This document shows, piece after piece, positions 1-64,000 of a DNA stretch of 64,000 bases. The notes under the pieces are model-generated. The model did not search any database. It had not been told where the DNA came from and saw nothing but the letters and a program-made list of their open reading frames with translations. Source of the stretch: Anaerolineae bacterium (lineage in GTDB: Bacteria > Chloroflexota > Anaerolineae > Aggregatilineales > UBA3940); NCBI GenBank assembly GCA_016928235.1, contig JAFGLD010000205.1, positions 1-64,000 on the forward strand. Reading direction: 5' to 3'. Both the position numbers and the translations under genes were made by a program. Position 1 is the first letter of the stretch, and every line of letters starts with the position of its first letter.

Positions 1-280
1 CCACATGAGTGCATCTATGACACTTGGTTTTTTAGCAATTTAGCCTCAAAGTTCGATTAAGCCGCGAATTATCAAATGGTCTCTAAGCCAGAATATCTTG
101 TTATTCATAGACACATCCCTTCATTTCTATTTTGTACGGTTCTCAGTTTACGATAGAATGCGAGAGAGGTCTTGCTGATAAGCGAAACACCATTTGATTT
201 CTCACGCAATCGTGCCGCGAACCGTACAGTCGCGCTCCCAGATCTATTCACGTATAGGGGATGTGAGATAGAGAATACTG

Positions 281-1291
281 ATGCGTAAGCAAAGAGTCTC
301 CGTATCAATAGCATTGGTTCGCATCCTGCTGCAATACGCTTCAAGCCGGGGTCTCGATCCATCTATTATCCAGACAGCCACCGGGTTGACGCTGGACCAG
401 CTAGAGAACCCGGATACCAGAGTTCCTGTTGAGCAGTTGAGCAATGTGTGGCGCGAACTGGCACGACGCTCTGGCGATCAGGATTTTGGGCTGCATGTAG
501 GGGAGATGGGGGACAGGCTGTCGACCGGAGGTATCCTCTCCTCCGTGATGATGAACTGCTCTACAGTCGGGAAGGCGCTGGAGAAGCTGGCGCATTATCA
601 CGACCTTGCTACAGATTTCGTCCGGCTCCGCTTTAGCCGGCAACGAGGAATTGTCCATTGCGTCTGGGAGCAGGCAGATACAGGTATTCCCCTGGACCGG
701 CATTATGCAGAGGCTGTATTCTGTGGTTTGATTTTCCCGCTGCGACGATTGACGCAAGGGCAGTTACAGCCGGTCGCCATTCATTTGACCCATCACCAGC
801 CGGACGACACGATCGAACATCGACGGCTGTTCGGCTGCCCGTTGGTCTTTGACAGCCCTCGGAACGAGCTGCTCCTCCGTAGTGAAGACTGGGATCGGCC
901 CATCTTGCTGGCCAATGCGCAGCTTCTCAATAAATTGGAGCAGTTCGCGCAAGAAATGCTGGATCGACTGTACCCGCCCAACACCTGGGCCGAGCAGGTC
1001 GTCCATCTGGTCAGCAAAAGTCTGGCCTGTGGCGAAAAACCGGCATTAGATACCGTAGCCGGGGAACTGGCGATCGGTCCCCGCCAACTACAAAACAAAC
1101 TGAAAGAAGAGGGTGTCGCTTATCAGACGCTGCTGGATGACGTTAGAAAGGAAATGGCACTCAAGTATCTGAGCGAGCCTCATATCACTGTCTGCGACAT
1201 TGCTTTTCTACTCGGCTTCTCAGAACAGAGTGCCTTCAACCATGCTTTCAAGCGCTGGACAGGAGCCACTCCTGGGGATTATCGCAGATGA
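281..1291 (+). CDS. AraC-family transcriptional regulator
   Basis: A 336-residue protein with the layout of the ArgR/OruR-like AraC regulators. A ligand-sensing N-terminal domain occupies about residues 15-205, and a C-terminal AraC-type double helix-turn-helix about 235-336. The HTH shows the AraC signature: an ATLYLSEP-like helix (here MALKYLSEPHITVCDIAFLL) followed by GFSEQSAFNHAFKRWTG, which matches the family consensus G(F/Y)S..S.F.RAFKRW.G.TP. It would bind DNA in the cytoplasm and control transcription. The ligand cannot be read from sequence. The ATG at 281 follows a weak purine-rich stretch and no better start is visible. Its 3' end overlaps that of the convergent hydrolase by 13 bp. 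The target could be that hydrolase or unlinked genes. Confidence 0.88.
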   Translation: MRKQRVSVSIALVRILLQYASSRGLDPSIIQTATGLTLDQLENPDTRVPVEQLSNVWRELARRSGDQDFGLHVGEMGDRLSTGGILSSVMMNCSTVGKALEKLAHYHDLATDFVRLRFSRQRGIVHCVWEQADTGIPLDRHYAEAVFCGLIFPLRRLTQGQLQPVAIHLTHHQPDDTIEHRRLFGCPLVFDSPRNELLLRSEDWDRPILLANAQLLNKLEQFAQEMLDRLYPPNTWAEQVVHLVSKSLACGEKPALDTVAGELAIGPRQLQNKLKEEGVAYQTLLDDVRKEMALKYLSEPHITVCDIAFLLGFSEQSAFNHAFKRWTGATPGDYRR

Positions 1292-2256
1292 TCGAACCAG
1301 CGGGTGACTGCATCCATGAAATCATCCGGGCACTCTTCCTGCGGCACATGCCCGCACTCAGCGATGACCTCTAGCTGAGCGCCAGGGATCTTTCCGGCCA
1401 GATCCTCGTTCGCCGCTGTGCCCAGCACGCGATCATCATTCCCTGTGATGACAAGGGTTGGCACAGTGATGGCCTGGGCATCCAGTATCGTTTCGAAGGG
1501 CTTGGCCGCTGCCAGCAACTCCCACAGACCCCGATCCCAGTTTTGGATGTGCAGCATGGCCATATAGGCATCGGTATCTTCCACCTGAATTCGGGACGGA
1601 TCGTGCCAGGATTTGGCATACAGCTCCATGCCAAACTGCTCCACCTGACTTCGCAAAAACAGCGGTCCCAGACGGCGCATCTGAGGAGTGGCAAACAACC
1701 AACGTATCGCATCAGGAAATCCATGGCTGGTTTGTGCCGGCGCGGCCAAAATCAGCGCCTGCACCCGATCGGGATGGCGCTGTGCCGTGAGCATAGCAAT
1801 CGATCCTCCCATTGAGTTCCCCACCAATATCGCCTGTGAGATGTTCAGCTCATCCATCAAGCCGATCAGAATGGCCACCTGCGATTCATAGCTGTACGGA
1901 CTTTCACCCTCCCACTCACCTGGCATGGGGCGAGATGACAGGCCAAATGGCGGCCGATCATAGGCGATGACCGTGCCTATCCTGGCCAGTGACTCGATGA
2001 CCTCGTGCCAGGTGTACGTATTGGCCAATGTGCCGTGGAGCAGAATAAAAACAGGCTCCCCCTGACCATAGCGTTCGTAGTGAATACTCACGCCGTTGAT
2101 GGTCATGAATCGGCTATCGGGCCCGGCGAGAGCCTGCGGAGCCACGGAACCCGGAACCGACTGATAGGGTATCAGCAGCGGGCCAACCAGGCCGAACAGC
2201 ATCGCGATTGCCGCCACCACCCCAAACCACTTTATAAACCGATTTCTTCTTGTCAT
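1279..2256 (-). CDS. Membrane-anchored alpha/beta hydrolase
   Basis: A 325-residue alpha/beta-fold hydrolase. Residues about 8-30 are a hydrophobic signal anchor. The fold follows, with the oxyanion HGTLAN segment, the nucleophile elbow GNSMGG (Ser), an acid in ITGNDDRVLG (Asp) and the terminal histidine in ECGHVPQEE. These give a complete Ser-Asp-His triad. The N-terminal helix suggests export or membrane tethering with the catalytic domain outside. The start is placed at 2256 because AGGAAAG lies just upstream and the following residues form the basic-then-hydrophobic anchor. A longer reading frame to 2388 exists but adds 44 unlikely residues. The substrate is unknown; the family covers esterases, epoxide hydrolases, haloalkane dehalogenases and C-C hydrolases. 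It is convergent with the AraC gene. Confidence 0.85.
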   Translation of the reverse strand: MTRRNRFIKWFGVVAAIAMLFGLVGPLLIPYQSVPGSVAPQALAGPDSRFMTINGVSIHYERYGQGEPVFILLHGTLANTYTWHEVIESLARIGTVIAYDRPPFGLSSRPMPGEWEGESPYSYESQVAILIGLMDELNISQAILVGNSMGGSIAMLTAQRHPDRVQALILAAPAQTSHGFPDAIRWLFATPQMRRLGPLFLRSQVEQFGMELYAKSWHDPSRIQVEDTDAYMAMLHIQNWDRGLWELLAAAKPFETILDAQAITVPTLVITGNDDRVLGTAANEDLAGKIPGAQLEVIAECGHVPQEECPDDFMDAVTRWFDHLR

Positions 2257-2586
2257 AGCTTTCCTGAACCTGTGATTGTTTTTGGAGGGCTCGGCTGAAT
2301 GCAAGCAACAAAGCAGCCCAGCTTCCAGAGGCTTTACTATGGCGAATCGTACAATGCTCCGGCGGTCCTGTCTTGACGAAAAGCGCATTGGGGATTGATG
2401 TTTCGCGTAATGCTGGTGAACGGCAGATATATCGGCGTACTGAGTATCGATTGCTTGTGGAGCCTGGCAGACACACCTGAGTGCTTGACGCCAGAGCTGT
2501 TCGCTGATATCGTGCTATGAAAGAGTGGCCAATCTATTCATCATGGATGGCTTGTCACGCATCATCGCTTTTGAGGAATGACTGTT
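2257..2586. other. Intergenic region upstream of a two-component pair
   Basis: About 330 bp between the divergent hydrolase and response-regulator genes. It should hold promoters for both directions. I see no convincing -35/-10 pair, repeat or RNA. A short in-frame 5' extension of the hydrolase frame reaches to 2388 but has no ribosome-binding site. Confidence 0.4.
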
Positions 2587-3327
2587 ATGCTCAATGTACT
2601 GCTGGTTGAAGACAATCTGCGACTTCAAGAGGCCTTGGCTGCGGGTTTCATTGCTACAGGCAGGGTGTCGATTGCCGGGACATGTACATCCGGCGAAGAT
2701 GCCTTGAGTTTCTGTTTGGGCGGCAATCCGGTCGATGCCATCCTGATGGATGTCGCGCTGGCGGGCGATATGAACGGCATTGAGGCAGCAGTGGCCATCC
2801 GGCGCGAGTTTCCGCGTATGCCGGTGGTCTTCTACTCGATCCAGGATGACGATGATTACTACCGAGCCTTCCGCAAATCGGGTATCCTGAGCCACTATGC
2901 ATATGTCAGAAAATCGAACTACCTGCTGCCGGAGATGATCCTTCCCCTATTGGAGGATGCTGCCGCCGGGCGCAGCTTGATCGATCCCGATATTGAGACG
3001 CGCGTGCACGAAGTCCGCCACATGGATGAGCAGTCGCCGATGGCCTTGCTGGAGCCCAACGAGCAGGCCGTCGCCCGGATGCTGGCTCAAGGCATGACCA
3101 ACGAGCAGATCGCCGCGCGGCTGGGTTTCCAGGATAAGCGCACTATCAGCCGCACCAATGGCCAGATTTACGCTGCTTGGGGTCTGGCTGCCACAGCCAC
3201 CGACGAGAAGACAGCCCGGGCACGGGCCGCCATCATCGTCCACACCGGACGCCTGATACAGTGGGATGAAGACGGCACCGCTCGCGTTCTCGATGAGCGT
3301 GGCCAATGGATTGAATGGGAAGGATAG
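2587..3327 (+). CDS. NarL/LuxR-type response regulator
   Basis: A 246-residue two-component response regulator. The receiver domain covers about residues 1-125, with the acidic pair ED near the start, the phospho-acceptor Asp in AILMDVAL (about residue 55), Ser in VVFYSIQ and Lys in YVRKSNY. The C-terminal half carries a LuxR-type HTH (EQAVARMLAQGMTNEQIAAR). It is separated by 136 bp from a same-strand membrane histidine kinase, so the two very likely form a pair. Two ATGs are possible (2578 and 2587). GAGG at 2573-2576 is only one base from the first and ten from the second, so 2587 is preferred. The HTH is less canonical than in NarL (DKRTISRTNGQIYAAW as recognition segment). Confidence 0.87.
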   Translation: MLNVLLVEDNLRLQEALAAGFIATGRVSIAGTCTSGEDALSFCLGGNPVDAILMDVALAGDMNGIEAAVAIRREFPRMPVVFYSIQDDDDYYRAFRKSGILSHYAYVRKSNYLLPEMILPLLEDAAAGRSLIDPDIETRVHEVRHMDEQSPMALLEPNEQAVARMLAQGMTNEQIAARLGFQDKRTISRTNGQIYAAWGLAATATDEKTARARAAIIVHTGRLIQWDEDGTARVLDERGQWIEWEG

Positions 3328-3379
3328 ATTTCAGACCACAGATTTCTAAGGAAGCACAAAGAGTGTTCTGGCGGATATA

Positions 3380-3446
3380 GCTGTTACTGATCACTGAGAA
3401 CTGATCACTGAGAACTGTAGTTACTCATCACCCATCACCCATCACT
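3380..3446 (+). repeat. Short tandem iterations between response regulator and kinase
   Basis: The spacer holds two adjoining copies of TGATCACTGAGAAC, then iterated CATCACC units. Such short-phrase reiterations recur in several gene gaps of this window. They are probably slippage-derived and have no evident promoter function. Confidence 0.7.
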
Positions 3447-3463
3447 GCTTTTGAGGACTTTCC

Positions 3464-5593
3464 ATGACCGGCATTCTGCTTCTTGATTGGGCCCTTCTGT
3501 CCGTCTCGCTGTTCGATACCATCTTGCCCTTGTGGCTGGGCCTGACCATCTTGCTTAACGCCGACCGGCGCAGCTGGGGTGTGTGGGTGATGGGCGGTGG
3601 GTTGGTGACGGCTTCAGGTTTCTTTGTCAGCCATACAGCTATCTTGGGTGGAATGTTATCCTTGAGCAGCCAGGCGCTCGATTTCTGGTGGCATGTGGGC
3701 TGGATACCGATCGTCATCTCTCCCTATGCCTGGTATGTGGTGACATTGTGGTATACCGGATTCTGGAATGATAAACAGTCACCGCTGCGCCGGCGGCACA
3801 TGCCCTGGCTGGTACTCTCCGGCGGTCTGGGGATGTTCTTCTTTGCGCTGATGATTGCCATCAGCCCCTTGCCCTCTTACACGCAGATTGCTCAGTTCGA
3901 CCTGTCATCGGCCTGGATGATCGGGCCGATGCCGCTGGTGTTCATCGTTTTCCCGATCTTCATCGTGCTGTGTATCTTGCTGTCCATCGACGCGCTGCTG
4001 CGCCCGTCACCGTCCGACCGGTTGATGGGTGAACTGGCCCGCCGGCGTACCCGCCCCTGGTTGATCGGCACGGCAACGATGCTGCTGGTGGTCAGCCTGC
4101 TCGTGACGGCTTTTGTGTGGTGGGTGGTGAGCAGTACCCGCGAAGGTACACCGCTCATTGTCAGGCTGCTCACCGCCAACTCGGCTATCTGGTTCGACCT
4201 GCTGCTGGCGACGCTGATTGCCGTCACGGTGGTCCTGTTGGGGCAGGGGATCGTCTCTTATGAGGTGTTCACCGGCAAGACTCTGCCGCGCCGGGGATTC
4301 TTCAGGCATTGGCGCAGCGCCGTCATTCTGGCAGGAGGATACTCGATAGTGATCGGTCTGGGGGTAGCTGGTGGTCTGCGACCTATCTATACCCTGCTGA
4401 TCACGGCCGTGCTGATGATGGTCTTCTATGCCCTGTTTAGCTGGCGATCCTTTGTCGAGCGTGAAGAGTTTATGGCGCGGCTGAGGCCCTTCGTGAGCAG
4501 CCAGCATCTCTACCAGCACCTGATCGAGCCGCAGAGTGAGGCGGGCAAACGTGCCACGGGATTGTTCGATGCGCTGTGTCGCGATGTGCTCAGTGCGCGC
4601 CGGGCGCAGTTGGTACCGGCAGGCGTGCTGGCGCCCCTGGCCGGGCCACCGCTAGTCTATCCGGCGGGCGAACCCGTTCCGCAGCTCTCCCTGCCGGCCA
4701 ATCTCTTCGCCGAGACACGAAACGAAGTTTCGTCGATGGGCTTTGCCGCCATCGACCCGTCGCTGCATGGTGGGTACCATTGGGCGATCGCGCTGGTCAC
4801 CGAGCGCGGACTGGTTGGCATGTTGGCGCTCGACGTGAAATGGGACGGCGGCCTGTACACCCAGGAAGAGATCGAGATCGCCCAGGCCAGTGGCGAGCGG
4901 CTGGTTGACATGCTGGCCGGTGAGGAGATGGCGCGCCGCCTGATGGCGCTCCAGCGGCGGCGGCTGGCCGAGACCCAGGTGGCCGATCGACGCACGCGCC
5001 GCACCCTGCACGATGAAGTATTGCCCGATCTGCATGCCGCCGTGCTCAGCCTGAGTAGCTTACCCGGCAAAGAGCCCACCGTGCGAGCCACCATCCAATC
5101 GCTGGTCGATATGCACCATCGGGTATCCGACCTGATCCGCACGCTGCCCGGCAAAGCCTCGCAGGTCAGGCGAGATACCAATCTACTGGAGACCCTGCGC
5201 GAGATGGTCGAGGATGAATTCGCCGGGGAGTTCACGTCGATTGCCTGGCAGTCCCCACCGGGCCTGCCCCGGCTGGAGCCTTTTGCCCAGGAGGTGATCT
5301 ACTATGCCGTGCGCGAGGCCGTCCGCAACGCTGCGCTGCATGGCCGTGGCGACGATCCGGGGCGACCGCTCAAATTGAGCATCGACGTCACCTGCAACAG
5401 CGAGCTGTCGATTGCCGTCACCGACGATGGCGTCGGGATCAGCTACCTGCCGCAGCCGTCACCCGCGGGCGGGGCAGGCGAAGGCCTGGCGCTGCACAGC
5501 ACCATGCTGGCGATTGTCGGCGGCACGCTGATCGCCGAGCCCGCCGGGGAGCACGGCACGAGGGTGATCGTCAGGTTGCCGGTGGTGAAATAA
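3464..5593 (+). CDS. Membrane sensor histidine kinase, HisKA_3/NarX-like
   Basis: A 709-residue kinase. Roughly the first 320 residues are strongly hydrophobic with about eight or nine predicted membrane segments, so the sensor is membrane-embedded. A GAF-like soluble region (about 340-490) follows. The dimerisation/phosphoacceptor motif is RRTLHDEVLPDLHAAVLSL with His516, typical of HisKA_3 kinases. The HATPase_c domain has the N-box REAVRNAALHG (Asn622) and the G-box VTDDGVGISYL. HisKA_3 kinases normally pair with NarL/LuxR-type regulators, which fits the gene just upstream. The start at 3464 has GAGGA seven bases ahead. The signal sensed is not visible from sequence. Confidence 0.88.
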   Translation: MTGILLLDWALLSVSLFDTILPLWLGLTILLNADRRSWGVWVMGGGLVTASGFFVSHTAILGGMLSLSSQALDFWWHVGWIPIVISPYAWYVVTLWYTGFWNDKQSPLRRRHMPWLVLSGGLGMFFFALMIAISPLPSYTQIAQFDLSSAWMIGPMPLVFIVFPIFIVLCILLSIDALLRPSPSDRLMGELARRRTRPWLIGTATMLLVVSLLVTAFVWWVVSSTREGTPLIVRLLTANSAIWFDLLLATLIAVTVVLLGQGIVSYEVFTGKTLPRRGFFRHWRSAVILAGGYSIVIGLGVAGGLRPIYTLLITAVLMMVFYALFSWRSFVEREEFMARLRPFVSSQHLYQHLIEPQSEAGKRATGLFDALCRDVLSARRAQLVPAGVLAPLAGPPLVYPAGEPVPQLSLPANLFAETRNEVSSMGFAAIDPSLHGGYHWAIALVTERGLVGMLALDVKWDGGLYTQEEIEIAQASGERLVDMLAGEEMARRLMALQRRRLAETQVADRRTRRTLHDEVLPDLHAAVLSLSSLPGKEPTVRATIQSLVDMHHRVSDLIRTLPGKASQVRRDTNLLETLREMVEDEFAGEFTSIAWQSPPGLPRLEPFAQEVIYYAVREAVRNAALHGRGDDPGRPLKLSIDVTCNSELSIAVTDDGVGISYLPQPSPAGGAGEGLALHSTMLAIVGGTLIAEPAGEHGTRVIVRLPVVK

Positions 5594-5599
5594 ATCCAA

Positions 5600-5649
5600 A
5601 GACCTCACCAATTTCCAAATGAACGTCAGTTCATCAACCTGTGAGGTCT
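5600..5649 (+). terminator. Nested inverted repeat after the kinase gene
   Basis: A 9-bp outer stem (AGACCTCAC at 5600-5608 with GTGAGGTCT at 5641-5649) encloses a 6-bp hairpin ATGAAC/GTTCAT (5619-5634). There is no T-run, so it may be a processing hairpin or a small dispersed repeat rather than a classical terminator. The GTG at 5641 lies in its arm, which argues against that GTG being a start codon. Confidence 0.5.
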
Positions 5650-5670
5650 AATGGGAGAGTAGAGAAGCAG

Positions 5671-6174
5671 ATGAAAACCTTGCAAACCGATAAGACGTTC
5701 AAAATCCTAAGCATAACAGTTTATCTCCCAATGTTTCTATGTGCTGTTATGTGCTTTTTATTGTTGGGAGTACCGGTAATTAAAAAATGGAGAGACGAGA
5801 CCTATTTCTTCAACCATCAAGAACAGTTCGAACAGTTGGTAAATCTGGCAGAACAATATTCCGGTTGCGAGACGAGTATATGCTATGAGCCGCTGCCGGA
5901 GTTTGTTCAGCTCGGTTTCAACCATGGTAGTCGGAGTCATTGGTTACTGTGTCATAGCAATAAGCTCGATTTCTTTGCACTATCCACTCCATCTGACAAT
6001 TACTATGTGTACTCACCCGATCCGGATTTTCCAAATTCTCCTACATGCGGATCTCGTCTCTTAGGACTTGACCGGCTAGATGGACACTGGTTCTTTTCCA
6101 CAGGGTTTGGCGCGACTGGCCCGTGTTTTTTTGTTTGTGAGATCAAAGAACAGGTCATGTCTGCTCCCGGTTGA
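5671..6174 (+). CDS. Small single-pass membrane protein, unknown function
   Basis: A 167-residue protein not matched to any family. After a short basic start there is one clear hydrophobic segment (about residues 12-37, ending LLLGVPVIKKW). An extracytoplasmic-looking domain follows, rich in Cys (GCETSICYE, HWLLCHS, PTCGS, GPCFFVCE), Tyr, Phe and Gly. The cysteines could form disulfides outside the cell. The ATG at 5671 is preferred over the GTG at 5641 because GGAGAG and GAGAAG lie between them and the GTG is inside an inverted repeat. It follows the two-component pair on the same strand, but the hairpin between them makes co-transcription uncertain. Confidence 0.6.
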   Translation: MKTLQTDKTFKILSITVYLPMFLCAVMCFLLLGVPVIKKWRDETYFFNHQEQFEQLVNLAEQYSGCETSICYEPLPEFVQLGFNHGSRSHWLLCHSNKLDFFALSTPSDNYYVYSPDPDFPNSPTCGSRLLGLDRLDGHWFFSTGFGATGPCFFVCEIKEQVMSAPG

Positions 6175-6715
6175 GCCTGCTGAGGAGCGCAGGGCGAGGA
6201 TAATCGTTACGCTGCCGATGAAGGGGTAGTGGAAACCCGCATAGTGGTGTTCAATATCAGCGGCAACAAGTACTGGCTCATCGCCGCTATTCACTATCAA
6301 TCGACAATTTGGCATGGTTCATAATCGCGAAAAACAGGTTTACAAAATCGTGATCACTTGTGGTATGATTAGCGGCAATCCAGGGTAACAATCCCCGTGG
6401 ACCACAACTGAATTTGACCCAGTGCTTCTTTCAAAGCGTTCTTTATGTGCTTGTTCCCTATTCCCCAAGTGTAACCAAATTTGTAAAGATGCCTCTCGCT
6501 TCAGCAACAAGGTTATTGAAACATGCCGATATTTAGAATCCATACTTCTGTCCCCAACCTTGGTATGGTCTCAGCCATAGTATCTCACTGTACACTATCG
6601 AAAAATCAACGGTGATCAGCAAATATTGGCGATCACATTTCTGATTCTTTGACTCAGAGCCAAGGTGAAATCTGTATGGTCAGTTGTAAAGTAATCCTGA
6701 AATCAGCGTGAAACT
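6175..6715. other. 541-bp intergenic region
   Basis: No supported gene. Only short unsupported open frames occur here. The sequence becomes AT-richer towards the permease gene at 6716. A TTGACT hexamer near 6649 has no good -10 partner. Confidence 0.4.
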
Positions 6716-8962
6716 ATGGTTTTTCAAAACCTTCTCCGAAGAAAAGGTCGTACATTGTTGGCTGTACTGGGGATCGGCATTGGTGTCGCGGCAATCGTGG
6801 CGCTGGGAACCCTGGCCGATGGACTCTCAGTGGGCTATACATCTGTGCTGAGTGGTAGTGATGCCGATCTGGTCATCAGCGAGCCCGATGCTTACGATAT
6901 CCTCTACAGCACCGTTGATGAAGGGATGAGCCTTGCGTTGCAAGACATGCCGGAGATTGCCGCCACGAGCGCGCTCATCCAGGGGATGATCCAAACCGAC
7001 AAATCACCCTATTTCTTCGTCTTTGCGTACAGCGAGGACAGCTTTGTCTTTGAGCGTTTCAATATCATCGAAGGCGTCGACCTCTACTCGCGAGAATCGC
7101 GCGAGAAAAGCGGTCGCCCGATGCTGCTTGGGGCAGCCGCTGCCGAATCTTTTGATAAAGGCGTGGGTGATACTATGCGTCTAGGTGGCAGTATGTACCG
7201 GATTATCGGTATTTACGAGACCGGCGAAGCTTTTGAGGAGGGCGGGGCTGTACTACGTATCGACGATGCCCAGTTGCTGTTAGGAATGCCAAATCAGGTC
7301 AGCGCATATTATATTCAACTCGGTGAGCGCATGACCGACCCGGAGCGTGTGGAGAGACTGAAGAGACGCATTGAGACCCATTATCCCAATATCTCGATCA
7401 GCACCACCGAAGATCTGGCAAGCAGCACCACGATGTCAGAGGCTATTGAGGCCATGGTTTGGAGCATAGCCGCACTGGCTATTCTGATTGGCGGGATCAG
7501 CATGATGAATTCTCAATTGATGTCTGTCCTGGAGCGTACCCGCGAGATTGGTATTTTGCGGGCAGTCGGCTGGAGTAGCTGGCGCGTGATGTGGTTGATT
7601 CTTTCCGAATCGATCATGGTTGGCCTGCTGGGAGGCATACTTGGTATTGGCCTGGGCTGGGGAGTGCTGCGAGCTTTTTCCGGCATGCTTATCATGTTTG
7701 GCGCCGCGGCCGATCCGCAGACTACTCAGATCGTACAAGCTCTAATGGTGGTGCTTGTTTTAGGCGTTCTAGGCGGTGTTTATCCGGCTTATCGAGCCTC
7801 ACAGCTCCAGCCTATCGAGGCACTGCGTTACGAAGATGGATCCGGTGGCGGTTCTACGCGGTTGCTGATCGGCGGAATGGCGACACGCAACTTGTGGCGA
7901 CGCAAGACTCGCACCCTGATGACCCTGGGGGTAATCGGTATCACCATTGGCGCGATTACGCTCTTGAATGTTGTACTCGACGGTACCGAGGGTCTGGTCG
8001 GCGATATGTTCGGTGGTGCTGAGATTGTGGTGCGTGAAGCTGATGTAGCTGATACCAGCATGTCGTTTGTCGATCAATCTGTTGGGGACAATATCGCGCG
8101 TCTGCCCGGCGTCGAAGGTACCAGTGGCATCTTATTCACTGCCACCATGTCCGAGCAGTTTGGCATGTTCCTCATCTTGGGGTATGACATACGCCAATCG
8201 GCCATACAAGATTTTACCATAGTCGAAGGTCAGGCCATCCGCAATAATGGGCAGATCATGATCGGCAAGCAGATGGCAGACGCCCAAAATATTCGGGTGG
8301 GTCAAACGCTTGAGCTTGGTAAGATACGCTATCGTGTAACCGGCATTTACGGTCATAGTATCTCGGCTTATGAGCTGGGTGGGGTGATTACCCTGCGCGA
8401 TGCTCAAAACTTCATGGGACGGCCACGCAAGGTCACCTTCTTTTTAATCGATCTGGTGGATCCTGGGCAAGCTGATGCACTGGTAGAGAGCATCAATGCC
8501 GGCATTCCTGAAGTCCATGCTGCCGTGGCTGCTGATTTTGCCAGGCAGGCTCCTGACATGCAGGCATCACAAGGAATGTCGGACGGCATTGCGCTGCTGG
8601 CCATCGTAGTGGGTGGAATTGGTGTGATGAATACGATGCTCATGGCTGTACTCGAGCGCACCCGTGAGATCGGGACGTTGCGTGCCCTAGGCTGGACACG
8701 TCGTGCTATCGTCGGGCTGATCCTGCGTGAAGCCGGAATACTTGGTTTCGCAGGTGGCATCACCGGGATTTTGATTGCCTTTGGGCTTTACCGCCTGTTG
8801 CTTCTAATACCGACCTACGGCTCCATGCTCCCGGTTAATTGGACGGTCGAGGCATTTGCCTATTCAATTGGTTCTGCGATTGTGTTGGGTTTGCTGGGCG
8901 GCTTATACCCGGCCCTACGGGCTACTCGCATGCAGCCCATCGAGGCACTGCGGTATGAATAA
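6716..8962 (+). CDS. Duplicated MacB/FtsX-type ABC transporter permease
   Basis: A 748-residue permease made of two homologous halves, about 1-370 and 385-748. Each half has an N-terminal membrane helix after a basic stretch (NLLRRKGRTLLAVLGIGIG and NLWRRKTRTLMTLGVIGIT), an extracytoplasmic MacB-PCD-like domain, and an FtsX domain with three helices and the hallmark ERTREIG.LRA.GW loop followed by a final LQPIEALRYE/MQPIEALRYE end. The internal duplication means one polypeptide can supply both halves of the permease. The next gene (9079) encodes a LolD/MacB-type ATPase, so the pair should form a mechanotransmission-type ABC system working on lipoproteins, peptides or envelope components. No strong ribosome-binding site precedes the ATG. 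No HlyD-like adaptor gene is present. Confidence 0.88.
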   Translation: MVFQNLLRRKGRTLLAVLGIGIGVAAIVALGTLADGLSVGYTSVLSGSDADLVISEPDAYDILYSTVDEGMSLALQDMPEIAATSALIQGMIQTDKSPYFFVFAYSEDSFVFERFNIIEGVDLYSRESREKSGRPMLLGAAAAESFDKGVGDTMRLGGSMYRIIGIYETGEAFEEGGAVLRIDDAQLLLGMPNQVSAYYIQLGERMTDPERVERLKRRIETHYPNISISTTEDLASSTTMSEAIEAMVWSIAALAILIGGISMMNSQLMSVLERTREIGILRAVGWSSWRVMWLILSESIMVGLLGGILGIGLGWGVLRAFSGMLIMFGAAADPQTTQIVQALMVVLVLGVLGGVYPAYRASQLQPIEALRYEDGSGGGSTRLLIGGMATRNLWRRKTRTLMTLGVIGITIGAITLLNVVLDGTEGLVGDMFGGAEIVVREADVADTSMSFVDQSVGDNIARLPGVEGTSGILFTATMSEQFGMFLILGYDIRQSAIQDFTIVEGQAIRNNGQIMIGKQMADAQNIRVGQTLELGKIRYRVTGIYGHSISAYELGGVITLRDAQNFMGRPRKVTFFLIDLVDPGQADALVESINAGIPEVHAAVAADFARQAPDMQASQGMSDGIALLAIVVGGIGVMNTMLMAVLERTREIGTLRALGWTRRAIVGLILREAGILGFAGGITGILIAFGLYRLLLLIPTYGSMLPVNWTVEAFAYSIGSAIVLGLLGGLYPALRATRMQPIEALRYE

Positions 8963-9078
8963 GGGATATGGGATATAGAGCAGGGTAATTGGGCGATTGT
9001 TTGAATGGTTATCGGATGTTTACACGACAGATTATAAATCGGTTACCGGGAAGCCAATCCCAAAGTGATGGTAGAGAT

Positions 9079-9903
9079 ATGACACAGGAATTTGTAATCG
9101 AAACACATGAACTGACCAGAGTGTATGGGGATGGTGTGCCCATTCACGCATTGAACAGTGTCAACTTACAGGTGAGACGCGGCGAACTGGTGGCCATCAT
9201 GGGACCCAGCGGCAGTGGTAAGAGCACACTGCTCAATATGATCGGCGCACTCGATAAGCCGACCAGCGGGCGGGTTTATGTCAATGGGCGCGACCTGGCT
9301 ACGGTGAAAAACAAGGACACCTTTCGCGGCAAGGAGATCGGGTTTATTTTCCAGCTCCATAATCTAATCCCCACACTGACGGCCCGTGAGAACATCGAAA
9401 TCCCCATGGTTGGGCATACCGGACCCGGTAAGCGCCGCAAGCGCGCTGAGGAGTTGCTCAGCATCGTTGGGCTGGGCGACCGGATGGGGCACCTGCCAAG
9501 CCAGCTCTCCGGTGGGCAACGGCAGCGAGTGGCAGTTGCGCGCGCATTGGCCAATCATCCCCCATTGGTCCTGGCCGACGAGCCTACCGGCAGCCTCGAT
9601 TCGAAATCCGGGCAAGATCTGATGGATCTGATTCGTGATCTAAACGAGAGCCAGGGCACTACCTTCCTGATCGTGACACATGCCGAATCGGTGGCTCGTC
9701 AGACCGGCCGAATTATTGTGATGTCAGATGGGCAAATCATCCACGAGGATATCGTAGGAACACCATTGCAAGAAGATCTAAAAGTTTGGAAACACTCTGA
9801 GCTGGGCCAGATGATCCTCGAAGGAGGCTTACCACAAATCAGCGGCTTCGACCCATCACCGGATGAGTTGCGATCCCTGCAGCGGTTGCTGGGTCAGGGG
9901 TAA
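9079..9903 (+). CDS. ABC transporter ATP-binding protein, LolD/MacB type
   Basis: A 274-residue ATPase. Walker A is GPSGSGKST (42-50), the Q-loop is in GFIFQLHNLIPTLTAREN, the signature is LSGGQRQRVAVARAL, Walker B is PLVLADEPTGSLD and the switch His is in LIVTHAES. About 40 extra C-terminal residues follow the core. The ATG at 9079 is preceded by GGTAGAG and starts the usual N-terminal strand; a longer frame to 8989 has no ribosome-binding site. It lies 116 bp after the duplicated FtsX permease and almost certainly energises it. Confidence 0.9.
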   Translation: MTQEFVIETHELTRVYGDGVPIHALNSVNLQVRRGELVAIMGPSGSGKSTLLNMIGALDKPTSGRVYVNGRDLATVKNKDTFRGKEIGFIFQLHNLIPTLTARENIEIPMVGHTGPGKRRKRAEELLSIVGLGDRMGHLPSQLSGGQRQRVAVARALANHPPLVLADEPTGSLDSKSGQDLMDLIRDLNESQGTTFLIVTHAESVARQTGRIIVMSDGQIIHEDIVGTPLQEDLKVWKHSELGQMILEGGLPQISGFDPSPDELRSLQRLLGQG

Positions 9904-9972
9904 GCGGTTATTCCTAAGCAGCCGTTTGCCATACGCAAACAGTTTTTACATGTTCCGTTTTATGGCTTACCG

Positions 9973-9999
9973 GCAACTTTGCCTATGGTGCAAAGTTGC
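9973..9999 (+). terminator. Stem-loop downstream of the ABC pair
   Basis: A perfect 10-bp inverted repeat, GCAACTTTGC / GCAAAGTTGC, with a 7-base loop, 70 bp after the ATPase stop. It lacks a T-run, so it may be a transcript-end or stability hairpin rather than a strong intrinsic terminator. Confidence 0.5.
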
Positions 10000-10376
10000 T
10001 GGTGTTATCGCATCAGGTTCTGGTCTCGTAGGATGGCCGGGTTCTGTTGCCATTTCCTCGTAGTAGCTGGAGCATCTTTTTCCCGTATAAACCTCAGCAG
10101 AACCAGATGTGCTCTCCCACGCGCATAACTCGGAGCCATCCTGGTTCGCTGTTCCTTGGCTGTTGAGGGCTTTCACCTTTGATACCTTGCCGGTTTTAAT
10201 CGGCGATTCCCACCCAACTTACACAAACCACCCCAACCGACATCAGCCTCACGCTTCAACAAGCCCAATCATGCCATTTCCGGGTCGTACCGATACCTCG
10301 CAAAACCTATACATAAACATTTTAGTGAATTGCCACCTTTAAGATATGGCGTTTTAGTAAAAATATCAGTAAAATA

Positions 10377-10405
10377 TTGACAAGCTCTCAGTTCTCTTTT
10401 ATCAT
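10377..10405 (+). promoter_or_regulatory. Sigma70-like promoter, carbohydrate cluster
   Basis: A consensus -35 TTGACA (10377-10382), a 17-base spacer and a -10 TATCAT (10400-10405; five of six match TATAAT). It sits about 230 bp upstream of the GH130 gene, giving a long 5' leader. It is the best promoter candidate for the run of sugar genes from 10635. Confidence 0.55.
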
Positions 10406-10634
10406 GAGGTTGTATAGGGCTTGTCTAGTCCAGGCTTCTTAATAGAAAATATTTGGCTCTAACCTGATTTATCAGCCCATGCTCGGTCAATTGGTCATAA
10501 CAATTCCTGGATTCTGGAATAGAGGCATGTCCATCTTGGATGCGCGACGTGCTAGTGCGCACTTCATGTTTGTCATGTTTGCCACACCAGAGACTTATCA
10601 ATCTCCCTCCTACTTATAAACAAGGTCAAGCACC

Positions 10635-11642
10635 ATGACGCAAACTGCTTTACAGTCTTCAATTGTTGGTTCTGCATTACCGAATATTCCGTGGGAAGAT
10701 CGAATCTCAGGCAGCAAAGACATCGTCTGGCGATACAGCCAAAACCCGATTATTCCTCATGACCTGATTCCTAGCTCCAATAGTATTTTCAACAGCGCCG
10801 TTGCGCCGTTTGGCGATGGCTTTGCTGGTGTCTTTCGTTGTGATGACAAACGGCGGAATATGCAGCTTCACAGCGGCAAGAGCGCTGATGGTATTCATTG
10901 GACTCTCAAAGATGAGCGTATCGAGTGGCTTCCGGCTACACCTCAAATCGAAGAGATCAACGATTTCCTGTACGGCTACGATCCGCGCGTGCACTGGATC
11001 GAAGATCGATATTATGTGACCTGGTGTAATGGATATCACGGTCCCACGATTGGGGTAGGGTATACCTACGATTTTGAGACGTTTTACCAGATGGAGAATG
11101 CCTATCTTCCTTTTAATCGGAATGGTGTTCTCTTCCCTCGCAAGATCAACGGCAAGTATGCCATGCTAAACCGGCCTAGCGACAATGGCCACACGCCGTT
11201 TGGAGATATCTACTACAGTGAGAGCCCGGATTTGACGTATTGGGGCCGGCATCGCTTTGTTATGGGCACCACCTCGGGCTGGCAGAGCACCAAGATCGGC
11301 GCAGGCCCTATTCCTATCGAGACACGGGAAGGGTGGCTACTTTTTTACCATGGTGTGCTCACCTCTTGCAATGGATTTGTCTATGGATTTGGCGCCGCTC
11401 TGCTCGATCTGGAGCAACCCTGGAAAGTAATCTCCCGGGGAGAACCATACCTGCTGGCGCCTCAGGCTCCCTACGAGCGAACCGGAGATGTTCCTAATGT
11501 TGCTTTTCCCTGCGCAGCGCTGGCTGACGCAGCGACGGGCCGCCTAGCGATATACTACGGCGGTGCCGATACTGTGGTCTGTCTGGCGTTTGCTTATGTG
11601 GACGAGGTGCTCAACTTCGTCAAAGAAAACTCGATGGTTTGA
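10635..11642 (+). CDS. GH130 beta-mannoside phosphorylase
   Basis: A 335-residue glycoside phosphorylase of family GH130 with a five-bladed beta-propeller. Visible family motifs are YDPRVHW (residues 115-121; its Asp116 is the expected general acid), [17 protein letters not shown] (167-183), [17 protein letters not shown] (233-240) and GDVPNVAFP, ending with the propeller-closing [11 protein letters not shown]. Known members split beta-1,4-mannosyl-glucose or beta-mannooligosaccharides with phosphate to release mannose 1-phosphate. There is no signal peptide, so it acts in the cytoplasm. It opens a sugar-uptake operon, and a cellobiose/mannobiose 2-epimerase homologue lies further down. That pairing is known from the mannobiose-to-mannosylglucose route. 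Substrate choice between the two subfamilies is not settled. Confidence 0.85.
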
Positions 11643-11756
11643 GCATTAGTGAAAGGAGAGAGCATCGACCAAGCCTGAATTCTTACTTGATTCGATGGAT
11701 GTTTTAGAGATATGTGCAATATTCTCCACACGCGACCAAGAAGGAGGTACGTTTCA

Positions 11757-13115
11757 ATGGAGAAGAGATTCTATCTTCTGTTAGTATTTGTGCTGGTTCT
11801 TTCACTGGTGGGGTGCCAACAGGCAGCCGCTACGCTTACCGCAGCGCCTGCGACCGAAGTTGCGGCTGAAGAAGAAGTGGCAACTGAAGCTGTTGAGGAA
11901 GAGGCTACCGAGGTAGCTACTGCTGAGGCCGAGGCGGTTACCCTGACAGTTTGGGTGACTGGCGAAGAAGCTGATGGTGGCCAGGTTCAGGCCGCTGCTG
12001 ATGCTTACACTGCCCAGAATCCCAATGTCATTATCAAGACAGAGGTTGTTCCGTGGTCTGATGCCCATACCAAGATCCTGGCAGCCGCGGCTGCCGGATC
12101 TGGCCCTGATGTCATCACGGGCGGTATGTCTTGGGGGCTCGAGCTGGGTCAGAACGGCGGTATGATCGACCTGAATGCCCAGTATCCGGATATCGCTAAG
12201 GACATCCAGAGCAAGACCATGCCCAATATCTGGGAAGCCATCGTTCCGGCTACCGGTGAGGTCTATGGTGTCCAGCAGAGTGTAACCGTCAATATGATAT
12301 ACTATCGCACCGATATCCTCGAAGAGGTTACTGGCTCGACAGATACACCCAAGACCTGGGAAGAATTCACCGCCCTGCTCGACGAGCTCCAGGCAGCCGG
12401 CTATGATGCTCCGATGCTGTGGCGTTGGGGTAACACCGATTGGCTCGGTTTCCAGAGCATCCTGTATCAAGCTGGTGGTACGTTCTACTCGCCGGACTGC
12501 TCTTCGGTGACTGTCAACAGCCCCGAAGGGGCCCAGGCCCTTGATTTCATGCTGAGCCTCTACAGCAAGTACAATACCCCCACCGATGCATGGCCGGATC
12601 AGGTAGCGTTTGTCAACGGCGATGCTCCAGTCATGATCGACGGCAACTGGATCGTTCCAGACTTCGATCTGACCCGGCCCGAAATTGCCGGCAAGTGGAT
12701 ACCTGCTGTTATGCCTGCCGGCCCCAGTGGCAAGTCCGTCACTTTCCTCGGCGGCAATATCATCGGCATTATGTCTTATGCGCCTCAGGCGTCCCAGGAT
12801 GCCGCTGCGGACTTCATTCACTTTCTGTATACCGAGGAAGCTGTGAAGGTACAGGCCGAGTATCGCGCGTCCCAGAAGGGTATCTTCATCCCGCCTTATG
12901 ATGAGTTCGTTGATATCATCCCAATTGGTGATGATCTGAAGGCTGCCATCATCGAAACTTTGAGTACCGCTTATGGCCCCCCGACCTGCCCGGGCTTCGA
13001 AGCCGGCAACCCCGATGTCACCAAGGCAATCCAGGAAGCTATCTTCGGCGAAGCCGATGCAGCAACCGCTCTCGAGAATGCACAGGCTGCTCTGGAAAAG
13101 ACTTTGACCCAGTAG
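11757..13115 (+). CDS. Sugar ABC transporter substrate-binding lipoprotein
   Basis: A 452-residue family-1 extracellular solute-binding protein. The signal peptide ends in the lipobox LSLVGC, so the mature protein is a lipoprotein. A low-complexity Glu/Ala/Thr linker follows (to about residue 60) and then the binding fold starting TLTVWVTG. Typical features include GPDVITGG, a YGVQQSVTVNMIYYRTD hinge segment, TPKTWEEF and a C-terminal QAALEKTLTQ helix. The ATG at 11757 is set by AGGAGG just upstream; the frame is open earlier but the signal peptide starts here. It delivers sugar or oligosaccharide to the two permeases downstream. A strong hairpin follows the gene, as often seen after binding-protein genes. 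Confidence 0.93.
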   Translation: MEKRFYLLLVFVLVLSLVGCQQAAATLTAAPATEVAAEEEVATEAVEEEATEVATAEAEAVTLTVWVTGEEADGGQVQAAADAYTAQNPNVIIKTEVVPWSDAHTKILAAAAAGSGPDVITGGMSWGLELGQNGGMIDLNAQYPDIAKDIQSKTMPNIWEAIVPATGEVYGVQQSVTVNMIYYRTDILEEVTGSTDTPKTWEEFTALLDELQAAGYDAPMLWRWGNTDWLGFQSILYQAGGTFYSPDCSSVTVNSPEGAQALDFMLSLYSKYNTPTDAWPDQVAFVNGDAPVMIDGNWIVPDFDLTRPEIAGKWIPAVMPAGPSGKSVTFLGGNIIGIMSYAPQASQDAAADFIHFLYTEEAVKVQAEYRASQKGIFIPPYDEFVDIIPIGDDLKAAIIETLSTAYGPPTCPGFEAGNPDVTKAIQEAIFGEADAATALENAQAALEKTLTQ

Positions 13116-13141
13116 TAGTTGCTGTGCTGGAGATACACAAT

Positions 13142-13173
13142 TTGAGGTGGAGCGGATTTCCGCCCCACCTCAA
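13142..13173 (+). promoter_or_regulatory. Intercistronic hairpin after the binding-protein gene
   Basis: A 15-bp stem with a single mismatch and a 2-base spacer (arms 13142-13156 and 13159-13173) between the binding-protein and permease genes, with no T-run. Such hairpins protect the 3' end of the binding-protein message and allow its excess over the permeases. That role is inferred from other sugar operons. Confidence 0.65.
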
Positions 13174-13196
13174 GACTTACTCAAGAGGAGTGTCAG

Positions 13197-14147
13197 ATGA
13201 CAGCTATAGCCAGTGGTTTCGAAGCTGCCGATCCAGAACCCAGGCGCCAATCTAAATTCAGCAAATATCTTCCATTATATGGAATGATGCTGCCGTTCTT
13301 ATTGTTGTTTTTTGTTTTTACCGTCTGGCCCCTCGTTCGCTCATTCCAGTTAAGCCTGACGGATTATACGGGCATTGCTACCAAAGAAATCAATTTCATT
13401 GGGCTGGATAATTATTCGGCACTATTAAGCGATGAACGTTTTCAAACCTCACTCTGGAATATTGGACGTTACGTCTTTTTTACAGTCACCTTAAACACCA
13501 TTATTGGGGTGATTCTGGCTGTTATTTTACAGGCACAGGGCAAGTTCAATCAGATTGCTCGTACCCTGTTCTTTATGCCTTCGGTGACTGCAGGTCTGGC
13601 CACCGTGGTGGTCTGGCAGTATATTTTTCGTAGCGACAAATATGGTTTGATGAATACGCTGGTTACTTCTTTGGGGGGAGATATCATCCCCTTCTTAGGA
13701 CGGCCAACCTACTATATGCCGATCTTCGTATTCGTGAGCATTTGGGGTGGCTGCGGAATGACGATGATCTTCATCCTGGCCGGACTGAAATCGATCAATC
13801 GTGAATTATACGAGGCGGCTGCCATTGATGGTGCCAACTCATGGCGGCGCTTCTGGACAATTACACTACCCCTTCTTCGACCAACTCTATTGTACGTGGT
13901 TGTCACTGGCATTATCGGCGCATTCCAGCTCTTCGATATGGCTTACATTATAAGTGGCGGTGGTCTGGGCTCGATGGGGGGGCCGCTTGATGCGGGTCTG
14001 ACGCCCATGCTCTACTTGTACTATCTGGGGTTCACTCGCTTTAGCATAGGCAAGGCCTCGGCGCTGGCCTGGATGTTGTTCCTGATCATCATTATCTTCA
14101 GCCTTATCCTTATGCGTATCGGCCGCTTCACAGATGATACGCTATAA
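13197..14147 (+). CDS. Sugar ABC transporter permease, MalF/UgpA type
   Basis: A 316-residue inner-membrane permease with six predicted helices. The ATPase-contact EAA loop reads YEAAAIDGANSWRRFWTITLP, matching the EAA...G.........I.LP consensus. Sequences such as FFMPSVTAGLATVVVWQYIF are typical of MalF-like CUT1 permeases. AGAGGAG lies ahead of the ATG. It pairs with the permease at 14265 and the binding protein at 11757. No dedicated ATPase is encoded nearby, so a shared MsmX/UgpC-like ATPase from elsewhere is presumably used. Confidence 0.93.
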   Translation: MTAIASGFEAADPEPRRQSKFSKYLPLYGMMLPFLLLFFVFTVWPLVRSFQLSLTDYTGIATKEINFIGLDNYSALLSDERFQTSLWNIGRYVFFTVTLNTIIGVILAVILQAQGKFNQIARTLFFMPSVTAGLATVVVWQYIFRSDKYGLMNTLVTSLGGDIIPFLGRPTYYMPIFVFVSIWGGCGMTMIFILAGLKSINRELYEAAAIDGANSWRRFWTITLPLLRPTLLYVVVTGIIGAFQLFDMAYIISGGGLGSMGGPLDAGLTPMLYLYYLGFTRFSIGKASALAWMLFLIIIIFSLILMRIGRFTDDTL

Positions 14148-14264
14148 AGACGGGAAGGCTGTCCAATCAGGACTTCATTATGTAGGGCTCGATGCTGGCC
14201 GGTACATCAGCGGAAAGCGCATCGCTTTTTGGAAGAACTCTGGTGAAAAAGGAATAGGTAACCT

Positions 14265-15149
14265 ATGATCCGAGAAAAGCAAAATCCCTTCGTCTGGCTT
14301 GCTATCCGCCTGCCGATCCTCTTGTTGGCTTTGACCATGATAATTCCCTACTATTACATGACCATCAGCTCCTTCAAGACCGTGCAGGAATTAAAGAGAT
14401 ACCCACCGACATTTTGGCCGCAGGCCATAACGCTGAACAATTTTTACGACCCTACACCTACAGAATTGGAGCATACCAGGGGACTCTTCCAATACTTTGA
14501 CAAGACATCCTTACGCTTCGGCAGAATATTGTTAAACAGCCTCTTCATTGCCGTCGTCAACCCGCTCATGCAGCTGCTGCTTGCCTCTATGGTGGCGTAT
14601 GTCTTGGCGAAACGCAGAGTTCCCGGCGGAAACTTCATTTTCTTATTCATCTTAGCCTCGTGGATGATCCCCTGGCCGGTTACGCTGATTCCTAATTTTC
14701 TCACCATCAGCTCGCTAAAGTGGGTAAATACTTACGCCGGACTGATGGTGCCCGGCTGGGTCAGTGCCTTTGCTGTATTCTTCTTGCGCCAGTACATGCT
14801 CAGCATTCCCGACGAGCTAGTCGATGCTGCCCGCATTGATGGCGCAGGCGAGCTGCGTATTTGGTGGCAGGTGGTCATGCCACTGGCCACTCCGGCGTTG
14901 GCAGCTCTGGGTGTCTTTGCCGTCCTGGGTTCCTGGAACAACTTCGTGTGGCCGTTGATCGTTGCCCAGGATAATGCGCATTTCACTGTACCCGTAGCCA
15001 TGGCCCAGCTATCGACTGTTTTGACAGGAGCTACGGCAGGGGCAGTCATGCTGGGGGCCTTGCTGTCTTCTTTGTTGCCGATGGCATTCTTCTTCCGCTT
15101 CCAAAAGGAATTTGTGGAGAACATCGCCATGACCGGCGTCAAAGGGTAG
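14265..15149 (+). CDS. Sugar ABC transporter permease, MalG/UgpE type
   Basis: A 294-residue permease of the CUT1 MalG type with six predicted helices. N-terminal features are MIIPYYYMTISSFKTVQEL; the EAA loop reads LVDAARIDGAGELRIWWQVVMP; the C-terminus has the usual FFFRFQKEFVENIAMTGVKG ending. It is the partner of the preceding permease, with a 117-bp gap between them. Its gene is followed by a perfect hairpin, which marks the likely end of this transport operon. Confidence 0.93.
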   Translation: MIREKQNPFVWLAIRLPILLLALTMIIPYYYMTISSFKTVQELKRYPPTFWPQAITLNNFYDPTPTELEHTRGLFQYFDKTSLRFGRILLNSLFIAVVNPLMQLLLASMVAYVLAKRRVPGGNFIFLFILASWMIPWPVTLIPNFLTISSLKWVNTYAGLMVPGWVSAFAVFFLRQYMLSIPDELVDAARIDGAGELRIWWQVVMPLATPALAALGVFAVLGSWNNFVWPLIVAQDNAHFTVPVAMAQLSTVLTGATAGAVMLGALLSSLLPMAFFFRFQKEFVENIAMTGVKG

Positions 15150-15176
15150 TCAATTCTATTGCTATGCATAAAAGTG

Positions 15177-15208
15177 AAGGAGCGCCGAAACGCATTTCGG
15201 CGCTCCTT
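15177..15208 (+). terminator. Perfect hairpin ending the sugar-transport operon
   Basis: A perfect 14-bp stem (15177-15190 and 15195-15208) with a CGCA loop, GC-rich in its middle and closing in TTT, 27 bp after the MalG-type stop codon. The U-tract is short, so it is a probable intrinsic terminator, possibly leaky. Confidence 0.75.
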
Positions 15209-15388
15209 TAGTCTGAGGGTTTTGGGCTTATGGACTTACTCTCATGTCGCCGGAAAATTTCGATACATGTTCTCCCTCAAAACGCTTCCTGATTGTCTTG
15301 AGAGGAAACAGATCATGACCAGACCATGCACTCTTTTGAATGTATGCTCGTTATGAGAATATTGGGTATGACGGAGTGTTGGAAAACG

Positions 15389-17014
15389 ATGACTCTCATA
15401 TCTACACCTTTGAGGCGCTTGCCTGGTGTACTGCTGGCGCTGGTCTTTCTCGCTGGTTGTAGCTGGCTGCAACCATCTGCTGTGCCAACAGCTCGATTGG
15501 CGCCGCTGCCTATCGCCGGGGTGGTGGTAGAGCGCACGCCTGGCCCCACATCGACGCCGCAGCCGCAAGCAACCACTGTTCCCACAGCGATCCCTACACC
15601 TGACCCCAATACCTCTCTTCCTGCCCAGGATCTGTTTTTGGATCCTATCTGGTATCGAACGACTCTGCTTGATGTCACCGACAAATGGAACGGTGGGCTT
15701 GATGGGCAGTCGGGTATGGGGGCCTATCAACCCGACTTCAACGGTTGTTTCTACGTCGACCTGGCCCGCGATTGGCAGCAGAAGGGGGGATACTTCGACT
15801 CGAATGTCCCTCAAGGTCTGGGGGAAGATCGCGAAATACCGCAATACTATCTTAATTTGGGATACTCCAGCACCGTTATTGCTCAGAGCCGTGCAATCTA
15901 CATCAATGTGGAAGCTTATCGTACTGCTGGGCCGGAGGAGGGTGAGCGGTTCCTGGAAGCCGTGAATGCAGGTGTGCAGTGCCTGATCACGCGATTCTGG
16001 GATCCGGTATACGGCGGCTTTAACTGGGAAGTCCAGACTGACGGTCGTGTCAGAGATGTCGAGAAGCAGGGATATGGCAATGTCCATGCTTTGATGGTGT
16101 TGGCTCAGGCTTACTCGGTCACGCATAATCCCGAACACTTGCGAACTGCCCTGCACCAGCTCCGCGTTATCGAGGAGCAATATCTCGATCCGGATTATCC
16201 TGGTGGCATCCGCCCTGGCTTTAACCGTGATTTCAGCGTCATCATCGGCGTAAACAATATCGATATATGGACCCACTATTTTGAGGCCCTGCTGGCACTC
16301 TATGATGTGACTGAGGGGGCAGATCGTGAACATATTGCCAATCTAATCGAGACTGCCGCCGATTTCTTGATCCATCGATTGGTGCGCGAGCAAGCTGGCT
16401 ACCCCGACCGGTTGTATGTGGCTTACAACTACGATACTCAATGGAATCCTTCCCAGTTGCCCTATAGCCGTGATGCGCAGTGGTCAGGTGCCATGCACAG
16501 CACGCCGGGACACTGCGTCGAGCTGGCTTACCTGATCAGCCGGGCCGTCGAACGTGGCTTCGACCCAGCGTGGCTGGATACAGCCTACAAGCTCATGAAC
16601 TTCAGTACCGCCAATGCTTTTGACGCTACCACTGGCGGTATGCTCTACGAAACGTTGGACTACGAAGGCAAGCCCCTGGTCGATAATCCTGATAACGACA
16701 AGTACATCTGGTGGGCGCAATCCGAATCAGACCGAGCCTTCCTTCATTTTGCGGTTGTGCGCCAGGTGGATTATGTGAAGCAATTTAAGGCTATCGAAGC
16801 GCTCATTCATGGCCCACTCACCGATCCTGTCTATGGAGGTTGGTACGATTCGCTGGAAGTAGGCACGCTCAAACCACAAGGCTTCGACAAAGGGAATGTG
16901 TGGAAGGTGAATTATCACTACACCATGTTCTTTGTCGAAGCACTGCGTCTGGCTGAACAATATCCCGACCAGGTGAAGGCACTGGATCAGCAACTCTTAG
17001 TGGGTGGTGATTAA
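15389..17014 (+). CDS. Secreted lipoprotein with AGE-type (alpha/alpha)6 barrel
   Basis: A 541-residue protein. The signal peptide ends in the lipobox VFLAGC, followed by a Pro/Thr-rich linker (PGPTSTPQPQATTVPTAIPT) to about residue 90. The rest resembles the N-acylglucosamine/cellobiose 2-epimerase barrel, with repeated helix pairs, aromatic patches and motifs such as GYGNVHALMVLAQAY, DPVYGGW and VNYHYTMFFVEALRL. Compared with the cytoplasmic epimerase at 24505, the segment holding the central catalytic histidine (YGHDIEG) aligns here with VNNIDIW: the His is replaced by Asn289. It may therefore be a glycan-binding or altered-activity relative rather than a true epimerase. The ATG at 15389 starts the signal peptide; the frame is open earlier. 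Confidence 0.72.
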   Translation: MTLISTPLRRLPGVLLALVFLAGCSWLQPSAVPTARLAPLPIAGVVVERTPGPTSTPQPQATTVPTAIPTPDPNTSLPAQDLFLDPIWYRTTLLDVTDKWNGGLDGQSGMGAYQPDFNGCFYVDLARDWQQKGGYFDSNVPQGLGEDREIPQYYLNLGYSSTVIAQSRAIYINVEAYRTAGPEEGERFLEAVNAGVQCLITRFWDPVYGGFNWEVQTDGRVRDVEKQGYGNVHALMVLAQAYSVTHNPEHLRTALHQLRVIEEQYLDPDYPGGIRPGFNRDFSVIIGVNNIDIWTHYFEALLALYDVTEGADREHIANLIETAADFLIHRLVREQAGYPDRLYVAYNYDTQWNPSQLPYSRDAQWSGAMHSTPGHCVELAYLISRAVERGFDPAWLDTAYKLMNFSTANAFDATTGGMLYETLDYEGKPLVDNPDNDKYIWWAQSESDRAFLHFAVVRQVDYVKQFKAIEALIHGPLTDPVYGGWYDSLEVGTLKPQGFDKGNVWKVNYHYTMFFVEALRLAEQYPDQVKALDQQLLVGGD

Positions 17015-17053
17015 GCTTCAGTTTGTAGCTGTCAGCCATAATAGGAACGCTCT

Positions 17054-19918
17054 ATGTATTTCCGGTCGATTTTTCGTGTTGCTATCAAGCGCCTTTTAAC
17101 CCAGCGTGGGCTATCTCTGGCGACCACACTGGGGCTGATCATCTCGGTGGCGCTGGCCATGAGTGTGCCCCTTTATGCCGATTCGATTTTGCACCGTATG
17201 CTCACCGAGCGTCTGGCTGCGGACGAGGAGCGAAAGGGCGAGCCCAATGCTCCGTTTAGCTTGCTCTTCGAGCATTTGCAGACCAAACGAGGTACGGCCC
17301 AATGGGCTGAGCTGGAAGCCATCGATACGTACTTCACATCGGGGGAGGCGGAGCGCGGGCTGGGCCTGCCCTTGCAGCTTAATATTCGCTATTTCAAAAC
17401 ATATGCCTTGGGGCTGTATCCGGCCGATACCATCCCTGCGGATTCGGATGGGCCGCTTGCCACGGCCAGTCTGGGCACGCTGACAGGAATCGAAAATTAC
17501 ATTACCCTGACCGAAGGCCGCCTACCTGACCCATCGGCTGGTGCTATTGAAGTGCTGGTAAGTGTACGCCAGGCGGAAGCCAAGGACTTACATCCCGGTC
17601 AATCTCTTCTGGCTTTCTATCACGATACTGTAAACCCAGATCGACCCGACATCCAATTGCCTGTCTCCGTTGTAGGGGTGTGGCAGGCTACAGATCCCAA
17701 TGATGCATTCTGGTTCTTTGAGCCGGCTGCTTTTGACGAAGCGCTGTTGATGCCTGAAGGCACTTTCTTTAACCATGCAGTCGCATTGGAAGGTCAGCGC
17801 TGGATCAGCGAGTGGTACCTGGTGCCGGATGCCAGCTCGGTGCGGTCAGACAGTGTCGATGAGACATTGGCACGTGTGACGACGGTCAAAACCCGCACCG
17901 ATGCTCTGCTACCGACTATCAAGTCGCGCATCCTGCCGCTCGATCTGCTGAAGCAATACCAGATGGCTGCCAGGCAGCTAACTTTCTCTTTGTTCGTCTT
18001 CAGCGTGCCGATTGTGGGCCTGCTCATTGCTTTCATCAGCCTGGTGGTCAGTCTGGCTGTTGAGCGCCGGCGGAACGAGATCGCCATGCTGCGCAGCCGT
18101 GGGGCAAGCTTGTTGCAGATCGTTGGCATCGCGGGGCTTGAGGGTGGCATCATGTGTGGGCTGGCTTTGATCATTGGCCTCCCGCTTAGTGAGGGGTTGA
18201 CACGGGCTATGGGTCACACGCGCAGCTTTCTCAATTTCACCCTGCCCGGTGAGCTTAATCTACGTCTCACGCAGCCGGCATTGCTCTTTGGTATTGCCGT
18301 ACTCGTCCTGATACTGCTCATTCAGCTCATACCTACCCTCAGCGCGGCGCGGCAGACTATCGTTACCTACCGGCAGGAGCGCACAAGGGAGCTGAGACCC
18401 CCGTGGTGGCAGAGGCTGTGGATCGATGTGCTATTGCTGATCGTTGCGGGCTATGGCACTTATGTCGTTCGTAGCCAGGGCAGTCTGGCTGAGGCTACGC
18501 AGTCCGATCCGTTCCATAACCCGCTGCTTATCCTCGTCCCGGCATTGGGTATCTTTGCCGTCAGTCTTTTCCTGTTGCGTATCTTGCCCAAGGTGCTGGC
18601 TCTGGTAGCGTGGGTATCATCCCGTACCCCTGGTGTCAGTCTGGTGCTGGCAGCCCGGCACCTGGCGCGGGCTCCAGCATTCTATGGTGCGCCGATGGTG
18701 CTGCTGATCCTGACGCTGAGCCTGGCAACCTTCACCGCGTCGTTAGCGGCCACCCTGGATAGCCACCTGCTCGCCCAACAGCGTTACCAGACCGGGGGCG
18801 ATCTGCATCTGGAAGAGATCGGAGAGTGTTTGCGAGCCCTGCCCATCCAAACCTATGGCAGCGAGCCGCGCTGCGATCTCAGTGCCTCACTGCTGGAAGG
18901 GCCTATTTGGCAATTTCCACCTGTCATCGACCACCTCAAAGTGTCTGGAGTGACAGCCGTCACGCGCGTGGGACGCTGGAGTATGGAGGTATCCATTGAC
19001 TCTGACCGAATCAAGGGTGTCTTTCTGGGCATTGAGCCAGGCCAGTTTGCCGATGTAGCCTACTGGCGCAGCGATTATGCCCCAGTGAGCCTGGAGACGC
19101 TGATGAGCCAGGTCGCGCTCGATGGGGTGGCCGTATCAAGCGATCTGCTCGATGAAAATGATCTCACCGTGGGCGATACGATTGATCTGTATGTCACTGC
19201 TGGCCGGATATACAAGATCAGCCGGAAAATTACAGGGACATTCGATTACTTCCCAACCTGGTATCCTCAGACCAATGAGGTAGCCATCGTAGGCGATCTG
19301 GACACGTTCTTCAGGGAAGTGGGCGGGTCTTATCCTTACAATGTCTGGGCGAGCACCCCATCAGAGATAGATTTCAAGCAAACGGTAGAGAATCTGCGCG
19401 ACGTCAATATCTTCCCGGCCATCAAGATCACCAAGTGGGTCGCATCGCCGATGGAGATTGCGGAACAACAGGGCCAGCCCGATCGACAAGGGCTTTTTGG
19501 CGTACTCTCCGTCGGATTTGTGGCCTCGGCTTTGCTCACCGTCATCGGCTTCTTCCTCTATGCGTTGTTTTCGTTCCGCAAGCGCTTTATTGAGGTTGGC
19601 TTGATGCGGGCGATTGGCCTCTCGGCCCGGCAGATGATTTTGTATCTGGCCTGGGAGCAGGCCTTCTTGATCGGTACCGGTTTGTTGGTGGGGACGGCCC
19701 TCGGCATCCTGGTGGGCGAGATATTTATCCCTACTTTGCAGTTTGGTACGGAAGCCGCCCAGTTGGTGCCCCCTTTCCAGGTACAGATTGCCTGGGGGGC
19801 GCTCGTCCAGATTTATGCGTTGTTTGGGGCCCTTTTCCTGGGCGCGTCGGGTGGCCTGGCTATGTTGTTGCGACGGATGAAGATCTTCCAGGCAATCAAG
19901 CTAGGAGAAACCGTATGA
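17054..19918 (+). CDS. Large FtsX-type ABC transporter permease
   Basis: A 954-residue permease. An N-terminal membrane helix (about 20-40) is followed by a long extracytoplasmic domain to about residue 310. A first FtsX block (about 315-455) contains LAVERRRNEIAMLRSRGAS. Two further helices flank KLVLAAR-like sequence near 520-560, then a second external domain and a C-terminal FtsX block (about 820-950) containing FSFRKRFIEVGLMRAIGLS. It has ten or so helices, so it works as a single fused permease. It overlaps the following ATPase gene by 4 bp (ATGA), showing translational coupling. AGGAACG precedes the ATG. The cargo is unknown. Confidence 0.87.
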   Translation: MYFRSIFRVAIKRLLTQRGLSLATTLGLIISVALAMSVPLYADSILHRMLTERLAADEERKGEPNAPFSLLFEHLQTKRGTAQWAELEAIDTYFTSGEAERGLGLPLQLNIRYFKTYALGLYPADTIPADSDGPLATASLGTLTGIENYITLTEGRLPDPSAGAIEVLVSVRQAEAKDLHPGQSLLAFYHDTVNPDRPDIQLPVSVVGVWQATDPNDAFWFFEPAAFDEALLMPEGTFFNHAVALEGQRWISEWYLVPDASSVRSDSVDETLARVTTVKTRTDALLPTIKSRILPLDLLKQYQMAARQLTFSLFVFSVPIVGLLIAFISLVVSLAVERRRNEIAMLRSRGASLLQIVGIAGLEGGIMCGLALIIGLPLSEGLTRAMGHTRSFLNFTLPGELNLRLTQPALLFGIAVLVLILLIQLIPTLSAARQTIVTYRQERTRELRPPWWQRLWIDVLLLIVAGYGTYVVRSQGSLAEATQSDPFHNPLLILVPALGIFAVSLFLLRILPKVLALVAWVSSRTPGVSLVLAARHLARAPAFYGAPMVLLILTLSLATFTASLAATLDSHLLAQQRYQTGGDLHLEEIGECLRALPIQTYGSEPRCDLSASLLEGPIWQFPPVIDHLKVSGVTAVTRVGRWSMEVSIDSDRIKGVFLGIEPGQFADVAYWRSDYAPVSLETLMSQVALDGVAVSSDLLDENDLTVGDTIDLYVTAGRIYKISRKITGTFDYFPTWYPQTNEVAIVGDLDTFFREVGGSYPYNVWASTPSEIDFKQTVENLRDVNIFPAIKITKWVASPMEIAEQQGQPDRQGLFGVLSVGFVASALLTVIGFFLYALFSFRKRFIEVGLMRAIGLSARQMILYLAWEQAFLIGTGLLVGTALGILVGEIFIPTLQFGTEAAQLVPPFQVQIAWGALVQIYALFGALFLGASGGLAMLLRRMKIFQAIKLGETV

Positions 19919-20793
19919 GCGAGAGTTTTATTCGCTGCGAAAGCCTGGTCAAGATCTATAAGCTGTCGGGCGTGGAAGTGCAGGCCTTGCAGGGGCTTGA
20001 TCTCTCCGTGGGGCAGGGGGAGATGTTGGGCATTGTGGGCGCCAGCGGCAGCGGCAAGTCGACTCTCATGAACATCCTGGGCGGGCTGGATCGACCCACG
20101 GCAGGGAATGCCCATGTCGGCCAGTACAATCTGCTGAAGCTCAGCGACCGTGCCTTGACCCACTACCGCCGCTCGATGGTGGGATTTGTCTGGCAGCAGG
20201 CCGCGCGTAACCTGGTGCCCTACCTGACGGCGGTTGAGAACGTCGAGATGCCGATGATGCTGGCCGGGCGACGCAAAACAGGTGAGCGCGCCCGCCAGTT
20301 ACTGGAGATGGTGGGGCTGGCCGACCGCCGCCATCATCGTCTGGATCAGCTGTCGGGCGGCGAGCAGCAGCGTGTCGCCATCGCTGTGGCTCTGGCCGAT
20401 GAGCCGGAGCTGTTACTGGCCGACGAGCCGACCGGTGAGCTGGACAATGCCACGGCCCAGACTATCTTCGATGTTCTCCGCACGATCAACACATCGCTCG
20501 GTGTGACGATGCTGATCGTGACACACGACCCGGCCATCGCCCAGCAGGTCAACCGCGTCGTGAGCGTGCGCGATGGCAAGCTGGCGGCAGAAACCATCCG
20601 GCGAGCTGTTGAAACCGAGGATGAGACAGGTACCCACGTCAGCTATCAGATGCTGGACTCGGCGGGCCGGATGCAGATACCTAAAGAATATAGAGAGCAT
20701 TTCCAGATCAAGCATCGTGTTATTTTGGAGCCTCAGGAAGATGGCATTCTGATCAAACCCGTATCGGACGAGAGCTATGAACAACGTCATTGA
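19915..20793 (+). CDS. ABC ATPase with C-terminal AbrB-like extension
   Basis: A 292-residue LolD/MacB-type ATPase. Walker A is GASGSGKST (42-50), the signature LSGGEQQRVAIAVALA, Walker B LLLADEPTGELD and the switch LIVTHDP. The core ends near residue 238. The last 54 residues (YQMLDSAGRMQIPKEYREHF, then IKHRVILEPQEDGILIKP) read like a SpoVT/AbrB swapped-hairpin domain (the family pattern is vDsaGRiqIPkeyRe.l.i..rv.l...). That domain normally binds DNA or mediates dimerisation and is unusual on a transporter ATPase. Start overlaps the permease stop by 4 bp; the end overlaps the next ATPase by 17 bp. The two ATPases probably form a heterodimer. Confidence 0.88.
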   Translation: MSESFIRCESLVKIYKLSGVEVQALQGLDLSVGQGEMLGIVGASGSGKSTLMNILGGLDRPTAGNAHVGQYNLLKLSDRALTHYRRSMVGFVWQQAARNLVPYLTAVENVEMPMMLAGRRKTGERARQLLEMVGLADRRHHRLDQLSGGEQQRVAIAVALADEPELLLADEPTGELDNATAQTIFDVLRTINTSLGVTMLIVTHDPAIAQQVNRVVSVRDGKLAAETIRRAVETEDETGTHVSYQMLDSAGRMQIPKEYREHFQIKHRVILEPQEDGILIKPVSDESYEQRH

Positions 20794-21460
20794 GACTCAC
20801 GATGTATGGCGCGTCTATCGAACCGGCCAACAGGAAGTAGCTGCTCTGCGCGGTGTCAGCCTGTGTGTGACACGTGGGCGTTTCGTGGCGCTCAAGGGAC
20901 GCTCCGGCAGTGGTAAGACGACGCTTTTAAACTGTGTCGGTGGGCTCGATCAGCCCACACACGGTACGGTGCAGGTGCTTGGACAGGAATTGACCGGCTG
21001 GGATGATGAGCGTCTGACAACCTGGCGGCGTGAGCAGGTCGGGTTCGTTTTTCAATCGTTTGGCCTGATCACCACCCTGTCTGTCTACGAAAATGTGGAG
21101 CTGATGGCGCGTTTGCGCCGGCTGTCCGCCACCGAGCGCCACCAGCGCACTGTGGAGTGCCTTGAGCGCGTGGGGCTAGACAAGTGGCACAACCATCGTC
21201 CCGATGAGCTGTCGGGTGGGCAGCAGCAGCGCGTGGCGATTGCCCGCGCACTGGCCAACAACGCGCCGCTCATGTTGGCGGATGAGCCGACCGGCGAGCT
21301 GGACAGCACCACCGGGAGCGAGATATTAAAGCTGTTCCGCCAGATTGTGGACGAGGAGGGTGTCACGCTACTCATGGTCTCGCACGACAAGCTGGTCGAG
21401 GATTACGCCGATGAAGTATTGCATCTGCAAGATGGGCAGATTATAGGGTTTGGGGGATAG
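20777..21460 (+). CDS. ABC transporter ATP-binding protein, LolD/MacB type
   Basis: A 227-residue ATPase of minimal length. Walker A is GRSGSGKTT (41-49), the Q-loop lies in GFVFQSFGLITTLSVYEN, the signature is LSGGQQQRVAIARALA, Walker B PLMLADEPTGELD and the switch LLMVSHDK. It overlaps the preceding ATPase gene by 17 bp, so the two are translated together. With the 954-residue permease it gives a one-permease, two-ATPase FtsX-type system. Whether the two nucleotide-binding sites are functionally unequal cannot be told from sequence; both keep all core motifs. Confidence 0.9.
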   Translation: MNNVIETHDVWRVYRTGQQEVAALRGVSLCVTRGRFVALKGRSGSGKTTLLNCVGGLDQPTHGTVQVLGQELTGWDDERLTTWRREQVGFVFQSFGLITTLSVYENVELMARLRRLSATERHQRTVECLERVGLDKWHNHRPDELSGGQQQRVAIARALANNAPLMLADEPTGELDSTTGSEILKLFRQIVDEEGVTLLMVSHDKLVEDYADEVLHLQDGQIIGFGG

Positions 21461-21623
21461 GGGTCAGGGGATGGGGTGCTTGTCCCCATGCTCTGTGCTC
21501 AGATGTTGGTTTTTCGTTACCACGCTCTGCGTGGTAACCCAAAGGGTGATGCTTTGCATCCCGTGGTTTTTTCTTGCTCTCGTGTTTTGAGTGAGCACGA
21601 GAGAATGCATAGGAGGAGTTTTT

Positions 21624-24065
21624 ATGCGTCTTCACAAGCTACTTATCACGATCATTTTGTTTGTTATGGTGGCCGGGATGTTCAGTGGGTGTCAGGAGAC
21701 CGGCCCGACTTCTACATCAGCGCCAGAGTCTGCCGCGTCTGCTACTTCTCTGCCCACAGAAGCCCCGGAAATCGAGCCTGAAATCTTCGAGAGCTTCGAA
21801 GAAAGCTCGACCAGCTGGGCAGCCGGGCTGCCACCCAACTTTGGAGACAGCAGCGCGGTGGAAGTCAGCCTCAGTGATAAATATGCCAGCGACGGAAAGC
21901 AGTCCCTGGCAATGACCTTCGGGCAGGCTGGCCCCAGGGCTATGTTCGTCATTGAGGGCGCCTTCGATTTCTCTGAGGCGGGATATCTACAGTTCGACCT
22001 CGACGATCCGGATGGCGCTGTGCAGGGTGTTGGCTTTTCTCTGAGTACCAGCTCGGCCTGGCTGTGGCACGAAGCGAAGCCGGCTGCCGTTAAGCAGGGC
22101 GAGAACACGCTGACCTTTGATCTGGCTGCATCCACTTATTGGACCGACAATACCGATGGCGAATACAACGCCACCATCGCCGACCTGGCATCCATCCAAA
22201 GGGTAGCTATCATCCTCTATCCCAAGGCCGATGGCACCGCCTATCTGGATCAGGTGCGGCTGCTGCCCATTGAAGTCCAGCTAACTGCCTCGAGCCCCAT
22301 CGATATCGCCTTCCAGGCGGCTCCCACTGCCACCAAGGAACCGGAGCCGCTGCCTGAGTTCGATCCGGCTGATGCCGGGGTTGCGCTCACAGTGCCGGAA
22401 GGAGCCGAGTTTAGCCAGTTCAAGATGGTCGAGCTGGACGTCGAGACCAATGTCCCGGCCGCCAACCATTTCGATCCCGAAGATCTCGATATCCAGGTCA
22501 CTTTCAACGGCCCTGCCGGTAAGACTCTCCAGTCGGGTGCCTTCTGGTACCAGGAGTGGGCTGACTGGAAGGATGAGCAACCATCTGGCGAGGGCAGCTG
22601 GAAAGTACGCTTCACGCCAACCGTCGAAGGCGATTGGAGCGCGGTGGCTTCCATCGCAGCTTTCAAGGTCAAGAGCGAGTCCGTGACTTTCTCGGTGGCG
22701 GCCTCAGACAGCCACGGCTTCGTGCGCATCAATCAGAAGAACCCGCGCTATCTGGCTTTTGACGATGGCGCGCCATTTCTGGTCAATGGTATCAACATGG
22801 GGTGGTGGGAAGATGACCCGATTGGCGATTATGAGCGCTGGCTGGACGATTTCTCGGCTAATGGTGGCAACACCATCCGGGTCTGGATGGCCTCCTGGTC
22901 TTACGCCATCGAATGGCAGGAGACCGGCCTGGGCGATTACACCAACCGGATGAAGCAGGCCTGGCTACTCGATCAGCTCTTCAAGATGGCCGAGGAGCGG
23001 GACATCTATATCCTGTTGGTTCTGAGCAATCACGGGCAGTTTAGCGAAAACACCAACCCGGAATGGGCTGAAAATCCCTACAATGCCGCGCTCGGTGGGC
23101 CGCTTGCGAGCCCCGGGGAGTTCGTCACCGATGAGACGGCCCGCATGGTCTTTAAGCGCCGCCTCAATTACATCGCCCATCGCTGGGGCTACTCGACCAA
23201 CATCCTGGCCTGGGAATGGTGGAACGAGATCAACTGGACGCCCATCAACGATGAGATGCTTGTGCCCTGGATCCAGGAGATGGATGCTTACCTGGCCGAG
23301 CGCGACCCCTATGCTCACCTGACCACTGAATCGGGGCACGGCACTCAATCGAGCATCTGGCAACTGCCGGAGATGGACATTCCAACCAGGCATCTCTATG
23401 CGACGACCGACATGTATCGTTCGTCCATAGGCGCCTACCAGGATCTGACAGAGGCCATTCAGGGGAAGCCGCTTCTCTTTGCCGAGTTCGGATATTCATC
23501 ATCAGAAGAGACCAATGCGCCTTACCTGAGCAACGGTGAGCATCTCCATAATGGGTTATGGGCTCCTGTCTTCAATGGCTTTGCCGGTACCGGCATGTAC
23601 TGGTGGTGGGATACCTATGTCGATCCTCAGAACCAGTGGTATCACTTCAAGGGCATCTCGGAGTTTTTCAGGGATGAGGATCTCTCGACTTACACCCCCA
23701 TGGGAATACTCGATATCTCCGGCCCCGATGGCGAGCCTGCCGCGGCGAAGGGCATGGGGCTGAGCCGGAGTGACTCGATCTTGATCTGGCTGCGCAATGA
23801 CGTCTACACTGGAGAAGATAGCCAGGCTGCCTACGAAGATGCCATTATCGCCAAGGCCGCCGACAATTATTCCTACGATCCACCCGACGCGGAGGGGCAA
23901 ACCATCACCCTGAGCGGTGTCGCCAATGGCGCCTACACTGTACAGTGGTTCGATCCGCAAACCGCTGAGTGGCTCGATGAGGAAACTGTCACGGCAAAGA
24001 ACGGAACATTGGTGATCGTGGTTCCTACTCTTGATAAGGACCTGGCCGCTAAGATCTCTCGCTGA
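21624..24065 (+). CDS. Glycanase lipoprotein with DUF5060 and TIM-barrel domain
   Basis: An 813-residue secreted lipoprotein. The signal peptide ends with lipobox GMFSGC. Domains in order: a Thr/Ser/Pro-rich linker; a carbohydrate-binding-like beta-sandwich (about 45-210) starting FESFEESS; an Ig-like DUF5060 domain (about 255-365); and a GH5-like clan-A TIM barrel (about 370-700). The probable acid/base is Glu535 in AWEWWNEINW and the nucleophile Glu621 in LLFAEFGYSS. A small C-terminal beta domain follows. It should cut a beta-linked plant glycan, plausibly mannan given its neighbours, on the outer face of the cell. The ATG at 21624 follows AGGAGG by seven bases. The exact GH family is not certain. 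Confidence 0.82.
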   Translation: MRLHKLLITIILFVMVAGMFSGCQETGPTSTSAPESAASATSLPTEAPEIEPEIFESFEESSTSWAAGLPPNFGDSSAVEVSLSDKYASDGKQSLAMTFGQAGPRAMFVIEGAFDFSEAGYLQFDLDDPDGAVQGVGFSLSTSSAWLWHEAKPAAVKQGENTLTFDLAASTYWTDNTDGEYNATIADLASIQRVAIILYPKADGTAYLDQVRLLPIEVQLTASSPIDIAFQAAPTATKEPEPLPEFDPADAGVALTVPEGAEFSQFKMVELDVETNVPAANHFDPEDLDIQVTFNGPAGKTLQSGAFWYQEWADWKDEQPSGEGSWKVRFTPTVEGDWSAVASIAAFKVKSESVTFSVAASDSHGFVRINQKNPRYLAFDDGAPFLVNGINMGWWEDDPIGDYERWLDDFSANGGNTIRVWMASWSYAIEWQETGLGDYTNRMKQAWLLDQLFKMAEERDIYILLVLSNHGQFSENTNPEWAENPYNAALGGPLASPGEFVTDETARMVFKRRLNYIAHRWGYSTNILAWEWWNEINWTPINDEMLVPWIQEMDAYLAERDPYAHLTTESGHGTQSSIWQLPEMDIPTRHLYATTDMYRSSIGAYQDLTEAIQGKPLLFAEFGYSSSEETNAPYLSNGEHLHNGLWAPVFNGFAGTGMYWWWDTYVDPQNQWYHFKGISEFFRDEDLSTYTPMGILDISGPDGEPAAAKGMGLSRSDSILIWLRNDVYTGEDSQAAYEDAIIAKAADNYSYDPPDAEGQTITLSGVANGAYTVQWFDPQTAEWLDEETVTAKNGTLVIVVPTLDKDLAAKISR

Positions 24066-24100
24066 GCCTTTTCGCCCCTGCTCCTTGGGGATTAAGGTTT

Positions 24101-24133
24101 GGTGTGCTTACCGATCAGATCGGTAAGCACACC
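24101..24133 (+). repeat. 33-bp near-perfect palindrome after the glycanase gene
   Basis: Arms of 16 bp (GGTGTGCTTACCGATC at 24101-24116, its complement at 24118-24133) around one central base, directly before the 21-bp array. A GGTAAGCACACC 12-mer in its right arm recurs with one change (GGTAGGCACACC) at 24396-24407, on the far side of the array. It could be a terminator-like structure or part of a mobile repeat unit. Confidence 0.8.
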
Positions 24134-24140
24134 CAGTTTT

Positions 24141-24371
24141 GACAGCAAGCGTGCTTTGTTCGACAGCAAGCGTGCTTTGTCTGACAGCAAGCGTGCTTTG
24201 TTTGACAGCAAGCGTGCTTTGTTCGACAGCAAGCGTGCTTTGTTCGACAGCAAGCGTGCTTTGTTTGACAGCAAGCGTGCTTTGTTTGACAGCAAGCGTG
24301 CTTTGTTTGACAGCAAGCGTGCTTTGTTCGACAGCAAGCGTGCTTTGTCTGACAGCAAGCGTGCTTTGTTC
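24141..24371. repeat. Tandem array, 11 perfect-length copies of a 21-bp unit
   Basis: Eleven head-to-tail units, GACAGCAAGCGTGCTTTGTTC being the commonest, followed by a degenerate twelfth from 24372. The first 19 bases are identical in all copies. Only the last two vary: TC in units 1, 4, 5, 9 and 11; TT in 3, 6, 7 and 8; CT in 2 and 10. Each unit contains the dyad AAGC-GT-GCTT. The period equals two turns of B-DNA, so the dyads lie on one face. Because 21 is a multiple of 3, five of six frames stay open, but none has a credible start. There are no spacers, so it is not a CRISPR array. Confidence 0.95.
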
Positions 24372-24469
24372 GACCGCAAGTGTGATGGATTTGTTGGTAG
24401 GCACACCGGTATAACTTGTCTGCCATAAGACTATCGCCATAAGCCATAAGTTATAAGAGAAGGAGACAG

Positions 24470-24491
24470 GCGATCCCCTGCGGGAGATCGC
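24470..24491 (+). promoter_or_regulatory. Hairpin just upstream of the epimerase start
   Basis: GCGATCCCC and GGGAGATCGC pair around a TGC loop with one bulged base, ending 13 bases before the ATG at 24505. An AAGGAG stands just before the hairpin (near 24459), so folding could bring that ribosome-binding site closer to the start codon. This is an inference from geometry only. Confidence 0.4.
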
Positions 24492-24504
24492 GCGAAACAG
24501 TACT

Positions 24505-25725
24505 ATGAGCAGCATTATCGATACCGCAGCCGGTTACCAGACTGAAGTCATGAATGAGCTTGTAAACGACATCCTGCCTTTCTACATCGACCATGCTGTC
24601 GACGAGAAGCAGGGAGGCTTTTACGGTTTTATCACCAACGATGTGAGAGCCATCCCGAATGCGCCCAAGGGGCTCATCCAGAATTCGCGTATTCTGTGGA
24701 CTTTTTCCCATGCCTACCGCCTTCTGAACGATCCTCGCTATCTCCCGATCGCCGGCCGGGCTTATGCTTACCTGCTCGAACATTTCTGGGATGCCGAGCA
24801 CGGCGGCTTTTATTGGATGCTCACCCACGATGGGCGTCCAAAAGATGCCGGTAAGCTGGCTTATGGACAAGCTTTCTCTATCTATGCGTTGGCAGAATAC
24901 TACCTGGCCACCCGGAACGAGCAGGTCATTGGGAAGGCGCTCAAAACCTACCATCTGCTCGAAGAACACTTTGCCGATTCGACTGATGGGGGCTATATCG
25001 AGGGCGGCACGCGCGAATGGATTCCGTCCGATGACGCTTCGCTTGATGACGCGGTGGCAGCCAAGAGCATGAACACGCAGCTCCATGTGATCGAAGCCTA
25101 CACCAACCTGCTGCGCGTCTACGACGATGATGGACTGCGTGGGCGGCTGCGGGACGAGATCGACGTGATGGTCAACCATGTCATCGATCCGGTTACCTGG
25201 CACTTCAAATTACACTTCGACGCCGATTGGCGCGCACATAACGACAATATCTCTTACGGACATGACATCGAAGGCAGTTGGCTGTTGGTCGAAGCGGCGG
25301 AAGTGTTGGATGATGCCGCGCTGCTCGGCCGGATCCGGGACATCGCCATCAAGATGGCCCAGGCTACCTACGTGGAGGGAATCGACCAGGATGGCAGCTT
25401 GTTCTACGAGGGCAGCCCGCGCGGTCTGTTGAATCCCAACAAAGATTGGTGGCCCCAGGCTGAAGCAATGATCGGGTTTCTTAATGCCTACCAGATTACC
25501 CGTGAACCTCACTTCTACGAGGCCTCATTACGTGCCTGGCGCTTCATCCAGGACACGATCATCGACAAGCAAGACGGTGAATGGTTCTGGGGGGTTACGC
25601 CGGACGGCAAGATCATCGACCAGGGGAAGACTGGCCCGTGGAAGGCCCCTTATCACAATGGACGGGCCTGCCTGGAGGTGCATCGACGGTTGAGCAAGCT
25701 CATCGGCAATGGTGTGATTGCGTGA
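24505..25725 (+). CDS. Cellobiose/mannobiose 2-epimerase (AGE family)
   Basis: A 406-residue enzyme of the N-acylglucosamine 2-epimerase superfamily, full length for a cellobiose 2-epimerase. It shows NSRILWTFSHAYR, NTQLHVIEAYTNLL, SYGHDIEGSWLL, KDWWPQAEAM and GPWKAPYHNGRA. The three expected catalytic or binding histidines are His194, His253 and His384. Their spacing (59 and 131) equals that which I recall for Rhodothermus cellobiose 2-epimerase. It has no signal peptide and acts in the cytoplasm. It would convert the reducing-end sugar of beta-1,4-linked disaccharides, for example mannobiose to mannosylglucose, giving a substrate for the GH130 phosphorylase at 10635. The next gene starts 26 bp after its stop. 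Confidence 0.9.
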   Translation: MSSIIDTAAGYQTEVMNELVNDILPFYIDHAVDEKQGGFYGFITNDVRAIPNAPKGLIQNSRILWTFSHAYRLLNDPRYLPIAGRAYAYLLEHFWDAEHGGFYWMLTHDGRPKDAGKLAYGQAFSIYALAEYYLATRNEQVIGKALKTYHLLEEHFADSTDGGYIEGGTREWIPSDDASLDDAVAAKSMNTQLHVIEAYTNLLRVYDDDGLRGRLRDEIDVMVNHVIDPVTWHFKLHFDADWRAHNDNISYGHDIEGSWLLVEAAEVLDDAALLGRIRDIAIKMAQATYVEGIDQDGSLFYEGSPRGLLNPNKDWWPQAEAMIGFLNAYQITREPHFYEASLRAWRFIQDTIIDKQDGEWFWGVTPDGKIIDQGKTGPWKAPYHNGRACLEVHRRLSKLIGNGVIA

Positions 25726-25750
25726 TTGGGGGGTGAAAGACAGGACAACA

Positions 25751-26752
25751 ATGCCTCGTTATGGATTTAATTTTCAATGGATACTGGGATGGGTAGACAG
25801 AGGAAGTATGCCGGAGCCGCCCGATCCGCGCGCACTGGACATGATAGCAGAACTGGGTTTCGATTTCGTCCGCATCCCGGCCAACTACTGGTTTTGGACC
25901 CACGATTTCGACTACCGGCATCCTGATGAGTCGGTGTGGAATGTCATCGATGACTATCTGGCGGCCTGCCGGTCACGCGGGATGCACATGAGCCTCAACC
26001 TGCATCGGGCCCCCGGCTACTGCATCAATCGCAACGATCTGGAACGCCACAATTTATGGGTGGACAAGATCGCCCAGGATGCCTTTGTCTTCCTGTGGAG
26101 CCGGTTTGCTGATCGCTATCAGGGTGTGCCTAACACCAATTTGAGTTTCGACCTGGTCAACGAGCCGCCGGGCGTCGGGGAGTACGGGATGACTCGCGAT
26201 AACCATGCCGCTTTGATACGTCGTGCTGTGGCTGCTATCCGGGAGATCGACCCGGAGCGGGAGATCGTCATCGATGGAGTGGGCGGCGGCCACCTGGCCA
26301 TGCCGGAACTGGCCGATCTGGGCGTCATCCACAGCGGTCGCGGCTACCAGCCGATGCCGATCAGCCATCATGGGGCATTCTGGTGGCCGGATTACCAGGA
26401 CGCTCCCCTGCCCAAATACCCTGGTCTGGAATGGGATGGCCGTGTCTGGGACAAAGATGCCCTGCGTAGTTACTTCCAGCCCTGGCGAGATGTCGAAGCA
26501 CGGGGCGTGACGATCCACATCGGCGAGTTTGGCTGCCACAACCAGACTCCCAACGACATCGCGCTGCGCTGGTTCGCCGATCTGCTGAGTTTGTTCAAAG
26601 AGTTCGGTTGGGGATACAGCCTGTGGCAGTTTGCCGGGCCCTTTGGCATCATCGAGCACGGACGACCCGGCGCAAAGTACGAGGATATCCACGGGTACAA
26701 AGTTGACCGCGAGCTGCTCGACCTGCTGACTGAGTGTCGCGTTCAGGGATGA
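25751..26752 (+). CDS. GH5-type cytoplasmic beta-glycosidase/endoglycanase
   Basis: A 333-residue TIM-barrel glycosidase of GH5 type. The acid/base Glu138 lies in SFDLVNEPPG and the nucleophile Glu259 in VTIHIGEFGCHN. Other family features are FDFVRIPANYWFW, HMSLNLHRAPG and SLWQFAGPFGI near the C-terminus. No signal peptide is visible, so it should act on imported oligosaccharides. The ATG at 25751 has AGGACA upstream and sits 26 bp after the epimerase stop, so the two are probably co-transcribed. Substrate could be beta-glucan or beta-mannan fragments; the subfamily cannot be set by eye. Confidence 0.83.
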   Translation: MPRYGFNFQWILGWVDRGSMPEPPDPRALDMIAELGFDFVRIPANYWFWTHDFDYRHPDESVWNVIDDYLAACRSRGMHMSLNLHRAPGYCINRNDLERHNLWVDKIAQDAFVFLWSRFADRYQGVPNTNLSFDLVNEPPGVGEYGMTRDNHAALIRRAVAAIREIDPEREIVIDGVGGGHLAMPELADLGVIHSGRGYQPMPISHHGAFWWPDYQDAPLPKYPGLEWDGRVWDKDALRSYFQPWRDVEARGVTIHIGEFGCHNQTPNDIALRWFADLLSLFKEFGWGYSLWQFAGPFGIIEHGRPGAKYEDIHGYKVDRELLDLLTECRVQG

Positions 26753-26793
26753 GGAACAGGCGAAATTGCCGGGCAGCGTGTCACATCCCCCAA

Positions 26794-26810
26794 CCCCTTT
26801 TATAAAGGGG
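26794..26810. terminator. Hairpin between convergent genes
   Basis: CCCCTTT and AAAGGGG arms with a TAT loop, lying between the GH5 gene (plus) and the hypothetical gene (minus). The symmetric form could serve both strands. The surrounding phrase CCCCCAACCCC also looks repeat-like. Confidence 0.5.
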
Positions 26811-26827
26811 CACCTTAAAACACGTTT

Positions 26828-27724
26828 TTACGCAGTCTTCTGCTCAGGGCCGGCGTTCTGATCTGCGACAGGTTTCTGTTCAGTGGTTGGCTTGGGTTCA
26901 GCATCGACCTTCTTATCTGGGCTGGAGGGTTTCAACTGGGAGGTTCTGGTGCTGGTTGGTGTCACCAGCAAGGTCTGGATGCGCTGCCATATCTCGTGTC
27001 CCGGCAGGGTGTGCGCTCTGAGCCGGGCCGCCCAATAGAGCATATCGCCCAGAAGCCCGGCCAGAAATGCGGCAAAAAGTGGGCTATCAACCTTCACATC
27101 GTGCTCCCGTCGATGATCGTCGATGTCGCGATTTCCCAACTCAGAGAAGCGCAAATCGGTGGCCGATGAGGCTGCCTTAAAGAGATAGATATTTTCGGGC
27201 CCGCTGGCAACCAGTGCCTGGTCAGAAGGCTCCCGGAAGCCAACCAATTCCCACTTTAAGGCCGGCTTGGGAACAGCGTAGGTGGACAGTGCTGCCGAGA
27301 GCTGATCAAAAGGGATCAGGAACTCCGCGCCGCCAAAGCGATCGAGAACCTCGTACTGTTGCAGAGCAATGCCACTATGATTGACCAGCGCGTAAATGAT
27401 CTCGGCGTAGGGCATCAGCCGGTACGGATCGAGAGGGAGATGTTCCTCTAGCACAGGACGCCAGGCCCGCGCAACAAACGCCATGTCGCTGGCAATGTGT
27501 AATGCAGCATCCTCCCCAACCTCTCTGGCGATCTCACTCAGCAGCCTGCGCGCCATATTCTGATCGATGATGGGCGTCGTTTGCACATCAAGCAGGACGG
27601 AACCCAGTGAGATCAAGACGCGCTGGATCGCCGCTTTGTCGATCAGCCCGATGATGGCAACCAGGCTTAGAACGTCGGCCAGGGCCTGGATGCGTTGTTC
27701 TGGGGTGGATTGAGTGGGCATCAT
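26828..27724 (-). CDS. Hypothetical protein with Pro/Lys-rich tail
   Basis: A 298-residue protein that I do not recognise. Residues about 5-130 are helical and amphipathic (LADVLSLVAIIGLID, GEDAALHIASDMAFVARAW). A short hydrophobic stretch lies near 220-240 (SPLFAAFLAGLLGDMLYW). The final 50 residues are polar and repetitive (KKVDAEPKPTTEQKPVADQN), suggesting a disordered tail. No signal peptide or catalytic motif is visible. The ATG at 27724 is chosen over a frame opening at 27775 because the helical domain begins soon after it; ribosome-binding signals are weak. It is divergent from the SGNH-like gene at 27897. Confidence 0.6.
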   Translation of the reverse strand: MMPTQSTPEQRIQALADVLSLVAIIGLIDKAAIQRVLISLGSVLLDVQTTPIIDQNMARRLLSEIAREVGEDAALHIASDMAFVARAWRPVLEEHLPLDPYRLMPYAEIIYALVNHSGIALQQYEVLDRFGGAEFLIPFDQLSAALSTYAVPKPALKWELVGFREPSDQALVASGPENIYLFKAASSATDLRFSELGNRDIDDHRREHDVKVDSPLFAAFLAGLLGDMLYWAARLRAHTLPGHEIWQRIQTLLVTPTSTRTSQLKPSSPDKKVDAEPKPTTEQKPVADQNAGPEQKTA

Positions 27725-27896
27725 GATCCCGTCGGCACACATGGATGAGATGCTGCTTATTGTACGGGAATACACACGACTACGCCAGTTGAAGGATGCT
27801 CGATGCTCTTGATTTTACTCAACCACCCATTGTGCTAAACTGATGGGCATATTGTTCGTGTTTGGTGATTGATCTGTTATGAAGAGGAGAGCTATC

Positions 27897-29444
27897 ATGC
27901 CCCGTGTGTACCGTTACATCAGTACGTTGCCGGCACTCATCATCACAGTTGTTCTGTTTCTGCTATCCCATGGCCTGACATCAGCGCAATCGCCGGTCCG
28001 CATCATCTGGCTGCATCATTCCGTCGGCGCTGGGATCATCGATGGCGGCGGTGTGCGTGAAGGCTTATCCGCGCTGGGCCACGAGTTTTACGACCACGGC
28101 TATAACGGTGATGGGCTGCGCCTGGCCGACGGTTCAACCCCTGGCACTACCTTCGATGTGCCGGGCGATAACACCGATCCGGATGGTTTCGCTGATATCT
28201 TCAACCAGCCGGTACACAACCCACCCGACAACACACTCAGCCATCTCATGCAGTATGACGTCATCATGATCAAGTCATGCTTCCCAACCAGCAATATCGG
28301 CGACGATGCGCAATTGGAGGCCGACAAGGGGTACTACCGGACGATTGCCAAGCAGATGGACCAATATCCTGATAAGCTCCTGATTCTTGTTACCCATCCC
28401 CCCCAGGTCCCCAACAGCACCGATTCCGATGAGGCACAACGAGCACGTGCCCTCAACGACTGGCTGCTCTCTGATGCGTTTCTCAGCGGGCACCCCAATC
28501 TCTTCGTTTTCGATCTCTTTGGCCGGTTGGCCGGTGGGGATAACTTGCTGCGTTCCAACTATCGTGTCTCGGACGATGACGCGCACCCCAACGATATTGC
28601 CAATGCCGCCATTGGGCCGGAACTGGTCGATTTCGTCGATCAGGCCATTCGCAGTGCCTGGGGCAATGCGCCGCGTCCGCAATCATCATCGAGCGATGGC
28701 TTGCCTGCCGAGGAGCCGGCGGGTGATTCCATCGAGCAGCCTCCCGCGGCGGGAGCGGTTGCCACGGATGTCATCGATGATTTCGAGGCGGGGGCCGATG
28801 CCTGGCATGCCGACACCGACAGACCGGAGACGATCATCGAGTGTGGGGCAGACAGCGAGTTTGCTCATAGTGGTAACGCCTCTTTGCGGCTACACTACGA
28901 GATCGCGCCCGACGGTTATGTCACCTGTGGTCACTCCTTCGACGAGACACAGAATTGGGGCGGCGCGACAGGCATCTCGTTGTGGTTGATGGCCGACACA
29001 CCCGATCAATGGGTCACGCTGGGCGTGTATTCCGGTGCCCTCGAATCACCCACGCCCTTCGAGATATCTTTTGCCGTCCCACCCAACAGCCTGAATGCCT
29101 GGGCACAGGTCATCTATGCCTGGACCGATTTCGAGCGGGCCGGCTGGGCCGATGCGGGTGGGCTGCAAGCACTCGATCCGGCGCGGGTGACCGGCTACAG
29201 TCTCAGCCTTGGAGCCGGCGAAGAGACTGTCTCAGGCATCATGTGGATGGACGATGTAGAGCTGGTCGAAGGTCGTGTGGCTACTACGGCTGAGGAGGAT
29301 GAGCCGGAGGAGGATGTCGAGCAAGATGAGCCGGATATCCGGGCTGAGAAAAAATTGTGCGGTGGGGTTGGAGCTGTCTTGCTGCTCCCTCTGGCTGCGG
29401 GCATGGTGATGGCCAATCGACGCCGCTGTAGGGTGATTGGATAG
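27897..29444 (+). CDS. Surface protein: SGNH-like domain, CBM-like domain, C-terminal anchor
   Basis: A 515-residue exported protein. A signal peptide (to about residue 28, ending GLTSAQS) precedes an SGNH-hydrolase-like domain (about 30-260) with VRIIWLHHSVGAG near the start, YDVIMIKSCFP and a late DDAHPNDIAN block containing the Asp..His pair usual in that fold. The typical GDSL serine is not obvious, so activity is uncertain. A galactose-binding-like beta-sandwich (about 285-460, DDFEAGADAWHAD) follows. The end is an acidic linker, then CGGVGAVLLLPLAAGMV and an Arg-rich tail, a sorting- or anchor-like signal. The ATG at 27897 follows GAGGAGAG by six bases; an earlier in-frame ATG at 27879 is less well placed. 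Confidence 0.7.
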   Translation: MPRVYRYISTLPALIITVVLFLLSHGLTSAQSPVRIIWLHHSVGAGIIDGGGVREGLSALGHEFYDHGYNGDGLRLADGSTPGTTFDVPGDNTDPDGFADIFNQPVHNPPDNTLSHLMQYDVIMIKSCFPTSNIGDDAQLEADKGYYRTIAKQMDQYPDKLLILVTHPPQVPNSTDSDEAQRARALNDWLLSDAFLSGHPNLFVFDLFGRLAGGDNLLRSNYRVSDDDAHPNDIANAAIGPELVDFVDQAIRSAWGNAPRPQSSSSDGLPAEEPAGDSIEQPPAAGAVATDVIDDFEAGADAWHADTDRPETIIECGADSEFAHSGNASLRLHYEIAPDGYVTCGHSFDETQNWGGATGISLWLMADTPDQWVTLGVYSGALESPTPFEISFAVPPNSLNAWAQVIYAWTDFERAGWADAGGLQALDPARVTGYSLSLGAGEETVSGIMWMDDVELVEGRVATTAEEDEPEEDVEQDEPDIRAEKKLCGGVGAVLLLPLAAGMVMANRRRCRVIG

Positions 29445-29502
29445 TAGACTTTATCGGCAATAAGAATTCTATGTGTAGTTCAGCTATTCCCGATAAAGTC
29501 TA
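29445..29502 (+). terminator. Long inverted repeat between surface-protein and hydrolase genes
   Basis: Arms of 18 bp with one mismatch (29445-29462 and 29485-29502, TAGACTTTATCGGCAATA and its near-complement) around a 22-base loop, starting immediately after the stop codon. There is no T-run. It could act as a terminator or processing site or be a small dispersed element. Confidence 0.6.
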
Positions 29503-29536
29503 GTGAAGATTCTTAAATACAAAGAGGAGATTGATG

Positions 29537-30421
29537 ATGAAAGAGAAGTTGATTGTGCTGTTCCTGATTGCGCTCACGTTGGCTGCTTGTGGCGGCGCGG
29601 CGACGACAGAAACACTCGCGCCTGCTGTAGAGCCAACGGCTAAGCCCACCGACCTGACTGAGCCAAGTGTAACGCCCGCGCCAACCGAGGTCACCGAGCA
29701 GCCGGGCATCCCGCTGCCGGAGTCTCAGCGTATCGAGTTCTCTCTTGCGGATGGAACGCTGTTGGTCGGGACCTATTATCCGCCGCGCATCGCGCCTGCT
29801 CCAGGCGTTTTACTGGTACACCAGATGCGCTCGAACAGGGAGGCCTGGGAACCGCTCTTCAATCTGCTGCGCGGCGAAGAATGGAATGGCCATCCCTCGC
29901 CGCTGGAAGCCGGTGGCCCGACCTATGCTATTTTCGCCATCGACTTACCTGGGCATGGTGAGAGTGGCGGCAATGCTCAAGACCAGGCCATGCTTGAGGC
30001 GGTGGCCTTAGGGCTGGAGCAGATGCGCAGCTTTGAGGAGGTCGACGCGGAGCAGATTGTGATCATGGGAGCTAGTGTTGGCGCCGATGCTGCTGTAGAC
30101 GAATGCAATGAAGGCTGTGTCGGCGCGGTGTCTTTCTCGCCGGGCGGCTTCCTGGGTATCGATTACAACACGGCCTTGCAAACTCTACTCGATGAAAAGG
30201 ACCCACCTGTCCTGTGCATTGCCGCAGTGAATGACGTGGCCAGCAACGAAGCCTGCCTGGCAGGCGAATCGGTGGGGTTGAGCAGTTACCAGTATCATAT
30301 CTATGACGGCAGGACACACGGCACCAACCTCTTCATGGAAGATAGCCTGACCCCGCCACCGCATGTTATTGAGTTGGTTTTGCAATGGCTTGGGGAGAAT
30401 CTGCCGCTGGTGGTTCCATAG
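29537..30421 (+). CDS. Alpha/beta hydrolase lipoprotein, dienelactone-hydrolase-like
   Basis: A 294-residue exported lipoprotein. The signal peptide ends in LTLAAC and is followed by a Thr/Pro/Glu-rich linker to about residue 55. The hydrolase fold shows GVLLVHQM, AIDLPGHGESGG, the nucleophile elbow GASVGA (Ser), an Asp in IAAVNDVAS and His in YDGRTHGTNLF. This is a complete triad on the outer face of the membrane. The start could also be the ATG at 29534 or the TTG at 29531; AGGAG at 29525-29529 gives a 7-base spacing to 29537. The substrate is unknown. Confidence 0.82.
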   Translation: MKEKLIVLFLIALTLAACGGAATTETLAPAVEPTAKPTDLTEPSVTPAPTEVTEQPGIPLPESQRIEFSLADGTLLVGTYYPPRIAPAPGVLLVHQMRSNREAWEPLFNLLRGEEWNGHPSPLEAGGPTYAIFAIDLPGHGESGGNAQDQAMLEAVALGLEQMRSFEEVDAEQIVIMGASVGADAAVDECNEGCVGAVSFSPGGFLGIDYNTALQTLLDEKDPPVLCIAAVNDVASNEACLAGESVGLSSYQYHIYDGRTHGTNLFMEDSLTPPPHVIELVLQWLGENLPLVVP

Positions 30422-30615
30422 ACAATCCATCTTCCGGCATGATAAGGCATGTGTGTTGCTAACTACCAACAGAAACTATATGATCTTTCTGGTAGCATCT
30501 GCCCATCAAAAAAAACGAAGACCAGCCGGTATCGCAAATGTCGATACACTCCGGAGCGATATAGAGACGCTACCAATTCTACCTTAGCTTACTGAGAGAA
30601 AGGATAAGGACTGAC

Positions 30616-31086
30616 ATGAAAGGTGACGATCGAATCCTCGAAACGTTGAACTATCTCCTGGCCGACGAGCTGACAGCCATCAACCAGTATATGGTCCACT
30701 CTGAAATGTGCGCCGACTGGGGGTACGAAAAACTCCACGAGACGATCGAGAAGCGTGCTATCGGTGAGATGTTACACGCCGAGAAGCTCATTGGACGCAT
30801 CTTATTTTTGGAGGGAGTTCCCATCGTTAGCAAACTGAACCCCATGCACATTGGCGCTAACGTTGAGGAGCAGCTCAACAACGACTGGACGGCAGAGAGC
30901 GAGGCAATCAAAGCTTACAACGATGCGGTCCAACTGGCGGTTGAGGCGAGTGATAACGGCACGCGTGAACTGTTCGAATCGATCCTCAAGGATGAAGAGG
31001 ATCATATCGACTGGATCGAGACGCAGATCGAGCAGATCAAGCAGATGGGGCTACAGCTCTATCTGGCAAAGCAGTTGGACGACTAA
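30616..31086 (+). CDS. bfr: Bacterioferritin
   Basis: A 156-residue ferritin of standard length. All ferroxidase ligands are present at the canonical positions: Glu18, Glu51, His54, Glu94, Glu127 and His130. Met52 is the expected axial haem ligand. The protein assembles into a 24-subunit cytoplasmic shell that oxidises and stores iron. GAGAAAGGA lies upstream of the ATG. It stands alone, with 195 bp upstream and a decayed region downstream. No bacterioferritin-associated ferredoxin gene is next to it. Confidence 0.97.
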   Translation: MKGDDRILETLNYLLADELTAINQYMVHSEMCADWGYEKLHETIEKRAIGEMLHAEKLIGRILFLEGVPIVSKLNPMHIGANVEEQLNNDWTAESEAIKAYNDAVQLAVEASDNGTRELFESILKDEEDHIDWIETQIEQIKQMGLQLYLAKQLDD

Positions 31087-31197
31087 TCCCACTTTCACAT
31101 TGACTTCCGAAGTCTTGACCAGATCTTCAAGTAGGAGGTCGCGGCAGGACTTCGGAAGTTGCGTCTTCTTAACACCAATATGGCTCGTCCGGTATAG

Positions 31198-31620
31198 TCA
31201 GGAGATGTCAGGTGTGGACAGATTGCCACTGTTGAACATGACCAACTTTTCCCAGTCAATCATGTAGTCTATCCCACAAAAACCATGAAGCAATTCTGCC
31301 GTAAGGCGATTCTCTAGGGCTACCCGTTTGTTGTTGAAGTCATCGTTGTGTTGTTTGGCCTGATAACCGATAGGTTCGATGATATCAATATACAGATTTG
31401 ATTCCCCAGACAGAAAATACCAGAAACGTTGACCAACCAGGACGTCATAGAAGCCCCTGTCTCTGAAACGTTTCTTTCCGTAACAGATGCCCAAAACGGG
31501 CTGTAGATGTATGCCGGAACGCGCCTGTCTTTGTACTGTTAATCCACGTTTGAAGTTTTCTGGGATGGTATACGGGGCTGTGATATGGAAAGAGATTATT
31601 TGTGAACATTTTGCCGGATG
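31198..31620 (-). pseudogene. C-terminal fragment resembling a type II restriction endonuclease
   Basis: A minus-strand reading frame open from about 31620 to 31198 without a usable start. It encodes HITAPYTIPENFKRGLTVQ, then LQPVLGICYGKKRFRDRG, VGQRFWYFLSGESNLYIDII and a final WEKLVMFNSGN. This reads like the C-terminal part of a PmeII-type restriction endonuclease (core strand LGxCYGK, FWxxxSG, terminal FNSGN), although I rely on memory for the family. The N-terminal part is lost where a REP-like palindrome (31647-31666) begins. No methyltransferase is nearby, which fits a dead remnant. A shorter version could start at a TTG near 31494. Confidence 0.45.
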
Positions 31621-31646
31621 AAATGTTATTCCCCGACCGGCTTGTC

Positions 31647-31666
31647 ATTCCCGCGCAGGCGGGAAT
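31647..31666. repeat. REP-like palindrome
   Basis: ATTCCCGC / GCGGGAAT with a GCAG loop, inside the phrase GTCATTCCCGCGCAGGCGGG, which is a very widespread bacterial intergenic repeat (its translation gives the familiar WWIPACAGMTS). It abuts the broken end of the restriction-enzyme fragment. Confidence 0.8.
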
Positions 31667-31931
31667 CCACCAGCACACAGAGCATTCATCAAAGCATTCC
31701 GGATGCTGCCCTAGATAAGGGTGTTCTTTTGTATCGGCGTAGCCCGCAAATATCTCGCCTTTTGTCACAACTCAATGAACCATCCCCGGATGACCCATTA
31801 TCGCCCGCTAACTGACAGGCATTTCCCGGTGAGGTCGGCACCTCCGCTTACCCTCCCCACCGCATCGATGCTAGAATGAACCTCGCATCTTAACAACAGC
31901 CTCTGTCTCTCAACGCCACCGATGGGATAGC

Positions 31932-32159
31932 AACACAATCGCTCAATCACACAATGGGCCCGGCGCCGGCAATCTGATCGCCACCAACTCCTGGGCAGGC
32001 GTCGATGTTCGGGAGAGCAGCGTTAGCAACGCCATCCGCGGCAACCGCATCGATAAGAACAACCAGTTGGGCATCGACCTGTACACCGGCAGCGGCGGCG
32101 TGAAGCATCTTCTCAATCATTCGAGGGACAATGTCTCATCGCGACGTTTTTACACATAA
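31932..32159 (+). pseudogene. Beta-helix repeat protein fragment
   Basis: An open stretch without a start codon encoding GPGAGNLIATNSWAGVDVRE and SNAIRGNRIDKNNQLGIDLY. This is the recurring turn of right-handed parallel beta-helix surface proteins common in Chloroflexota. It stops at 32159 after leaving the repeat pattern inside an inverted repeat. Only about two coils remain, so it is a decayed piece of a much larger gene. Confidence 0.65.
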
Positions 32160-32205
32160 AAAGTGTCGAGAAATGCAACTTTACCCCCATTGATTGAGAA
32201 GATGC
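32105..32205. repeat. Element with 15-bp inverted ends
   Basis: GCATCTTCTCAATCA at 32105-32119 and its exact complement at 32191-32205 bound a 101-bp segment that interrupts the beta-helix fragment. The size and perfect ends fit a MITE-like insertion, though a simple hairpin cannot be excluded. No clear target duplication was seen. Confidence 0.6.
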
Positions 32206-32504
32206 CCAGTTTTTTAGAAAGAGGAAACCACCACCTTATTCTGCTCACTTTTTGGTCTTGACAGTGGGGGGCACCTTAGAGTTTTCATCTTTGGGATTAT
32301 CATACCAGGCAACTGTGAAGAAGTTGTATAGAAAGCGTCAGGAAATCGTTGTTTTTTCAGCCTATGTAAATGAGATAACCTATCAGGCAGCCGTCGGACA
32401 CTCAGATTTTTAGTGCTGTGAAAGATGTCTGTTCTCAGTACAATTATGATGGCACGACGACAAAATGATAGACGGTTTCTCCATCAAGCAAAGGTGTAGA
32501 CTGT
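32206..32504. other. Spacer downstream of the decayed region
   Basis: About 300 bp without a supported gene. It contains a GGTCTTGACAGTGGGG phrase that may be part of an old insertion element, but nothing firm can be said. Confidence 0.35.
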
Positions 32505-34559
32505 ATGAGCATCAAACTGGACTGGGAGGTCGAATCCGAAGGAGGCTGGAAAGAAGTTGGCGAAGACCCTGGAGCCATCGCCGAGCGTCAGCGGCGTGTT
32601 CGGCGGGCCCGCAACAGTCTGTTGGTGGTGTGGGTACTCATCCTGATCCTTGGGGGGGGCATTGTTTACCGCCTATTCACAGTCGGACAGCAGGTGCGCG
32701 CAGCACTGGAGGCAACAGTTGCTGCCGAGACACTGGCGCTGCGAATCGGTGATCGGGAATCCTATCTGGCGATTCAGTCAGATATAGGAGAGTGGTGGAA
32801 AATACAAGAAACGATGTTCGAGGAGTATCAGTCTACGGCGATACCGATCGACGTGACCGGCCAGATCGTGCAAATGGATATCACCGCCGACCGGGCAAGA
32901 GTGACCCTGCGAGAGATCTATGACGGCAAAGAATATCACGTGATGTGGTTTTACCAACGTGATGCCGATGGTTGGAAGCACGTTGCCCACGATCCACGTT
33001 TCTGGGGTGAGCGGCGCGAGCGCAAATCAGCCTACTTTGACTTCGATTACTATTCGGCAGATCAAGAGTTGGTAGAAACACTGGTTGTCCAGCTCAACAA
33101 GTGGTGGAACACTGCCTGTAGTTTGACATCATGTACGAGTAAACCCGATCACATCCAGGTGCTCATCGAGCCTGACAGGCTGGCCAAAGTTGGCTGGGCC
33201 GAATATGACGCCAATACGCTGATCGTCCCCTCCCCGTTGATCGGGAGGTTCCAGGTTGGTGAATCGGCTGCCCCGTCCTTGACGATCCGGCTTTCCGATC
33301 TCATTGCCGGGCGCTGGGCCGAACATATAAGCGGTGGCGAAAGCCCGGATTATTCCGAGATACACTGGTTGGAAAGCGAATTGCGCCTGTGGCTACAGCA
33401 GGCATTTGTACCGGGCCAACCGCCTGCGCCTCTGCTCACCCCACTTGTCGAAACCTACGGCCAGCAGATCGTTCCCCAGCTTACTGCGCGCATCAAGATG
33501 GGTGATGAGCTACCGGCCACATTGGAAGCACTCACGGGTACTCCAGTATCCGATTTGCAAGTGGGATGGGAACACTATCTGGCTTATCGTTTGCGAGCAG
33601 ACGCGGCACTAATCGCCGGCGGACATGAGACCGAGGCTATCTTGCTCTACCGAGATCCGGAACGGCCTACAAGCTCCACGATGTCCTATGCGGAGGAAGC
33701 TCAGCCCGATTCAATTCAGGTGCTTAGCTTACGCCGATATGGTGAGTTATGGGGAGCAAACATACATTACACCATGAGATATCGGTATGGAGAAGAAAAA
33801 AGCAGCTTTGTGTTGTTTCGTCTGCTGAATAAACGTTGGGTTATCACTTTTCCGGTCCGCGAAGATTTGGGGACAGTGCAAGAGACGCACGGAAAACATG
33901 TTGTCTTGCGCTACTTCGACATTGACACGCCCCTGATTGGCGATCTCCTCTCCGAGCTAGAGCAAACCTACACGCAAGTTAGCGCACATTTCGGCATAGC
34001 AGAAGATGGACCAAATATCACGATGGGGGTCGCATTTGTTGGATCTCCATTTGCACACGAGCTTGAAGTCTCGTATCCCTCAGATAGGATAGCACTGCTC
34101 GAAGGTGGCACAACAGAACAAGTCTATGTTGACGCCAAGCATAACCTGATCTTCATTCTGGTGTGTCAGGCTATGGAGTGTCAGCCATTGTTCGAATCGG
34201 ATTCGGATAATGTTAAAGCATTGTTAGCGAGCACCATCTTGATGTGGGAACTCAATCGTTGGTCTGTCTATTCAGATGATGTTGCGCAAGTATGGACTGA
34301 GAGGTCGCGCCAAATGCCGGAATCACTGGAGAGCTTGTGGACAACCGATGTCTATGTCTCGTCCATTGTATGCGCCGAAGTGCTCATCGATCTATTGGTG
34401 GAACGATATGGTGAAGAAGCCGTCGCCAAACTGGCGATCAACATTTCCCAGGCCGGCAGTATGGATGACTGGCTGCATCGAAGCCTGGGCATCCACACCA
34501 CCGATATCGAAGCCGAATGGCTCGATCGGGTCGAGCTGGCACTGGAGGCCAATCCATAG
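32505..34559 (+). CDS. Large membrane-anchored protein of unknown function
   Basis: A 684-residue protein that I cannot assign. A charged cytoplasmic head (1-35) leads into one membrane helix (about 36-60, SLLVVWVLILILGGGIVYRLF). The rest should face outward. The region 75-175 looks like an SnoaL/NTF2-type or Cif-like sheet (ITADRARVTLREIYDG, YHVMWFYQRDADGWKH). The C-terminal third (about 450-680) has a peptidase-like helical look (LEQTYTQVSAHFG, LIDLLVERYGEEAVAKL, LGIHTTDIEAEWLDRVELAL), resembling gluzincin-type extracellular proteins. However, no HExxH motif is present, so if it derives from a metallopeptidase it has lost the zinc site. It stands alone on the plus strand. Confidence 0.7.
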   Translation: MSIKLDWEVESEGGWKEVGEDPGAIAERQRRVRRARNSLLVVWVLILILGGGIVYRLFTVGQQVRAALEATVAAETLALRIGDRESYLAIQSDIGEWWKIQETMFEEYQSTAIPIDVTGQIVQMDITADRARVTLREIYDGKEYHVMWFYQRDADGWKHVAHDPRFWGERRERKSAYFDFDYYSADQELVETLVVQLNKWWNTACSLTSCTSKPDHIQVLIEPDRLAKVGWAEYDANTLIVPSPLIGRFQVGESAAPSLTIRLSDLIAGRWAEHISGGESPDYSEIHWLESELRLWLQQAFVPGQPPAPLLTPLVETYGQQIVPQLTARIKMGDELPATLEALTGTPVSDLQVGWEHYLAYRLRADAALIAGGHETEAILLYRDPERPTSSTMSYAEEAQPDSIQVLSLRRYGELWGANIHYTMRYRYGEEKSSFVLFRLLNKRWVITFPVREDLGTVQETHGKHVVLRYFDIDTPLIGDLLSELEQTYTQVSAHFGIAEDGPNITMGVAFVGSPFAHELEVSYPSDRIALLEGGTTEQVYVDAKHNLIFILVCQAMECQPLFESDSDNVKALLASTILMWELNRWSVYSDDVAQVWTERSRQMPESLESLWTTDVYVSSIVCAEVLIDLLVERYGEEAVAKLAINISQAGSMDDWLHRSLGIHTTDIEAEWLDRVELALEANP

Positions 34560-34611
34560 CGCGTCGCTCAACATGACATGACTTCAGCCCTCAATTATTG
34601 GGACAGAGACC

Positions 34612-35019
34612 TTATCTGGCTGCTTCATACAGCTCGATCAAGACACCGTGGGCACTCTTGGGATGCACGAAAGCAACTCGCTTGCCGCCCGCCCCGGTGG
34701 TCGGTTGCTCGTTGATGAGCTGCATCCCCGCCGCCTTGAGATCGGTCAGAGATTGCTCGATGTCTTCCACCTCCAGGCAGATGTGATGGATGCCTGGACC
34801 ATTCTTGGCGAGATACCTGGCCACGCCGCTGGTCTCATTGACCGGTTGGAGCAACTCGATCTCGCTGTCGCCGGCCGGCAGGCAGGCGACGATTACTTCC
34901 TGCTCGGCGATGTGCTCGGTGTGTGCAACCGGCAGCCCGAGCACATCCCGATACAGGGTTGTCGCTTCATCGAGATTGGATACAACGATGGCAATATGGT
35001 CGATACGTTTGACAGACAA
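34612..35019 (-). CDS. mce: Methylmalonyl-CoA epimerase
   Basis: A 135-residue VOC-fold enzyme of the usual length. The start is a TTG at 35019 with GGAGGAG eight bases upstream, giving MSVKRIDHIAIVVSNLDEA; a longer frame to 35067 has no signal. The metal-binding residues of the family are visible: His in RIDHIAIVV, His in GIHHICLEVED and Glu in GVLIELYE. The segment TTGAGGKRVAFVHPKSAHGV is characteristic of methylmalonyl-CoA epimerases. It interconverts R- and S-methylmalonyl-CoA in propionate and odd-chain or branched-chain acid metabolism. No mutase or propionyl-CoA carboxylase gene is adjacent. Confidence 0.92.
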   Translation of the reverse strand: MSVKRIDHIAIVVSNLDEATTLYRDVLGLPVAHTEHIAEQEVIVACLPAGDSEIELLQPVNETSGVARYLAKNGPGIHHICLEVEDIEQSLTDLKAAGMQLINEQPTTGAGGKRVAFVHPKSAHGVLIELYEAAR

Positions 35020-35106
35020 TGGGTTTCTCCTCCAAAGAGTGCTGCATGGATATGTGGCACGTGGCAAGGCATTTGCTTGAAGCGGTTTGCCCTATGATAC
35101 CAATGG

Positions 35107-35424
35107 TCACCCCTTATGACCTGGCTCGACGCTGACCGCGATCCCATAGATGGCATCCCGTCCAACCCAGCCATTGATCTTGCCCCGGTTGTTGCCGATC
35201 AGGAACCGCTTGTGATTATCGATGGCCTTGATCAGGTGTAGGTAGACATTGCCCTTGACCCGTACCAGGACAATGTCATCCACATTCAAATCGTCCGGGT
35301 TGCAAGGCGCCAGCGTCACCAGATCCTTGTGGTTGACCCTCCCGGTCATCGAGTGACCGCTGGGCCGGATCTGCGACATCTCCCCGCGCCGTAGTTTCTC
35401 AATTGCGTAATTAGCCCATCCCAT
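35107..35424 (-). CDS. Small S24/LexA-fold protein
   Basis: A 105-residue protein with the beta-fold of S24/S26 peptidases. RPSGHSMTGRVNHKDLV contains the catalytic-type GxSM serine motif, followed by DDIVLVRVKGNVYLHLIKAI, where a lysine would complete a Ser-Lys dyad, and FLIGNNRGKINGWVG (the GNN motif). It lacks a DNA-binding domain and a transmembrane segment, so it is neither a LexA repressor nor a signal peptidase. Its role is unknown. A consensus-like TATAAT on the minus strand (35528-35533) lies upstream. It is 88 bp upstream of the epimerase gene on the same strand, so the two may be co-transcribed. Confidence 0.72.
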   Translation of the reverse strand: MGWANYAIEKLRRGEMSQIRPSGHSMTGRVNHKDLVTLAPCNPDDLNVDDIVLVRVKGNVYLHLIKAIDNHKRFLIGNNRGKINGWVGRDAIYGIAVSVEPGHKG

Positions 35425-35664
35425 TTTGCTCTCCTTCTACTTTAGTTTCCGCTCGCTGGGGCTAAAAGTGGATGCCATTAAAGTGTCACGCATTATTTTT
35501 AGAAAGGAGGCTCCCTGACGGCGGCGGATTATACCATAAAAACACTGGGAGATATACAGCACACATCCTCATAAATACCCCTCAGCTACCACTTTTGGGA
35601 GATGTGACTACCACCATTTTTCGAGTATCCTGATGTTTGACAATGAGTTGAATCAGAGGTTCAC

Positions 35665-35928
35665 ATGAAAGGCATTGAGGTGTCAGAGAGCCACAAGCTG
35701 TCTGCAAGGTATGAGATCAAGGCACAAGGAAAGCTCGATACTCAGTGGTCAGATTGGTTCAATGGAATGATGATAACCTCTGAGGAATACGGTGAGGGTG
35801 CTACCCTGACAACGTTGATCGGTGCCGTTAGGGATCAATCAGCACTGCGGGGCATTCTCACACGGATCTGGGATCTGGGGCTGACGCTGTACTCGGTGAC
35901 CCGGCTCGATGAGAAGCCCAGGCCGTAG
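35665..35928 (+). CDS. Small hypothetical protein
   Basis: An 87-residue protein not assigned to a family. It starts MKGIEVSESHKLSARYEIKA and ends with TRIWDLGLTLYSVTRLDEK. The pattern of a short beta-alpha unit plus WFNGMMI and a hydrophobic helix looks like a small soluble regulatory or binding domain. AGAGG lies five bases before the ATG. It is 119 bp upstream of the first Rph-like gene on the same strand and may be its leader gene. Confidence 0.62.
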   Translation: MKGIEVSESHKLSARYEIKAQGKLDTQWSDWFNGMMITSEEYGEGATLTTLIGAVRDQSALRGILTRIWDLGLTLYSVTRLDEKPRP

Positions 35929-36047
35929 AGTACCCGCTGTCAGCCCGTTGTTCCGAATGCATGCCCAATGGATCGATCAAGGAAGCAATAGAAATGGGCG
36001 ATGTGCCTGACGTCTTTAACCCGGCATGATTTTCAATGGAGAACACT

Positions 36048-38687
36048 ATGTCTGACTATGTAATGAGTTTAGCTGATCCAAAAGCTACATTGGAGACAGT
36101 CGGCGGCAAAGGTGCATCGCTGGCCCGGCTGGCGACGGCCGGCCTGCCTGTGCCCGGCGGTTTCCATGTCACGACTGGTGCTTATCGCCAGTTTGTAGAG
36201 GCTAATGCTTTGCAGCCGCGAATCCTGGCCGCGCTTGAGCCGGTCGATGCGTCGCAGCCGGCCACACTGGAGACGGCTTCAGAAGCTATCTGTCAGCTCT
36301 TTATGCAGGCCGACGTTCCCACCCCCATCGCCGATGCCATTACCAGGGCTTACGGTGATCTGTCCAATCACACAATCACGACGACCAAAGGTCGTAAATC
36401 AACCAATCAACCAATCGCAGTGGCTGTGCGTTCATCGGCCACCGCCGAGGACTTGCCTGATGCCTCGTTTGCCGGACAGCAGGAGACCTACCTGAACATC
36501 AGCGGCACCGAGGCGGTGCTGGAGGCGGTCAAGAGGTGCTGGGCATCCTTGTGGACGGCGCGCGCCATTGGCTACCGGGCCCACCAGAACATCGACCCTG
36601 ACAGCGTGGCGCTGGCCGTTGTTGTCCAGCGCCTCGTCCACGCCGAGACGGCCGGCATCCTGTTCACTGCCAACCCGATGAACGGGCGGCGCGACGAGAT
36701 GGTTATCAATGCCGCCTGGGGCCTGGGCGAAGCGATCGTCGGTGGACAGGTCACGCCCGATACGCTCATCGCCGACAAGGCTACAGGGCAAATCAAGCAG
36801 GTCCAGGTGGCCGACAAAACGGTGATGACGGTACGTACAGCGCAGGGCACGGTCGAGCAGCCGGTAGAAGAGAGCAGGCGCAAGGAACGTGTGCTGGATG
36901 ATGTCCTGGCCGCCGACCTGGCGCAGCTGGGTCGCCGGATCGAAGCGCACTACGGCGCCCCGCAGGATATCGAATGGTGCCGCGATGGGGCTCAGCTCTT
37001 CATCGTGCAGTCCCGCCCCATCACCACGTTGTTCCCGCTGCCTGCGCCGCTGCCCGCGTCCGAGGACGGCTTACGCCTTTATCTATGTGTCAATGTGGTA
37101 CTGCAAGGCATCACCGAGCCGCTTACCCCGATGGGGCTGGAGATGTTCCGGCTGGGCTACGCGGGTATGATCGATGATCTGAGCGGGAAAGTGAGTGACG
37201 CTTATCCGGCCTGGGTCAAGACAGCCGCCGGGCGCATGTATATTGACCTTACTGATTTGCTGCACAATTCCAGCTTCGGGAAGAGGCTTGCCGAGCGGCT
37301 GGCAAGCAAAGATCCGGTAGCCATCCGGGCGCTCTTGCAAGTCTACCAGGCTAATGCCGGGGAGCTACACACCAGGCAGAAGATCAAGCTCCCCCTGGCA
37401 GCATTCAGCAAGGTTATACCCAATATGCTGGGGCCTGCCATCTATAGTTTTTTCGCCCCGCGTGCAGCGCGGCAAAAGTTACAGACCATGGGCGATGCCT
37501 GGCTGGCTCCGCTGGAGCAGCGCGCGCGCCAATTGACAAACAGTGCCGACCGGCTCTGTTTCGTGGAAGAGGCTGCCCGGAAGTTGTTTTGGACGGCCTT
37601 CTACGAAGTTGCCTACTGCTCTTCGGGATTGCGGGGTGTCGAGCTAGTCCCGGTATTAGTGAAGAAGTGGCTCGGCACGGATACATTGGCTCAGCCGGTG
37701 CTGCAAGCGCTTCCGCACAACCCCACCACCGAGATGGGCCAGGAGCTGCTGCGCATTGCCAGAACACTGCAAATTGAAGGATCGGCGCCAACGCCCGATC
37801 ACCCGGCTGTGCAAGAATTCCTGAAACGCTTCGGCCACCGCGCTGTACGTGAGATCGATACAGGTCTGCCGCGCTGGTACGAGGACCCGACCTATGTGCT
37901 GGAAATGCTGACGGTCTACTTGGCCCAGGACAACCTGGAGGCCAAACTGGAAGGCTTTCGCGCGGCCCAGATGGAGGCTGAAGCTGCCATCCCGCGCATC
38001 GTAGCAGCAGTACGGCAGCGCAAAGGCAGTCTCTCTGCCTGGCTCATTGGGCACTTGCTGCGCTGCCTGCGCGAGGTGGGCGGTATGCGGGAACAGCCCA
38101 AGTTCGACATGATCCGCTGCTATGCCCTGTTCCGACGTGTACTGTTCGAGGTCGGGCATGATCTGGTCATGCAGGGCCGGTTGGATCGAGCCGATGATGT
38201 GTTCTATGTGACTTTCGCCGACATCCGGGAGGGCGGAGAGCTGCGCCTGCGCGCGGCGGAGGCTCACGCCGAGTATGCGCGAGAGGTCAAGCGCGTCGCT
38301 GTGCCGAGGATCATGACCAGTACCGGCGAGTGTTTCTATGGCGCTCCGGCCATCGCGAGCCAGGACGAGAACGCGCTGGTGGGCGCGCCCGTTTCGCCGG
38401 GCGAGTACGAAGGCGTAGCCCGCATCGTCGACACGCCCATCGGCGCTCATCTGGAGCGCGGCGAAATCCTGGTTACGCACAGCACCGACCCCAGCTGGAC
38501 GCCGCTGTTCCTCAATGCCGGCGCGGTCATCATGGAGACAGGCGGCCCGATCTCGCATGGCGCGATTGTCGCCCGCGAGTACGGTATTCCGGCGGTCGCC
38601 GGGGTCAGTGAAGCCACCACACGCCTGCACACCGGCCAGCGTCTGCGCGTCAATGGAGAGACAGGGGAAATCGCCTGTTTGGAGTAA
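36048..38687 (+). CDS. Rph-like ATP-grasp/phosphohistidine phosphotransferase, copy 1
   Basis: An 879-residue protein. The N-terminal 330 residues are a PPDK/PEP-synthase ATP-grasp domain (GGKGASLARLATAGLPVPGG, AVRSSATAEDLPDASFAGQQ, FTANPMNG). A long helical middle domain follows. The phosphohistidine swivelling domain is at the very C-terminus, GGPISHGAIVAREYGIPAV with His837. PEP synthase has the His domain in the middle and a PEP-binding barrel after it; that barrel is missing here. The layout therefore matches rifampin phosphotransferase, about 867 residues. The acceptor substrate is unknown. GGAG precedes the ATG at 36048. Relative to its paralogue it carries about 13 extra codons near 36370-36408. 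Many databases would label it PEP synthase. Confidence 0.8.
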   Translation: MSDYVMSLADPKATLETVGGKGASLARLATAGLPVPGGFHVTTGAYRQFVEANALQPRILAALEPVDASQPATLETASEAICQLFMQADVPTPIADAITRAYGDLSNHTITTTKGRKSTNQPIAVAVRSSATAEDLPDASFAGQQETYLNISGTEAVLEAVKRCWASLWTARAIGYRAHQNIDPDSVALAVVVQRLVHAETAGILFTANPMNGRRDEMVINAAWGLGEAIVGGQVTPDTLIADKATGQIKQVQVADKTVMTVRTAQGTVEQPVEESRRKERVLDDVLAADLAQLGRRIEAHYGAPQDIEWCRDGAQLFIVQSRPITTLFPLPAPLPASEDGLRLYLCVNVVLQGITEPLTPMGLEMFRLGYAGMIDDLSGKVSDAYPAWVKTAAGRMYIDLTDLLHNSSFGKRLAERLASKDPVAIRALLQVYQANAGELHTRQKIKLPLAAFSKVIPNMLGPAIYSFFAPRAARQKLQTMGDAWLAPLEQRARQLTNSADRLCFVEEAARKLFWTAFYEVAYCSSGLRGVELVPVLVKKWLGTDTLAQPVLQALPHNPTTEMGQELLRIARTLQIEGSAPTPDHPAVQEFLKRFGHRAVREIDTGLPRWYEDPTYVLEMLTVYLAQDNLEAKLEGFRAAQMEAEAAIPRIVAAVRQRKGSLSAWLIGHLLRCLREVGGMREQPKFDMIRCYALFRRVLFEVGHDLVMQGRLDRADDVFYVTFADIREGGELRLRAAEAHAEYAREVKRVAVPRIMTSTGECFYGAPAIASQDENALVGAPVSPGEYEGVARIVDTPIGAHLERGEILVTHSTDPSWTPLFLNAGAVIMETGGPISHGAIVAREYGIPAVAGVSEATTRLHTGQRLRVNGETGEIACLE
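36370..36412 (+). repeat. In-frame repeat insertion inside the Rph-like gene
   Basis: ACGACC-AAA-GGTCGT (36381-36395) followed by two copies of AATCAACC (36397-36412) stand where the downstream paralogue has none. The paralogue joins DLS and QPIAVAVRSS with one residue; here about 13 residues (NHTITTTKGRKSTN) intervene, keeping the frame. It resembles the short intergenic repeats of this genome. Confidence 0.75.
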
Positions 38688-38756
38688 CTACCTTGACAAG
38701 AAAATCCCTATAAAGGGATCGATCATCCGCTTATAGGGGATCTACTGGAGGATGCT

Positions 38757-41366
38757 ATGTCACAACACTATGTGCTTCACCTGAATGACTCACAGGCCGA
38801 CCTCGAGACGGTTGGCGGCAAGGGGGCATCGCTGGCCCGGCTGGCAACGGCCGGCCTGCCCGTGCCGGGCGGCTTCCATATCACGACCGAGGCCTATCGC
38901 CAGTTTGTGGCGGCGAGTGGCCTGCAGTCCCGCATCCTGGCCGCGCTTGAAGTGGCCGATGCTTCTCAGCCCGCCACGCTGGATACAGCCTCACAGGCCA
39001 TCCACCTGCTCTTTACGCAGGCCGACATTCCCACCCCCATCGCCGATGCTGTTGCCCAAGCCTATAGCGACTTGTCTGCTCAGCCAATCGCTGTTGCCGT
39101 TCGTTCATCGGCCACTGCCGAAGACCTGCCGGATGCTTCGTTTGCCGGGCAGCAGGAGACCTACCTGAACATCAGCGGTACCGGGGCGGTGTTGGAGGCG
39201 GTCAAGAAGTGCTGGGCGTCCTTGTGGACGGCGCGCGCCATCGGCTACCGGGCCCGCCAGAACATCGACCCGGACAGTGTAGCGCTGGCGGTAGTGGTGC
39301 AAGAGCTGGTCTTCGCCGACGCGGCCGGGATCCTGTTCACCGCCAACCCCTTGAGTGGCAGCCGCGACGAAGCAGTCGTCAATGCCGCCTGGGGGCTGGG
39401 TGAAGCTATCGTCGGTGGGATGGTGACACCGGATACCCTGACGGTCGATAAGGCCAGCGGGCGTGTTCTTGCGCGCGAGACTGCAAACAAGCAGATGATG
39501 ACGGTGCGCGTCGAAGGGGGCACCGAGGAGCAGCCGGTACCGGAGGCCAGGCGCAGCGCTCCTGTGCTCGATGACAAGAAAGCTGCCGAGCTGGTCCAGC
39601 AGGGTGTACAGATCGAGAAGCTGTATGGCACCCCCATGGACATCGAGTGGACGCTCAAAGATGGGACATTCGCCATCGTCCAGGCGCGCCCGATTACCGC
39701 CCTGCCCGATGCGCCCATCGAATGGAGGCCACCCGATCCCAAGGGTGTCTACATGCGCTCCAGTATCGTCGACCTGATGCCTGGCCCTTTGAGCCCGCTG
39801 TTTACCTCCTTGGGCATCTCATCATTGCTCCGGCAGTTCAAGCCAATGACCAGGCGCATGATTGGGGCGGAGGGCGAATTTGCAAAGGATTACTTTACCA
39901 GCATCCATTCCTATGGTTACATGAATACCACCTTCCCGACCAAGACATGGGGGTGGATCCTCTTTGCTATGATTCCGGCCTACCCACGTCTTCTGCGCAG
40001 CCTGGTCCCCCTGTGGCGCGATGAGTTGCACCCGGAATACCAGGCCGCAGTTGCCCAATATGCAGACAAGATACCAGACCGGATGTCCGCTGCTGAACTG
40101 TGGAGGGATGCACAGGCACTTGTCGATGCTGCTACCTACTACATCAGTGGATTGATGTTTGCCACCATGGGTGCATCGGCCGGCGGGGAAGGGCTGCTGA
40201 CGCAGGCATACAACAAGATGGCAAAGCAGGAAGGCGATCCCCCAGCCACGACCCTGATGATGGGCTGGGACAACATCCCGATCCGTGCGGAGAGGTCGCT
40301 CTACGATCTGGCCATGTGGTGCCACGGACGGGAAGACCTGGCTGTCTACGTGCTGGAGACACCCTCCGATAAACTGACAGATCGGCTGGTCAATGAACAG
40401 GCGCCCGCTCATGTCGATCCTGAGGACTGGAGGGAGCTGCAAAGTCGCTTCGAGCAGCACCTGGCGACATTTGGACACATTGTCTTCCAACTGGATTTTG
40501 CCGCGCCGCTGCCGCTCGATCACCCGGCGCCAATGCTGGAGAACATCAAGATGTATCTGCGCGGCGAGGGGGCCAACCCGCGCGAGCGCCAGAGGGCCAG
40601 TGAGGAAAAACGCATCCAGACCACTGAAACGATGCTGGGACGACTGAGGGGTCTTAAACTGTGGGCTTTCCGCCTGGCTCTCAATTGGGGGCAGCCATTA
40701 TCAGCCATACGCGAAGACGCTCTGGCCGAGATCGGCCTGGCCTACCCCATGCTACGCGAGATGCTGCGAGAGCTGGGACGGCAGTTCGTGGAGGCAGATG
40801 CCATTGAGCAGGCCGAAGACATCTTCTGGCTGGAGAAAGAAGAGATCGATGCCGGTGTGGCCGCCCTGGAAGGCGGCAAGGTGCTCGCTAACCTGTCTGA
40901 CAGCGTGGCACGGCGCAAAGCCTTCCAACAGAAGATGAAGCAGATCACCCCACCGCCCATGATACCTTACAAGAAGAGGATTATGGGCATCAAGACCGAC
41001 AGCTTCATCGCCCATTCCCAGGACGCCGAGACCGGCGATACACTCAAGGGCGTGGCCACCAGCGCCGGCAAAGTCACCGCGCCTGCCTGTGTGCTGCATG
41101 GGCCTGAGGATTTCGACCAGATGAAGCCGGGCGATGTGCTGGTGGCCGGCGCCACTACCCCGGCCTGGACAACGCTCTTCGCGATGGCGTCGGCGGTGGT
41201 GACCGATATCGGCGGGCCGCTCAGCCACGGCTCGATTGTGGCGCGCGAGTATGGCATCCCAGCAGTGATGGGTACCGGCGTCGCCACCCGCCGCATCCAG
41301 AGCGGGCAGATGATCACCGTCGACGGGGACGCCGGGACGGTCGAGCTGGTTGTGGAAGCACCATGA
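38757..41366 (+). CDS. Rph-like ATP-grasp/phosphohistidine phosphotransferase, copy 2
   Basis: An 869-residue paralogue of the preceding protein. The N-terminal ATP-grasp domain is very similar (GGKGASLARLATAGLPVPGG, AVRSSATAEDLPDASFAGQQ, FTANPLSG). The middle domain diverges strongly (from about residue 325, WRPPDPKGVYMRSSIVDLMP), so the acceptor substrate probably differs. The C-terminal swivelling domain holds GGPLSHGSIVAREYGIPAV with His824, about 45 residues from the end, as in rifampin phosphotransferase. No PEP-binding barrel follows. GGAGG precedes the ATG. The spacing of 69 bp suggests co-transcription with copy 1, and an MFS transporter follows. Confidence 0.82.
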   Translation: MSQHYVLHLNDSQADLETVGGKGASLARLATAGLPVPGGFHITTEAYRQFVAASGLQSRILAALEVADASQPATLDTASQAIHLLFTQADIPTPIADAVAQAYSDLSAQPIAVAVRSSATAEDLPDASFAGQQETYLNISGTGAVLEAVKKCWASLWTARAIGYRARQNIDPDSVALAVVVQELVFADAAGILFTANPLSGSRDEAVVNAAWGLGEAIVGGMVTPDTLTVDKASGRVLARETANKQMMTVRVEGGTEEQPVPEARRSAPVLDDKKAAELVQQGVQIEKLYGTPMDIEWTLKDGTFAIVQARPITALPDAPIEWRPPDPKGVYMRSSIVDLMPGPLSPLFTSLGISSLLRQFKPMTRRMIGAEGEFAKDYFTSIHSYGYMNTTFPTKTWGWILFAMIPAYPRLLRSLVPLWRDELHPEYQAAVAQYADKIPDRMSAAELWRDAQALVDAATYYISGLMFATMGASAGGEGLLTQAYNKMAKQEGDPPATTLMMGWDNIPIRAERSLYDLAMWCHGREDLAVYVLETPSDKLTDRLVNEQAPAHVDPEDWRELQSRFEQHLATFGHIVFQLDFAAPLPLDHPAPMLENIKMYLRGEGANPRERQRASEEKRIQTTETMLGRLRGLKLWAFRLALNWGQPLSAIREDALAEIGLAYPMLREMLRELGRQFVEADAIEQAEDIFWLEKEEIDAGVAALEGGKVLANLSDSVARRKAFQQKMKQITPPPMIPYKKRIMGIKTDSFIAHSQDAETGDTLKGVATSAGKVTAPACVLHGPEDFDQMKPGDVLVAGATTPAWTTLFAMASAVVTDIGGPLSHGSIVAREYGIPAVMGTGVATRRIQSGQMITVDGDAGTVELVVEAP

Positions 41367-41407
41367 CACACAAACAGTGGCGCGTTTTGTCTCACACTAT
41401 ACACACA

Positions 41408-41443
41408 GGGGCGGCCGGTGGGCGACTGCGGGTCGCCCCTACG
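41408..41443. repeat. Dispersed GTAGGGGCG-type palindromic repeat
   Basis: GGGGCGGCCGGTGGGCGACT continuing to GGTCGCCCCTACG forms an imperfect inverted repeat. A related element occurs at 58499-58524. Such repeats are frequent in Chloroflexota and cyanobacteria. It fills the gap between copy 2 and the MFS gene. Confidence 0.7.
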
Positions 41444-41502
41444 ACGGCAATGTCCGCCAGCGTCGCAAACTTGTTGCTCATTGCCGCTTTCGAGGCAAGA
41501 TT

Positions 41503-42696
41503 ATGACCTCATCCAAAAACGTCTGGATATTATCCGCTACGCTGGTCATCATCATGCTTGGCTATGGCATGGTTCAACCGCTATTCCCTTTCCTGGTCAA
41601 GCAGTTCGGAGCGAGCGGCAAAGATTTAGGGCTGCTTATCTCGGCGTACGCGGTGATGCAGCTGATCTTCGCGCCATTGTGGGGCGGCCTGTCGGATCGG
41701 GTAGGTCGCAAACCCATCTTGGCAATCGGCATCCTGGGGTACAGCCTGGCCATGCTCCTGTTCGGGCTCTCAACTGAGTGGTGGATGCTGTTTCTGTCAC
41801 GTACACTCTCAGGGATTCTCTCCTCAGCCACGCTGCCCACGGCCATGGCCTACATCAGCGACAGCACCAGCGAGAAGGAGCGCGGCAGCAGTATGGGAAT
41901 CCTGGGGGCGGCGATGGCGGTAGGGGTCATCTTAGGCCCGGGTATCGGAGGATGGCTGGCCAGGGTGTCACTGTCCACGCCGTTCTTTCTCGGTTCCGGC
42001 ATTGCGTTTTTGTCTTTTCTCTCTGTGTGGATCTGGCTGCCCGAATCGCTGCTACCAGAGCTGCGCCGCACCACCCAAGACAAGCCACCTATCTTTCAAC
42101 TAACGTACTGGCGCGAAGCGCTGCGGGGCCCATTAGCCGGCTTGTTGCTGCTGACGCTGATGGTCAGCTTTGGCATGACCAATTTCCAGGGTATCTTTGG
42201 CCTGTACGCGCTGCAAAGGTATGGATACGGTTCCGAGCAAATCGGCGGGATCTTCATGATTTTGGGGTGTGCGATGCTGCTGGCGCAGGGTGTGTTGACC
42301 GGTGTCTTGATCAAACGCCTCGGTGAGGTTGCCGTGATACGCCTCTCTTTGATTGTCACAGTGGTTGGCTTTTTGCTGATGACACTGGCTACAACTTATC
42401 TGACGGTCTTGCTGACTACCAGCATTTTCATCCTGGCCATCGCGCTGCTGGGCCCGGCGCTGAATGCTTTGATCTCGGAACGCACTTCCATGCCGCAAGG
42501 CATTACCATGGGGCTTGCCAATGTTTTTACCAGCCTGGGGCGGATTGTGGGGCCGATATGGGCCGGTTACGTGTTTGACCTGAATATCAACTATCCCTAC
42601 TTCAGCGGCGCCGCGATTGTATTTGTCGGTTTTTTGGTGAGTTTCATTGGGGTTTCGCGAGACGTGGGTGACGCTAAATCTCCTCGTCCAATATGA
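41503..42696 (+). CDS. MFS transporter, DHA1 drug-efflux type
   Basis: A 397-residue major facilitator with about twelve helices. Helix 2-3 loop motif A is GGLSDRVGRKPIL; helix 5 has the antiporter motif C-like GAAMAVGVILGPGIGGWL. These are typical of 12-helix proton-driven exporters such as Bcr/TetA relatives. The ATG at 41503 starts MTSSKNVWILSATLVIIMLG, the first helix; an open frame back to 41350 crosses a repeat and is unlikely to be translated. It follows the two Rph-like genes on the same strand, so a combined modify-and-export role against a small molecule is conceivable but unproven. The 3' end overlaps the convergent HTH gene by 23 bp. Confidence 0.88.
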   Translation: MTSSKNVWILSATLVIIMLGYGMVQPLFPFLVKQFGASGKDLGLLISAYAVMQLIFAPLWGGLSDRVGRKPILAIGILGYSLAMLLFGLSTEWWMLFLSRTLSGILSSATLPTAMAYISDSTSEKERGSSMGILGAAMAVGVILGPGIGGWLARVSLSTPFFLGSGIAFLSFLSVWIWLPESLLPELRRTTQDKPPIFQLTYWREALRGPLAGLLLLTLMVSFGMTNFQGIFGLYALQRYGYGSEQIGGIFMILGCAMLLAQGVLTGVLIKRLGEVAVIRLSLIVTVVGFLLMTLATTYLTVLLTTSIFILAIALLGPALNALISERTSMPQGITMGLANVFTSLGRIVGPIWAGYVFDLNINYPYFSGAAIVFVGFLVSFIGVSRDVGDAKSPRPI

Positions 42697-43129
42697 TGGT
42701 CGATTTGCTGTACTTTTGCTCAATACGGACCGCTTCGGTTTTAAGCCTCTTGGCTTTTCTGATGAGTTGATCAAGTTCAGAGAGATCCTCGACCTGTTCT
42801 TTTGGTGCTGGGTCTGGCATGTTTGGCGCTTTGGCCGGTGCTGCATTTTTGCTCATCTTCGGCAAGCTAAGGGATGGCACTGCCGGTGCTTGATCGAGAC
42901 TTTCCTCAAGTTGCTTGAGCTTCTCGAATAATGCAGCAGGAGGCTCTTGATCGGTCTCCTGGAAATACTCGAGCAAGCTTTCGGCGGGCACATACCAGCG
43001 CCGCGCCATCTTGCGCCCCTTGAGCCGCCCATCGCTGATGTAGCGCCGCACGGTGCTGTTGCCAATCCCCAACAGTAGCTCGATATCTTTGACGGTGTAG
43101 AGGGTCATCCCCTCCAGACGTATAGGCAT
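42674..43129 (-). CDS. MerR/excisionase-type HTH protein with helical tail
   Basis: A 151-residue DNA-binding protein. The N-terminal winged HTH (LYTVKDIELLLGIGNSTVRRYISDGRLKGRKMARRWYVPAESL) is of the excisionase/MerR helix type (HTH_17). A linker rich in Pro/Ala and a predicted coiled segment (LDQLIRKAKRLKTEAVRIEQ) follow. No effector domain is visible. GGAGAAG lies before the ATG at 43129. Because it lies 54 bp downstream of the receiver-kinase gene on the minus strand, it may be co-transcribed with it. Its target is unknown. Confidence 0.78.
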   Translation of the reverse strand: MPIRLEGMTLYTVKDIELLLGIGNSTVRRYISDGRLKGRKMARRWYVPAESLLEYFQETDQEPPAALFEKLKQLEESLDQAPAVPSLSLPKMSKNAAPAKAPNMPDPAPKEQVEDLSELDQLIRKAKRLKTEAVRIEQKYSKSTIILDEEI

Positions 43130-43183
43130 TAGACTTCTCCATTCAATATGGCCTGATCGTTGCAAAGTAGCTCTGCCGCAAGC

Positions 43184-44311
43184 TCAGCTTTGTCGATAAA
43201 CAGGTAGTGTCAAAACAAAACAACTACCACCACCCCCTGGCCTGTTAAGCCGCTCAATGCGCCCACCATGGAAAGAGGCGATGTGACGAGCAATAGCTAA
43301 CCCTGCGCCGATGCCCTGCTGTTCGTCCTTGTCCCGGTTGTGCTGGTAAAAAGGCTGAAATAGATGCTTGCTCCCTTCAGGTGGAATACCTGCGCCTTCA
43401 TCACAAATCAAGACCGAGATCTCCGCGTCGCGTACTTCCATCAAAACCGAAACGTTGGCCTTACTGCCAACAGGTGAAAACTTGATAGCATTTCCTAACA
43501 GGTTTGCCAGGGCTACCCTGAGATATTCGGGATCTCCGATCACCGATGGCAAAAAGCCATCTGACGCCACATGTAATGTCAGGCCACGCTCTGATGCTGT
43601 AGTCTGAAGCTGCGCAACGACTTCCCGAACCAGGCTCCCTAGATCGCTGATCACTGTCTTACGTTGATCGAATATTTTGCGGCCGTTGCCACTTTCCATC
43701 TCGGCCAGCAGCAGTAGGCTCTCGATCAGGCGCGAGAGCCGCTCGCTGCCGTGCTGAATGCCGTCGATACATTGTCTGAGTTCCTCGGATTGTGCTGATG
43801 TCGATGAAGCTGCCATCAACTCGGCGTAGGCAACGATGTAAGTCAGTGGTGTACGGAATTCGTGGTTGAGGATTTTTAAGATTTGCTGTCGCAGGTTTTC
43901 CATCTCCTGTTCTTGCAAGATGCTAAGCCGTCTGCGGCGGCTTAGTGTAGACTGGACGGCGACCAATAGATCGGGAAGCTCAAAAGGCTTGGTTACGTAA
44001 TCGTCTACACCGCGCAACTTGCCCGTCCGAATGTCTTCTTTCTCGGCCCTGGCGGTCAGGAAAATGAAAGGGATCGATACCCACTCTGGGCGCGCCCGGA
44101 CAGCATTCAGAAACTTGTATCCGTCCATATAAGGCATAGCAATATCTGAGATGATCAAGTCAGGCGGGATGGAGAGTTGTTCCAATAAGCGAAGCGCCGA
44201 TCTGCCGTCAGACGCCGCGTAAACCTGGTAGCCCGACATCTCCAGGAGATCGGTCACACCGCGTAGCAAGGCCTTGTCATCCTCAGCCAGGAGAATGTGG
44301 TACTTATCCAT
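43184..44311 (-). CDS. Receiver-histidine kinase hybrid
   Basis: A 375-residue cytoplasmic protein with an N-terminal receiver domain (acid pair at 11-12, phospho-acceptor Asp56 in LIISDIAMP, Thr86, Lys108) joined by a short helix to a HisKA domain (NHEFRTPLTYIVAYAEL, His150) and HATPase_c (ANLLGNAIKFSPVG, ICDEGAGIPPEG, GIGAGLAIARHIA). There is no membrane segment or sensory domain, so the receiver input probably controls the kinase in a phosphorelay. GAGGAT precedes the ATG. No partner regulator with a DNA-binding output lies adjacent, apart from the HTH protein downstream. Confidence 0.92.
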   Translation of the reverse strand: MDKYHILLAEDDKALLRGVTDLLEMSGYQVYAASDGRSALRLLEQLSIPPDLIISDIAMPYMDGYKFLNAVRARPEWVSIPFIFLTARAEKEDIRTGKLRGVDDYVTKPFELPDLLVAVQSTLSRRRRLSILQEQEMENLRQQILKILNHEFRTPLTYIVAYAELMAASSTSAQSEELRQCIDGIQHGSERLSRLIESLLLLAEMESGNGRKIFDQRKTVISDLGSLVREVVAQLQTTASERGLTLHVASDGFLPSVIGDPEYLRVALANLLGNAIKFSPVGSKANVSVLMEVRDAEISVLICDEGAGIPPEGSKHLFQPFYQHNRDKDEQQGIGAGLAIARHIASFHGGRIERLNRPGGGGSCFVLTLPVYRQS

Positions 44312-44490
44312 AAATCCTCAGCGAATACATCGGCTGCCAATGAGTATATCACACAACACTTTGTTTGATGCGGCCAAGGTCAACACACAAAAAATGGGGT
44401 TTGGAAGATAGTGTTCAGGATTGACGGCCAAGAACCGTTATGATTGAAAATGAGGTGTTTGATACTTTCCTATCCGGCAAGAAAACAACA

Positions 44491-44535
44491 AGCTTCCAGT
44501 TCTCCCCATCATCGAAGCTGAAGATCCTGGAAGCT
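44491..44535 (-). terminator. Probable terminator of the SecG-binding protein unit
   Basis: A 9-bp stem (AGCTTCCAG and CTGGAAGCT; arms 44491-44499 and 44527-44535) with a 27-base loop. On the minus strand it is followed by a T-rich run (TTGTTGTTTTC). It lies just after the stop of the minus-strand binding-protein gene. The long loop lowers confidence. Confidence 0.45.
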
Positions 44536-44557
44536 CAATAGCCGGTGGGAACAAGCC

Positions 44558-46300
44558 CTATTCGCGAGAACAGTATTGTTGAGCCTGCTCAGGGGACAAA
44601 AGCTGCCATTGTTCCATGTTTCGGAAGCGATCGCTGGGATCGACCAAAATCGTTAGCTGGACACCTTGTATCTGGCAGCTCATGGCATAGTGATAAAGAG
44701 GATTGTAGAGCAAAACGGCAGCAGCCTGATCGAGAAACCGTTGCTGGTAACTGCGATATAACTCGGCTCGCCGCACTCCATTAGGATCCTTGCGGGCAAT
44801 CTCCAATGCCTCACTGACATCACGATCGCTAAAACCGCCGTAATTCTGACCGGTCTCTATTTGCGACTCATGCCAGAAAGCATACGGATCCGGGTCGGCC
44901 ATTCGCCCCTGGCTGAACTCAACCAAAGCAGCATCGAAGTCACGGCCCTGTTCACCGGCAGGCGTTTGGATACGGTCAAGCAGCTTTTCCGCATCGAGCG
45001 TTTTGAGCGTGACATCAATGCCCAACTCGCGCCATTGTTGAACGATCATTTCCCCCATTTGGCGATCGGCATTCTGGTTGGTAACCAACAGTGTGAAAGC
45101 CAAACGGGTTTCCTCTTTAGTCCGTGTGCTGCCGTCGAGAACCCAGCCTGCCTCATCGAGGAGTTGTGCCGCAGTTGTTGTATCATGGGAGAGTTGCGTC
45201 AAGGAATCGTTGTAGGCCCATGTGCCGGGCAAAATCGTCGAAGTGGCAGGAATGGCTATCCGTGGAAGGGCCCGCGCAACCAATCCGTCTCTATCGAGCG
45301 CCATGACAAGTGCTTTACGAACAGCCACATCCTGGAAGAACGGCAGGCGAGTCGAAGCCCCCTGGTTAAGGATGACGGCGGCATAAACAGGTAAGCGGGA
45401 TGTGTAAATCTCCAGCTCAGGGCTCTCCAGTACGCCTTTGAGCTGCGCCGGTGACAGGCCTCCCAGGGCTTGCACATCAGAGCCAAGAGTCCGGAAAGCC
45501 CGATTATCATCGGGGTAAAAGCGTAGATCGATATCTGTTAGTTTGATCTGGCGCTGCCGGTCGTAATAATTGGCATAAGGCTCCAGCTTAACGGTGACAG
45601 AATTGCTCTGTTCCTGTAACGACGCCCATTGCAGTCTCCCCGTTCCAATCGGGCTCAGATTGAATGGCTCGCTGGGTAATTCATCAGGTGAAACCCCACC
45701 CAGCAGATGCTCCGGCAAGATTCCAATGCCCGCGTATTCAGGGAAAGCGGAAAGTGGCTGTGTAAGCACAAACTTTACCGTTGTCTCGTCCTCTGCATAG
45801 GTTTCGACGGTACGCCAGAAGGCACCCAAATCGGCCGGCCCAGGAAAATCCGGATCGCGGAGCAGTGCCATTGTGAAAGTGACATCGTCAGCCGTAAAGG
45901 GTGTTCCATCGTGCCATGTCACATCGGCGCGGAGGTTGAAAATGTAGGTCAGACCATCGGAGCTGATCTCCCAGTTCGATGCCAGATCGGGAGCAGGCTG
46001 GCCATATCCATCGATGCGCGTCAGGCCGGAAAAGAGCAATGACACCAGATCGCGATCGGCTTGCGAGACGGCCAGGATTGGGTTAACCCAGAGAGGCTTG
46101 CCGACAATTGCCTCAGTGTAGGTCTGTGTCGTCGACAAAGAAACTTCACGTGGGCCGGCCTCATCTTTTTTGCTGACAATCATATACACAATTGCGCCAA
46201 CGATCATCAACAAGCCGATGATGAGCATGATCACCTGCCAGCGTAAATGCCTCGCAGATGAAACAATTGGTGAGTCGGTACTGGGAAGTAATTCGCTCAT
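44558..46300 (-). CDS. Membrane-anchored oligopeptide-type binding protein (SBP family 5)
   Basis: A 580-residue extracellular solute-binding protein of family 5. Instead of a lipobox it has an N-terminal anchor helix (about 22-45, VIMLIIGLLMIVGAIVYMIV). The binding domain has the family landmarks LLFSGLTRIDGYGQPAPDLA, YIFNLRADVTWHDGTPFTADDVTFT and GTWAYN. The family usually binds peptides, nickel or other small ligands and works with DppBCDF-type importers. No permease or ATPase gene is linked here. It lies downstream of secG (92-bp gap) on the same strand. The ligand is unknown; it could serve a distant importer or a sensor role. Confidence 0.88.
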   Translation of the reverse strand: MSELLPSTDSPIVSSARHLRWQVIMLIIGLLMIVGAIVYMIVSKKDEAGPREVSLSTTQTYTEAIVGKPLWVNPILAVSQADRDLVSLLFSGLTRIDGYGQPAPDLASNWEISSDGLTYIFNLRADVTWHDGTPFTADDVTFTMALLRDPDFPGPADLGAFWRTVETYAEDETTVKFVLTQPLSAFPEYAGIGILPEHLLGGVSPDELPSEPFNLSPIGTGRLQWASLQEQSNSVTVKLEPYANYYDRQRQIKLTDIDLRFYPDDNRAFRTLGSDVQALGGLSPAQLKGVLESPELEIYTSRLPVYAAVILNQGASTRLPFFQDVAVRKALVMALDRDGLVARALPRIAIPATSTILPGTWAYNDSLTQLSHDTTTAAQLLDEAGWVLDGSTRTKEETRLAFTLLVTNQNADRQMGEMIVQQWRELGIDVTLKTLDAEKLLDRIQTPAGEQGRDFDAALVEFSQGRMADPDPYAFWHESQIETGQNYGGFSDRDVSEALEIARKDPNGVRRAELYRSYQQRFLDQAAAVLLYNPLYHYAMSCQIQGVQLTILVDPSDRFRNMEQWQLLSPEQAQQYCSRE

Positions 46301-46392
46301 AGTGATTGATTGAAAGGGAAAAGCCGATATCTAGCGGAGCATGACATTCCACCAGATCGGCATAGCGGGTGATACGATCACCGATCGAGGAT

Positions 46393-46629
46393 TTATTTAC
46401 TCAGAAGAAAAGCACTATAGGCAACCAGAGAAAAGAAAAGGACGGAGAAGCCGATAGTGATCTGAAACAGTGTTTTTTCCAGGCCACGACGTGTCTTGTA
46501 CTGACCTGTCATCGAATCACCCCCGAAGAAGCCTCCCATACCTCCCTTGCTCTGAAGCAAAGTTGCTACAATCAAGGCCACCGCAAGGATAATTAATGCA
46601 ATATTGATGTAGTTCTGCACGTTATTCAC
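46393..46629 (-). CDS. secG: Preprotein translocase subunit SecG
   Basis: A 78-residue protein with two membrane helices (about 8-26 and 54-74) and the SecG signature between them: ATLLQSKGGMGGFFGGDSMT. It is the accessory subunit of the SecYEG export channel. The start is a GTG at 46629. It probably heads a short minus-strand unit with the binding protein downstream. Confidence 0.95.
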   Translation of the reverse strand: MNNVQNYINIALIILAVALIVATLLQSKGGMGGFFGGDSMTGQYKTRRGLEKTLFQITIGFSVLFFSLVAYSAFLLSK

Positions 46630-47213
46630 CCCAATCCACTGTGTAAGTTTGGATGCCCATTATAGCGCAGGGAGAGATAGCTATCAAACAGTGATTGTCA
46701 CTACTCAGCAATCAGCTTTCAGATCTTAGCTTTAGTTTCCGCTAAGTGCTCGCGAAAAAAGGCGTCCAAGCAGCAAAGCAGGGATCACAAAAGCCGGAAG
46801 ATCGATCCGGCACCAGAACAAGTATTTGGTTCAGGCTCAAAAAGCCGTTTTAGACCGGGTAAACCGGATTTGAAATGGCTTGATGGCACTGACGGGCCAG
46901 ATTTCCCCTCAAAAAGTGGTCAGTGACCGAGTTCTTTTTTCGAAATTGCATTGGCAATTGGTTAACTTTGGGAAATGGCTGTCCCGCCCGGACGCGGAGC
47001 AGGCGTCCGGGTGTTCTTTTTGGATGACGATCCCAAAAGCCGGTTGGCGTAGGCGGCAAGGTGGCTGTCAGGAAACTCAGGACCGAACCAGCCAACGGGC
47101 GCATTCCCAAAATATGACATCTGAACTTATGGGTGCCGGAAAGCTTCATCAATATGGACAAGGTGCCTGTTATCCTATCGCATTGGGGTTCCCCACTTTT
47201 TGAGAAGATACTT
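46630..47213. other. 584-bp intergenic region with a hairpin
   Basis: No supported gene. A strong GC hairpin at 46987-47011 is listed separately. The phrase CTTTAGTTTCCGCT (46731 region) also occurs near 35440, suggesting a dispersed repeat. Otherwise I see nothing firm; an unknown non-coding RNA cannot be excluded. Confidence 0.4.
46987..47011 (+). terminator. Orphan intrinsic-terminator-like hairpin
   Basis: Perfect 9-bp stem CCCGGACGC / GCGTCCGGG with a 7-base loop, followed by TGTTCTTTTT on the plus strand. No plus-strand gene precedes it within 4 kb, so it may end a non-coding transcript or be a decayed element. Confidence 0.55.
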
Positions 47214-47951
47214 CTAATACGAGGAAACTCGGACAGCCTGGCCCATCACCTCGCGTGCCCCCGTGTCAACAAACCCGGCCCGCAAGGCTGCCTCGTAAGA
47301 AGCAGGGTTATTCTCCGCCACAGCATAGATCGGCGCCACCTTGAGTTTCATGAGCTCCGTTACCAGCGCAACTATCACGGCCCGCCCATAGCCCTGCTCG
47401 CGCTGGCCTTCCTGGACATTGACAAATACTTCGGCAAAGACTGGAGATCGCCAATTGATGCCCGCTGTCGCTATGACCTGTGCACCCTGCCTGATCTCAG
47501 CACGGGGATGGCCGTCCGGATCGTGACGAGTAGTGACCAGCACATTAACTTCAGGGCGGAAACGTGTTGGATCGAGGCGTAGGATCAGGTTGTGGGTAAC
47601 CTCGCTGAAGGTAACATAGGGCGCAATCCGTTCGAGGATCGGTGACGGCACAACCATCAAATAGGGGCGAGCAGGCACCAATCCCTCAGAGAGAAGATCA
47701 GGCAGTGCGCCCAATCCTCTCATCCGAAGTGTCACGAGCGGACGGAATAGATCGAAGCCGGTCTGGCAGCGCGCCAGAAAACCATCGACCATACCCTCCT
47801 GATCGCGATGCATGAATAGCGTCGTTCGCTTGGGATCGTGATGAAGCGCGTAGTAGCTGGCCAATGCATCGGCTGCATCGAACTCGTTAAGCAGTGAGCG
47901 TGCATTATCGCGCAGGTAAGAAAGCGTTGCTGGGGTGGATGGTATTGTCAT
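47214..47951 (-). CDS. GNAT-family N-acetyltransferase
   Basis: A 245-residue protein. The C-terminal half is a GNAT domain with the acetyl-CoA loop [17 protein letters not shown] (Q/R-x-x-G-x-G/A pattern) and the late [17 protein letters not shown] motif. The N-terminal 120 residues ([26 protein letters not shown]) form a less typical extra region, possibly a degenerate first GNAT fold. It would transfer an acetyl group to an unknown amine. No ribosome-binding site is obvious before the ATG. It lies alone on the minus strand, 252 bp from phosphofructokinase. Confidence 0.83.
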
Positions 47952-48203
47952 GCCAATTTGAGTCTGGTTGCGAAATGATCGTTTTGGCTCGCCTCGATTA
48001 TAGGTCGTGACAGCAGAAGTGCAAAATCACGAGCCGGGTATTTGCCTGCCGGCAGCAATGAACACGGGTCAATCGGATGATCCTATCTGCCGAGCTATCC
48101 GGTGTTCCGCAGCCTCAGCAAGATCATGAATGGAGTCAAGGTATAAACCGCCAGTGGCTGCTGACATTTACACAACAACAAGATGTTTCAAACAGATCAC
48201 TGA

Positions 48204-49190
48204 TTACTTTGCCAGCACTGCGGCCAGCTTGAATAACTTTAAGTCGAGCGGCTTCTTTTTGGTGACAACTTCGGACAGCGGCGTGGCGGTGACCTCGCTT
48301 CTGATCAAGCCTACCAGCACACCATATTCGCCCCTGGCCAGGCAGTCGGTAGCCCCGGCGCCCAGACGAGTCGCCAGGATGCGGTCGAAGGCATTGGGGG
48401 TGCCACCACGTTGGACGTGACCAAGATTGGTCACACGCAAGTCAAAGCCAAGCCGCTCCTCGTGTTGCTTGAAGTAACTCGCCAGCTTCTCAGCATTATA
48501 AGCAGCGCCCTCAGCAACTATCACCAAAGCATGTGATTTGCCACGCTCGTACGCAGCTACCAGTTCCTGGGCAAGCACTTCAGGATCTATTTCGATCTCC
48601 GGGATGACAACATATTCAGCGCCCCCGGCCAGCGCGATCATCAACGCCAGATAACCACAGTCGCGTCCCATCACTTCGACCAGAAAGGCTCGCTGATGAG
48701 ATGACGCCGTGACTTTAAGACGGTCAACGGCCTCAAGCGCCACATCCAGCGCGGTATCTACGCCGATGGTGATATCTGATCCATATAGATCGTTATCGAT
48801 AGTCGATGCCACGCCGACAACGGGAACCCCCATCTCAGAGAGGGCATGAGCGCCTGTCTGAGATCCATTACCGCCGATGATCACGAGCGCATCGATCTCA
48901 TTCTGGTTAAGCGCGCGAACAGCCTTCGAGCGCCCCTCTGCCGTTTTGAACTCCGGGCAGCGGGCGCTGCCCAACATCGTTCCACCTGCCTGGATGATGT
49001 TGCTGACGCTGCGCCGATTCATGGAGATGTAGTCACCGTTGATCAGACCTTCGTAGCCTCGCCTGACACCGAAAACTGCCCAGCCCTTTTCGATCCCCGT
49101 ACGCACGACAGATCGGATGGCCGCATTCATGCCGGGAGCATCGCCTCCGCTGGTCAACACACCGACTTGCTTGATTGTTTTTTGACTCAT
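48204..49190 (-). CDS. pfkA: 6-phosphofructokinase
   Basis: A 328-residue PfkA-type enzyme of the usual length. It shows GVLTSGGDAPGMNAAIRSVV at the N-terminus, the sugar-phosphate motif VEVMGRDCGYLAL and GAAYNAEK-type C-terminal half with VTNLGHVQRGGTPNAFDRIL. It phosphorylates fructose 6-phosphate in glycolysis. The nucleotide motif reads GGNGS (106-110) rather than GGDGS, so the usual Mg-binding Asp is Asn108. The glycine that marks ATP use rather than pyrophosphate use (Gly109) is kept. The following motif is STIDND rather than GTIDND. GGAAGG lies before the ATG. Phosphoryl donor is therefore probably ATP but not certain. Confidence 0.93.
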   Translation of the reverse strand: MSQKTIKQVGVLTSGGDAPGMNAAIRSVVRTGIEKGWAVFGVRRGYEGLINGDYISMNRRSVSNIIQAGGTMLGSARCPEFKTAEGRSKAVRALNQNEIDALVIIGGNGSQTGAHALSEMGVPVVGVASTIDNDLYGSDITIGVDTALDVALEAVDRLKVTASSHQRAFLVEVMGRDCGYLALMIALAGGAEYVVIPEIEIDPEVLAQELVAAYERGKSHALVIVAEGAAYNAEKLASYFKQHEERLGFDLRVTNLGHVQRGGTPNAFDRILATRLGAGATDCLARGEYGVLVGLIRSEVTATPLSEVVTKKKPLDLKLFKLAAVLAK

Positions 49191-49621
49191 GTCTACCTTC
49201 CCTTACATATATATGGTTGTCCAAATGAGCATCGTCCATGATTGATCTGTGTTAACCGGCCAAAGCAGAATCCATAAACAATCGATGGCGTCAACCAAAA
49301 TGGAAATGTTCCAGGAGACTTCATGCCTTACAGCAAGAAATTTGAACGGTTGACAGGCAGGCTAACCTATGTTACGATGCTACCTGGAAACGTTTGCATA
49401 ATAAATATTATCAAAATGTCTGCCTCATTTTCTGTTTATTGTCTCATTTATTGTCAAAAACACAATCTGGATAAGCAATTTCTAACACGTTGTGATACTA
49501 TCGAACACACCTATCCTAAAGAAAATCCCATCCAAAAAGGGGGTGATGTGTTTCGCAAAATGTGAGTGAATCTGACGTCACAACAGTTATTCAATTTCCA
49601 AGTTCTTTTCAGGAGGGAAAG
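49191..49621. other. Intergenic region between pfkA and the peptide importer
   Basis: A 431-bp AT-rich divergent region. It holds a promoter candidate for the importer at 49350-49378. A plus-strand open frame (49323-49565) is not supported by codon pattern or a ribosome-binding site. Confidence 0.5.
49350..49378 (+). promoter_or_regulatory. Sigma70-like promoter for the peptide importer
   Basis: Consensus -35 TTGACA (49350-49355), 17-base spacer and -10 TACGAT (49373-49378; four of six matches), about 245 bp upstream of the binding-protein start. Confidence 0.4.
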
Positions 49622-51694
49622 ATGCCAAGCAAGAAGGTCAGTCGTCGTAATTTCCTTCGCCTGGGTACATTGACTGCCGCGGGCGCGGTGCTTGCAGGAT
49701 GCGGCGCCGGCGAAGTCGTTACTACCGAAGCTCCTAAGCCGACCGAGAAGGCGACCGAGAAGCCGACCGAGGAAGTGACAGTCGAGGAAACCGCGGAAGT
49801 CACCGCGGAACCAACCAGTGCATACAAAGAATCCCCCATGTTAGCCGATAAGGTCGCATCCGGCGATCTGCCGCCTGTCGAAGAGCGTCTACCTGAGACA
49901 CCGAGAGTTGTTGAGGTTCTTGGCGAGATCGGCCAATTCGGCGGCACGATGCGACAGGGCTTCACGGGTACCAATCCCGGTTGGGGTGGCATGTGGTATG
50001 TCGCAGGCTGGGAATGTTTGACCCAATGGAGTGCTGATTTCTCCGGCGTCGAGATGAACATCGCCGAGAATATTGAAATCAGCGACGACGTCAAAGAGTT
50101 CACCATTCATCTTCGTAAAGGCATGAAGTGGTCAGATGGAGCAGATTTTACCGCTGACGATATCATGTTCTACATCGATGATATTATCTTCGACACCGAC
50201 CTCTCGCCTAACGGGGCGGTAGCTGACTGGCTTCCGGCAGATGGCGCTGATGATTTCAAGGCCGAGAAGATCGACGATTACACTGTCAAGTTCATCTTCG
50301 CCAACCCGCATGGTACATTCCTCTATCAAGCAGCACAGTGGAATGGCCGCCATATCGCTTTCTTCCCCAAGCACTATCTGGAGCAATATCACAAGAAGTA
50401 CAACGACAAGGTCGATGATTTGCTGGAGGGCGAAGAGGGAATCGAAGACTGGATTGGCTTGTTCAACAAGTATGCCGCCGGTCCTACGCAGGATACCCAG
50501 CAGTATTTCAATGTTCCTGAGCGGCCGGTGCTCTTCCCTTGGGTTGTCACCAAGCCGCTGGAAGCCGGCACCACCATTGAGATGGCGCGCAATCCCTTCT
50601 ACTGGAAGGTCGATGCAGAGGGCAACCAGCTTCCCTACATGGATGGCATCACAGGCACGTCCTACCAGGATGATCAGGCCCGGTTGTTGGGAATGCTGAA
50701 CGGCGATCTGGACTTTGTCAAGGATCCGGGTGGTGACAATCGTATTGCTTACCATGATGCAGTGGATGAGGGCAAGCCGCTCTATATTCGCTACAACAAC
50801 AGTGATGGTGCCAACAGCAACACGATTCACTTCAACCGGAACACTCCTGATGAGGCCAAAGCGGCTATCTTCGAGAACAAAGATTTCCGTATTGGTATGT
50901 CCCATGCCATCAACCGCCAGGAAGTCATCGATATCGTCCATAGCGGTCAGGGTACGCCCTCTCAACAGGGCCCGCTGGACAGCTCACCGCTCTACAACGA
51001 GCAGTGTGCCAATCAATACCTCGAATATGACGTGGACCTGGCCAACGAGTTCCTCGACAAGGTCATCCCCGACAAGGGTTCCGACGGCTACCGTCTGACA
51101 CCCGATGGCGCGCCTCTGTCCATCATATTCACGATCTCCAACGATCTGACCTACGGCACGAACTGGGTGCAGGTAGCCGAGCTGCTGATCGGCTATTGGG
51201 ACAAAGTAGGCGTCAAGGTGGTGTTGAACGCGGTTGCCGATGAGCAGTACCAGGTCGTCCGGGACGAGAACCAGATGGAAGCAACCGTCTACACTGGTGA
51301 AGGTGGCGCGGGCATCACAGCTATCCTGGATCCGCGCTACTACGTGCCAATGGAGCAGTTCGGCATGTTTGGTAACGGCTGGTTTGGGTGGCGAGTCAAA
51401 TCAACAACCATTGTTCAGGTTGAGCCGCCCGATTGGGTCAAAGAGTGGCGCGAGAAGTACGAACAGGAAGTCCTTTTTGCCCCCTCTCAGGAAGCGCAGA
51501 TCGAGTCCATGAAGGAGATCATCCAGATGGCAGCGGATGAATTCTGGGTGCTTGGTATTTCGCGACCGGGCAATGGATACTATCCATTCCATACTCGCGT
51601 GGCCAACATCCCTGAAACCTGGATCGATGGTTGGATCGAGGGTGTTCAGAAACTGCTCTATCCTGAGCAGTGGTATCTGACGGAAGAAGTCTAA
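49622..51694 (+). CDS. Oligopeptide/dipeptide-binding lipoprotein (SBP family 5)
   Basis: A 690-residue family-5 binding protein, long for the family. The signal has a twin-arginine motif SRRNFLRLG and then a lipobox VLAGC, so it is a Tat-type lipoprotein, followed by a Thr/Glu/Lys/Pro linker to about residue 75. The binding fold contains EFTIHLRKGMKWSDGADFTA, DDIMFYIDDI and NPFYWKVDAEGNQLPYMDG. The ATG at 49622 has GGAGGG in front. It starts a gene set for a complete importer (permeases at 52236 and 53280, ATPases at 54421 and 55455), separated from them by 541 bp with two hairpins. Confidence 0.92.
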   Translation: MPSKKVSRRNFLRLGTLTAAGAVLAGCGAGEVVTTEAPKPTEKATEKPTEEVTVEETAEVTAEPTSAYKESPMLADKVASGDLPPVEERLPETPRVVEVLGEIGQFGGTMRQGFTGTNPGWGGMWYVAGWECLTQWSADFSGVEMNIAENIEISDDVKEFTIHLRKGMKWSDGADFTADDIMFYIDDIIFDTDLSPNGAVADWLPADGADDFKAEKIDDYTVKFIFANPHGTFLYQAAQWNGRHIAFFPKHYLEQYHKKYNDKVDDLLEGEEGIEDWIGLFNKYAAGPTQDTQQYFNVPERPVLFPWVVTKPLEAGTTIEMARNPFYWKVDAEGNQLPYMDGITGTSYQDDQARLLGMLNGDLDFVKDPGGDNRIAYHDAVDEGKPLYIRYNNSDGANSNTIHFNRNTPDEAKAAIFENKDFRIGMSHAINRQEVIDIVHSGQGTPSQQGPLDSSPLYNEQCANQYLEYDVDLANEFLDKVIPDKGSDGYRLTPDGAPLSIIFTISNDLTYGTNWVQVAELLIGYWDKVGVKVVLNAVADEQYQVVRDENQMEATVYTGEGGAGITAILDPRYYVPMEQFGMFGNGWFGWRVKSTTIVQVEPPDWVKEWREKYEQEVLFAPSQEAQIESMKEIIQMAADEFWVLGISRPGNGYYPFHTRVANIPETWIDGWIEGVQKLLYPEQWYLTEEV

Positions 51695-51705
51695 GTCTGG
51701 AGAAT

Positions 51706-51737
51706 GGGTGCTCTGGCAGTAGGTTGCCGGAGCACCC
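51706..51737 (+). terminator. Hairpin after the peptide-binding protein gene
   Basis: A 13-bp stem with one G-T pair (GGGTGCTCTGGCA at 51706-51718, its complement at 51725-51737) followed by TCTTTGATT, 11 bp after the stop codon. It is probably an attenuating terminator that keeps the binding protein in excess over the permeases. Confidence 0.7.
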
Positions 51738-52235
51738 TCTTTGATTGGCCTGGAGCCCCATCCTGTGGGACTTGGGGCTTTTATAGCCCCGCAACAACGG
51801 GACCTCGTTTGTCATTGTGGCGATGTTGATGTGGAAACAAGTTGGATGATTAAGGCATTTGCAACAGAGCCATTCCCGGCACTTGATCGGCTTGACTCGC
51901 CGCGCAGTCTGCTGGTGTGATACCGCATCCTTTGGCCGCGGTTGAGGTAAGTCTGCCGCTGCGCAGTTGAGGTTTCCCCGTCCTGGCCCAATTATAGATA
52001 ACTTGTGAGTATGATGGGGATGCCTGCTGGAAGCAATCCAGGTTGATGCTGTTACTCCTGTCCAGTTGGATCTTGTCTACTCATGTTTTGACAAGCTCTT
52101 CACTCGTTACTTCGGCTTTTCCTGGCTGCGTCTACACACATTCTATTCGATAAGCCCCAGCCTCTCGCTGGATGTGTGATACGTCGGAAGCCGTCAAGAC
52201 AGTGGGCTGCGTGAAGCCCCAGAGGTTAAGTACCT
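51738..52235. other. Gap before the importer permeases
   Basis: About 500 bp with the second hairpin and no supported gene. The permease genes might have their own promoter here, but I do not see a clear one. Confidence 0.4.
51754..51779 (+). terminator. Second hairpin in the importer gap
   Basis: AGCCCCA (51754-51760) and TGGGGCT (51773-51779) around a 12-base loop, followed by TTTA. It follows the first hairpin closely and may reinforce termination. Confidence 0.5.
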
Positions 52236-53249
52236 ATGTGGAAATATATTGCACGCCGATCCTTTTACATGATTTTTACCGTCTGGGTTATCTCGATCAT
52301 TACATTTGTAGTCATTCAGCTGCCGCCTGGAGACTATGTGTCTAAAATTATGAATCAAATGCTCCAGGCCGGCGGCAGCTCGGCAACACCGCACCTGGAA
52401 GAGGCCTTGCGTGCTCAGTATGGTCTCGATCAACCGATGTATGTTCAGTACCTAAAATGGCTGGGGAATGTGCTGCAAGGAAATTTTGGGCATTCCTTCA
52501 CTTACCTAAAAGATGCCAAGGAGATTATCTGGCAGCGACTCCCCATGTCATTCGTCCTGGCCTTTGGCAGCTTGATACTGGTGATAGTCTTATCGCTGCC
52601 GCTTGGCATCTACTCAGCCGTGAATAAGTACTCAATAGGGGATTACTTTATCACCTTCATGGCCTTTGTCGGCCTGGCGGTACCCAGCTTTTTGCTGGCG
52701 CTCATTTGTCTGTATCTCAGCTACAAATACGGTGGGCAAGCCCTGATCGGGTTGTTTTCGCCACAATATGTAGATGCCCCCTGGACTTGGGCCAAGTTTC
52801 TCGACCTGCTTCGGCATCTTTGGATTCCCGTCATCATCGTCGGCCTGGGTAGCTCGGTAGGAGGCGTCGGCGGAACTGCCATCCAGCTCCGTGTGATGCG
52901 TGCCAATCTGATGGATGAGTTGCGCAAACCGTATGTGGATACGGCTCGGGCCAAGGGAATGCCGGAAGGAAGACTGCTGTGGAAGTATCCGGTCCGCCAC
53001 GCCATGGTTCCATTCTTCAGCAACATTGGGTGGGCATTACCCAGCCTGATCTCAGGCGAGGTGCTGGTCGCGATTGTCTTGAACCTGCCAACGTCCGGAC
53101 CGATCTTGCTGCAGGCGCTGATGGACCAGGATATGTACGTGGCGGCCGGCTTTATCCTGGTATATAGCATCCTGACCGTCGTTGGCGTTTTTATCTCCGA
53201 CCTGCTCCTGGCATGGATCGATCCACGCATTCGTCTGGGACGAATGTAA
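52236..53249 (+). CDS. Oligopeptide/dipeptide ABC transporter permease, DppB/OppB type
   Basis: A 337-residue permease with six predicted helices. The N-terminal MWKYIARRSFYMIFTVWVIS is typical of DppB; the EAA-like loop is YVDTARAKGMPEGRLLWKYP. The C-terminal segment LLLAWIDPRIRLGRM is diagnostic of this subfamily. AGAGG lies before the ATG. It is 30 bp upstream of its partner permease. Confidence 0.94.
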   Translation: MWKYIARRSFYMIFTVWVISIITFVVIQLPPGDYVSKIMNQMLQAGGSSATPHLEEALRAQYGLDQPMYVQYLKWLGNVLQGNFGHSFTYLKDAKEIIWQRLPMSFVLAFGSLILVIVLSLPLGIYSAVNKYSIGDYFITFMAFVGLAVPSFLLALICLYLSYKYGGQALIGLFSPQYVDAPWTWAKFLDLLRHLWIPVIIVGLGSSVGGVGGTAIQLRVMRANLMDELRKPYVDTARAKGMPEGRLLWKYPVRHAMVPFFSNIGWALPSLISGEVLVAIVLNLPTSGPILLQALMDQDMYVAAGFILVYSILTVVGVFISDLLLAWIDPRIRLGRM

Positions 53250-53279
53250 GGCCTTGCATCGCAAAATGAGGACAGTTTA

Positions 53280-54410
53280 ATGACCCAAAAGCAACCACAA
53301 CACACCCGTGATCCCAGAGAAGAAACCAAATCGCTGGAAATAGAAGTTGCTTCTCAATGGAAGCTCATGTGGTGGAAGTTTCGCAAGCACAAACTGGCGA
53401 TGGCAAGCGCCGTGATCATTATTATTGCCTATGCCATAGCTATTTTCGCCGAGTTTGTTGCCCCTGTCGCATCCTCCACATATAGCAAAGATTATGTCAA
53501 TGCCCCGCCTCAATGGCCCCATTTCTTTCAACCTGATAAACCCATCTTATATGTGAATGCCCTCAAGTTCGAGACAGACCCCAACTCTTTTAAGAAAACC
53601 TGGACTATCGATGAGGAGACCGAGATTCCTCTTGGCTTCTTTGTTAAAGGAGATCCATACAAATTATGGGGGCTGATCCCCAGCGATATCCACCTGATCG
53701 GGACTCAGGATCCCCAGGCCCCCTTCTATATGATGGGCTCAGACGCGCTTGGTCGCGATGTGTTCAGCCGGATCGTTTATGGAAGCCGTGTGTCGCTGAC
53801 GGTGTGCCTGGTTGGCACCACGCTGAGTCTCTTCCTGGGCATGATCTTGGGCGGTCTGGCTGGTTTTATGGGGGGCTGGGTTGACAATGTCATCCAGCGA
53901 CTTTCTGAGATCTTGACTACCATTCCGACTCTCCCGCTCTGGCTGGCATTGGCTGCGGTCGTTCCTCTGGACTGGTCTCCGCTACGGGTTTACTTCATGA
54001 TCACCCTGATCCTGGCACTGATCCAGTGGGTTTGGCTGGCGCGTGTCGTACGAGGCAAACTCATGGCCCTGCGCGAAGAGGATTTTATCACAGCGGCGAT
54101 CTTGGATGGTGTTGGGCAGGGACGGCTCATTGGGCGTCACATGATCCCTTCAATGTTGAGCCACATCATTGCCTCGTTTACCCTGAACATTCCCGGCATG
54201 ATCCTGGCAGAAACAGCCCTTAGTTTTTTGGGCGTCGGCTTACGTCCGCCCGTCGTCAGTTGGGGTGTGATGCTTCAGGAAACGCAGCGGGTGGGTGCCA
54301 TTGCCAACTATCCATGGATGATGTTTCCTGGGCTGGCGGTATTCATCATGGTAGTGACACTGAACTTTTTGGGTGACGGGCTACGCGACGCAGCCGACCC
54401 ATACCAATAG
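53280..54410 (+). CDS. Oligopeptide/dipeptide ABC transporter permease, DppC/OppC type
   Basis: A 376-residue permease. An N-terminal cytoplasmic stretch precedes the first helix (about 42-62). An external loop of roughly 130 residues is longer than usual for the family. The landmark HLIGTQDPQAPF/GSDALGRDVFSRIVYGSRVS is followed by five more helices and an EAA loop (EEDFITAAILDGVGQGRLIGRHMIP). The C-terminus FLGDGLRDAADPYQ is typical. GAGGA precedes the ATG by seven bases. Its stop lies 10 bp before the first ATPase start. Confidence 0.94.
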   Translation: MTQKQPQHTRDPREETKSLEIEVASQWKLMWWKFRKHKLAMASAVIIIIAYAIAIFAEFVAPVASSTYSKDYVNAPPQWPHFFQPDKPILYVNALKFETDPNSFKKTWTIDEETEIPLGFFVKGDPYKLWGLIPSDIHLIGTQDPQAPFYMMGSDALGRDVFSRIVYGSRVSLTVCLVGTTLSLFLGMILGGLAGFMGGWVDNVIQRLSEILTTIPTLPLWLALAAVVPLDWSPLRVYFMITLILALIQWVWLARVVRGKLMALREEDFITAAILDGVGQGRLIGRHMIPSMLSHIIASFTLNIPGMILAETALSFLGVGLRPPVVSWGVMLQETQRVGAIANYPWMMFPGLAVFIMVVTLNFLGDGLRDAADPYQ

Positions 54411-54420
54411 AGGATGTCTC

Positions 54421-55458
54421 ATGTCTGAACTCCTACTTGAAGTCAAAGATCTAAAAATCCACTTCTTCACCGACGAAGGCGTGGTCAAAGCAGTCGAAGG
54501 CATCGACCTCAAAATTGAGCGCGGCAAGACAGTTTGCCTGGTCGGTGAGAGCGGCTGCGGCAAGAGTGTGACGAGCCTATCGTTCCTGCAAATCATCCAT
54601 GCGCCAGGCAAAATTGTGTCAGGGGAGATGGTCTACTACAGGCAGACACCCGACGGCACAACCTGGGAGATTGATCTGGCAAAGCTCAACCCGAAAGGCA
54701 GAAAGATTCGGGAAATACGTGGCGCGGAGATATCGATGATCTTCCAGGAGCCAATGACCTCTCTCAGCCCGCTATATACCGTGGGAAACCAGATCATCGA
54801 AGCCATCCGGTTGCACTCGAAGGCCACCAAAGATGAGGCCAGAAAACAGGCCATTGAGATGCTGCACCGCGTTGGCATCCCTAATCCGGATCGATTGATA
54901 GATGAATACCCGTTCACTTTGAGCGGTGGAATGCGCCAACGTGTTATGATCGCCATGGCGCTTTCCTGCAACCCAACGATGCTGATCGCGGATGAGCCTA
55001 CCACAGCTCTGGATGTGACTACTCAGGCCGAGATTCTGGACCTGATTCAGGAGCTCCAACAGCAATATGGCATGGCGGTCTTGTTTATCACGCACGATCT
55101 GGGTATCGTAGCGGAGGTTGCAGACGATGTAGCCGTGATGTACCTGGGGAAGATCGTGGAGCGCGGGAGTGTTGATGACATCTTCAATGCCCCTAAACAT
55201 CCCTATACACAGGCCCTTCTACACTCTATTCCCAAGGTCGCCATGAAGCGAGAAGACCTGGAACCCATCCAGGGGATGGTTCCCAGTCCCTTCAGGCGGC
55301 CTAACGGCTGTTCTTTCCATCCCCGTTGTTCCAAGGCCATGGATATCTGTTCTCAGATCGTCCCGGCTGTGACTGCTATAGACGACGATCATACAGTGCA
55401 ATGTCTATTGTATGAAGATGTTGCCAGCAGAGCCGAGGTGGAGCGTGCACAATCATGA
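54421..55458 (+). CDS. Oligopeptide/dipeptide importer ATPase, DppD/OppD type
   Basis: A 345-residue ATPase. Walker A is GESGCGKSV (42-50), the signature LSGGMRQRVMIAMALSC, Walker B MLIADEPTTALDVT and the switch LFITHDLG. The C-terminal oligopeptide-transporter extension carries the Cys-rich segment NGCSFHPRCSKAMDIC, which in related proteins binds an iron-sulfur cluster. The ATG at 54421 has AGAGGA upstream; an earlier open frame overlaps the permease and is not needed. Its end overlaps the next gene by 4 bp. Confidence 0.95.
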   Translation: MSELLLEVKDLKIHFFTDEGVVKAVEGIDLKIERGKTVCLVGESGCGKSVTSLSFLQIIHAPGKIVSGEMVYYRQTPDGTTWEIDLAKLNPKGRKIREIRGAEISMIFQEPMTSLSPLYTVGNQIIEAIRLHSKATKDEARKQAIEMLHRVGIPNPDRLIDEYPFTLSGGMRQRVMIAMALSCNPTMLIADEPTTALDVTTQAEILDLIQELQQQYGMAVLFITHDLGIVAEVADDVAVMYLGKIVERGSVDDIFNAPKHPYTQALLHSIPKVAMKREDLEPIQGMVPSPFRRPNGCSFHPRCSKAMDICSQIVPAVTAIDDDHTVQCLLYEDVASRAEVERAQS

Positions 55459-56534
55459 GTAAACAAGCAATGTCCCAAGATAAACTACAGGAGAGCGTTC
55501 CCCTCACAATGAAGGATGACAGTTATCTGCTGGAAGTTAACAACTTGAAGATGTATTTCGCTATCACGCGCGGAATCATGGCGCGTCTGGGCGGTTACAC
55601 CAAGGCTGCTGATGATGTCAATTTCTTCATCCGTAAAGGAGAAACGTTAGGGTTGGTTGGAGAAAGCGGCTGCGGAAAGACAACGGTTGGGCGGTGCATT
55701 GCCCGTGCTTATGAGCCAACCGCCGGCGAGATTCTCTACAGGAGAGCCGACGATACAATCGTCGATCTGGCACGGCTTGAAGGACAGATTCTCCGACAGT
55801 ATCGCAAAGATATCCGCATGATTTTTCAGGATCCTTACTCTTCACTCAATCCACGGATGACAGTTTTCGAGATTGTCAGCGAAGCCTTGAAGGTTAACCA
55901 TATGGGCACCCAATCGGAGATGGAAGATCGGGTAGCTTATCTGCTAAAACGAGTGGGGCTGCGTCCGGAATACATGCAGCGTTATCCCCATGCTTTCAGC
56001 GGCGGCGAGCGCCAGCGCGTCGGAGTGGCACGCGCATTGGTGACCAATCCCAGCCTGATCATCTGCGACGAGGCGGTATCCGCATTAGACGTTTCGATCC
56101 GAGCCCAGATCCTCAATCTGCTGGAAGAGCTGCAAAGCGATTTCGATCTGACTTACCTGTTCATCTCCCACGATCTGAGCGTGATCCGGCATATTTGCGA
56201 CCGCGTTGTGGTCATGTATGTGGGCAAGATAGTCGAAGTAGCCTCGGGTCTCGATCTGTATATGGATCCCAAACATCCCTACACCGAGGCCTTAATGTCG
56301 GCTGTGCCAATCTCGAACCCCCGGCTTCGAAATAAAGAAAGCCGCATTCGCTTGAGCGGTGAAATAGCCGACCCGTCTAACCCGCCTTCCGGCTGCTATT
56401 TCCACCCCCGCTGCCAGTATGCCAAGGACATTTGCTCCCAAGAGGCCCCTCCACTCCGGGAGTTACCCGGCAACCGGTTTGTTGCCTGTCACTTTGCTGA
56501 AGAACTCGATCTCCGCGGCGCAACCATGGAGTGA
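55455..56534 (+). CDS. Oligopeptide/dipeptide importer ATPase, DppF/OppF type
   Basis: A 359-residue ATPase starting 4 bp inside the preceding gene, so the pair is translationally coupled. It has about 25 extra N-terminal residues, then MYFAITRGIMARLGGYTKAA, typical of DppF. Walker A is GESGCGKTT (69-77), the signature FSGGERQRVGVARAL, Walker B LIICDEAVSALDVS and the switch LFISHDLS. The C-terminal extension includes the Cys-containing CYFHPRCQYAKDIC. It completes a five-component importer. Confidence 0.95.
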   Translation: MSKQAMSQDKLQESVPLTMKDDSYLLEVNNLKMYFAITRGIMARLGGYTKAADDVNFFIRKGETLGLVGESGCGKTTVGRCIARAYEPTAGEILYRRADDTIVDLARLEGQILRQYRKDIRMIFQDPYSSLNPRMTVFEIVSEALKVNHMGTQSEMEDRVAYLLKRVGLRPEYMQRYPHAFSGGERQRVGVARALVTNPSLIICDEAVSALDVSIRAQILNLLEELQSDFDLTYLFISHDLSVIRHICDRVVVMYVGKIVEVASGLDLYMDPKHPYTEALMSAVPISNPRLRNKESRIRLSGEIADPSNPPSGCYFHPRCQYAKDICSQEAPPLRELPGNRFVACHFAEELDLRGATME

Positions 56535-56541
56535 TAGAGGG

Positions 56542-56571
56542 TTGACAGATAGGAGACATTAAGATTACAAT
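56542..56571 (+). promoter_or_regulatory. Sigma70-like promoter next to the recombinase fragment
   Basis: TTGACA (56542-56547), 18-base spacer and TACAAT (56566-56571). It lies after the importer operon and before the IS607-type fragment and may be the transposon's old promoter. Confidence 0.4.
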
Positions 56572-56614
56572 CGCTTATATGAGCTAAGTGAAGCTCAGAC
56601 AGGCAATGTAACAA

Positions 56615-56881
56615 GTGGATGCCTCCCCACACGATCGGCAAGTATGCGGGTACAGAGGTGCCATTCCCTCGTTGCGACCACTTGGCGATTGGTGGTTTGA
56701 TCGATGCCTTTTTGGACCGGGTATTGAATGTGTTTTGTATGCTGTAGTGAGTTCATACAAACAGAGGGGCGATCTTGATCAACAGATTAAATATCTCGCC
56801 GGCCATTATCCGGGATGCAAAGTCGTCGACGAAACAAGTTTCGTGTTCGATATTGTTGGGGGGCTCAGCTTCAATCTGTAA
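56615..56881 (+). pseudogene. IS607-type serine recombinase (TnpA) fragment
   Basis: An 88-codon frame starting with a GTG. It encodes GAIPSLRPLGDWWFDR, matching the HTH motif GKIPSIRTPGGHRRFDR of IS607-type recombinases, then VVSSYKQRGDLDQQIKYL and YPGCKVVDE, which match RVSSxKQxxDLxxQ and the start of the catalytic domain. The catalytic-region Arg (RVSS) is Val here, and the frame stops at GGLSFN, before most of the serine-recombinase fold. It is a dead remnant; no tnpB gene follows. An inverted repeat lies right behind it (56878-56973). Confidence 0.7.
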
Positions 56882-56973
56882 CTATTCAGTTCTTGGTGCT
56901 GGCTGCTTGACGGTTTTGAGTGATGAGTGACAAGTTTTAGTTTGCAGCTAACCGCTAACCGCTGAATAGTTAC
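56878..56973. repeat. Element with 12-bp inverted ends
   Basis: GTAACTATTCAG at 56878-56889 and its exact complement at 56962-56973 bound a 96-bp segment. The interior holds AACCGCT iterations (56950-56960). It fits a MITE-like element inserted next to the recombinase remnant; it overlaps the fragment's stop codon. Confidence 0.65.
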
Positions 56974-57138
56974 ATCTATTTATGTGTAAAAGGGATTGCT
57001 TGCGCGGCCCAATTCCGGTCTCCAAAGTCGGGGTGGGCTATGCGCGAAAATACATTTGATGCGATCGCCCTGTCTTGGCTGCCCAAAGGCTCTGTGTAAG
57101 GTCATCGACTCCAATCTCTCGCCACAGGTGATAAGCAT

Positions 57139-58410
57139 ATGCGCAAGATTATCGTCCGTAAGCCCAATCATATTGCTCCGTTCAACGAGCCTGCTCGTGT
57201 ACTCCGCGTGCTCAACAAGCCGCTCTGGCAGTGGCAGCGCGATTTGTTATCGCTCTATTGTGATGAAGAGCTCATTGTCGATGATATTCGCACAGCTTCG
57301 AATGACACGGTAGAAACCATTGTCCATAGTGACAACTTGTGGTTTGATGAGGCGTTCCTGACCTATTTTATCCGGGAGGCACGCCGTCGGCATAAACCGG
57401 TGCGAGCAGCTTTCAACCTCAAAGATCAGGCTTATCTCCAGCAAGGACTGCGTGCTTTAACGCGCTCTTATGTTCAGCGAGGCGATCTGTGCTATCTGGA
57501 TCTGTGGTATTTCCCGATGGGCTTAACCGATCAGGCTGAGGCTGTCGTGATTCCCAGTAATGCCCTGGAAGTCGGCTACCACCACATTCCCCCTACCAAC
57601 ACACTTGGCCCGGCAGAGCAGCATAGCCAGCTGGTATGGTGGTTGCCGGAGCGCGCGGTTTGCGCAATCGATAGTTGGGTACATCTTTTCTTTGCCAACA
57701 TCGTATTTGGGATTTTTAGCCAGGCTCATCGATTCGAGCTGAAAGCCTCCGATCCATCATTCCGGATTACAGCGTTGCTGCGATCCTTTCTGGAGCGTAA
57801 ACCACTGCTTTCATCATCGACCTACGTGCAAATGGGAAAAAATTGCAGTATCGATCCAACTGCCATTCTTGAGGGGCCTCTGTTTATCGGCGATAATGTT
57901 ACGATTGGCCCAGGCTGTGTGGTGACACAGTGCATCATCGGCGATAATGTCACGCTGACGCATAGCAATCACTTCCACATGTGTGTGATGAGTGATAACT
58001 GCTTCTTCCCTTGGGGAGCCAGTGCCTATTTCACAACCTTCATGGAAAACTCGATCTGTGGCCAGAATGCTACGATCGAGATGAGTGTATTGGGGAGAAA
58101 TTCCTTTGTTGGAAGCGGAACGATACTCACCAACTTCAACCTGCTGCCGGTGCCGCTCAAGACGGTCATCAACGGGCAGACTCTCGAGTTGGATATGCCG
58201 GTGCTGGGTGCCTGTGTTGGTCATAATACTCGTCTAGGTTCTGGGTTGATCGTCTATCCGGCCCGCATGATCGAGTCGGATGTTGTCCTGGTAGCATCGC
58301 CGACGCGCCGGGTGATTGCCAAGAACATTAGCTACGAGGAAAGCGATCATCATGCCATCTATATCAATACCGATCTTCATCCACGCCGCTACCCGCGCGA
58401 AGATGAATGA
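57139..58410 (+). CDS. Left-handed beta-helix (hexapeptide-repeat) protein
   Basis: A 423-residue protein. The N-terminal 220 residues (LNKPLWQWQRDLLSLYCDEE, WFDEAFLTYFIREARRR) form an unusual alpha/beta region like the cap of GlmU-type nucleotidyl transferases without a recognisable nucleotide motif. Residues about 225-395 are hexapeptide repeats (SIDPTAILEGPLFIGDNVTI, GDNVTLTHSNHFHM, GLGSGLIVYPAR-like) that form a left-handed beta-helix, as in acyl- and acetyltransferases, which usually trimerise. AGGTGA precedes the ATG. It is followed at 202 bp by the AAR-like gene on the same strand. A role in lipid or cell-surface modification is possible, not shown. Confidence 0.78.
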   Translation: MRKIIVRKPNHIAPFNEPARVLRVLNKPLWQWQRDLLSLYCDEELIVDDIRTASNDTVETIVHSDNLWFDEAFLTYFIREARRRHKPVRAAFNLKDQAYLQQGLRALTRSYVQRGDLCYLDLWYFPMGLTDQAEAVVIPSNALEVGYHHIPPTNTLGPAEQHSQLVWWLPERAVCAIDSWVHLFFANIVFGIFSQAHRFELKASDPSFRITALLRSFLERKPLLSSSTYVQMGKNCSIDPTAILEGPLFIGDNVTIGPGCVVTQCIIGDNVTLTHSNHFHMCVMSDNCFFPWGASAYFTTFMENSICGQNATIEMSVLGRNSFVGSGTILTNFNLLPVPLKTVINGQTLELDMPVLGACVGHNTRLGSGLIVYPARMIESDVVLVASPTRRVIAKNISYEESDHHAIYINTDLHPRRYPREDE

Positions 58411-58498
58411 TCATGATAAGCGGGGCATAATCTGTGAACTGATTGCTCAAGATATTTGTGGGTTGCCGTACTGGTATGGCGAATCCTCAAAACACCTT

Positions 58499-58524
58499 GT
58501 AGGGGCGGTCTGAGACCCGCCCGA
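58499..58524. repeat. GTAGGGGCG-type palindromic repeat
   Basis: GTAGGGGCGGTCTGAGACCC plus GCCC forms a short inverted repeat (GGGCGGTC/GACCCGCCC with one bulge). It belongs to the same repeat family as 41408-41443 and lies in the gap between the beta-helix and AAR-like genes. Confidence 0.7.
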
Positions 58525-58612
58525 TTGATGGGCCAGGTTTATTCGTCAGCAGCATCGTGGTGTGACAAACAAAAAAGAATGAACATTGTATTGATCTGGG
58601 GCGAGGGTTGAC

Positions 58613-59716
58613 ATGGAAGACACCTTCGCCTTTATCATCCACCCCATTAGCGCCAAGAGAGATGTCGCCCGTAAATATCCTTTCTTGGGCAAAGTGCTGA
58701 CCGAGAGGCAGATCGATTTCTTCTGCCGATTCTGGCCGCCGGTCTATCTTTCACGTATCGATGGGATATGCTCCGCATCAACCGGCAATGCGGTCACTGG
58801 CTGGTTTGTGGCTGCGCCCTATACCCCTCGTATGATGCTCTCTCTGTCGGTGAAGCAAGTGTATCGTAAGATCGTCCAGACCGGACATCTTGCTGAGCGG
58901 TTGGGCGCGCGTATTTTAGGGCTGGGGGCGTTTACAGCGGTTGTGGGAGATGGTGGCATCACTGTAGCCCGTGAGCTTGATATTCCGGTTACGACAGGCG
59001 ATGCATATACGGTAGCACTGGCAGTCCAGGCTGCCCGTGAAGCCTCCCGACAGATGGGTGTTGATCTCAGCCAGGCGACGGCCGCTGTTGTCGGGGCGAC
59101 CGGAGCCATTGGCGCGCCATGTGCCGAATTATTGGCCGATGAGACTGCCCGTCTGATCCTGGTCGGTAAGCATCCCAGATCAATAGAGGCTGTGTATGAC
59201 CGATGCTCAGGAAAAGGAGGACAGCTTGAAGCAACCACCGATCTGACACGCATTCGAGAGGCCGATGTAATCCTTTCGGCTACCAGCGCAGCCAGAGGGA
59301 TCATCAGTCCAGAGCATCTTAAGCCGGGGGCAGTGGTCTGTGATGTAGCTGTTCCGCCGGATGTTTCTCAGGCTGTGTCCAGACAGAGAGAGGATGTACT
59401 GGTAGTTGAAGGGGGAATGGTGGATGTGCCGGGTTCAGTGAACTTTCACTTTAATTTTGGTTATCCGCCAGGCAAGGCTTATGGCTGCATGGCTGAGACG
59501 ATGGCCCTGGCATTGGAAGGTCGTTATGAAGACTATACGCTTGGAAAACGTATAGAGATCGAGCGGGTGCGGGAGATCGAAGCAATAGCCACCCGGCATG
59601 GCTTTCGGTTAAGCGGGCTGCGCAGCTTTAATCGGGAAATTACGGCTGCTCAGATCTCCCAGATACGCCAACGAGCTGAAGATATGCGCCGCCGCCGCGA
59701 CAGCGGTGCTCTTTGA
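58613..59716 (+). CDS. Acyl-ACP reductase (AAR)-like dehydrogenase
   Basis: A 367-residue protein with the layout of cyanobacterial long-chain acyl-ACP reductase. The N-terminal segment FAFIIHPISAKRDVARKYPF resembles the AAR start (FGLIGHLTSLEHAQ). The Rossmann nucleotide loop is VVGATGAIGAPCAELLADE (GATGAIG, 161-167), and the thioester-type catalytic cysteine is Cys292 in KAYGCMAETMALALEG (AAR: FACFAEAILLEFEG). The C-terminus HGFRLSGL matches AAR HGFCPL. AAR makes fatty aldehydes from acyl-ACP or acyl-CoA with NADPH. Here no aldehyde-deformylating oxygenase gene is present, so the aldehyde, if made, would be reduced, oxidised or transferred. GAGGG precedes the ATG. Confidence 0.82.
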   Translation: MEDTFAFIIHPISAKRDVARKYPFLGKVLTERQIDFFCRFWPPVYLSRIDGICSASTGNAVTGWFVAAPYTPRMMLSLSVKQVYRKIVQTGHLAERLGARILGLGAFTAVVGDGGITVARELDIPVTTGDAYTVALAVQAAREASRQMGVDLSQATAAVVGATGAIGAPCAELLADETARLILVGKHPRSIEAVYDRCSGKGGQLEATTDLTRIREADVILSATSAARGIISPEHLKPGAVVCDVAVPPDVSQAVSRQREDVLVVEGGMVDVPGSVNFHFNFGYPPGKAYGCMAETMALALEGRYEDYTLGKRIEIERVREIEAIATRHGFRLSGLRSFNREITAAQISQIRQRAEDMRRRRDSGAL

Positions 59717-59866
59717 TCGTTGAAATCCTACCAAATGGCACTTGTCACTCGTTGCTCAACGCTACCGGTTTCCATGTGCCTACCCGACTTTCGGTTATAA
59801 TGGTGGATGAGTCTTGTTTTGATGGCGTTACATCAACTCATTCATTCATCAGGGAAAGGACAACCT

Positions 59867-61033
59867 ATGTCCCGCTCAAAGGCACTTATCATTTCTGTTT
59901 TTGCGATTGGCCTTGCCGCTGTAGTTCTCACCTGGACAACCGTGCCAGGCGCTGCGGCCTCCGCGCCGACATTGTCTGATAAAGCTTCTGTCCTCAACGG
60001 CTCATCTGCATCGGCATGGCAGACCAACACTCCCAGACCTACCCGAACGCCCTGGCCAACCTGGACACCCAGGCCCACGCGCACTCCCAGGCCAACAGCC
60101 ACACCTCGTCTCCCGGTTTTTTGCAAACGCACAGGAAATATTCGGTCTTGCATGAAGATCGAGTACGCTTCCTATGTTGACAGTGACGGCAAGAGGCAAA
60201 GTCTGCTGCTCGATCTGTACCTGCCCAGATGGGATACCGTGCCAAATCCACCACTCTTAGTCTATATCCCCGGCGGTGGCTGGCTGACCGGCTCCAGACA
60301 GGAGTGCCCTGGCGCGATGATCGCCAGACAGGGGTTTGCTCTGGCCTGCATCGACTATCGGCATACCGATGTGGCGCATTTTCCGACGCAGATCCAGGAT
60401 GTCAAGGCAGCTATTCGCTGGCTGCGCTCCAGTGCCGGGCAGTATCACTTTGATGGCGATCACATCGGCGCATGGGGAACTTCGGCCGGGGGGCATCTCA
60501 GCGCCCTGCTGGGAACATCGCAGGGCGTCCCTGAGCTGGAAGGGACAAGCGGCGTACAGGGTGTATCGAGCGCGGTGCAGGCTGTAGCAGACTGGTATGG
60601 CCCGACCGATTTTAACCGCCTACCCCTGGCCTTCAATGAGGATGTATACCTTCCGGTTCCGGACGAATTCTGGGCCAAATACAACGAACGGCCCTATTAC
60701 GGGATCACCCTGGCTGTTACACTTTTCATGGGTGGGGCGGTCTGGAAACATCAGGATCGGGTTGCCCAAGCCAACCCGATCACATGGGTCGATCCGTCTG
60801 ACCCGCCCTTCTTTGTTTTTCACGGCGAGCCGGATAATGTCGTGCCGGTCAACCAGAGCGATATGCTGGTTGGATCACTTCAGGCCAACGGAGTGCCGGT
60901 TGAATATTACCGGCCTCCAGATCGAGGCCACTCTTGGGCCGACGCCGGCAGTGCGGAATTCAGCCCAACATTGGTTAACATGGTGCTTGATTTCTTCACC
61001 CGTTACCTCAAACCGCAACCACCGGCGAAATAG
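59867..61033 (+). CDS. Secreted esterase-like alpha/beta hydrolase (BD-FAE/CE1-like)
   Basis: A 388-residue exported protein. After a signal peptide (about 1-32, ending GAAAS), a long linker is made of Pro-Thr-Arg/Trp repeats (NTPRPTRTPWPTWTPRPTRT). The hydrolase domain has the oxyanion GGGW in IPGGGWLTGS, the nucleophile GTSAGGHLSALLG (Ser), an Asp in FVFHGEPDNVVPV and His in DRGHSWADAG. The family includes feruloyl and acetyl esterases and peptidases acting on plant material. The ATG at 59867 has AAAGGA upstream; an earlier open frame to 59807 is not preferred. It is convergent with the nuclease gene. Confidence 0.85.
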   Translation: MSRSKALIISVFAIGLAAVVLTWTTVPGAAASAPTLSDKASVLNGSSASAWQTNTPRPTRTPWPTWTPRPTRTPRPTATPRLPVFCKRTGNIRSCMKIEYASYVDSDGKRQSLLLDLYLPRWDTVPNPPLLVYIPGGGWLTGSRQECPGAMIARQGFALACIDYRHTDVAHFPTQIQDVKAAIRWLRSSAGQYHFDGDHIGAWGTSAGGHLSALLGTSQGVPELEGTSGVQGVSSAVQAVADWYGPTDFNRLPLAFNEDVYLPVPDEFWAKYNERPYYGITLAVTLFMGGAVWKHQDRVAQANPITWVDPSDPPFFVFHGEPDNVVPVNQSDMLVGSLQANGVPVEYYRPPDRGHSWADAGSAEFSPTLVNMVLDFFTRYLKPQPPAK

Positions 61034-61058
61034 CCGTCCTCAAAGCACATCAAACAAA

Positions 61059-61090
61059 ATGGGCGGCAAGGTGCAAATCTTGCCGCCCAT
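61059..61090. terminator. Bidirectional terminator between convergent genes
   Basis: A perfect 12-bp stem (ATGGGCGGCAAG at 61059-61070 and its complement at 61079-61090) with an 8-base loop, between the esterase (plus) and nuclease (minus) genes. It is flanked by AAACAAA and ATATAT, giving weak U-tracts in both directions. Confidence 0.7.
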
Positions 61091-61107
61091 ATATGAACCG
61101 CACATTA

Positions 61108-64000
61108 CTATCGCAAATCGCGGTAATTTCCTCCCCATGCCCAGCCGTGGCACCACCAGCATCCCCAATAATATCGTGGCACGATCACTGGGGCTCCGGC
61201 AATCGTCGTGTTACCGGCCGCATCGGTTACCTGGTACATCATGGTATACACACGGCCGAATCCATAGATCCAACGCTCCGCGCGCAGCCGGAAGGTCAAA
61301 TCATCGACAATAATGATATCATTGGGCCGATCCCCAGGCCACAGGCCACTATCGGCTTCGCTCGATGTCACCGAGAGCAGTGTTACGGTTGGGTTGGGAT
61401 CGACATTGTCAGCCGCTATGACTGTTGCCACGACATCGACATATTTGTGGTTGGCCTGCCAGAGCCACTGTGGCGAGACAGATACTGACAGCGTTGGGGC
61501 AATCGCATCTTGCATGCTCAAGCCGATTACCACCGGGTCGTGGTCCGAGGCCCGGTAGGCATCCGGCGCGTAGATGGTATCCTGGGCATCTTGCTTGTAG
61601 GTCATATCGTAGTCGATCAGATCGGGCTCATCAGCATTGATGTGCCAGTCAACTACACCGGTGACTTTATCCAGAAGGCTCGGACTGGCCAGCGCATGGT
61701 CAAGATAACCTAACTGCCCATCGAAAACATACGAATAAGCAAGCTCACCCTGGAACAGCGATACCAGATCGGTGTAACCGCCGGCTTTGAAGGCATCGAT
61801 TGGATCTTCTTTGGCATACGAGTTCATGTCGCCAATGATCAGGAAAGCATCGCTGCTACTGCCGGTCGGGTCGCCGGCCAGCCAATCGACCAGGGCCTCG
61901 ACGGCCGCCTTACGGGTCAGGTTACAGTTGCCTGCGCCATCACCCAGATCCGGATCGCCAATATCGATACAATCCGACCCCTTGGATTTGAGGTGGTTGA
62001 CCACCACAGTGAAGACCCCGCCGGTAGCATTATCCCGGAAGGTTTGTGCCAGCGCCGGGCGGTTTTTAGTGTCGATGAAGCGGCTGTCGACCGACGCGTC
62101 GAGAACGGTGTAGCTGCCGGCTAGTGAAACGTCGGCGGGCTTGTAGATGATTGCTACCCGGATCTCATCGACACCGATAGGGCCGGTATCGACGTAAGCA
62201 TAGGTGCCGGCGCCCATGACAGCGTTCAAGGCATCGACCAGATTCTGGATGGCCTCAGTGTTATTCTCGATCTCGATCAGGCCGGCCACATCGGCATCGA
62301 TGGTTTGCAGGGCAGCAACGATCTTGGCCTGCTGGCGGGCGAACTCCTCGGGTGTCTTTGCCCCACGGCTGTTGAGGGTGGTGAAGTAGTTCAACACATT
62401 GAAGGAAGCCACCTTCAGTGTGCCGCCCACACCATCAGGCTGTGCCACACGTGGATTGACAGAGAGATAGTCGGCACCTTGGGTGGGCTGAATGCGCCAC
62501 AGGTCATAGCTGTAATCGAGCACTCCGATCACATTCTGGAGCACATCTCCGCCTCTGAACAGATTGTTCAGGTCGAAGATTCCGCCGTTAGGGTGGCGTG
62601 CCGGGTCAGGGTTCTGCACGCTGCGGCCGTCATCGAGTGTAATGCGGCCCAACAGGTTGTCCTGAGCCAGTTGAGCTGCTTCCGGCGAGCCGGGCTCGAA
62701 GAGACTGGTCGGCTGGTACTGGCGACCGGCAGTCAGGACGATCTCGCCGTAACGGTCGAATTCGAAATACTCGGAGATGGATAGCGGCTGCGGGAAAACA
62801 ACCAGCATACCCTCATAAGGCTCAAAATCATCCAGGCTGGTCACTGGCAGCGACAGGAGTGTGGCATCGGGCAGGCTGTTGCCGGTGGAGCAGATCATGA
62901 TCAGGCTCACCGAGGTGATCTCGGTCAGATTGTAATATTCGTCGACTGTACCACGCACGCGGACAGCATCTCCTGCGTTGACATCTATCCCGGTAGCATA
63001 GACGAAGATGCCATCTGATGTGGCGGTGTCTCCATCACCCGCAGCATCCTGTAGAAAGAAACCGCTCTTCTGGTCACTGTTCTGGAAATCGCCGGTGACG
63101 ATACCCTCGGTGGTGATTTCGCTGCCATCCAACAAGCTGGCAGCGGTGCTGCCCTGGATGGTGTAGATAGGTGTGAAGGGATCGCCGCACACTTCGGATG
63201 GTTGAGTGTAAACCTGATTGGCCATGCCGGGCGTGTTGTAAGCCTCCCCCACGGCGATCGAGCCACCGAAGCCTGGCAGCCCCGCGCCATCGAAGTCGTT
63301 GCGGACCCAGACGGTGCCGCCGTCCGGAATACGTGACGCGCCGCCTGGCGTGAAGGACTGCCCGTCGAAGCCAGGCGACAGCGTGGCAGCAGCATAACCC
63401 CAATCATCCGCGCCACCGTCTGACACAGCCACGCTATCGGCAATCATCGACCAGGGAAGGACGTCCAGAGTGCCATTATCATCACTGTCCAGGTCCATAC
63501 CCTGGCTGCCGATAAAGCCATCGACCAGCAGCAGCGTGACCGTGCCGTTCTCGAAGCCATCCGCCAGATACCCACTGAGCCAGCAGCCATTGGCATCGGT
63601 AATGCCAACCGGCAGCACACTGTCGATCAGGCCCGCATCTGGGCTGTCGCCTTCGATTTGGATGAGAGTATAGGTAGTATAGTCAGTATCAGGCGTGCCC
63701 AGCACCTCGACGTATTCATAGGTGTCTATGCCGGTGTGGTTGAAGACAAACTCGTTGATCTGGGGAACTTCGATGACCGGTCCGGTAGCATGGCTGCCCA
63801 AGCCATCGAAGGTATTGTTGGCAAATCCATCCCACTCCACAGCGGGGTCGAAGACATCAGAGGAATTGGTATCGCCCGCTAAAATGCCGGACTTACGCCG
63901 CAAGGTATTGTCCTGGGTACTGGTGAGGCTGCTTCCCCACTCACTGCCGGGGTCAAAGCCGATCTGGCCGATAACATCAACAAGCACTCCTCCTCTGAGC
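61108..64000 (-). CDS. ExeM/NucH-family extracellular nuclease, partial at window end
   Basis: The gene runs off the window end. At least 963 residues are visible. From the N-terminal side: a lamin-tail-like domain (VPQINEFVFNHTGIDTYEYV), a nucleic-acid-binding OB-like region (TTEGIVTGDFQNSDQKSGF), and an endonuclease/exonuclease/phosphatase domain with ASFNVLNYFTT, metal-binding Glu in GLIEIENN, VVNHLKSKGSDC, IIGDMNSYAKEDP, LDHALAS and SDHDPVVIGL. All core residues of the DNase I-type fold are present. A beta-sandwich (VVATVIAADNVDPNPT) and a Trp-rich tail close it. Members are secreted or surface DNases that release nutrients from DNA. The true start is beyond 64000. Confidence 0.9.
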   Translation of the reverse strand, partial: LRGGVLVDVIGQIGFDPGSEWGSSLTSTQDNTLRRKSGILAGDTNSSDVFDPAVEWDGFANNTFDGLGSHATGPVIEVPQINEFVFNHTGIDTYEYVEVLGTPDTDYTTYTLIQIEGDSPDAGLIDSVLPVGITDANGCWLSGYLADGFENGTVTLLLVDGFIGSQGMDLDSDDNGTLDVLPWSMIADSVAVSDGGADDWGYAAATLSPGFDGQSFTPGGASRIPDGGTVWVRNDFDGAGLPGFGGSIAVGEAYNTPGMANQVYTQPSEVCGDPFTPIYTIQGSTAASLLDGSEITTEGIVTGDFQNSDQKSGFFLQDAAGDGDTATSDGIFVYATGIDVNAGDAVRVRGTVDEYYNLTEITSVSLIMICSTGNSLPDATLLSLPVTSLDDFEPYEGMLVVFPQPLSISEYFEFDRYGEIVLTAGRQYQPTSLFEPGSPEAAQLAQDNLLGRITLDDGRSVQNPDPARHPNGGIFDLNNLFRGGDVLQNVIGVLDYSYDLWRIQPTQGADYLSVNPRVAQPDGVGGTLKVASFNVLNYFTTLNSRGAKTPEEFARQQAKIVAALQTIDADVAGLIEIENNTEAIQNLVDALNAVMGAGTYAYVDTGPIGVDEIRVAIIYKPADVSLAGSYTVLDASVDSRFIDTKNRPALAQTFRDNATGGVFTVVVNHLKSKGSDCIDIGDPDLGDGAGNCNLTRKAAVEALVDWLAGDPTGSSSDAFLIIGDMNSYAKEDPIDAFKAGGYTDLVSLFQGELAYSYVFDGQLGYLDHALASPSLLDKVTGVVDWHINADEPDLIDYDMTYKQDAQDTIYAPDAYRASDHDPVVIGLSMQDAIAPTLSVSVSPQWLWQANHKYVDVVATVIAADNVDPNPTVTLLSVTSSEADSGLWPGDRPNDIIIVDDLTFRLRAERWIYGFGRVYTMMYQVTDAAGNTTIAGAPVIVPRYYWGCWWCHGWAWGGNYRDLR

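Follow-up and report, generated by a model that had tools for sequence, protein, structure and literature searches.

A 21-bp tandem array in the gap between two genes, both on the plus strand as had been predicted, raises the question of whether it serves those genes as a regulatory device or is a repeat that has expanded where it stands. It lies within the window, by which we mean the whole 64-kb stretch of DNA analysed here from one Anaerolineae genome (G000). The original prediction offered a helix-phased multi-site protein-binding array inside a run of glycan-use genes as one reading and recent expansion with gene-conversion-like upkeep as another; taken as a whole, that interpretation is partly supported. 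Our analysis indicates that the array belongs to a dispersed intergenic minisatellite restricted to the genus, called family A below. The features of the locus are collected in Table 1.

Table 1. Features in and around the 21-bp array, in window coordinates
Feature	Position	Strand	Basis or detail
Left neighbour gene, DUF5060 protein	21591..24065	+	ORF; PF16586 E=1.3e-07
Perfect 33-bp palindrome, left edge of array	24101..24133	.	Arms 24101-24116 and 24118-24133, both 16 bp long and 100% complementary, around a 1-nt centre
Inverted pair GGTGTGC(T/C)TACC, TIR-like ends	24101..24112 + 24396-24407	.	Inverted flank similarity p=0.01 in the window
Tandem array of 21-bp units, eleven of them near-identical; 11.8 copies of TTTGACAGCAAGCGTGCTTTG	24138..24384	+	TRF; each successive step exactly 21 bp
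Diverged 12th unit TTCGACCGCAAGTGTGATGGA	24369..24389	+	14/21 to the window unit, in register
13th edge unit, sister subtype TTTGTTGGTAGGCACACCGGT	24390..24410	+	17/21 to the G000 C5 array unit, exact register
Three GCCATAA-type heptamers adjoining the array, another repeat class of the genus	24436..24456	+	Read directly
Right neighbour gene, N-acylglucosamine 2-epimerase family	24505..25725	+	PF07221 E=2.4e-37
Following gene, glycoside hydrolase family 5 (cellulase family)	25718..26752	+	PF00150 E=8.4e-20

The predicted array of eleven units is real. TRF returned a period of 21 with 94% matches and 0% indels, and alignment of the units showed 19 positions invariant over all eleven, the differences being confined to the YY of T-YY-GACAGC. 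Along the array the variants run TTT TTC TCT TTT TTC TTC TTT TTT TTT TTC TCT, followed by a diverged TTC unit. The recurrence of TTT TTC TCT (units 1-3 and units 9-11) suggests block-wise duplication of units. On reading, no 7-bp internal repeat was seen in the 21-bp unit, and comparable 21-bp arrays score low at 7 bp. At the right edge, 24390-24410 is the top match to the G000 C5 unit within the window (17/21; runner-up site 15/21). The 12-mers said to bracket the array stand where they had been placed, but the right one (24396-24407) forms part of this diverged 13th unit. At the left edge, the palindrome is exact, as predicted, and begins 36 bp past the stop codon of the left gene. Its arm GGTAAGCACACC bears a weak resemblance to the sister-subtype unit (12/21 at the best shift), and the palindrome is possibly an inverted pair of edge units. 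The window element is a satellite whose units are homogeneous in the middle and diverged at the edges, which is the expected outcome of repeated unequal exchange.

Family A was followed through a set of 101 genomes, in which G001 is the sole other genome of the genus. A DNA search of this set found related arrays confined to G000 and G001, with a unit consensus of about TTTGACRGCAAGCNYGCYKKT, at two further loci of the former and several of the latter. With a two-unit sequence model, the arrays of G000 were located at C313 (the window), C335 (14.9 copies) and C5 (11 copies), these copy numbers, which come from draft/MAG assemblies, being uncertain and possibly miscounted. The same model located arrays in G001 at C527 and C207, C528, C509 and C155, with a weak match at C337; those at C527 and C207 each lie at a contig end and are probably one array. 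Read directly, C155, C337 and C358 hold short or decayed arrays in which the 21-bp step is kept. All family-A arrays are intergenic, and the family shows what marks a noncoding satellite: head-to-tail units within the range of 10-200 nt, four or more in a row (11.8 copies of 21 bp in the window array), several loci per genome, a noncoding setting, and units that are more alike within arrays than between them.

The remaining genomes of the set gave nothing beyond single weak matches (E 0.002-0.008). In a 396-genome sample of the class, G000 alone matched at E<=1e-5, and G001 was absent from that list. A search of plasmids, phages and viral contigs for the family-A unit gave no match, and the exact two-unit pattern was not found in a genome contig collection. 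A looser (AAGC N17)x4 scan returned, among the matches listed, many distant phyla with a bias to period 21. The original prediction had named as its refutation that no other genome or locus would carry the unit; other loci and one congener do carry it. An assembly artefact is also unlikely, because related arrays occur at several loci in two assemblies.

Comparison between loci shows that the family turns over. Unit identity is 0.81-0.96 inside arrays as against 0.53-0.85 across arrays, while the core of the unit is conserved across loci; in the six arrays compared there were zero indels, all steps being exactly 21 bp. Family-A arrays thus undergo concerted evolution. The C335 array of G000 stands beside a CheA-like gene whose 81%-identical ortholog in G001 (C293) has no array upstream, with short flanking words still conserved in the array-free gap. 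Conversely, the gap between the putative ilvB and ilvC genes, so named from sequence resemblance, carries an array in G001 and none in G000 (C158). As for the window gap itself, orthologs of both flanking genes lie in G001 near two contig ends (C489 and C180) that are likely adjacent; one end bears a short 11-bp array, the other a distinct 21-bp array with about three copies. Family-A arrays therefore arise, homogenise and vanish within the time scale of the genus. Homogeneity within arrays, divergence between them and absence at two orthologous sites together bear out the predicted recent expansion with gene-conversion-like upkeep.

Helix phasing, which had been predicted for this one array, finds its support at the level of the genome: in this genus, noncoding arrays of unrelated sequence tend to have periods close to n x 10.5-11 bp, which is unusual. 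ORF-masked DNA (0.88 Mb from G000, 0.50 Mb from G001), scanned by autocorrelation, gave, besides heptamers, periods of 11 (12 arrays), 21 (8), 22 (10), 23, 31 and 42, together with single matches at 8, 12, 54 and 57. The same scan of shuffled noncoding DNA gave no match. Helix-like periods were almost nil in G002, from a second genus of the same family, where just periods 15 and 18 and one 8-bp match were recorded. Eighteen of the 23 unrelated non-heptamer families lie at most 1 bp from a multiple of 10.5, against an expected 28% (p=8e-7, in a test devised post hoc on families grouped by eye, with the window array in the input and its family outside the 23). When the 21s are left out, 11 of 16 families fit a multiple of 10.5 (p=3e-4). 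The best-fitting repeat of the family periods is 11.1 bp, and 22 and 23 bp lie off the exact 10.5 rule. At loci of 80 other genomes, 2 of 7 arrays taken without selection for period 21 fit the helix rule; therefore, the method alone gives no preference for such periods. A 21-bp period by itself could also be chance. A limited literature search found no prior description of helix-like periods across many families.

Since most of the unrelated noncoding families of the genus lie near whole turns, arrays that shift their flanks by whole turns, or that offer a site on one face, seem to be those that arise or survive. We tentatively entertain, as a possibility with the odds against it, that a genus-wide process or nucleoid protein makes or keeps unrelated tandem repeats mainly at whole helical turns, so that the intergenic satellites would be a natural record of helix-phase selection. 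Dispersed noncoding satellites of bacteria are described as rare, and how they spread and persist calls for an explanation. With helix-like periods in many unrelated families, this genus allows one to test directly whether the persistence of tandem repeats between genes is decided by DNA geometry.

Taken together, family A is probably a genus-restricted, dispersed noncoding minisatellite with a period that follows the helix, acting as tolerated spacer DNA and as no dedicated switch. One unit, or a few, would arrive at a new intergenic site as a seed and amplify in place through slippage or unequal recombination; the same exchanges would homogenise the units while the edges of the array decay. 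Whole-turn arrays may then be preferentially made or kept, retention that preserves helix phase being favoured, either through a protein binding one face or because whole-turn inserts would spare the geometry of nearby promoters. The window array is most likely a tolerated intergenic spacer, and any architectural effect of it would be mild at most.

The closest competitor is a minisatellite produced by purely neutral slippage, in which the 21-bp period would be meaningless. We consider this possible, though on balance we do not favour it. The lineage-specific presence, the homogeneous core and the diverged edges all match neutral turnover, and satellites occur in several bacteria (PMC6749651). 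However, the clustering of periods over unrelated families speaks against it. Furthermore, units are common to non-orthologous loci, which requires dispersal beyond local slippage. The same survey, which covers satellite-rich prokaryotes including Chloroflexus aurantiacus, a member of the same phylum as the window organism, calls dispersed noncoding satellites rare; it reports noncoding satellite families in Leptospira interrogans and Methanocella conradii and heptamer satellites in C. aurantiacus (PMC6749651). In these accounts, as in family A, related noncoding arrays are scattered over one genome, but the long-repeat families listed there are built from units of, for example, 37, 46 and 69, and the C. 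aurantiacus arrays derive from a heptamer, as against 21 here. Helix-like clustering of periods is not described in the passages of the survey consulted (PMC6749651).

The nearest precedent for family A is BrickBuilt of Porphyromonas gingivalis, a 23-nt minisatellite inside a MITE that is always intergenic and present in 19 copies per genome (PMC4596501). Both consist of short, spacer-free head-to-tail repeats, dispersed, always intergenic and restricted to a narrow taxon (PMC4596501). A mobile element of this kind, with inverted ends and a minisatellite as cargo, is nevertheless an unlikely account of the window array. The inverted 12-mer edges (p=0.01) speak for it, as do families C and D of the genus, which are contained in longer dispersed elements that have inverted ends. 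In contrast, the BrickBuilt repeats are accompanied by leader and tail segments that bear inverted ends, whereas four of the five family-A arrays tested lack common ends (p=0.33-0.77 for these four), and G000 holds three arrays. Moreover, flanks differ between loci, and no target site duplication was recognised by eye at the edges of the window array, a site without a clean empty counterpart. Because family A fails the test of common inverted ends, we do not class it as a MITE.

A multi-site binding array, operator or architectural, would have each unit bound on one helix face and would act on the neighbouring genes or the nucleoid. Whole-turn periods and a unit core common to different loci are in its favour, and so is the depletion of arrays between convergent genes: among the 31 arrays, of whatever kind, for which both neighbours could be seen, a set that includes arrays from a targeted search, 20 lie between co-directional genes, 10 between divergent and 1 between convergent ones, compared with 215, 86 and 67 background gaps, respectively. 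This scarcity hints at an upstream preference or role. We nonetheless regard the binding array as quite unlikely. The predicted AAGC-GT-GCTT dyad is present in the unit but ordinary, as an inverted pair of 4-bp arms turns up in 28% of 21-mers shuffled at the same composition, and the unit as a whole is no more symmetric than expected by chance (p=0.36). Iterons and operator arrays carry direct repeats of about 20-22 bp on one helix face; family A differs in occupying several dispersed chromosomal sites that are not kept at orthologous positions. Its neighbours are unrelated (the DUF5060 protein and the epimerase, CheA-like, NifU-like, IlvB/IlvC), and its orientation relative to adjoining genes is mixed. 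Although the DUF5060 protein is probably a glycan-active lipoprotein, the glycan-use context of the window array looks incidental, and the prediction of a binding array within a glycan-use run is not borne out. Many unrelated sequence families obey the same period rule, so one binding protein would not account for it. REP/BIME elements, associated with RAYT transposases, are likewise dispersed intergenic repeats and sometimes tandem, but the family-A unit is not significantly palindromic. No promoter-like site was found over the palindrome.

It is very improbable that the array is transcribed into hairpins by which the operon mRNA is attenuated or made more stable. Its position between two co-directional genes, with a palindrome shortly after a stop codon, would suit such an RNA element; against it, the folding of the array does not surpass that of shuffled sequences on either strand (z +1.97 and +0.70), no Rfam family reaches threshold, no terminator-like site was found over the palindrome, and sister arrays occur in both orientations. 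A coding heptapeptide repeat of the FDSKRAL type, invited by 21 bp being 7 codons and by a plus-strand frame open for 109 aa, is hardly credible, since frames stay open on either strand alike, for one trivial reason, there is no common start or flanking domain, and other arrays of the genus have periods of 11, 22 and 31. Such arrays should not be annotated as operators or small ORFs.

Several leads were examined and set aside. A sub-threshold Rfam match over the palindrome, to an animal microRNA family, is a chance match. Apparent hairpin covariation between arrays (AGC..GCT, GGC..GCC, GGT..ACC) looked attractive but fails in C509 and moves to another register in the short G001 array; the symmetry and folding controls were negative. 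A link to RAYT is unsupported: G000 has one PF01797 match at the cut-off, and PF01797 also occurs in genera without arrays.

The genus holds other repeats besides family A. Cyanobacterial STRR-type repeats are heptanucleotide repeats. TAACTGA repeats are similar to the STRR type (PMC4679880). The genus resembles these in being rich in degenerate heptamer arrays, including the GCCATAA-type units by the window array; it differs in its 21-bp family-A unit, which has no visible 7-bp internal repeat. The heptamers ACTCGTC, GCCATCA, GCCATAA and GGGGTTA are abundant in intergenic DNA of G000 and G001 (for example, L280:132-199 and L253:1-87).

Family B consists of 21-bp arrays of AAGCTCCGGCTCGAGATCATG in G000 at C101, C117, C290 and C27 (L260, L261, L291 and L259); three of them reach or approach contig ends, and the assembly was probably broken by them. 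Family C is a dispersed element with near-palindromic units of 21-22 bp, AAAAAGATCGAGAAGTTTTT, and inverted ends GTCAACTTAAG..CTTAAGTTGAC, exemplified in G000 and G001 by L326:13940-14074, L261:17030-17094 and L316:6500-6570; its pattern gave 55 matches in G000 (both strands counted), 15 in G001 and none across 152 further genomes of the order. Family D is a MITE-like dispersed element of more than 150 bp, with 3-5 copies of the 11-bp repeat GGAGTATGGTA and ends GAAGATAC/GTATCTTC (L293:16400-16444, L308, L313, L320 and L325). In the ilvB-ilvC gap of G001 (C528; L012:1692-1900), a second, degenerate stretch with a 21-bp step directly follows the family-A array, with units such as CTGATCGGCACGCCCACCGAA. 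A dispersed palindrome similar to GGTTACGGATNNNTATCCGTAACC occurs at two G001 contig ends, the starts of C180 and C207 (L057:1-25; L015:60-90 and 185-215). Finally, G112, from another genus of the order, carries a 21-bp repeat of its own, AAGCCCGTTGCCAGTGGGCTA, which is the same on the three contigs C13, C86 and C211 (L069).
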